24,343 nt of DNA from Sphingobium sp. CCH11-B1 (GTDB lineage Bacteria > Pseudomonadota > Alphaproteobacteria > Sphingomonadales > Sphingomonadaceae), in the NCBI RefSeq assembly GCF_001556865.1, contig NZ_LSJY01000116.1, forward strand, positions 1-24,343, in the 5' to 3' direction. The first letter of the stretch is position 1; the number at the start of each line of letters is the position of its first letter. This document shows positions 1 through 24,343 of the stretch, one piece after another. The translations under genes and the position numbers were made by a program. Under the pieces are notes generated by a model that was not told the DNA's origin, ran no database searches, and saw nothing but the letters and a program-made list of their open reading frames with translations.

Positions 1-274
1 CAACCATTGGCGAACGGGAAAAAGGAAGAGCAATGCAGGAATCAATTAGACAACATAACACTCATTCCTGAATGGGATACCGATTGACCGCATTGGTCAG
101 GGGCGGACGCGACCGTGTCTGGGAGCGTGTGGAGCGCCAACCGATGTCAGCTGCCTGCTACCAACAGCCTCGATTTCACTTTTGCATCGGGTCACACCTG
201 CCGCGCAGCTGCACATTGGGAAATCGTATAGCAGCGCCAACGTTGCCCCAATGCTGACGCTTTATGCGAAGGGT
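1..274. promoter_or_regulatory. Leader region upstream of the efflux operon
   Basis: No convincing gene is seen before the adaptor start. The stretch probably carries the efflux promoter, but I cannot place -35/-10 boxes with confidence. Two small inverted repeats are present: CATTC-CT-GAATG at 63-74 and TGACC-gcatt-GGTCA at 85-99. The second is the size of a regulator half-site pair, but 5-base arms are weak evidence. A 12-codon ORF at 33-71 follows a good Shine-Dalgarno (AAAGGAAG) and could be a leader peptide or chance. I see no CueR-like or CopR-like box. Confidence 0.3.
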
Positions 275-1264
275 ATGCATATTCGTCTGATTTTTGTTCC
301 TATCGTCCCTGCCGTCCTGCTGACCGCCTGCGGAAGCGAGCCTGCCTCGCCGCCCAAGCCGCCAGTTCACAGCGAGGCGGTCGCCCACGAAACCGAGCTT
401 GTCCGCCTGAAGCTCACACCGGAAGCGCAGAAGCGGCTTGGGATTGTGACCGAGCGGATCGGGACGGGCACCGCTTCCGTGATGCGAATGACGAGCGGCG
501 AGATCGTCATCCCAGCGGGTGTCGGCGGCGCGCCCATCAATTCTGCCAGCAATCTGCAACAGCTCTCGGCTCAGCAGGTCGCTGCCGATGGCGAACTTGC
601 GCGGGCACGGGCGCAGCTGGCCTTGGCGCGCGTCGCCTATGATCGTGCCTCGGCTCTGGTCGATGAGGAAGCGGGCAGCATTCGCGCGCGTGATGAAGCG
701 ACGGCGGCGCTCGGTGCGGCAAAGGCTGCTGCGGACGCGGCTGCGGCCCAGCGCCGCCTGCTCGGGCCAGCGGTGGCGAGCCTTGGCAACCAGCGCTACG
801 TCTGGGTTCGGGTGCCGGTGTTCGGGAGCGATCTTGCCGGGCTGCAACAAGGCCAGTCGGCGCTGATCTCGCCGCTTGGACAGGACGGCGCGAAACGATC
901 GGCGCGGCCCGTCGATGCGCCGCCATCGGCGAACGCAGTCGCTGGCACCGTCGATCTCTATTTCGCGCTCGACAATCGTGATCGGGCCTATCGTGTCGGC
1001 CAGCGGGTCAGCGTCGCGCTCCCGCTCGCTGGTGGGCGAAGCGAAGGGCTGTCCGTGCCGACCTCCGCAATCCTGCGCGACATCTATGGCGGCGAATGGG
1101 TCTATGCCAAGACCGAGGCCGACACCTACGTGCGCCAGCGGGTCGAGGTTGCCGCAACCGAAGATGGTCGTGCGATCCTCTCGCGGGGTTTGCGTCCCGG
1201 CACGCTGGTGGTCACGGCAGGTGCGGCTGAGCTGTTCGGCACCGAGTTTGGGGTCGCGCACTGA
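275..1264 (+). CDS. RND efflux periplasmic adaptor (membrane fusion) lipoprotein
   Basis: The 329-residue product should be the periplasmic adaptor linking the inner-membrane RND pump to the outer-membrane channel. The ATG at 275 was chosen over upstream in-frame starts at 182 and 251. It gives a clean lipoprotein signal peptide, a hydrophobic segment at residues 3-17 ending in lipobox LLTAC with Cys19, and GAAGG lies just before it. An Ala/Gln-rich helical stretch at about residues 95-170 fits the adaptor's coiled-coil hairpin. It is followed by a beta-barrel-like part and a membrane-proximal domain ending near residue 325. The protein is short for the family, and no clear lipoyl-type motif (AP..G.V) is visible on either side of the hairpin. 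It overlaps the pump gene by one base (TGATG), so translation is probably coupled. The adaptor role rests on context plus this architecture. Confidence 0.85.
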
Positions 1265-4200
1265 TGCTCGCCTGGCTGGTTCGCTCCGCGCTCAAGCAGC
1301 GCGTGCTGGTGCTTGCGATGGCGGCGCTCTTGGTGGTGCTTGGCCTGCGAGCGTCTGCCGATGTGCCGCTGGATGTCTTCCCCGAGTTCGCTCCGCCTAT
1401 CGTCGAGATCCAGACCGAAGCGCCGGGCCTGTCGACCGAGGAGGTCGAAAGCCTGATCACGGTGCCGATTGAGACCGCGGTCAATGGCGTGCCTGATCTG
1501 GCAACCCTGCGCTCGAAGTCGGTGCTGGGCCTCTCCTCGGTGACGATCCTGTTCGAGCGCGGCACCGATGTGATCCGTGCCCGGCAGCTGGTGCAGGAGC
1601 GGGTGACGCAGGTGCAGGCGCGATTGCCTGCCGCTGCCCGCCCGCCGGTGATGCTGCCGCCGCTGTCGTCCACAAGCCGGGCGATGAAGATCGGCATCTC
1701 CTCCAAGAAGCTCGATCAGATGCAGCTGTCCGAGCTCGTGCGCTGGACGATCCGGCCCAAGCTGATGTCGGTGGCGGGCGTCGCGAATGTCGCCGTCTGG
1801 GGCTACCGTGACCGGCAGTTGCAGGTGCTGGCCGATCCCGACCGGCTGCAAGCCTCGGGCGTTACGCTGGCTGAACTGCGCGCGGCGACCGGCGATGCGG
1901 TGCTGGTCGGCGGCGGCGGCTTTGTCGATACGCCCAACCAGCGGCTGCCCGTTCAACAGGCAGGCGCGATCCAGACCGCCGAGGACCTCTCCCGCACAGT
2001 CATCAAGATCGCAGGCGATGCGCCGGTGCGGGTGGGGGATGTCGCGCGGGTGACCGATGGCTTTGCAGCCCCCATCGGCAATGCGATCATCGACGACGGC
2101 CCGGGCATCATGCTGATCGTCGAGAAGCAGCCGACCGGCAACACGCTCCAGCTGACCCGCGACGTCGAGGCAGCGGTCGAAGAGCTGCGGCCCGGCCTCA
2201 AGGACGTCAAGATCGACACCACGATCTTCCGCCCGGCAACCTTCATCGAGAAGTCGATCGACAACCTGACCCGCGCGCTGATGATCGGCTGCCTGCTGGT
2301 GGCGATCGTGCTGTTCGCCTTTACCCGCGACTGGCGGCAGGCGATGATCAGCCTTGTGGCGATCCCGCTGTCGCTGCTGGCTGCGGGCCTCGTGCTGCTA
2401 TGGAGTGGGGCGACGATCAACACGATGGTGATCGCCGGGCTGGTGATTGCCCTTGGCGAGGTGGTCGATGATGCGATCATCGATGTCGAGAACATCGCCC
2501 GCCGTCTGCGCCTGAACCGCGAGGCGGGCAATCCGCGCTCGGCCTTTGCCGTGGTGCTCTCGGCCTCGCTTGAGGTGCGCACGGCGGTGGTCTTCGCCTC
2601 GCTGATCGTCATGCTGGTGTTCCTGCCGATTTTCTTCCTTGGCGGGGTGGCGGGGACGTTCTTCCGGCCATTGGCGATTGCCTATGTGCTGGCGATTGCC
2701 GCCTCGCTGCTGGTCGCGCTGGTGCTGACGCCTGCGATGTGCCTGATGCTGCTCCCCAATGCGCCGATGAAGGAGCATCGCGACACGCGCTTTGTCGCCT
2801 CGCTCAAGCAGCGCTATCTCGGCGTCCTGCCCCGGCTGATCGACCGGCCACGGCTTGCCATGGGCATCGTCGCGGGCGGCCTGCTGCTTTCTGGCGTGGG
2901 CTATCTAGGATTCAAAGACCAGTTCCTGCCCGACTTCCGCGAGACCGACTTCCTGATGCATTTCGTCGAGAAGCCGGGTGTCGGCATCGATGCGATGGAC
3001 CGCATCACCATCCGCGCCTCGAAGGAACTGCGCGCGATCCCCGGCGTGCGCAACTTCGGGGCGCATATCGGGCGTGCCGAGGCGGCCGACGAAGTGGTCG
3101 GCCCGAACTTCACTGAGCTGTGGATCAGCCTCGATGACGAGGCTGACTACGACGCCAGCGTTGCGCGCATCAAGGAAGTGGTCGAAGGCTACCCCGGCCT
3201 CTACCGCGACGTGCTCACCTATCTGCGCGAACGCATCAAGGAGGTGCTCTCGGGCGCGGGCGCGACCGTGGTGGTGCGGATCTACGGCCCCGATCAGGAC
3301 GAGCTGCGCGCCGCCGCCGAGCGGGTGCGCGGCAAGGTCGCCAGCATCCCCGGCGTCACCGATCTCAAGGTCGAACAGCAGGTGCTCGTGCCGCAGATCC
3401 AGATCCGCCCGCGCGCGGCCGATCTGGTCACGCTTGGCCTCACGCCGGGCGAGGTGCGGCGGCAGGCGCAGACCCTCGTGGCGGGCGAGAAGCTGGGCGA
3501 AATCTACCGCGACCAGAAGGCTTTCGATGTCGCCCTCTGGGGCGAGCCTGAAATCCGCGGGGACCAGCACGCGCTTGCCGATCTGATGATCCAGACCCCG
3601 GTCGGCGCGCCCGTCCGCCTGCGCGACGTCGCCGATGTGGTGATCGTGCCCGCGCCCAACGAGATCAAGCGTCAGGACGGCCAGCGCCGTCTCGATGTCA
3701 CGCTCAACATCAGCAGCGATGCCGATCTGGGCGCCGTGGCGCGCGGGGTCGAGGCAGCGGTGGGCGAGGTGCCCTTTGCCACTGGCTACCATCCCGAGAT
3801 CCTCGGCGAGTATGCGGCGTTGAAGGAGTCCCGCGAACGGTTGTGGACTGTCGGCCTGCTCTGCCTTGTCGGCATCCTACTGCTCGTCTGGCTCGAGTTC
3901 CGCTCGGCCCGGATCACCGCGCTGGTCGGCCTCAGCCTGCCTTTCGCGCTGGTGGGCGGGGTGATCGGGGTTGCACTGACCGGCGGTGTGCTGTCGCTGG
4001 GATCGCTGGTCGGCTTTGTCACCGTGATCGGGATTTCGGCGCGTAACGGGATCATGCTGCTCTCGCACTACGATCACCTGCGGCGGTTCGAGGGCGAGGC
4101 GTTCGGCCCGGCCCTGATCCTGCGCGGTGCGCAGGAGCGTCTGGTGCCGATCCTGATGACCGCACTGTGCGCAGGGCTTGCGCTGGTGCCGCTGGTGATC

Positions 4201-4368
4201 GCGGGCGACAAGCCGGGCCACGAGATCGAGCATCCCATGGCGATCGTCATCCTCGGCGGGTTGATCTCGTCGACGGCGCTCAACCTGTTCCTGATGCCCG
4301 CGCTCTATGCCCGCTTCGGCAAGGAACGCCCGGAGCCCGAGCCGGAACTGGCGGAGGCGGTGGCATGA
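1264..4368 (+). CDS. RND efflux permease, CzcA/CusA (heavy-metal efflux) class
   Basis: The 1034-residue product is a full-length RND proton antiporter for the inner membrane. TM1 lies at about residues 10-28, followed by a first periplasmic porter loop. Next come the TM2-TM6 block (about 335-490), a second porter loop, and the TM8-TM12 block (about 860-1020). TM4 carries the acidic motif [13 protein letters not shown] (D402, D403, D407, E409), which aligns with the proton-relay region of CusA and CzcA. The position equal to CzcA's first TM4 aspartate is Ala, as I recall for CusA. These features place it in the heavy-metal-efflux RND class rather than the AcrB class. The metal, or other substrate, cannot be read from sequence alone. 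It sits between its adaptor and its channel gene, with overlapping start and stop on both sides. Confidence 0.9.
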
Positions 4369-5744
4369 GGCGCTTTGTCCCCCTCGCCGCGCTGATGGTG
4401 ACCGCTTGTGCGACAACGGCCCCGCCTGCGGCAAATAAGGTCGATCCCGCCATGGCTTCCGGTCCGTTCGCGAGCCTGCCGGTCGCTTCGATCGAGCCTG
4501 TGCCTGATGACTGGTGGCGGATATATGATGATCCGGTGCTTGACCGCTTGGTGGAGGCCAGCCTTGCGGCCAATGCCGATCTCCGTGTGGCCTATGCCAA
4601 TCTCGATGGCGCGCGCGCGGCGCTGCGTCAGGCGCAAGCCGCCCGGCTTCCTCAAACTACGATCGAGAGCAGTCTCGGCATCGACAAGCCCGCCAATCAG
4701 CCGAGCGCTTCGGGCAATGTGCCGACGACGGACTACGACCTGGGGGTAACCGCAAGCTGGGACGCAGACCTGTTCGGACGGCTCCGTTCAGGCGCACTTG
4801 CGGCACGCGCCGATGCGGAAGCGCAGGCTGCTGCTTTCGATGGGGTGAAGGTCGCGGTCGTCGCCGATACGGTTCTGGCCTATGTCGATCTGTGCGGTGC
4901 AACCCGCAGCCTTGCCGTCGCGCAAGAACAGGTCGCGCTTCAGGACCACGCGCTGACAATCACCCGTAGTCAGCTGGCGGCAGGCGAGGTCTCCCCGCTG
5001 GAAGTCTCGCAGGCCGCCAACCTTGTCGCCGCGACCAGGGCGACCATCGCACCGCTGGAAGCAGCGCAGGCCAATGCGCGCTACCGCCTCGCAACGCTGG
5101 CAGGTCGTCCGGCAGGAGAAGCCCGCACCAATCCCGTGACCTGCCCCGCTCCGCCGAAACTGCGCACAGCGGCTCCCGTAGGCGATGGCACCGCATTACT
5201 GCTGCGCCGCCCTGACATCCGTGAGGCCGAACGCCGCCTTGCTGCCGCCACCGCACGGATCGGTGTTGCCCGTGCCGATCTCTACCCCCGCATCAACCTT
5301 GGCGGGGCGCTTGGCCTGTTGAGCGGCGGCCTTGTTGCCACTGGCTCGCCGCTGGTGAGTTGGGCCTTCCCCAATCAGGCCCCGGCCCGCGCCCGGATCG
5401 AACAGGCAGAGGCGACCGAGCGGGCAGCGCTGGCCGGATGGGATGTCGCAGTTCTCCGCGCGCTACGTGATGTCGAAACAGCGCTTGCGGCTTATGATGG
5501 CGAAGTGCGCCGCAACCGGGCGCTCACCGAGGCGCGCGACGAAGGACGCCTCTACGCCCGCCGCGCCGAGGCGCGCGTCCGGCTTGGCGATGCGGCACCG
5601 CTTCTGAGGATCGACGCCGACCGCACGCTGGCGCAGGCCGAGCTCTCGCTTGCGCAATCCGAACTCGCCGTTGCGCAGGCGCAGGTGGCGCTGTTCCGCG
5701 CGCTTGGCGGTGGCTGGCGCAGCGGCAGTGAGCCGCTAGAATGA
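4365..5744 (+). CDS. Outer-membrane efflux channel lipoprotein, NodT/TolC family
   Basis: The 459-residue product is the outer-membrane exit duct of the three-part pump. The ATG at 4365 overlaps the permease stop (ATGA). It gives a lipoprotein signal peptide ([15 protein letters not shown]) with the lipid-modified Cys at residue 15; longer in-frame starts inside the permease gene lack a signal. After the Pro/Ala-rich linker comes [29 protein letters not shown] split over residues of about 44-72, typical of NodT-type channels. Two helical repeats follow, with the characteristic [15 protein letters not shown] stretch near residue 283. The C-terminus ends in long Ala/Gln-rich helices. Length is normal for the family. 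It completes the adaptor-pump-channel set, and the regulator gene follows after four bases. Confidence 0.9.
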
Positions 5745-5748
5745 TCGC

Positions 5749-6426
5749 ATGAGAATCTTGATCGTCGAGGACGATACCGACACCAACCAGTTCATCGCCC
5801 GCGGCTTGGCCGAGTTGGGCCATCAGGTGGTGACCAGCGTCGACGGCCGCGACGGGCTGTTCCATGCGACCGATGGCGGCTTCGATGCCATGGTGGTCGA
5901 CCGGATGCTGCCCGGGCTGGATGGCCTCGCTTTGGTCAAGGCCCTGCGCGCTGCCGGAAACATGACCCCGGTGCTGATGCTTACCGCCGTCAGCGGGATT
6001 GCCGACCGGGTCGAAGGGCTCGAAGGCGGGGCGGATGACTATCTGGTGAAACCCTTCGCCTTTACCGAGCTGGCGGCCCGGCTCCATGCGCTGGGGCGTC
6101 GGCCTTCAGCGGCAGCGGAGCCTGCGCGGTTGACGGCAGGTGACATCGTGCTCGATCTGCACCGCCGGACCGTCACGCGCGCAGGCCACAAGATTGCGCT
6201 CCAGCCCCGCGAGTTCACCCTTCTGGCCGAACTGATGCGCAACCCGGGCCGCATCATGACCCGCACCATGCTGCTCGAGAGGGTGTGGGATTTCGACTTC
6301 GACCCAAAAACCAACATCGTCGAGACCCACCTCAGCCGTTTGCGCTCCAAGCTCAATGCCGGGTTCGAAAGCGATCCGATAGAGACCGTGCGCGGCGCGG
6401 GCTATCTCATCAGGGACGGCGCATGA
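5749..6426 (+). CDS. Two-component response regulator, OmpR/PhoB family
   Basis: The 225-residue product has an N-terminal receiver domain (about 1-118) and a C-terminal winged-helix DNA-binding domain (about 127-222). The receiver carries the acidic pair D8/D9, the phospho-acceptor D51 in VVDRMLPGLDG, the switch Thr79 and the conserved K101 in LVKPF. The winged helix shows the family pattern LQPREFTLLAELMRNPGR and ends in VRGAGYLI. The gene starts four bases after the channel gene and overlaps the kinase gene, so it forms a cognate pair with the kinase. Regulation of the upstream efflux genes is the natural inference, as in CusRS/CzcRS-like systems, but no binding site was found to prove it. 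Confidence 0.93.
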   Translation: MRILIVEDDTDTNQFIARGLAELGHQVVTSVDGRDGLFHATDGGFDAMVVDRMLPGLDGLALVKALRAAGNMTPVLMLTAVSGIADRVEGLEGGADDYLVKPFAFTELAARLHALGRRPSAAAEPARLTAGDIVLDLHRRTVTRAGHKIALQPREFTLLAELMRNPGRIMTRTMLLERVWDFDFDPKTNIVETHLSRLRSKLNAGFESDPIETVRGAGYLIRDGA

Positions 6427-7751
6427 AGCGCTGGTGGCGCGGCACGTTCGGTCTCGTCGCTGCTGTCGCTCTCGGCTTTGCGCTCGCGACGCTGGTGATC
6501 GGCGCTGTGGCGTTCGAAACCACCCATGAGGCGCTCGAACTGCAACTCGATCACCGCATCGCCATCGAAACGCAGGCCCTGATCGATGAAGGGCAGGACG
6601 GGCATGAGGGCGTGGCTGCCGCCATCCGTCGGCGCGAGGCGGCAAGCAGCACGGCAAGCCTTGGCTATCGGCTTGTCGACGCCCAAAACAGGCCCGTGGC
6701 GGGATCGCTCGATGCGATCGTCCCATCGAAACCCGGCTATGTCGAACTGCTGCCTTACAATGCGAACGGCGAGGAACGTATCGCGCAGTCGCTGACGACT
6801 ATCCTGCCGGGCGGCTATCGGCTGCTTGTCGGAGCGGATCGCGCCGCGATCGACGAAATGGACAACCGCTTTATCCTCCTGTTCCTCGGCGCATTCGGCG
6901 CGATGCTGCTGCTCGGCATTGGTGCCGCTTGGCTGGTCGGCATCGTCACGCGCCGCCGCCTTGCCCGCATCGATCACACGGCTGCTGCGATCATCGCCGG
7001 CGATTTGTCGCGGCGCGTGCCCCTGACCGGAAGCGGCGACGAGTTTGACGGTGTGGCCACGACGCTTAACCGGATGCTCGACCGCATCGCCGGGCTGATG
7101 GAGAACCTGCGCCAGGTTTCAAGCGATGTCGCCCATGACCTGCGCACGCCGCTCACGCGGCTGCAAAACCGGCTCGACGAAGCCCTGCGCGAGCGCAACC
7201 CGGACCTGCAACGCGAGGCGATCGAAGCGGCGGCAAGCGAGGCCGTTGAGCTGCTGGAGGTCTTTTCCGCCCTGCTACGGATTGCAGAGGTCGAAGGCAT
7301 GGCCGCCCGCGCACACTTCCAGACCGTCGATCTTAGCGCCGTGGTGGCCGATGTGGCCGAGGCCTTCCGGCCCGCGATGGAGAGCAGCGGCCACCAGCTT
7401 GAGACCAGCATTGCGCCCGGCGTGACCATGCCCGGCGATCGTAGACTGCTGCAACAGATGCTCACGAACTTGCTCGACAACGCCGCGCAGCACACGCCGC
7501 AGGGAACGACCGTCCGCATCGCCCTCGAAAGCACCCAAAACGGAATCAGCCTCGCCGTCACTGATAATGGTCCGGGCGTGAGCGAGAATGAGGCACCCGA
7601 ACTCTTCAACCGCTTCGCGCGGGTCGACCGCAGCCGATCAACGCCGGGTCACGGTCTGGGGCTGGCCATGGTTGCGGCAATCGTTGCCGCCCATTCTGGC
7701 AAGGCAACGATTGCCCCGCGCCCGGGCTTTGGTGTGCACATCGAGCTTTGA
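6423..7751 (+). CDS. Sensor histidine kinase
   Basis: The 442-residue product is an inner-membrane sensor kinase. TM1 spans about residues 8-30 and TM2 about 150-175, with a short periplasmic sensor of about 120 residues between them. A HAMP linker follows (about 176-228). The HisKA domain has the phospho-accepting H238 in DVAHDLRTPL. The ATPase domain has the N-box around N353 (TNLLDNAAQH), the G1 box VTDNGPGV and the G2 box GHGLGLAMV. The ATG at 6423 overlaps the regulator stop (ATGA) and removes a spurious N-terminal extension. No metal-binding His/Met cluster is evident in the sensor domain, so the stimulus is unknown. It is the last gene of the efflux/sensing unit. Confidence 0.92.
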   Translation: MKRWWRGTFGLVAAVALGFALATLVIGAVAFETTHEALELQLDHRIAIETQALIDEGQDGHEGVAAAIRRREAASSTASLGYRLVDAQNRPVAGSLDAIVPSKPGYVELLPYNANGEERIAQSLTTILPGGYRLLVGADRAAIDEMDNRFILLFLGAFGAMLLLGIGAAWLVGIVTRRRLARIDHTAAAIIAGDLSRRVPLTGSGDEFDGVATTLNRMLDRIAGLMENLRQVSSDVAHDLRTPLTRLQNRLDEALRERNPDLQREAIEAAASEAVELLEVFSALLRIAEVEGMAARAHFQTVDLSAVVADVAEAFRPAMESSGHQLETSIAPGVTMPGDRRLLQQMLTNLLDNAAQHTPQGTTVRIALESTQNGISLAVTDNGPGVSENEAPELFNRFARVDRSRSTPGHGLGLAMVAAIVAAHSGKATIAPRPGFGVHIEL

Positions 7752-7943
7752 TCTTACCCAACAGGCTGGCCAGATGCTGGCATTCGCTCCTCGAGCACTC
7801 ACCAGTCATGGGGGGCGTGATGAGTAATACCTAATGCAGCGTGGCTGCAATTGGCGGAAGCAGGCGCTCAATCCGGCGATCTTGAACGACGGGGTCTGGG
7901 TCGGAAGCCGCCCTTTCCGGAAGCGATAGGGCTGAATTCAAAG
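7752..7943. other. Intergenic space between convergent efflux and AlpA units
   Basis: This 192-base gap separates the histidine kinase gene from the minus-strand AlpA gene, so it should hold transcription ends for both. I see a 5-base inverted repeat with 3-base loop (GCCAG-ATG-CTGGC, 7769-7781) but no following T tract. No convincing intrinsic terminator is visible. Confidence 0.3.
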
Positions 7944-8186
7944 TTAGCTTGATACGATCTCGCGCATCCAATCGTTGATTTCTGCTTCGACCCACACAAC
8001 ACATTTGGGCCCCAGCGACCGCGACCGTGGGAACCGCCCCTCGCTCATCCGTTGATAGATAGCGGAGCGGCGCAGTCCGACACGCGCGATGACTTCCGGG
8101 AGGCGAAGAAAGCGAGCAGGTGCAGTGGCGGCCAGACGCGGGGGTTGCGTGCCATCTTGAGGTGAATGTTGCATTTCTAATCTCAT
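7944..8186 (-). CDS. AlpA-family DNA-binding regulator
   Basis: The 80-residue product is a small winged-helix/MerR-like protein of the AlpA (phage/mobile-element regulator) family. The core from about residue 25 matches the family pattern: RFLRLPEVIARVGLRRSAIY, then a basic stretch SEGRFPRSRSLGPK and VVWVEAEINDWM. AlpA proteins are transcription regulators often found in prophages, integrative elements and plasmids. The start is uncertain. ATG at 8186 (80 residues) and ATG at 8174 (76 residues) are both possible, with only a distant GGAGGGG upstream. A longer in-frame start at 8432 would run back through the neighbouring HTH gene in another frame and is unlikely. It follows the HTH gene on the same strand after 34 bases, so the two probably form one transcript. 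Confidence 0.8.
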   Translation of the reverse strand: MRLEMQHSPQDGTQPPRLAATAPARFLRLPEVIARVGLRRSAIYQRMSEGRFPRSRSLGPKCVVWVEAEINDWMREIVSS

Positions 8187-8220
8187 TCGCTTGGGTTCGG
8201 TCCCCTCCGAACTCTGGAAT

Positions 8221-8682
8221 TTACCGGGGCAGCGACATCGCGATGTCTCGGCCCACAAAATCATCGATGTGCTTGGCAAGCATTCGCGCAACAAGCTGTG
8301 AGGTGCCATTGGCCCACCGAGGCCGCAAATCCTCAATCCGACGCCCCAGGGTCCGCTGCAGATGGACGGGCAGGCTGGTGAAGAACTCTTCGAGAAATTC
8401 GCCCATCTCGCCATGCATCCATTCGCAAGCAAGATCTTCCTGCCCGGCGAGCGCGAGAATCATGGATGCGCGGGGGTGAGCTCCGCAGGCGGCAAGCACA
8501 CGAGCTGCTTCGTCGAGCCCGATGGGCCGCTCACCACGCGCAACGCGAAGCAAGGTCTCGCGATGCATCCCGCATTCATTGGCAATCCTGTGGCGGGGCT
8601 TGCCTGAAGCATCGATCGCATGGGCTAGCACGCGAGCCAGGCTTTCATTGGCCGGTCTGGCGGCGGTTGTTGGATGGTACAT
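8221..8682 (-). CDS. Helix-turn-helix regulator, putative XRE-like
   Basis: The 153-residue product has an N-terminal HTH-like region at about residues 13-62. Its helix pattern is SGKPRHRIANECGMHRETL followed by RVARGERPIGLDEAARVLAA, resembling Cro/CI-type domains. The C-terminal half is acidic and aromatic (EWMHGEMGEFLEEFFTSL), possibly for oligomerisation. The ATG at 8682 is preceded by an ideal AAGGAG at 7-base spacing; the longer ORF upstream lacks such a site. It is transcribed divergently from the transfer operon, with AlpA downstream. This suggests a local controller of conjugation genes or of its own promoter, which is inferred from position only. I do not recognise a named family for the full-length protein. 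Confidence 0.75.
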   Translation of the reverse strand: MYHPTTAARPANESLARVLAHAIDASGKPRHRIANECGMHRETLLRVARGERPIGLDEAARVLAACGAHPRASMILALAGQEDLACEWMHGEMGEFLEEFFTSLPVHLQRTLGRRIEDLRPRWANGTSQLVARMLAKHIDDFVGRDIAMSLPR

Positions 8683-8810
8683 TGTAGTCTCCTTGTTTCT
8701 GCAATGGTGCGAGTCGCAGGCATATCGCGAATTGTCGCATGTAGGAAAACGAAAAGAACATACATAGAACATCTCGTTTCGAGGCGAATCAGTTCCTCTA
8801 TCCCAGTCGT

Positions 8811-8842
8811 CGCCGAATCACGGCGGACGTGACGGAAGTCAC
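8811..8842. promoter_or_regulatory. Tandem inverted repeats, possible operator
   Basis: Two perfect 5-base inverted repeats lie almost back to back: CGCCG-AATCA-CGGCG (8811-8825) and GTGAC-GGAA-GTCAC (8829-8842). Their centres are about 18 bases apart, on similar faces of the helix. They sit roughly midway between the divergent HTH and traA genes, where an operator would be expected. No bound protein can be assigned from sequence. Confidence 0.4.
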
Positions 8843-8983
8843 CGACGCAAGAAGACTGATTTATCGGCATTATCGTCGGCATGAAGCGTTGGGCAGCAAA
8901 AAATGCGTCCACATCTTTCCACCTTCAGCGGAGATCGGAGCACAACTCTTTCCTACGACCATTTCCTAGATGCATGTGGAACA

Positions 8984-9007
8984 CACAGCGAACGCAAGAA
9001 CGCTGTG
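8984..9007 (+). repeat. Hairpin in the traA leader
   Basis: A perfect 7-base inverted repeat (CACAGCG, CGCTGTG) with a 10-base loop ends 25 bases before the traA ATG and just upstream of its GGAG ribosome site. It could be an mRNA structure in the 5' leader or a DNA-binding site. It lacks a T tract, so it is not an intrinsic terminator. Confidence 0.4.
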
Positions 9008-9032
9008 ACCACCCCTCCAACCGGAGCTTCAC

Positions 9033-9377
9033 ATGCAGTCTCTCAACCTCCCCCGACGCGTCGGCGTCACAGGTCTCGGCCCAAGGAACCTTGGCAGCGT
9101 CCTCAACATTGCCATCCCGGTCGCAGTCGCGGCGCTTGCGGCGAGCGCCGCCTATGCGGGCGCTGACACGACCTTCACCCCTGCCCTCACGAAGTTCACG
9201 GACTTTCTGGAAGGCTCGGGCGGCAAGATCATCACGGTTCTCAGCCTCGCTGGCGGCCTGATCGGTCTGGCATCCGGGCGTTTTTCGCTCGGCCAGGTCG
9301 CCGTCCCGGTGGGCGTCGGCATCGGCGTCGGCACGGGTGTTCCGATCGTCACCTCGGTCGTGACCGCGGTCATCTGA
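9033..9377 (+). CDS. traA: TraA-like conjugative pilin precursor
   Basis: The 114-residue precursor has an unusually long leader (about 42-45 residues) ending in a hydrophobic segment and an Ala-X-Ala-type site (AYA followed by GADTT). This leaves a mature pilin of about 70 residues, close to the 70 residues of F TraA. The mature part shows two hydrophobic helices flanking a short basic turn (ASGRFSLGQ), the layout of F-type pilins, which sit in the inner membrane before polymerising. GGAG lies about 8 bases before the ATG. Being first in the operon and next to traL supports the assignment, since pilin sequence itself is poorly conserved. A dedicated S26 peptidase downstream may process it. 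Confidence 0.8.
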   Translation: MQSLNLPRRVGVTGLGPRNLGSVLNIAIPVAVAALAASAAYAGADTTFTPALTKFTDFLEGSGGKIITVLSLAGGLIGLASGRFSLGQVAVPVGVGIGVGTGVPIVTSVVTAVI

Positions 9378-9404
9378 ACGGTCGGACGAAAAGGCGGCGT
9401 CGCC

Positions 9405-9692
9405 ATGGCAGACCCTTACATCATTCCCCGGCGGCTCGATGACCCGGAGCTTATCGGCTTCTGGACCATCGACGAGTTCGCGGGAATGCTGGCCCCCTTC
9501 ACCTGGGGGATCCTCACCCAGCATATCTTTATCGGCATCATCGTCGCCTTCGGCGCCTGGTTCGCACTGCGAAAGGCAAAAGCAGGACGCGCCAGCTCCT
9601 GGGTAGCCCATGCCGCATACTGGTATCTGCCTGCAGGATTTCTGGGCCTCAAGGCAACGCCGCCTTCTCACTGCCGACTGCTTGCCGGTTGA
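9405..9692 (+). CDS. traL: TraL, T4SS inner-membrane pilus assembly protein
   Basis: The 95-residue product matches the TraL family in length (F TraL is 91) and pattern. It has an N-terminal RRLDDPELIGFWTIDEF, a hydrophobic segment at about 27-55, and a C-terminal aromatic region ending with the family-typical LGLKATPPSH. TraL is the VirB3-like subunit thought to anchor the ATPase to the membrane. It follows traA after 27 bases and precedes traE, the expected F order. The start ATG is preceded by a weak AAGGCGG. Confidence 0.88.
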   Translation: MADPYIIPRRLDDPELIGFWTIDEFAGMLAPFTWGILTQHIFIGIIVAFGAWFALRKAKAGRASSWVAHAAYWYLPAGFLGLKATPPSHCRLLAG

Positions 9693-9702
9693 GGGGAAGC
9701 CC

Positions 9703-10275
9703 ATGTTTTCCGACATATCACACGAACGTCAGCAATCGCTGCTGCGCCAGCGGAACCTGTTCGCGCTTACCAGTGCCGGTCTCGGCCTCGCACTGGTCGT
9801 AGCAGGGAGCCTTGCCGCCACCCGCGACCGCGAGGTCGTGCTGGTGCCGACCGTTTCCAAAGGGCTCACGGTGAGCAGCGCCGGGGTCGAGGCCGACTAT
9901 CTCGAGCTTGTCACTCGTGATGCCGCCCTTGTCCTCCTCAATCGCAGTCCGGAAGGCCTCGATTACTGGATGCACGAGATCCTGAAGCTGGCGGATCCCG
10001 CAAGCTATGGGCAGCTCAAAGCTGAGCTCGTGCGGATTGTCGAGGAGCAGCGCGGCTCGGACGTCACCCAGGCATTCGTGATCCGGTCGATGACTGTCGA
10101 TCCGAAGGGGCTGACCTCGGATGTGACCGGAACTCTCAAGACCTTCGTCGGCGCGCAGGTGATTGCGAGTGACGAGCGCCGCTTCCGCTTCAGCTGGACT
10201 TACCGCGGCCTGCGCCTGGCGCTGGCAGGGTTCGCCCAGCACCCCCCACAGGACAAATCGAAGGAGGCCCAGTGA
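9703..10275 (+). CDS. traE: TraE, T4SS inner-membrane/core assembly protein
   Basis: The 190-residue product matches TraE in length (F TraE is 188). It has one N-terminal TM at about 17-38, followed by the family-typical REVVLVPTVSKGLTVSS and a VirB8-like periplasmic domain. The ATG at 9703 was chosen because GAGGGGAAG precedes it and the upstream extension is unlike the family. TraE is needed for pilus assembly and links the base to the envelope core. Its last codons contain the AAGGAGG ribosome site of traK, so the two are translationally linked. Confidence 0.9.
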   Translation: MFSDISHERQQSLLRQRNLFALTSAGLGLALVVAGSLAATRDREVVLVPTVSKGLTVSSAGVEADYLELVTRDAALVLLNRSPEGLDYWMHEILKLADPASYGQLKAELVRIVEEQRGSDVTQAFVIRSMTVDPKGLTSDVTGTLKTFVGAQVIASDERRFRFSWTYRGLRLALAGFAQHPPQDKSKEAQ

Positions 10276-11033
10276 TGGCTTACCGAAAAGGGGCCCATGC
10301 ACGGGGCTCACTTCTGAGCTCCGCAGCACTGCTCGCAGCAGCGACATCCCCCGCTCTTGCTGCCGACCAGTTCAAGCAAGCCGCTGACGGCGCCGGAATC
10401 GAGTGCAGCGTTTCGGCGCGGGAACTGACCCGCTTTGCGCTGGTCGACGACCAGTTCGCCAGCGTCTCGAAGATCTCGACCGGCACGCCCTACAATGACT
10501 TTGCGGTGACCAACGAGCCGGTGCGCGGCGACATTTACGTGTCGGTTCCGGAAACCTACGCCGCCCGGGCAATCAGCTTCTTCGCCACCACGAAAAAGGG
10601 CTTCGTCTACAAGGTCTCGTGCCGGGTTGAGCAAATTCCGGCGACCCAGGTCTTCATCACCAACCCCGCCATCGCGAAAACCCAAGCGGCGGATTGGGAA
10701 AGCCAGACCCCGATCGACACCAGCGCCGTCAGGCTCATCCAGGCCATGGCCAACGACCGGACTGTCGATGGCTTCGAGGTCCGCCAGTCGACCGCTATGC
10801 CTGCCCGGGTCGGCGATCTCGAAGTCCAGCTCATAGCTGATTATCGCGGCGCCAGTCTCACCGGAAAGGTGGTCCGTATCCACAATCGCGGTTCGAAGCC
10901 GGTGACGCTGGCCGAGCGCGATCTCGCGCCCCGCGACACTCTCGCTGTCTCGATCGCCGAGCCGAAGCTCGAGCCCGGGACCAGCACCACGGCCTTTGTT
11001 GTCGGCGCAAACGCGGAGACCGGCCATGACTGA
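10275..11033 (+). CDS. traK: TraK, outer-membrane core (VirB9-like) protein
   Basis: The 252-residue product has a cleavable signal peptide (basic start, hydrophobic core, ALA-A near residue 30) and two beta-rich halves, as expected of TraK (F TraK is 242). TraK forms the outer-membrane core with TraV and TraB. The start is the ATG at 10275, seven bases after AAGGAGG; a GTG at 10272 is the alternative. It overlaps traE by one base and traB by eight. Identification rests on length, signal peptide, beta-rich composition and its place between traE and traB. Confidence 0.87.
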   Translation: MAYRKGAHARGSLLSSAALLAAATSPALAADQFKQAADGAGIECSVSARELTRFALVDDQFASVSKISTGTPYNDFAVTNEPVRGDIYVSVPETYAARAISFFATTKKGFVYKVSCRVEQIPATQVFITNPAIAKTQAADWESQTPIDTSAVRLIQAMANDRTVDGFEVRQSTAMPARVGDLEVQLIADYRGASLTGKVVRIHNRGSKPVTLAERDLAPRDTLAVSIAEPKLEPGTSTTAFVVGANAETGHD

Positions 11034-12366
11034 TGCAGCCAATACGCCAAGCCCTGCCCCTCTGCAGGCCGAGTGTGCGGCGCCATCCGAACTTTCCGGG
11101 CTCAACGCCCGCACTGCGCGCCGTCAGAAGATGCTGCTGGGCTCATTGGGAGCGCTCGCCCTGCTCGGCGGGAGTTGGTTCATCCTTGGCGGTGACGACA
11201 AGGCTAAGACTGGCGATCCCAATGCGGCGCAGACGATCGACACGGCGGGCCTCGTCAACCGCGATCTCTCGCAGCGCGAGTTCGTCGCAACCTACGGCAA
11301 CCGGCTGGATGCGGTCACGCGCGAACAAAAGGCGCTGAAGGATGGGAGCATCCCGCGGACGGAAATCGAGGCACAGCTTGCCGCTCTCAAGGCCGAAAAC
11401 CAGGCCATGCGGGTCGATGGGCAGGCTGCGATCGATGCGATCTCTGCTGAGAATGCTGAACTGAAGACGCGGCTTGCCGCTCAGCCAGCGACGACGGCAC
11501 CAGCTGTACCGCCACCGGCCTATGGGCCGCAGGCAGGCGGTTATGACGCGCGGGGACGTTCGCCTCAGCCCAGTGCTGTGTCTGCAGGCGGTGATCCGCA
11601 GGGCGGCATGATCCCGTCGCCTGGCGAGGTGAAGCTGATGACCTTCAGCTCCGACAAGGCGGCAACCAGCGGTCTCAGGGTGGGCCGCCCCGATGCGCCC
11701 CCGGTCGTTGTCGAGGACTCGCCTGATTACCTGCCGCCCAATTCCTATGCGCCGGCCCGGGTTATCGTCGGCGTCGACGCCTCGGCGGGCGTCGCCAGCC
11801 AGACCGATCCGCTGCCGGTTGTGCTGAGGATCACGGGGCCTGCCCGATCCGTCATACAGAACGGGAAGGTTCTGACCACCCGGATCCAGGGCTGCGTTGT
11901 GAACGGCGCGGCGCGCGGGGATCTCAGCAGCGAGAAGGTCTATGTGAAGCTTGCCCGCATGACCTGCGATCAGCCTGGCGGGCGGGTCGCGGTAAGCGAA
12001 GTCAAGGGCTTCATCAGCTTTGCCGGTAAGTCCGGGGTGCGCGGTCGCGTTGTCAGTCGCGAGGGCAGTCTGGTCAGCCAGGCGCTGCTGGCCGGGATCG
12101 TCGGCGGTTTCGGGCGTGGCTTCTCCGCAAACGCCAACAGCGTGTTCTCCGGCGTCACGACCAACCCCGATGGCAGTCGCTCTAAGCTCTCGGCTGGTGA
12201 CATCCTTGGTGGCGGGCTTGGCCAAGGCGCCGCCGATGCCGCCGACACGGTCAGCAAATACCTGATCGAGCGCGCCGAACAGTACCAACCCGTCGTCGAG
12301 ATGCCGACCGGCATCGATGTCGAGATCGTGTTCCTCGACGGCGTCTACGTGAGGAACTCCCAATGA
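11026..12366 (+). CDS. traB: TraB, VirB10-like envelope-spanning core protein
   Basis: The 446-residue product has a cytoplasmic N-terminus, a single TM at about 38-54, and a coiled-coil segment at about 100-155. A Pro/Gly-rich linker (about 157-200) leads to a C-terminal VirB10/TrbI-type beta-barrel. The last part includes the family motifs RIQGCVVNGAARGDLSSEKV and EMPTGIDVEIVFLDGV. TraB links the inner membrane to the outer-membrane ring of TraK and TraV. The ATG at 11026 is preceded by GGAG and lies within the end of traK. Length is close to F TraB (475). Its stop overlaps the DsbC-like gene start. Confidence 0.93.
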   Translation: MTDAANTPSPAPLQAECAAPSELSGLNARTARRQKMLLGSLGALALLGGSWFILGGDDKAKTGDPNAAQTIDTAGLVNRDLSQREFVATYGNRLDAVTREQKALKDGSIPRTEIEAQLAALKAENQAMRVDGQAAIDAISAENAELKTRLAAQPATTAPAVPPPAYGPQAGGYDARGRSPQPSAVSAGGDPQGGMIPSPGEVKLMTFSSDKAATSGLRVGRPDAPPVVVEDSPDYLPPNSYAPARVIVGVDASAGVASQTDPLPVVLRITGPARSVIQNGKVLTTRIQGCVVNGAARGDLSSEKVYVKLARMTCDQPGGRVAVSEVKGFISFAGKSGVRGRVVSREGSLVSQALLAGIVGGFGRGFSANANSVFSGVTTNPDGSRSKLSAGDILGGGLGQGAADAADTVSKYLIERAEQYQPVVEMPTGIDVEIVFLDGVYVRNSQ

Positions 12367-13277
12367 TCGAAAACTTGTCTCTAGAGCGGGATAACCGCCG
12401 CCGCCGCTGGTTGCGTGCCAGCGCAGGACTGGCAGCAATCATCGCCTTGTCGGCCGCAACCGGATGGGCGGTGGCAAGCCTTGCAGCCCCCACTGCCGCT
12501 CCGGACATGGCGAAGGTGCGTGAGGCACTGAAGCTGCGCCTGCCCAAGACGCCGATCGACGCGATCAACTGCAAAGGCCTTGGCGGTTTGTGCGAGGTCG
12601 CATCCAAGTCGACGCTCTTCTACGTTGACCGGGCTGCGAAGTATCTGGTGATCGGCCGGGTCTATGACATGGAAGCCCGTCAGGATCTAACGGCTGCACG
12701 GCTGCTCGCTCTCAATCCGGACCTGCTGGCGGCAGGGGCCGCACGGCGCAGCAATCCCGAAGCGCAAGCGGATGGGAGCCCAAACCCATCAGCAGCTTCA
12801 GCCCGGAACGCTGAACCGCGGCATGTGCAGCTTGGCAAGCTTCCATCAAATGGCGCGATCACCTGGGGCCCTGCCAATGGTCCACGTGTCGTTGTCTTCT
12901 CGGACTTCCACTGCGGCTACTGCAAGAAGCTTGAGGCAGAACTGAAGGCGATCGGGGCGCGGGTCGAAGAACGGCCGATCTCGATTTTCGGGGCAGAGAG
13001 CCGCCGCGACGCCGAGCGGGTGCTGTGCGCACCTCGGCCCGAGCTGGCGCTGCACATGGCCTATTCTGGTCTGGCGCTCGCCAATCCCAAATCCTGCGAC
13101 ACGAGCGGCCTCGATGCCAACGAGGCCTTCGCCCGGGCACACGGCTTTGGCGGCACGCCGGTGATCGTGCGCCCCGCCGATGGCGCCGTTCTCGAGGGTT
13201 TCCGGCCTGCTGCAGTGCTCCGGGAATTCCTGCGCCCAACCTCCACCCGGGCTTCCACCCCAGCTCCGAAAGGATAA
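12363..13277 (+). CDS. DsbC-like thiol:disulfide interchange protein
   Basis: The 304-residue product is a periplasmic thioredoxin-fold protein. An N-terminal anchor (about residues 20-42) is uncleaved or a signal. Next comes a DsbC-like dimerisation region (about 50-110, containing YLVIGRVYDMEARQDLT), a low-complexity linker and a thioredoxin domain from about 160. The redox site is CGYC (C184, C187) in VVFSDFHCGYCKKLE. The cis-Pro lies in GFGGTPVIV. DsbC proteins shuffle wrong disulfides. Cys-rich TraN, TraU and TraH in the same operon are likely substrates, which is inference. The gene sits between traB and traV, a place that has no DsbC in F itself but does in some related conjugation clusters. 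It overlaps traB (ATGA). Confidence 0.88.
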   Translation: MIENLSLERDNRRRRWLRASAGLAAIIALSAATGWAVASLAAPTAAPDMAKVREALKLRLPKTPIDAINCKGLGGLCEVASKSTLFYVDRAAKYLVIGRVYDMEARQDLTAARLLALNPDLLAAGAARRSNPEAQADGSPNPSAASARNAEPRHVQLGKLPSNGAITWGPANGPRVVVFSDFHCGYCKKLEAELKAIGARVEERPISIFGAESRRDAERVLCAPRPELALHMAYSGLALANPKSCDTSGLDANEAFARAHGFGGTPVIVRPADGAVLEGFRPAAVLREFLRPTSTRASTPAPKG

Positions 13278-13281
13278 CCCC

Positions 13282-14094
13282 ATGCGGTTTCCATCACGTC
13301 TTCTTGTCTGCGCCTGCCTGGCCGGCTTCTCCAGTGGCTGCGCCACGTTCGGCACCAATGTCGAAGGCGACTTCACCTGCCGGGCGCCCAAGGGCGACTG
13401 CGCACCGGCCCACGTCATCGATGCCAAGGCAACGAACATTCTGTCGGCGGGCACGACGCCTCATGCCGAGACACGCTCCCGGTCGGGCGTGGTGGAGGCT
13501 GACACCACGCGTACGGCGGAGCGGACCCTGCGGGTCGTCTTCCCAGCGCATGTCGATGAGGCAGGAACGCTCCATGATGAAGCGGTCGCCTGGACAGTCA
13601 TCGACAACCCGCGCTGGGCAACCGAACTGCGCCGCAAGGCGGGTGAGGACAAGAGCGGGGCCGTCATGCGCCAGGTCCGCCGGCAGTTGAAGGCCGCTCA
13701 AGCTGCGTCGGCACACGAAGCCACAGACGGACACTCGGATGCTACCGTCGATCTTGCGTCGCCCTTCTCGTCCGCGCCCACCAACGGGACCAGCACCCTG
13801 GAGACCCCGGGCACTGATGCCCCCCGTCCCGAAAATGCAGTTTCAGATGCCTCGCCGCTGGTCCTCCCCTCCACGGCGCGCGAGGCCGTTGCCGGTGCCA
13901 AGGCACCGGCGGTCGAGGGGTTCGACACGCCGCCTCCCCCGCGTGATCGGACCCCTCGGCCAGAGGCGGGGCACAGCGCTCCTGTGTTCCCCAGCGCCGC
14001 AGCGATTGAAGCCGCGAAAGGTGCGATCCGCCCCGCAGCCAGGGCCGGTGAACAGCCGATAGCCAGCACCCCGCAGCCCGAGGAACCCAAGTGA
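13282..14094 (+). CDS. traV: TraV, outer-membrane core lipoprotein
   Basis: The 270-residue product has a lipoprotein signal with lipobox around FSSGC at Cys20 and the family-typical N-terminal cysteines in FTCRAPKGDCAPAH. TraV is the VirB7-like lipoprotein that anchors TraK and TraB in the outer membrane. It is clearly longer than F TraV (171 residues). From about residue 130 on it is Pro/Ala/Thr-rich and looks disordered. The ATG at 13282 has AAAGGATAA upstream; a longer in-frame start inside the previous gene lacks a signal peptide. The stop overlaps the traC start. Confidence 0.85.
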   Translation: MRFPSRLLVCACLAGFSSGCATFGTNVEGDFTCRAPKGDCAPAHVIDAKATNILSAGTTPHAETRSRSGVVEADTTRTAERTLRVVFPAHVDEAGTLHDEAVAWTVIDNPRWATELRRKAGEDKSGAVMRQVRRQLKAAQAASAHEATDGHSDATVDLASPFSSAPTNGTSTLETPGTDAPRPENAVSDASPLVLPSTAREAVAGAKAPAVEGFDTPPPPRDRTPRPEAGHSAPVFPSAAAIEAAKGAIRPAARAGEQPIASTPQPEEPK

Positions 14095-16637
14095 TGGCCG
14101 AGCAACTCAAGTCCGTCATTGATCGGCTGCTTAGCGGATTGCTGGGTGACGCCGAGCACGTCGAAAAGCCCCGCCCCCAGCTGATGGTCGACATGCTGTC
14201 CGACTGGCTGCCCTACAGGGTCTATGATCCGGCAACGCGCCTGTACTTCAACGCACGCTCGAAGGGCTTTGTCCTCTCGGTCACGCCGCTGATCGGCGCG
14301 GACGAGCGCACAGGAGAAATCCTCGGGCAATTCTTCTCGGAAGGCTTACCAGCGGGCGCGTGCCTTCAGGTGCTCCACCTTGCAAGCCCGCGCATCAGCA
14401 GAATCATCGCCCCGTGGTTTGCGCCACGGTACATGCAGGGCGGGGTCTATGAGGCGATTGCCCGTCACCGCGCGCGGCGGCTCTATTCGCTCGTCTGGGA
14501 GTCCGGCTCTGCGGACGCACCCTTTCATGCGCGGCATCACCAGGTCATCGTCTCGGTCGGCGTGCCATCATCGAAGGCGGTCAGCAACGAGGATCTCAAA
14601 CAGACCCGCGAGGGGCTGGTGGCGATGCTCAAGTCGCTCAACCTCGGCGTGGTCGAAGTCGGGCCCGAAGCGCTCATCGCGGTGATCGATGATCTGACCT
14701 CGCCCACCACGGCGCCGCAGGATGATGCGGTGCCCTACAACCCGAACGATCCGATCGCCTCCCAGGCGATCCGCCACGACATCGAACTGGTCGTGGCTGA
14801 AGACCGCATGCGCCTGGTGACCGAGCGGTTCCGGCCCACTGGCAAGGTCAATGACGGCGTGCCCGAGATCGGGACCGTCTATCCCGATGCATTCGATGTC
14901 CGGCATTTTGCCGTCCGCAACATGCCATCGCGCTGGGCCCCTTGGGAATGCGCGCGGCTGATCGGCGACCTGTTCACCGACAAGCTGCGCTTCCCGTGCC
15001 CGGCCGCCACCATGCTCTGCCTTGTCTACCCTGACCAGGAGGCGGCGTCGGCCAAGGCCGGCTTCAAATTCATGCGCACGACCAGCCTCGCCGGAACCCG
15101 CAGCGCCCGGTTCCTGCCGCGGATCGGCGAACAGGCCGCCGAGTGGCAACATGTTCAGGCCGAGCTCCAGGAAGGCCGCCGCCTCGTGCGGGTGTTCTAC
15201 GGCGTGACGACCTATTCGCCGCTCGGCCAGGGCGACCGCCACGAACGCGCGATCAAGTCGATCTACAAGGCGGCGGGCTGGGATCTCACCGACGAACGCT
15301 ATCTGCAGATCCAGGGGCTGCTCGTCGCCATGCCGCTGACGCTAGCCGACGGGCTCGGTGCCGACATGGAGCGGCTGAAGCGGTTCAAGACCGTCCTGTC
15401 GACGACCGCGGCCAACATTGCGCCGATGCAGGGTGAGTATCTCGGCAGCGCCCACCCTCACCTGCTGTTCGTCGGTCGGCGCGGCCAGCCCTTCTTCTGG
15501 TCGCCGTTCGAGAACGAGGCCGGCAACCACAATGTCGCGATCTGCGGCAAGTCGGGATCGGGCAAGTCGGTGCTGCTCCAGGAGATGTGCGCCGCGCTGC
15601 GCGGCGCCGGCGCGCAGGTGGTCGTGATGGATGATGGCCGCAGCTTCGAGCACTCGGTCAAGCTGCAGGGCGGCCGTTTTGTCGAGTTCACGATGAAAGC
15701 AGGGTTCTGCCTCAACCCATTCTCGATGATCGACGCAGCCCGCGCCGCCGAGGACGAAGATTATCGCCTCGACTGCTTCGGGATGATCAAGGCGATCGTC
15801 GGGCAAATGGCCCGCCACAGCGCGAAACTGACTGATACCGAGCGCGGGCTGATCGACCGGGCGGTCAACCTCGTCTGGACGGAACATGGCGCGGCTGCGA
15901 CGGTCACCACCGTCGGCGAGATGCTGGCCAGTCTCGGCCATGACACGGCCGCAGACATTGCGACTGCGCTTGCCCCTTACATGGCTGGCGGAACCTACGG
16001 TGCCTTCTTCGAGGGCCAGGCCAGTCTCGACCTCGATGCAGACTTCACCGTCTTCGAGATGTCCGACCTCGCGAGCCGGGAGGATCTACGCAGCGTGGTG
16101 CTCTCCGCGATCATGTTCATGACCAGCCAGGCGATGACGCGCAGCCCAAGGTCGCTGCGCAAGCTGCTACTGATCGATGAAGCATGGTCGATGCTGAAGG
16201 GCGGCTCGATGGGTGAGTTCGTCGAAACCTATGCCCGCACCTGCCGGAAATATGGCGGGGCGCTTGCGACAGCCACCCAGTCGCTCAACGACTACTACAA
16301 GTCCGACGGGGCGACGGCAGCGCTGGAGAACAGCGACTGGATGCTGATCCTTCAGCAGAAGCCGGAGACGATCGCCGATTTCAAGGCGAGCAAACGCCTC
16401 GATATGGACGATCGCACCGAGACGCTGATCCGCAGCCTCAAGCGCTCCGGGAGCGACTATTCCGAGGTGTTCATCAAGGGGCCGGAGACCGAGGCGATCG
16501 GACGGCTCGTGCTCGACGACTATTCGGCAACGCTCTTCTCGAGTTCGCCCCAGACCTTCGCCGACATCGATGCCGAGATCGCCCGCGGCCACCAGCTCGC
16601 CGATGCCATCGAGCGCATCGCTCATCCCAATCGCTGA
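14094..16637 (+). CDS. traC: TraC, VirB4-family T4SS ATPase
   Basis: The 847-residue product is the large cytoplasmic ATPase that powers pilus assembly. The N-terminal TraC/F-IV domain covers about 1-420. The C-terminal RecA-like domain carries Walker A GKSGSGKS (485-492, Lys491) and Walker B LLLIDEAW (D695, E696). A later ATQSLNDYY motif is typical of VirB4 proteins. Length is close to F TraC (875). The ATG at 14094 has GAGGAA upstream at 8-base spacing; GTG at 14091 is the alternative. It follows traV by a one-base overlap. Confidence 0.95.
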   Translation: MAEQLKSVIDRLLSGLLGDAEHVEKPRPQLMVDMLSDWLPYRVYDPATRLYFNARSKGFVLSVTPLIGADERTGEILGQFFSEGLPAGACLQVLHLASPRISRIIAPWFAPRYMQGGVYEAIARHRARRLYSLVWESGSADAPFHARHHQVIVSVGVPSSKAVSNEDLKQTREGLVAMLKSLNLGVVEVGPEALIAVIDDLTSPTTAPQDDAVPYNPNDPIASQAIRHDIELVVAEDRMRLVTERFRPTGKVNDGVPEIGTVYPDAFDVRHFAVRNMPSRWAPWECARLIGDLFTDKLRFPCPAATMLCLVYPDQEAASAKAGFKFMRTTSLAGTRSARFLPRIGEQAAEWQHVQAELQEGRRLVRVFYGVTTYSPLGQGDRHERAIKSIYKAAGWDLTDERYLQIQGLLVAMPLTLADGLGADMERLKRFKTVLSTTAANIAPMQGEYLGSAHPHLLFVGRRGQPFFWSPFENEAGNHNVAICGKSGSGKSVLLQEMCAALRGAGAQVVVMDDGRSFEHSVKLQGGRFVEFTMKAGFCLNPFSMIDAARAAEDEDYRLDCFGMIKAIVGQMARHSAKLTDTERGLIDRAVNLVWTEHGAAATVTTVGEMLASLGHDTAADIATALAPYMAGGTYGAFFEGQASLDLDADFTVFEMSDLASREDLRSVVLSAIMFMTSQAMTRSPRSLRKLLLIDEAWSMLKGGSMGEFVETYARTCRKYGGALATATQSLNDYYKSDGATAALENSDWMLILQQKPETIADFKASKRLDMDDRTETLIRSLKRSGSDYSEVFIKGPETEAIGRLVLDDYSATLFSSSPQTFADIDAEIARGHQLADAIERIAHPNR

Positions 16638-16666
16638 CACCTCTTCATCAAAGGATTCCGAAACTC

Positions 16667-17059
16667 ATGCCTCTCCACCTCGTCACCCCGTTCGACCGGA
16701 CGGATGCGCCCGAAGACGAACAGCCCCTATTCCCGTCGGTGCCGACCTGGCGCTCGCGCATCGCCGATGGCTGCTACATCGTGCTGCGCGGTAGTCTGTT
16801 TCTGGGCTCGTCCTATCTGATGGCGCTGGGCCTGCCGCTGCTCTTCTTCCTGCTTCTATCGGGCGGCAATCCCGATGCCTTCTTCGCCCATGTCGCCAAT
16901 CTCGGTGATCGCTTCCTGGCGGCCGACCTCGCGCGGCGCGTGACCTTCCTCGATCAGTGCAAGTTCGTCCTGATCGGTCTCGCCACGCTCGTCGTCGTGT
17001 GGCGCATGCCGCGCTTCATCCATGATCTCGACCGCGAACTCTCGGGAGAAAAGCTGTGA
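16667..17059 (+). CDS. Unrecognised two-TM protein in the tra operon
   Basis: I do not recognise this 130-residue product. It has a hydrophilic N-terminus and a first membrane segment at about residues 37-66 (LFLGSSYLMALGLPLLFFLL). A soluble or amphipathic loop follows (about 67-98), then a second hydrophobic segment at about 99-112 and a short charged tail. The ATG has AAAGGAT about 8 bases upstream. It begins 29 bases after traC, and its stop overlaps the trbI GTG, so it is translated as part of the operon. The position suggests a small inner-membrane accessory of the secretion system. It is not like F TraR, which is DksA-like and lies in the neighbourhood of traC. Confidence 0.75.
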   Translation: MPLHLVTPFDRTDAPEDEQPLFPSVPTWRSRIADGCYIVLRGSLFLGSSYLMALGLPLLFFLLLSGGNPDAFFAHVANLGDRFLAADLARRVTFLDQCKFVLIGLATLVVVWRMPRFIHDLDRELSGEKL

Positions 17060-17463
17060 AGAACATTCTGGCAACATCCAACCTTCGCAGGCGGCTGGCA
17101 TCGATCGATTTCACCGCTGTCGTGCTCGGCGTCGGCATGATCGGTCAGGTGCTGTGGGGTGTCTGGACGACCGAAAAGCTGCTCACCCTGGAGAAGCGTG
17201 AGGTCGTCACGGTCCAGCTGAGCCGGATCATGGGCGACTTCATCGAAGCCGAAGCACGAGCTGGTCGTCCGCCAGAAGAAACGAAGATGCGCGTCCAGGC
17301 CTACCTCAAGGCTGTGGAAGCCTCGGTGCAGCAGCTTGGACGCGAGGGCCGGACGGTCCTCGTTGCCGAAGCCGTAGTGGCCGGGAGCACGCCGGACCTG
17401 ACGCAATCTGTGCGCGCCGATGTTGTGCGCCGGATGGGAGCCATTCCCGATGCTGCCCGCTGA
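17056..17463 (+). CDS. trbI: TrbI, F-type pilus assembly protein
   Basis: The 135-residue product matches F-type TrbI (128 residues). It has one N-terminal TM at about 20-40, then a soluble domain ending in the family pattern LKAVEASVQQLGREG, VLVAEAVVAGSTPDLT and DVVRRMGAIP, which aligns well with F TrbI as I recall it. F TrbI is an inner-membrane protein affecting pilus outgrowth and retraction. The start is GTG at 17056, overlapping the previous stop (GTGA), with GGAGAAAA just upstream. It overlaps the S26 peptidase gene by 14 bases. This TrbI is unrelated to the VirB10-like TrbI of RP4. Confidence 0.9.
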   Translation: MKNILATSNLRRRLASIDFTAVVLGVGMIGQVLWGVWTTEKLLTLEKREVVTVQLSRIMGDFIEAEARAGRPPEETKMRVQAYLKAVEASVQQLGREGRTVLVAEAVVAGSTPDLTQSVRADVVRRMGAIPDAAR

Positions 17464-17974
17464 TCGCCTGATCCGCTCTGCGTCCGCGCGCCGTCTCGTG
17501 CTTTGGGGCGGGCTTGGCGCCGGGGCGCTGGCACTCTCCTCGCTCGCCGCCTTCGCTCAGGGCCACGCGCTCATGATCAACGTGAGCCCCAGCCTGCCCT
17601 ACTGGGCCCTCTGGGTGACGCGCGGGGCGGCCGTGCACCGCGGGGATATCATCCTTTTCGATCCGCCCGCTTCGTCGTTGCTGGTGAAGCATTTCGGAGC
17701 GGCGCCGAAACCGTTCGGTAAGCGGGTGAGCGGCGTGCCGGGCGACATCGTCACCGAGCAAAACCGCACCTACTTCGTCAACGGGCAGGCTGTCGCCAAG
17801 GCCAAGCTCACGAGCCGCCTTGGTGAACCCCTCGCGCTCGGCCCGACGGGCCGCGTTCCGAAAGGCTGCTATTTCGTCACAAGCGAACACAAGGACGGTT
17901 TCGACAGCCGCTACGCCGCAATCGGTTGGATTTGCTTCCCACGCATTCTCGGGGTCGGGAGGCCGATCCTGTGA
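17450..17974 (+). CDS. S26-family conjugative signal peptidase (RP4 TraF type)
   Basis: The 174-residue product has one N-terminal TM (about 17-36) followed by an S26 serine-lysine protease domain. The nucleophile is probably S48 in NVSPSLP and the general base K91 in GKRVSGVPGD. The later YFVTSEHKDGFDSRYAAIG matches the C-terminal S26 box. In RP4, TraF removes the pilin tail and cyclises it. Here the enzyme lies in an F-type operon, between trbI and traW, so the pilin TraA is the likely substrate (inference). The family motif SLP.G is altered to SLPYW. The ATG at 17450 has GGGAG upstream. Its stop overlaps the traW GTG. Confidence 0.88.
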   Translation: MLPADRLIRSASARRLVLWGGLGAGALALSSLAAFAQGHALMINVSPSLPYWALWVTRGAAVHRGDIILFDPPASSLLVKHFGAAPKPFGKRVSGVPGDIVTEQNRTYFVNGQAVAKAKLTSRLGEPLALGPTGRVPKGCYFVTSEHKDGFDSRYAAIGWICFPRILGVGRPIL

Positions 17975-18614
17975 GGCTCCTCACCTTCCCCATATGCGCC
18001 ACTGCGCTGGCGCTGGCCATAGCGCCAGAGGCAATGGCTCGCGATTACGGTCAGCACGGCACGGTCTGGCCAGTCATCGAACCGGACCTGCTGCAGCAGA
18101 TCCATGCCAGGCTTACGCAGCTCGAGAAGACCGGCGAGACCGCCCGCCTCAATGAGGAGCTGAAGCGGCGAACGATCGCCCGGGTCAACCGGCCTGAGCC
18201 TGTCGCAGGTCTCTCCCTCGCTCCGGCAACACGCAGCTGGCGTTTCGATCCGACGATCACCGTCGAGCGCGATATCGCCGACGATAAGGGCCGCGTCATC
18301 ATTGCCGCAGGCACTCGGGTCAATCCGCTCGATACCGTGCCGCTGCGGGCTCCCCTCGTCTTCCTCGATGGCGACGACACGGCACAGCTCGCCTGGGCCA
18401 CTCGTCGCTATGCCAGCACAAAGGCCAAGCTCATCCTCGTGCGGGGTGCGCCGCTCGAACTCATGAAAGCCCGCCAGCGGCGCTTCTACTTCGACCAAGG
18501 CGGCACGCTGGTGAAGCACTTCGGCATTCGGGCGGTGCCGGCAACCGTCGAGCAGCAGGGCCGCGCGCTTCTCATCACCGAACAGCCGGTGCCTCCCAAG
18601 GAGCGTGCGCCATC

Positions 18615-18618
<4 letters not shown>
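17971..18618 (+). CDS. traW: TraW, F-type pilus assembly protein
   Basis: The 215-residue product has a signal peptide cleaved after AMA near residue 23. The mature protein aligns along its length with F TraW (210) as I recall it: GTVWPVIEPDLLQ, RLTQLEKTGE, the RFDPTITVERDIADDKGRV region, VNPLDTVPL, FLDGDDTAQLAWA, KLILVRG and RFYFDQGGTLVKHFGI. It is periplasmic and acts with TrbC, TraU and TraF in pilus extension. The start is GTG at 17971, eight bases after GGGAGG. It overlaps the S26 peptidase gene upstream and traU downstream (ATGA). Confidence 0.95.
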
Positions 18619-19639
<1,021 letters not shown>

Positions 19640-19643
<4 letters not shown>

Positions 19644-20404
19644 AAACCATTCCTCATCTCATTGTGATCGCCTCGCTTTCGAGCCTTGCCGCTTTCGCTG
19701 GCGCGTCGGCGCAGACGGCCGAACCGGACCTTGATGTGGCGGCCATCCGGGCACGCGCCAGCGCTGGCGCCAGTGATGCCGACGCGCTCTCTGCCAATGC
19801 TCGCGCAAGGGCCGAGGCGCTGGCGCGGGAGGCCAGGACAAGCGCCAGCGAGGCCGAGGCGCACGCTCGCCGCTTCACCCGTGAGGCTGCCGCCAGTGCT
19901 AAGCATGATCCGGCCAGCACCTTCGACTTTGACCGGATGGTTGCCGATGCCGGCACCATGACCAGCGAAGGCATGGGCGATGCGCCAAGGTTCATAGCCT
20001 TTGCTTCGCTCTCGATGCCGCCGGCGGCGTTGCGGGCGATGATCGACGACGTGGCCAAGGCTGGCGGTATCGTCGCCCTGCGCGGTCTGCCTGGCAACAG
20101 CGCCAAGGCTCTGACGGACGCATTGGCAAAAGTCGCAAAGCCCGGCGAGCAGCTGGACGGCGTCGGTATCGACCCGCGGCTTTTCCGTGCTTTCGGGATC
20201 GAGACCGTACCCACCTACGTCGTCACCAGCAGCGACTTCGATCTGTGCGACGGGTTCGATTGTCGAACGCAGGTCCCGCCCCACGACCGGATGAGCGGCA
20301 ATGTCAGCGCAGCCTACGCGCTTGAGACCTTCGCGCGCGGCGGCGGCCCCGGCGCTTTGCTTGCGGCCCAGCACCTCGCCCGTCTTGAAAGGCAGGATCC
20401 ATGA
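19640..20404 (+). CDS. trbC: TrbC, F-type pilus assembly protein
   Basis: The 254-residue product has a signal peptide (to about residue 25), then an Ala/Arg/Glu-rich helical stretch at about 30-90 that looks like a coiled coil. The TrbC_Ftype domain follows (about 110-235) with FIAFASLSMPPAALRAMIDD, GIVALRGLPGNS, GIDPRLFRAFGIETVPTYVV and the late DFDLCDGFDC. The domain has a thioredoxin-like outline without a CxxC redox pair. TrbC partners TraW in F pilus assembly. The ATG at 19640 overlaps the traU stop; longer in-frame starts within traU lack a signal. The helical stretch makes it longer than F TrbC (212). Confidence 0.92.
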
Positions 20405-22128
20405 CACGACCAATCCTCTCTCTCACGGGCGTGTGCACGCTCCTGCTCACCCTTGCCGGACCGCTTCACGCCCAGACAACAACCGATGCTGCCAAGGCGG
20501 ACGGCAAGGCTTTCGGGCGAGACAAGGCGGCATCCGCGCAAAGTGCGGCAACCACAAATCCGGATGCCAGTCGCATCCCCAATTTCGGCGGCACACCAAG
20601 TCAGTCGGGCTATTTCGACGATCCCGACCGGATGAGCCGCGAAGCGGCGAGCCAGGCCACGACCAATACCGGTTATAAGGCCATGCGGGACTCGATGGAC
20701 CGGCGGGCCCGGTTTGCGCCGCAGGATCTCGATGCGACGATCGCGCGCAGCAATGTGATCAGCGAAGATCCCCTCGCCTATACGAGCGGGATGGCGATTG
20801 GCGGCTCGCAGGGACGGTGCGTGCCGCTGCCGCCGGCCAGCGGAACTGCAGCACGCTACAGGGCGACCTGCAACGTCGGCTACACCGCCAGCCAAGAAAC
20901 CCGGACCTGCCCCGTGACATTGACCGCACGGGTCGAGCAACGCCAAGTCTACGGCTACTACTGCGTGGGCGGCAGCGGGGTCGACCCGACTTCGGTCTAC
21001 AACTGCAACCGCTACCCAGCGCCGCAATGCACGGTCACGCAGTCCTATCCGATCAACCTGTGCGATCCCTACTTCGGGATCTACTGGGGCTGCAACTCTG
21101 GCGACCTCAGGGTTGACCTCGTCAGTTGTACCGCGCCGGTCGATGGCGCCACACCCTATACGGTGACGGGCGAGAACGTCGTAACCACCACGCGCGATGA
21201 GAGCCAATGCGCCGGCCTCGCGGCCGACAGCGCGTGCCAGCAAGACACCGAGACGTGCACCGACAGCGATCCGGTAACCCGCATTGTCGATGGCATCGCC
21301 GTGACGCAGCCTTGCTGGGCATGGAGCCGTAGTTACAGCTGCGCGCAGTTTACCGAGGCTCAGGACTGCCAGACACTTGAAGACACCCCGGGCTGCAAGC
21401 TCGTGCGCGAAGACTGTCTCGCTGGCGAGCCCTGCCGCACCTGGGAGCGGGTCTATGATTGCCCGGTTCCGGACCAGCCCGCGAACAGCAATCAGTTCAT
21501 TTGCGATGGCGATGTCTACTGCATCGATGGCTCGTGCGAGACCATCCAGCGCGAAGCCAATGACGAGTTCAAGGACGCGGTTGTCGCGTTGAACGCGATG
21601 AATCAGGCCCGCCGCGAATTCGATCCAGACAATCTAACCCTGTTCAAGGGGACCCGCGAAAGCTGCTCGTCGAAGGTGTTCGGCATTCTCAATTGCTGCA
21701 AGGGCAAGGGCTTTCCGCTTATCCCGGGCATCCAGCTGCTCGTAGCGCTGGGCTGCAGCCGCGAGGAGATGCTGCTGCATCAGAAGGATGCGCAGGGCCT
21801 GTGCGCCTACGTCGGCACTTATTGCTCATCCTCCTTCCTTGGTGTGTGCCTGACCAAGCGCAAGGTCTACTGCTGCTTTGAATCCAAGCTCTCGCGGATC
21901 CTGCAGGAACAAGGCCGCCAGCAGCTGAACAAGCCCTGGGGCAAGCCGAAGACCGAGCAATGCTCCGGGTTCACCATCGACGAGTTCGCCCGGCTTGATC
22001 TGAGCCGAATGGACTTCAGCGAAGTCTATGCCGAGTTCACCGACGCCGCCCGCTTGCCTGACGAACTGCAGGCCACCCAGGAAATCCAACAGAAGATCGA
22101 GGACTATTATGCCAGTGCACGCCAGTAA
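20401..22128 (+). CDS. traN: TraN, outer-membrane mating-pair stabilisation protein
   Basis: The 575-residue product has a signal peptide ending near AQTTT and about 32 cysteines in the mature chain, the hallmark of TraN (F 602). The N-terminal third contains SRIPNFGGTPSQSGYFDDP. The middle holds the Cys-rich repeats. The conserved C-terminus runs from LNCCKGKG through IQLLVALGCSREEMLLHQK, VGTYCSSSFLGVCLTKRKVY and CCFESKLSRILQEQGR to DLSRMDFSEVYAEF. In F, TraN contacts a recipient outer-membrane protein and sets recipient preference. The variable middle here would carry that choice. Start ATG overlaps the trbC stop; the 3' end overlaps traF by 20 bases. Confidence 0.95.
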   Translation: MTRPILSLTGVCTLLLTLAGPLHAQTTTDAAKADGKAFGRDKAASAQSAATTNPDASRIPNFGGTPSQSGYFDDPDRMSREAASQATTNTGYKAMRDSMDRRARFAPQDLDATIARSNVISEDPLAYTSGMAIGGSQGRCVPLPPASGTAARYRATCNVGYTASQETRTCPVTLTARVEQRQVYGYYCVGGSGVDPTSVYNCNRYPAPQCTVTQSYPINLCDPYFGIYWGCNSGDLRVDLVSCTAPVDGATPYTVTGENVVTTTRDESQCAGLAADSACQQDTETCTDSDPVTRIVDGIAVTQPCWAWSRSYSCAQFTEAQDCQTLEDTPGCKLVREDCLAGEPCRTWERVYDCPVPDQPANSNQFICDGDVYCIDGSCETIQREANDEFKDAVVALNAMNQARREFDPDNLTLFKGTRESCSSKVFGILNCCKGKGFPLIPGIQLLVALGCSREEMLLHQKDAQGLCAYVGTYCSSSFLGVCLTKRKVYCCFESKLSRILQEQGRQQLNKPWGKPKTEQCSGFTIDEFARLDLSRMDFSEVYAEFTDAARLPDELQATQEIQQKIEDYYASARQ

Positions 22129-22954
22129 GGCCGCGTGGCGGCTGCTTGCCGCCTGCGCGATTGCCAATGCCGCTTGCGGCCTTCCGCCCGCAAACGCGCA
22201 GATGACAACCACCCAGACCGATGCGCTGCCACGCGCCGAGACGAACGAGCGGCAGGACAGCTTCTACTGCGCGGAGCGCCGGCTTGGGTACTGGTTCTAT
22301 TGCAACCGGCCCAAGCCGCCGGAACAGAAGGCACCTGCGCCAGCGGCGAGCGCCACGAGCCAGCTTGACGCGATTACGGCGACCTTGCGGGAGCTCAAGG
22401 CCAAGGCGATCCTCGAGCCCACGCCTGCCAATGTGACGGCCTACATCCGGTTCCAGCGGGCCCAGCTCGACCGTGCGTCGCTCTTCAGCGACGTCTGGCA
22501 ACGGGCCATCTGGCAGAATCCCGAGCTCGACTACACGCTGCAGCGCCCGGTTTCGACACTCGGCAAGCGCCAGTGGCAGGATTCACGCACCGCGGAACGG
22601 AACGCGGCAATGGCCGAGCTCTCCGAGCGCTACGGGCTCTTCTACTTCTTCGCCCAGAGCTGCGGTGCCTGCGAGGTCATGTCGCCGATCGTACAGAGTG
22701 TGGCCTCGACCTGGCATATCGCTGTCCGCGCAATTTCGACTGATGGCGGCCCATCGCGGCATTTCCCGAATTACACGGTCGAGACCAACCAGCGCACCCG
22801 CATGGGCCTTGAGCCCAAGATTACGCCAGCTGTTGTGCTCTGGGATGCCCTGACCGGCCGCCCCATTCCGATCGGCTACGGCGTGATGAGCGCCGACGAG
22901 CTTCAGGACCGGATCTACCTCCTCACATCGAAGGAAGCTGGACGTGACTACTAG
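22109..22954 (+). CDS. traF: TraF, F-type periplasmic thioredoxin-like pilus assembly protein
   Basis: The 281-residue product has a signal peptide to about residue 31, then FYCAERRLGYWFYC, a family landmark, and a C-terminal thioredoxin-like domain. Here the domain keeps an active-site-like CGAC (C185, C188) in FFAQSCGACEVMSP, with a cis-Pro in ITPAVVLWD. F TraF itself is thioredoxin-like but, as I recall, lacks this CxxC pair, so this version may be redox active. The ATG at 22109 lies inside traN, with GAGG seven bases upstream; earlier in-frame starts have no signal peptide. It overlaps the traH GTG start by 11 bases. Confidence 0.93.
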   Translation: MPVHASKAAWRLLAACAIANAACGLPPANAQMTTTQTDALPRAETNERQDSFYCAERRLGYWFYCNRPKPPEQKAPAPAASATSQLDAITATLRELKAKAILEPTPANVTAYIRFQRAQLDRASLFSDVWQRAIWQNPELDYTLQRPVSTLGKRQWQDSRTAERNAAMAELSERYGLFYFFAQSCGACEVMSPIVQSVASTWHIAVRAISTDGGPSRHFPNYTVETNQRTRMGLEPKITPAVVLWDALTGRPIPIGYGVMSADELQDRIYLLTSKEAGRDY

Positions 22955-23945
22955 GATGAAAAGAGTCGTCGCTGCGATCCTTGCAGCCACCCTTCCTCTC
23001 ACCAGTGCATCGGCCGACGTCGGCAGTTCAATGGACTCGTTTCTGAACGACGTCGGCGGCGCAGCCAACGTCAACGGGCCGACCGCGTTTCAGGGGCAGT
23101 CGGCCGGCTATTACAGCCTGGGCAATGTCTGGACGCGCTTTCCCCAGAAGACGACCAACATTGCCAACCTGCAGCTGCCGCGCGCCCGCGCAGGGTGCGG
23201 CGGTATCGACATTTTCGCGGGGTCCTTCAGCTTCATCAACGCGAGCGAGATCGTGGCGATGCTGAAGGCGGTCGCCAACAATGCCGTCGGCTTCGCCTTC
23301 AGCCTGGCGATCGACACGGTCTGCCCGGAATGCTCGAAGATCATGCAGGAGTTCAGCCAGAAGGCTCAGCTCATGAACAACCTCAACATCAATTCCTGCG
23401 AGATGGCACAAGGATTGGTGGGCGGGATCTGGCCGAAGGGCGACCTTGCCGACAAAGCCGTCTGCGAAGCTATCGGCAACTCCGAAGGCATCTTCACCGA
23501 CTATGCCGCAGCCAAGCACGGCTGCGGCACCAGGGGGCAGCGTTCGAGCACGACTGCGCAAGGGTCGGGCAAGTATGACGACGTCAATCCCGGCGTGCCG
23601 CGAAACTACACCTGGACGATCCTCAAGAAGTCGGCGTTCTTCTCGCCCGGAGGCCGCTTCGACGAAGAGCTCGCCGAATATGCCATGACGCTGTTGGGCA
23701 CGATCATCTACGTGCCGCCCAAGGACGATGAACCGGGCAAGTTCGTGCCGATCGTTGGCGAAGCCTCGTCGACGCTTGTGACCTCGTTGCTGGATGGCAC
23801 CACGAATGGCAACGTCCTCATATTCGACTGCGACGAGACGGAGAAGTGCCTCAACCCAGGTTTCAAGTCGCTGAGCCTGCCCGCATCGAAAGCGCTGCGG
23901 CCGCGCGTCGCGGCGCTTTCGATGCGGGCAGGCTCAGCGACTTGA
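22944..23945 (+). CDS. traH: TraH N-terminal part (5' fragment of the broken frame)
   Basis: If translated as written, this frame gives 333 residues: signal peptide (to about residue 28) and the TraH body. Landmarks include the early GYYSLGNVWTRFP, the GCGGIDIFAGSFSFIN motif near residue 89 and the Cys-containing DTVCPECSKIMQEF segment. NVLIFDCDETEKCLNP marks the start of the conserved C-terminal part. The last eight or so residues (SMRAGSAT) are encoded by the second repeat arm and are not native TraH. The missing C-terminal quarter would probably make the fragment non-functional. The start overlaps traF by 11 bases. Confidence 0.8.
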   Translation: MTTRMKRVVAAILAATLPLTSASADVGSSMDSFLNDVGGAANVNGPTAFQGQSAGYYSLGNVWTRFPQKTTNIANLQLPRARAGCGGIDIFAGSFSFINASEIVAMLKAVANNAVGFAFSLAIDTVCPECSKIMQEFSQKAQLMNNLNINSCEMAQGLVGGIWPKGDLADKAVCEAIGNSEGIFTDYAAAKHGCGTRGQRSSTTAQGSGKYDDVNPGVPRNYTWTILKKSAFFSPGGRFDEELAEYAMTLLGTIIYVPPKDDEPGKFVPIVGEASSTLVTSLLDGTTNGNVLIFDCDETEKCLNPGFKSLSLPASKALRPRVAALSMRAGSAT

Positions 23946-24328
23946 AACAGGAACTGCTGCAGGTCGCATCGATCCCGCTCTACAAGATCCTGACCGTCCA
24001 GGCGGCCTATGGCCGCGGCATGCCGACCGACGACCGCGAGACCCTGGCCGAGATCGCCAGTGTCGACCTGCTGTTTGCTGTGCTAGACCGCATTGTCAAC
24101 GAGGCTGGCCGCTCAATGTCGAGCTTCATTGGGGCCGACGAAGCGAAGATCGCCATGTGGCAGAGCCAGGTCAATGTCGTGCGTCAGGCGCTGGCTGACC
24201 GGCAGGCCAACACGCATCTCAAGGTCAATGCGGTGCTGCAGATCATCGAGAAGACGGCGTTCATCGAGAACGTGCTGGCTGCCTCGATTGAGGATCAGCG
24301 TGCAATAGGCACCCCCTTCGTGGGGTGA
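23846..24328 (+). CDS. traH: TraH C-terminal part (3' fragment in the shifted frame)
   Basis: From about 23945 this frame reads KQELLQVASIPLYKILTVQAA, YGRGMPTDDRETLAEI and DLLFAVLDRIV, which fits the C-terminus of TraH. Residues encoded before that point come from the inverted-repeat region read in the wrong frame and are not family-like. The frame opens with a GTG at 23846 that has no convincing ribosome site, so independent translation is doubtful. It should be read as the tail of the interrupted traH, not as a separate gene. Fifteen bases remain to the window edge; a GTG at 24334 might start the next gene (traG in F order), but too little is visible to call it. Confidence 0.6.
   Translation: MPQPRFQVAEPARIESAAAARRGAFDAGRLSDLKQELLQVASIPLYKILTVQAAYGRGMPTDDRETLAEIASVDLLFAVLDRIVNEAGRSMSSFIGADEAKIAMWQSQVNVVRQALADRQANTHLKVNAVLQIIEKTAFIENVLAASIEDQRAIGTPFVG
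23860..23948. repeat. traH: Perfect 36-base inverted repeat (89-base palindrome) inside traH
   Basis: Arm 1 (23860-23895) and arm 2 (23913-23948) are exact reverse complements over all 36 bases, separated by 17 bases. As RNA the pairing continues inward to 23901/23907 with two G-U pairs, giving 42 pairs around a 5-base loop (23902-23906). No T tract follows. Arm 1 reads as TraH in frame. Arm 2 does not, and the frame changes across it. The inner part (about 23891-23917) is a natural quasi-palindrome produced by the codons of KALRPRVAAL. Confidence 0.97.
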
Positions 24329-24343
24329 TCGGCGTGCAAAAAG

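What the first reader, a model, noticed from the sequence alone, without database searches (positions are those of the whole stretch)
23860..23948. Fold-back palindrome exactly at the traH frameshift
A perfect 36-base inverted repeat sits where TraH coding moves from one frame to another. Arm 1 encodes TraH-like residues in frame, while arm 2 is its exact reverse complement and encodes nothing TraH-like. Upstream and downstream TraH sequence is intact. The centre is a natural imperfect palindrome. This is the signature expected if a nascent strand folded back at that quasi-palindrome, copied itself for about 30 bases and then returned to the template, replacing native codons. The alternative is a library or assembly fold-back artefact.
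Basis: partly seen in the sequence, partly recalled or inferred. Interest (0 to 1): 0.8.

Follow-up and report, generated by a model that had tools for sequence, protein, structure and literature searches.

The report
Fold-back copying error inside traH
A DNA-transfer gene in a sphingomonad mobile element appears to have been broken when the copying machinery briefly folded back and copied its own new strand, leaving a near-perfect hairpin; the process is known, and this looks like a clean natural example.

Summary
23860-23899 and 23909-23948 are 40-nt inverted arms with one mismatch (36 nt perfect) around a 9-nt loop. No other spaced exact 18-nt inverted pair lies within 500 nt in 842 kb of window plus relatives. 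Of 80 related traH loci, 79 span the site: all keep a native 113-114 nt stretch, none has arm 2. Against L002, 56 native bases after 23917 are replaced by 31 bases that are the exact reverse complement of 23860-23890; the departure point is a native quasi-palindrome, 8 of 9 paired. This is a '3-2-1-4' template switch; the frame is lost.

Two additions. traH is also cut at 24288/24289 by an IS21-family left end, so 'downstream intact' is only partly right. The window carries about 55 nt of mobile-element sequence at each end, the mark of a k=55 de Bruijn contig (PMC10914622), and has no other frame-breaking indel against G001. A stray chimeric read is therefore unlikely, but without reads an artefact is not excluded. 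The junction was found nowhere else searched.

The parts
22944..23945 (+). Upstream part of traH, 333-aa open frame ending at a stop inside arm 2
   Evidence: ORF list; Pfam TraH PF06122, E 3.1e-92, profile 1-291 of 358
23860..23899 (+). Arm 1 of the inverted repeat, native traH sequence; 23860-23890 is the stretch that was copied
   Evidence: identical in L002
23891..23917 (+). Native quasi-palindrome at the departure point: 9-nt arms 23891-23899 and 23909-23917, 8 of 9 paired, 9-nt loop
   Evidence: identical in L002
23909..23948 (+). Arm 2; first 9 nt native, the rest copied
23918..23948 (+). Copied tract, 31 nt, exact reverse complement of 23860-23890, standing where L002 has 56 native nt
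23949..24288 (+). Downstream part of traH, native sequence in another frame (ORF 23846-24328)
   Evidence: Pfam TraH, E 3e-6, profile 304-357 of 358
24289..24343 (+). Left end of an IS21-family element inserted in traH; the window ends 55 nt into it
   Evidence: 100% identity over exactly these 55 nt in 7 of 15 plasmid records matched; in L085 it lies 60 nt before istA; traH homology of relatives stops at 24288
1..55 (.). About 55 nt of mobile-element sequence at the left end of the contig
   Evidence: 1-55 match two plasmid records at 96.4%, in one of them 164 nt after an IS110 transposase gene; no transposase is annotated beside it in the other

Best explanation
One replication template switch in the cell made the hairpin. 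While traH was being copied, the 3' end of the new strand, just past a natural quasi-palindrome (23891-23917), folded back and paired with the strand made shortly before. It was extended for 31 nt with that strand as template (23890 back to 23860), then released and returned to the true template further ahead. The result is an inverted repeat with 40-nt arms, a net loss of 25 nt, loss of frame and a broken traH. Shown: the sequence relations, the native state in relatives, the quasi-palindrome at the switch point. Inferred: that it happened in the cell and not in the tube, that the route was intrastrand, and the direction. An IS21-type insertion 340 nt downstream cuts off the gene's end as well; the order of the two hits is unknown.
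For: Exact 31-nt reverse-complement copy and exact return to native sequence. 79 of 79 readable relatives native. 8-of-9 native pairing at the departure point; only 10 of 24,183 window positions pair that well at this spacing. Pattern 3-2-1-4 with point 2 before point 1, which permits an intrastrand switch, one of the two majority patterns in great apes (PMC7954356, passages); in E. coli the nascent strand is known to template itself at quasi-palindromes and to make them more perfect (PMC7202029, abstract and first of four parts of the text). No other frame-breaking indel between window and G001 over 53-24288. Ends of about 55 nt in mobile elements on both sides point to a k=55 de Bruijn contig (PMC10914622, passages); there a better-covered native path would normally have been kept (recalled).
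Against: Known from this one contig; the junction was not found in any search made. No bases of microhomology at the return point. The native strand is not unusually structured (z +0.33, 130 of 200 shuffles fold as well), and with any loop of 3-30 nt such 8-of-9 quasi-palindromes are common in this DNA (197 in 24,343 nt). E. coli quasi-palindrome mutations are described as perfecting an existing palindrome; here the arms grew from 9 to 40 nt with a 25-nt net loss.
Confidence: 0.85

Rival explanations
1. Library or assembly artefact: a fragment folded back at the quasi-palindrome in the tube, was extended, and the chimeric reads were assembled.
For: Chimeric reads at natural inverted repeats and palindromes are documented for sonicated and enzymatic libraries, including long ones with two complete complementary parts (PMC10908179, passages). 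Junction found only here. No reads or coverage are held.
Against: The described artefacts are soft-clipped reads behind low-frequency calls; here the sequence returns to the template further on and continues for 340 nt. The contig is otherwise free of frame-breaking indels against G001. A k=55 assembly should keep the better-covered path (recalled).
Confidence: 0.12
2. A real template switch by another route: interstrand, or begun from the right-hand side on the other strand, with the quasi-palindrome serving as the return point. (A variant inside the 0.85 above, not added to it.)
For: The four-point description does not fix the strand, and PMC7954356 notes that many events fit both routes.
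Against: The only homology is at the left switch point, 8 of 9; the right one has none, which favours priming on the left.
Confidence: 0.15
3. The hairpin is a working element, such as a recoding signal at which ribosomes change frame and join the two TraH parts.
For: The two frames overlap by 100 nt, 23846-23945, and a strong hairpin is possible (DNA fold).
Against: 0 of 79 relatives have it; the copied tract replaces TraH codons with unrelated ones; the gene is also cut by an IS end; overlapping open frames are frequent in this 64.7% GC window.
Confidence: 0.01

Closest known systems
Quasi-palindrome-associated template-switch mutations of E. coli (PMC7202029; abstract and first of four parts read)
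   Same: Starts at an imperfect inverted repeat, the new strand templates itself, and the repeat becomes more perfect.
   Different: Here the copied tract runs 31 nt past the old 9-nt arm, replaces 56 native nt and causes a net loss of 25 nt; it is inferred from relatives, not seen to occur.
Short-range template switches of type 3-2-1-4 (four-point model, great apes; PMC7954356, passages)
   Same: Order of the four switch points; result is a single inverted repeat.
   Different: Bacterial conjugation gene in place of ape genomes; one event, scored by eye and script, not by their pair-HMM.
Structure-specific chimeric reads of library preparation, PDSM model (PMC10908179, passages)
   Same: Reverse-complement extension from a natural inverted repeat or palindrome.
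   Different: Described as soft-clipped reads behind low-frequency calls; here an assembled contig returns to the template.

Membership tests
Quasi-palindrome template-switch mutation | Imperfect inverted repeat present before the event at the switch point | tested here: met
   8 of 9 pairs, loop 9, in the window and identical in L002
Quasi-palindrome template-switch mutation | New sequence is an exact reverse complement of the nearby strand, and pairing increases | tested here: met
   31 of 31 nt; arms grow to 40 nt with one mismatch
Quasi-palindrome template-switch mutation | Return to the original template | tested here: met
   Native sequence resumes at 23949; no microhomology at the return
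Quasi-palindrome template-switch mutation | Arises during replication in the cell | not testable with these tools
   No reads, no source DNA; own assembly not held
Template switch type 3-2-1-4 | Order of switch points 3-2-1-4 on the ancestral sequence | tested here: met
   23860, 23890, 23917, then the native base matching 23949, with L002 as stand-in for the ancestor
Library chimera (PDSM) | Low-frequency, soft-clipped reads at the repeat | not testable with these tools
   No reads held; definition from passages
F-type T4SS TraH (PF06122) | TraH profile and F-type neighbours | tested here: met
   Both pieces match PF06122; TraF, TraN, TraU, TraC, TrbI-type and TraL domains in neighbours; no Pfam hit for ORF 17926-18618
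IS21-family element at the right end | Shared end sequence next to istA/istB | tested here: met
   L085: match 3501-3555, istA from 3616, istB after it. In L084 the nearest istB/istA lie from 5054 on, on the other strand, with nothing annotated between, in a gene table that the tool calls incomplete

The most novel reading that the evidence does not exclude
traH is a recurrent loss-of-function target in this family of sphingomonad conjugative elements: transfer is repeatedly switched off by IS insertions, frameshifts and, here, a fold-back template switch, which may have been provoked by the same replication stress or repair as the IS insertion beside it.
Probability: 0.1. Interest if true: 0.5.

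Novelty: new member of a known kind. Interest (0 to 1): 0.3.

Why it matters
In this case the near-ancestral sequence, the priming quasi-palindrome and all four switch points can be read directly, in a natural bacterial mobile element. One copying error built a 40-nt hairpin and broke a conjugation gene at once. It is also a useful test case for telling real fold-back mutations from assembly artefacts. The mechanism itself is known.

Tried and rejected
Looked for the junction elsewhere. Plasmids with window:23895-24000: no match, but that search was weak, since not even native traH was found with so short a query. A 27-nt junction word with up to 3 mismatches: 0 of 98 relatives and 0 of 397 family genomes; the two sets share some genomes, and how many carry a traH was not counted. 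The exact word: none in IMG/VR nor in the 86 loci held then. Junction peptides: none in the 120 proteins listed (best 120 of 868), nor in those plus the 70 (190 in all).

The native strand is not unusually structured. The return point has no microhomology. In one search the L001 row failed because a 14-nt anchor is not in L001; its 'native nt replaced' figure is meaningless and is not used (L001 does differ from the window at 23915). Lineage substitutions: the traU row is empty because L002 does not cover that gene, and the traH numbers are too small to date the event. One search counts 3 plasmid records with a place of 99% or more; they were not among the 40 listed and I did not look at them (perhaps the IS end). 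Functional-hairpin and recoding readings were dropped because no readable relative has the hairpin.

Full report
What is there. The window holds an efflux-pump gene of the AcrB/AcrD/AcrF family (1264-4368) and an F-type conjugation region with TraL, TrbI-type, TraC, TraU, TraN, TraF and TraH genes. At 23860-23948, inside traH, lies an inverted repeat with 40-nt arms, one mismatch and a 9-nt loop; 36 nt are perfect. This is far beyond chance: the two longest comparable hairpins in 827,025 bases of 83 loci have 18-nt arms with a mismatch. Exact 18-mer pairs within 500 nt outside the window were only self-overlapping short palindromes or N runs.

The native state. The genome scan kept the best 80 of 279 loci with a traH relative. 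Across the site 79 could be read (L037's contig ends there): 75 have 114 nt between the flanks and 4 have 113, the latter because the alignment edge slipped by one (judged by eye). None has arm 2. Read from about codon 52, the frame runs to a stop at codon 478 or 482 in 76 of 80. The other four are L027 and L057 (foreign DNA in traH), L035 (stop at codon 174) and L037 (contig end).

What changed. L002 (Sphingomonas ginsenosidimutans record; 95.8% over 1.5 kb) is identical to the window from 23860 to 23917. There the window departs: 31 nt (23918-23948) are the exact reverse complement of 23860-23890 and stand where L002 has 56 nt, after which native sequence resumes. With L002 as stand-in for the ancestor, the order of the four switch points is 3-2-1-4. 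PMC7954356 (passages) names 3-2-1-4 and 1-4-3-2 as the majority patterns in great apes, and states that an intrastrand switch needs point 2 before point 1, which holds here.

Why there. The 27 nt before the departure point are a native quasi-palindrome, 8 of 9 pairs with a 9-nt loop; 10 of 24,183 window positions pair that well at this spacing. Allowing any loop of 3-30 nt there are 197 such sites, so the motif alone is not rare. Fold-back priming predicts such a site (PMC7202029, abstract and first of four parts). The return has no microhomology, and the native strand as a whole is not specially structured; a stall may have been the trigger (inference).

Mutation or artefact. No reads are held. 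Three points favour a mutation. First, the alignment to G001 over 53-24288 has, outside the fold-back, only indels summing to 15 nt (2+2+11 within 11 bases), 6 and 12 nt. Second, both ends of the window lie in mobile-element sequence for about 55 nt. The right end is 55 nt of an IS21-type end, 100% in 7 of the 15 plasmid records matched, all 7 from the same first base (istA follows in L085). The left end matches two plasmids over 1-55 at 96.4%, in one of them 164 nt after an IS110 transposase gene. [quoted passage not shown] So the window is most likely a whole contig of a k=55 assembly (inference), in which the better-covered of two paths is normally kept (recalled). Third, library chimeras at inverted repeats are described as soft-clipped reads behind low-frequency calls (PMC10908179, passages), while here the sequence returns to the template; the same paper also reports longer chimeric reads. 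Against: the junction is known from this contig only.

Consequence. TraH loses its frame between positions 291 and 304 of the Pfam profile, and the upstream frame stops at 23945. Independently, an IS21-type end cuts the gene at 24288/24289. That TraH is needed for F-type pilus assembly and transfer is recalled, not tested. Changes assigned to the window's lineage in traH are 3 synonymous and 0 other upstream, 2 and 2 downstream: too few to date the loss, and no sign of long decay.

Verdict. It is a clear natural case of a known mutational process, provided the contig is faithful. Probability 0.85 for a real template switch, 0.12 for an artefact.

Noticed in passing
L027 about 6080 and L057 about 6087 (window equivalent about 23998): In two traH relatives (Sphingobium jiangsuense, Croceicoccus hydrothermalis records) homology stops at the same traH site, within 1 nt, and foreign DNA of about 93 and 82 nt follows to the contig end. 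L027's tail matches 98 plasmid records, 4 of the 8 listed annotated as IS3 family transposase; L057's tail matches 81, none of the 8 listed named as a transposase.
   Followed up: partly
L035, traH near codon 174: A metagenome-assembled relative has an early stop in traH.
   Followed up: no
proteins P0001, P0008, P0121, P0183: Predicted TraH proteins whose frame seems to change within or next to the same segment (read by eye); long-read error or real frameshifts, not tested.
   Followed up: no
protein P0006: A TraH of 98% identity to the window from a JGI contig lacks four residues just before arm 1, by eye perhaps a slip between two short direct repeats; its DNA was not seen.
   Followed up: no
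window 53-24288 against G001 C1 5726-29989: The region is colinear with G001 (contig length equal to that of the record behind L011, Novosphingobium meiothermophilum), with identity varying from 100% to about 87% per kb: a mosaic that suggests recombination.
   Followed up: partly
window 1-55 and 24289-24343: Mobile-element ends of about 55 nt on both sides, a sign that the window is a whole de Bruijn contig of k=55.
   Followed up: yes
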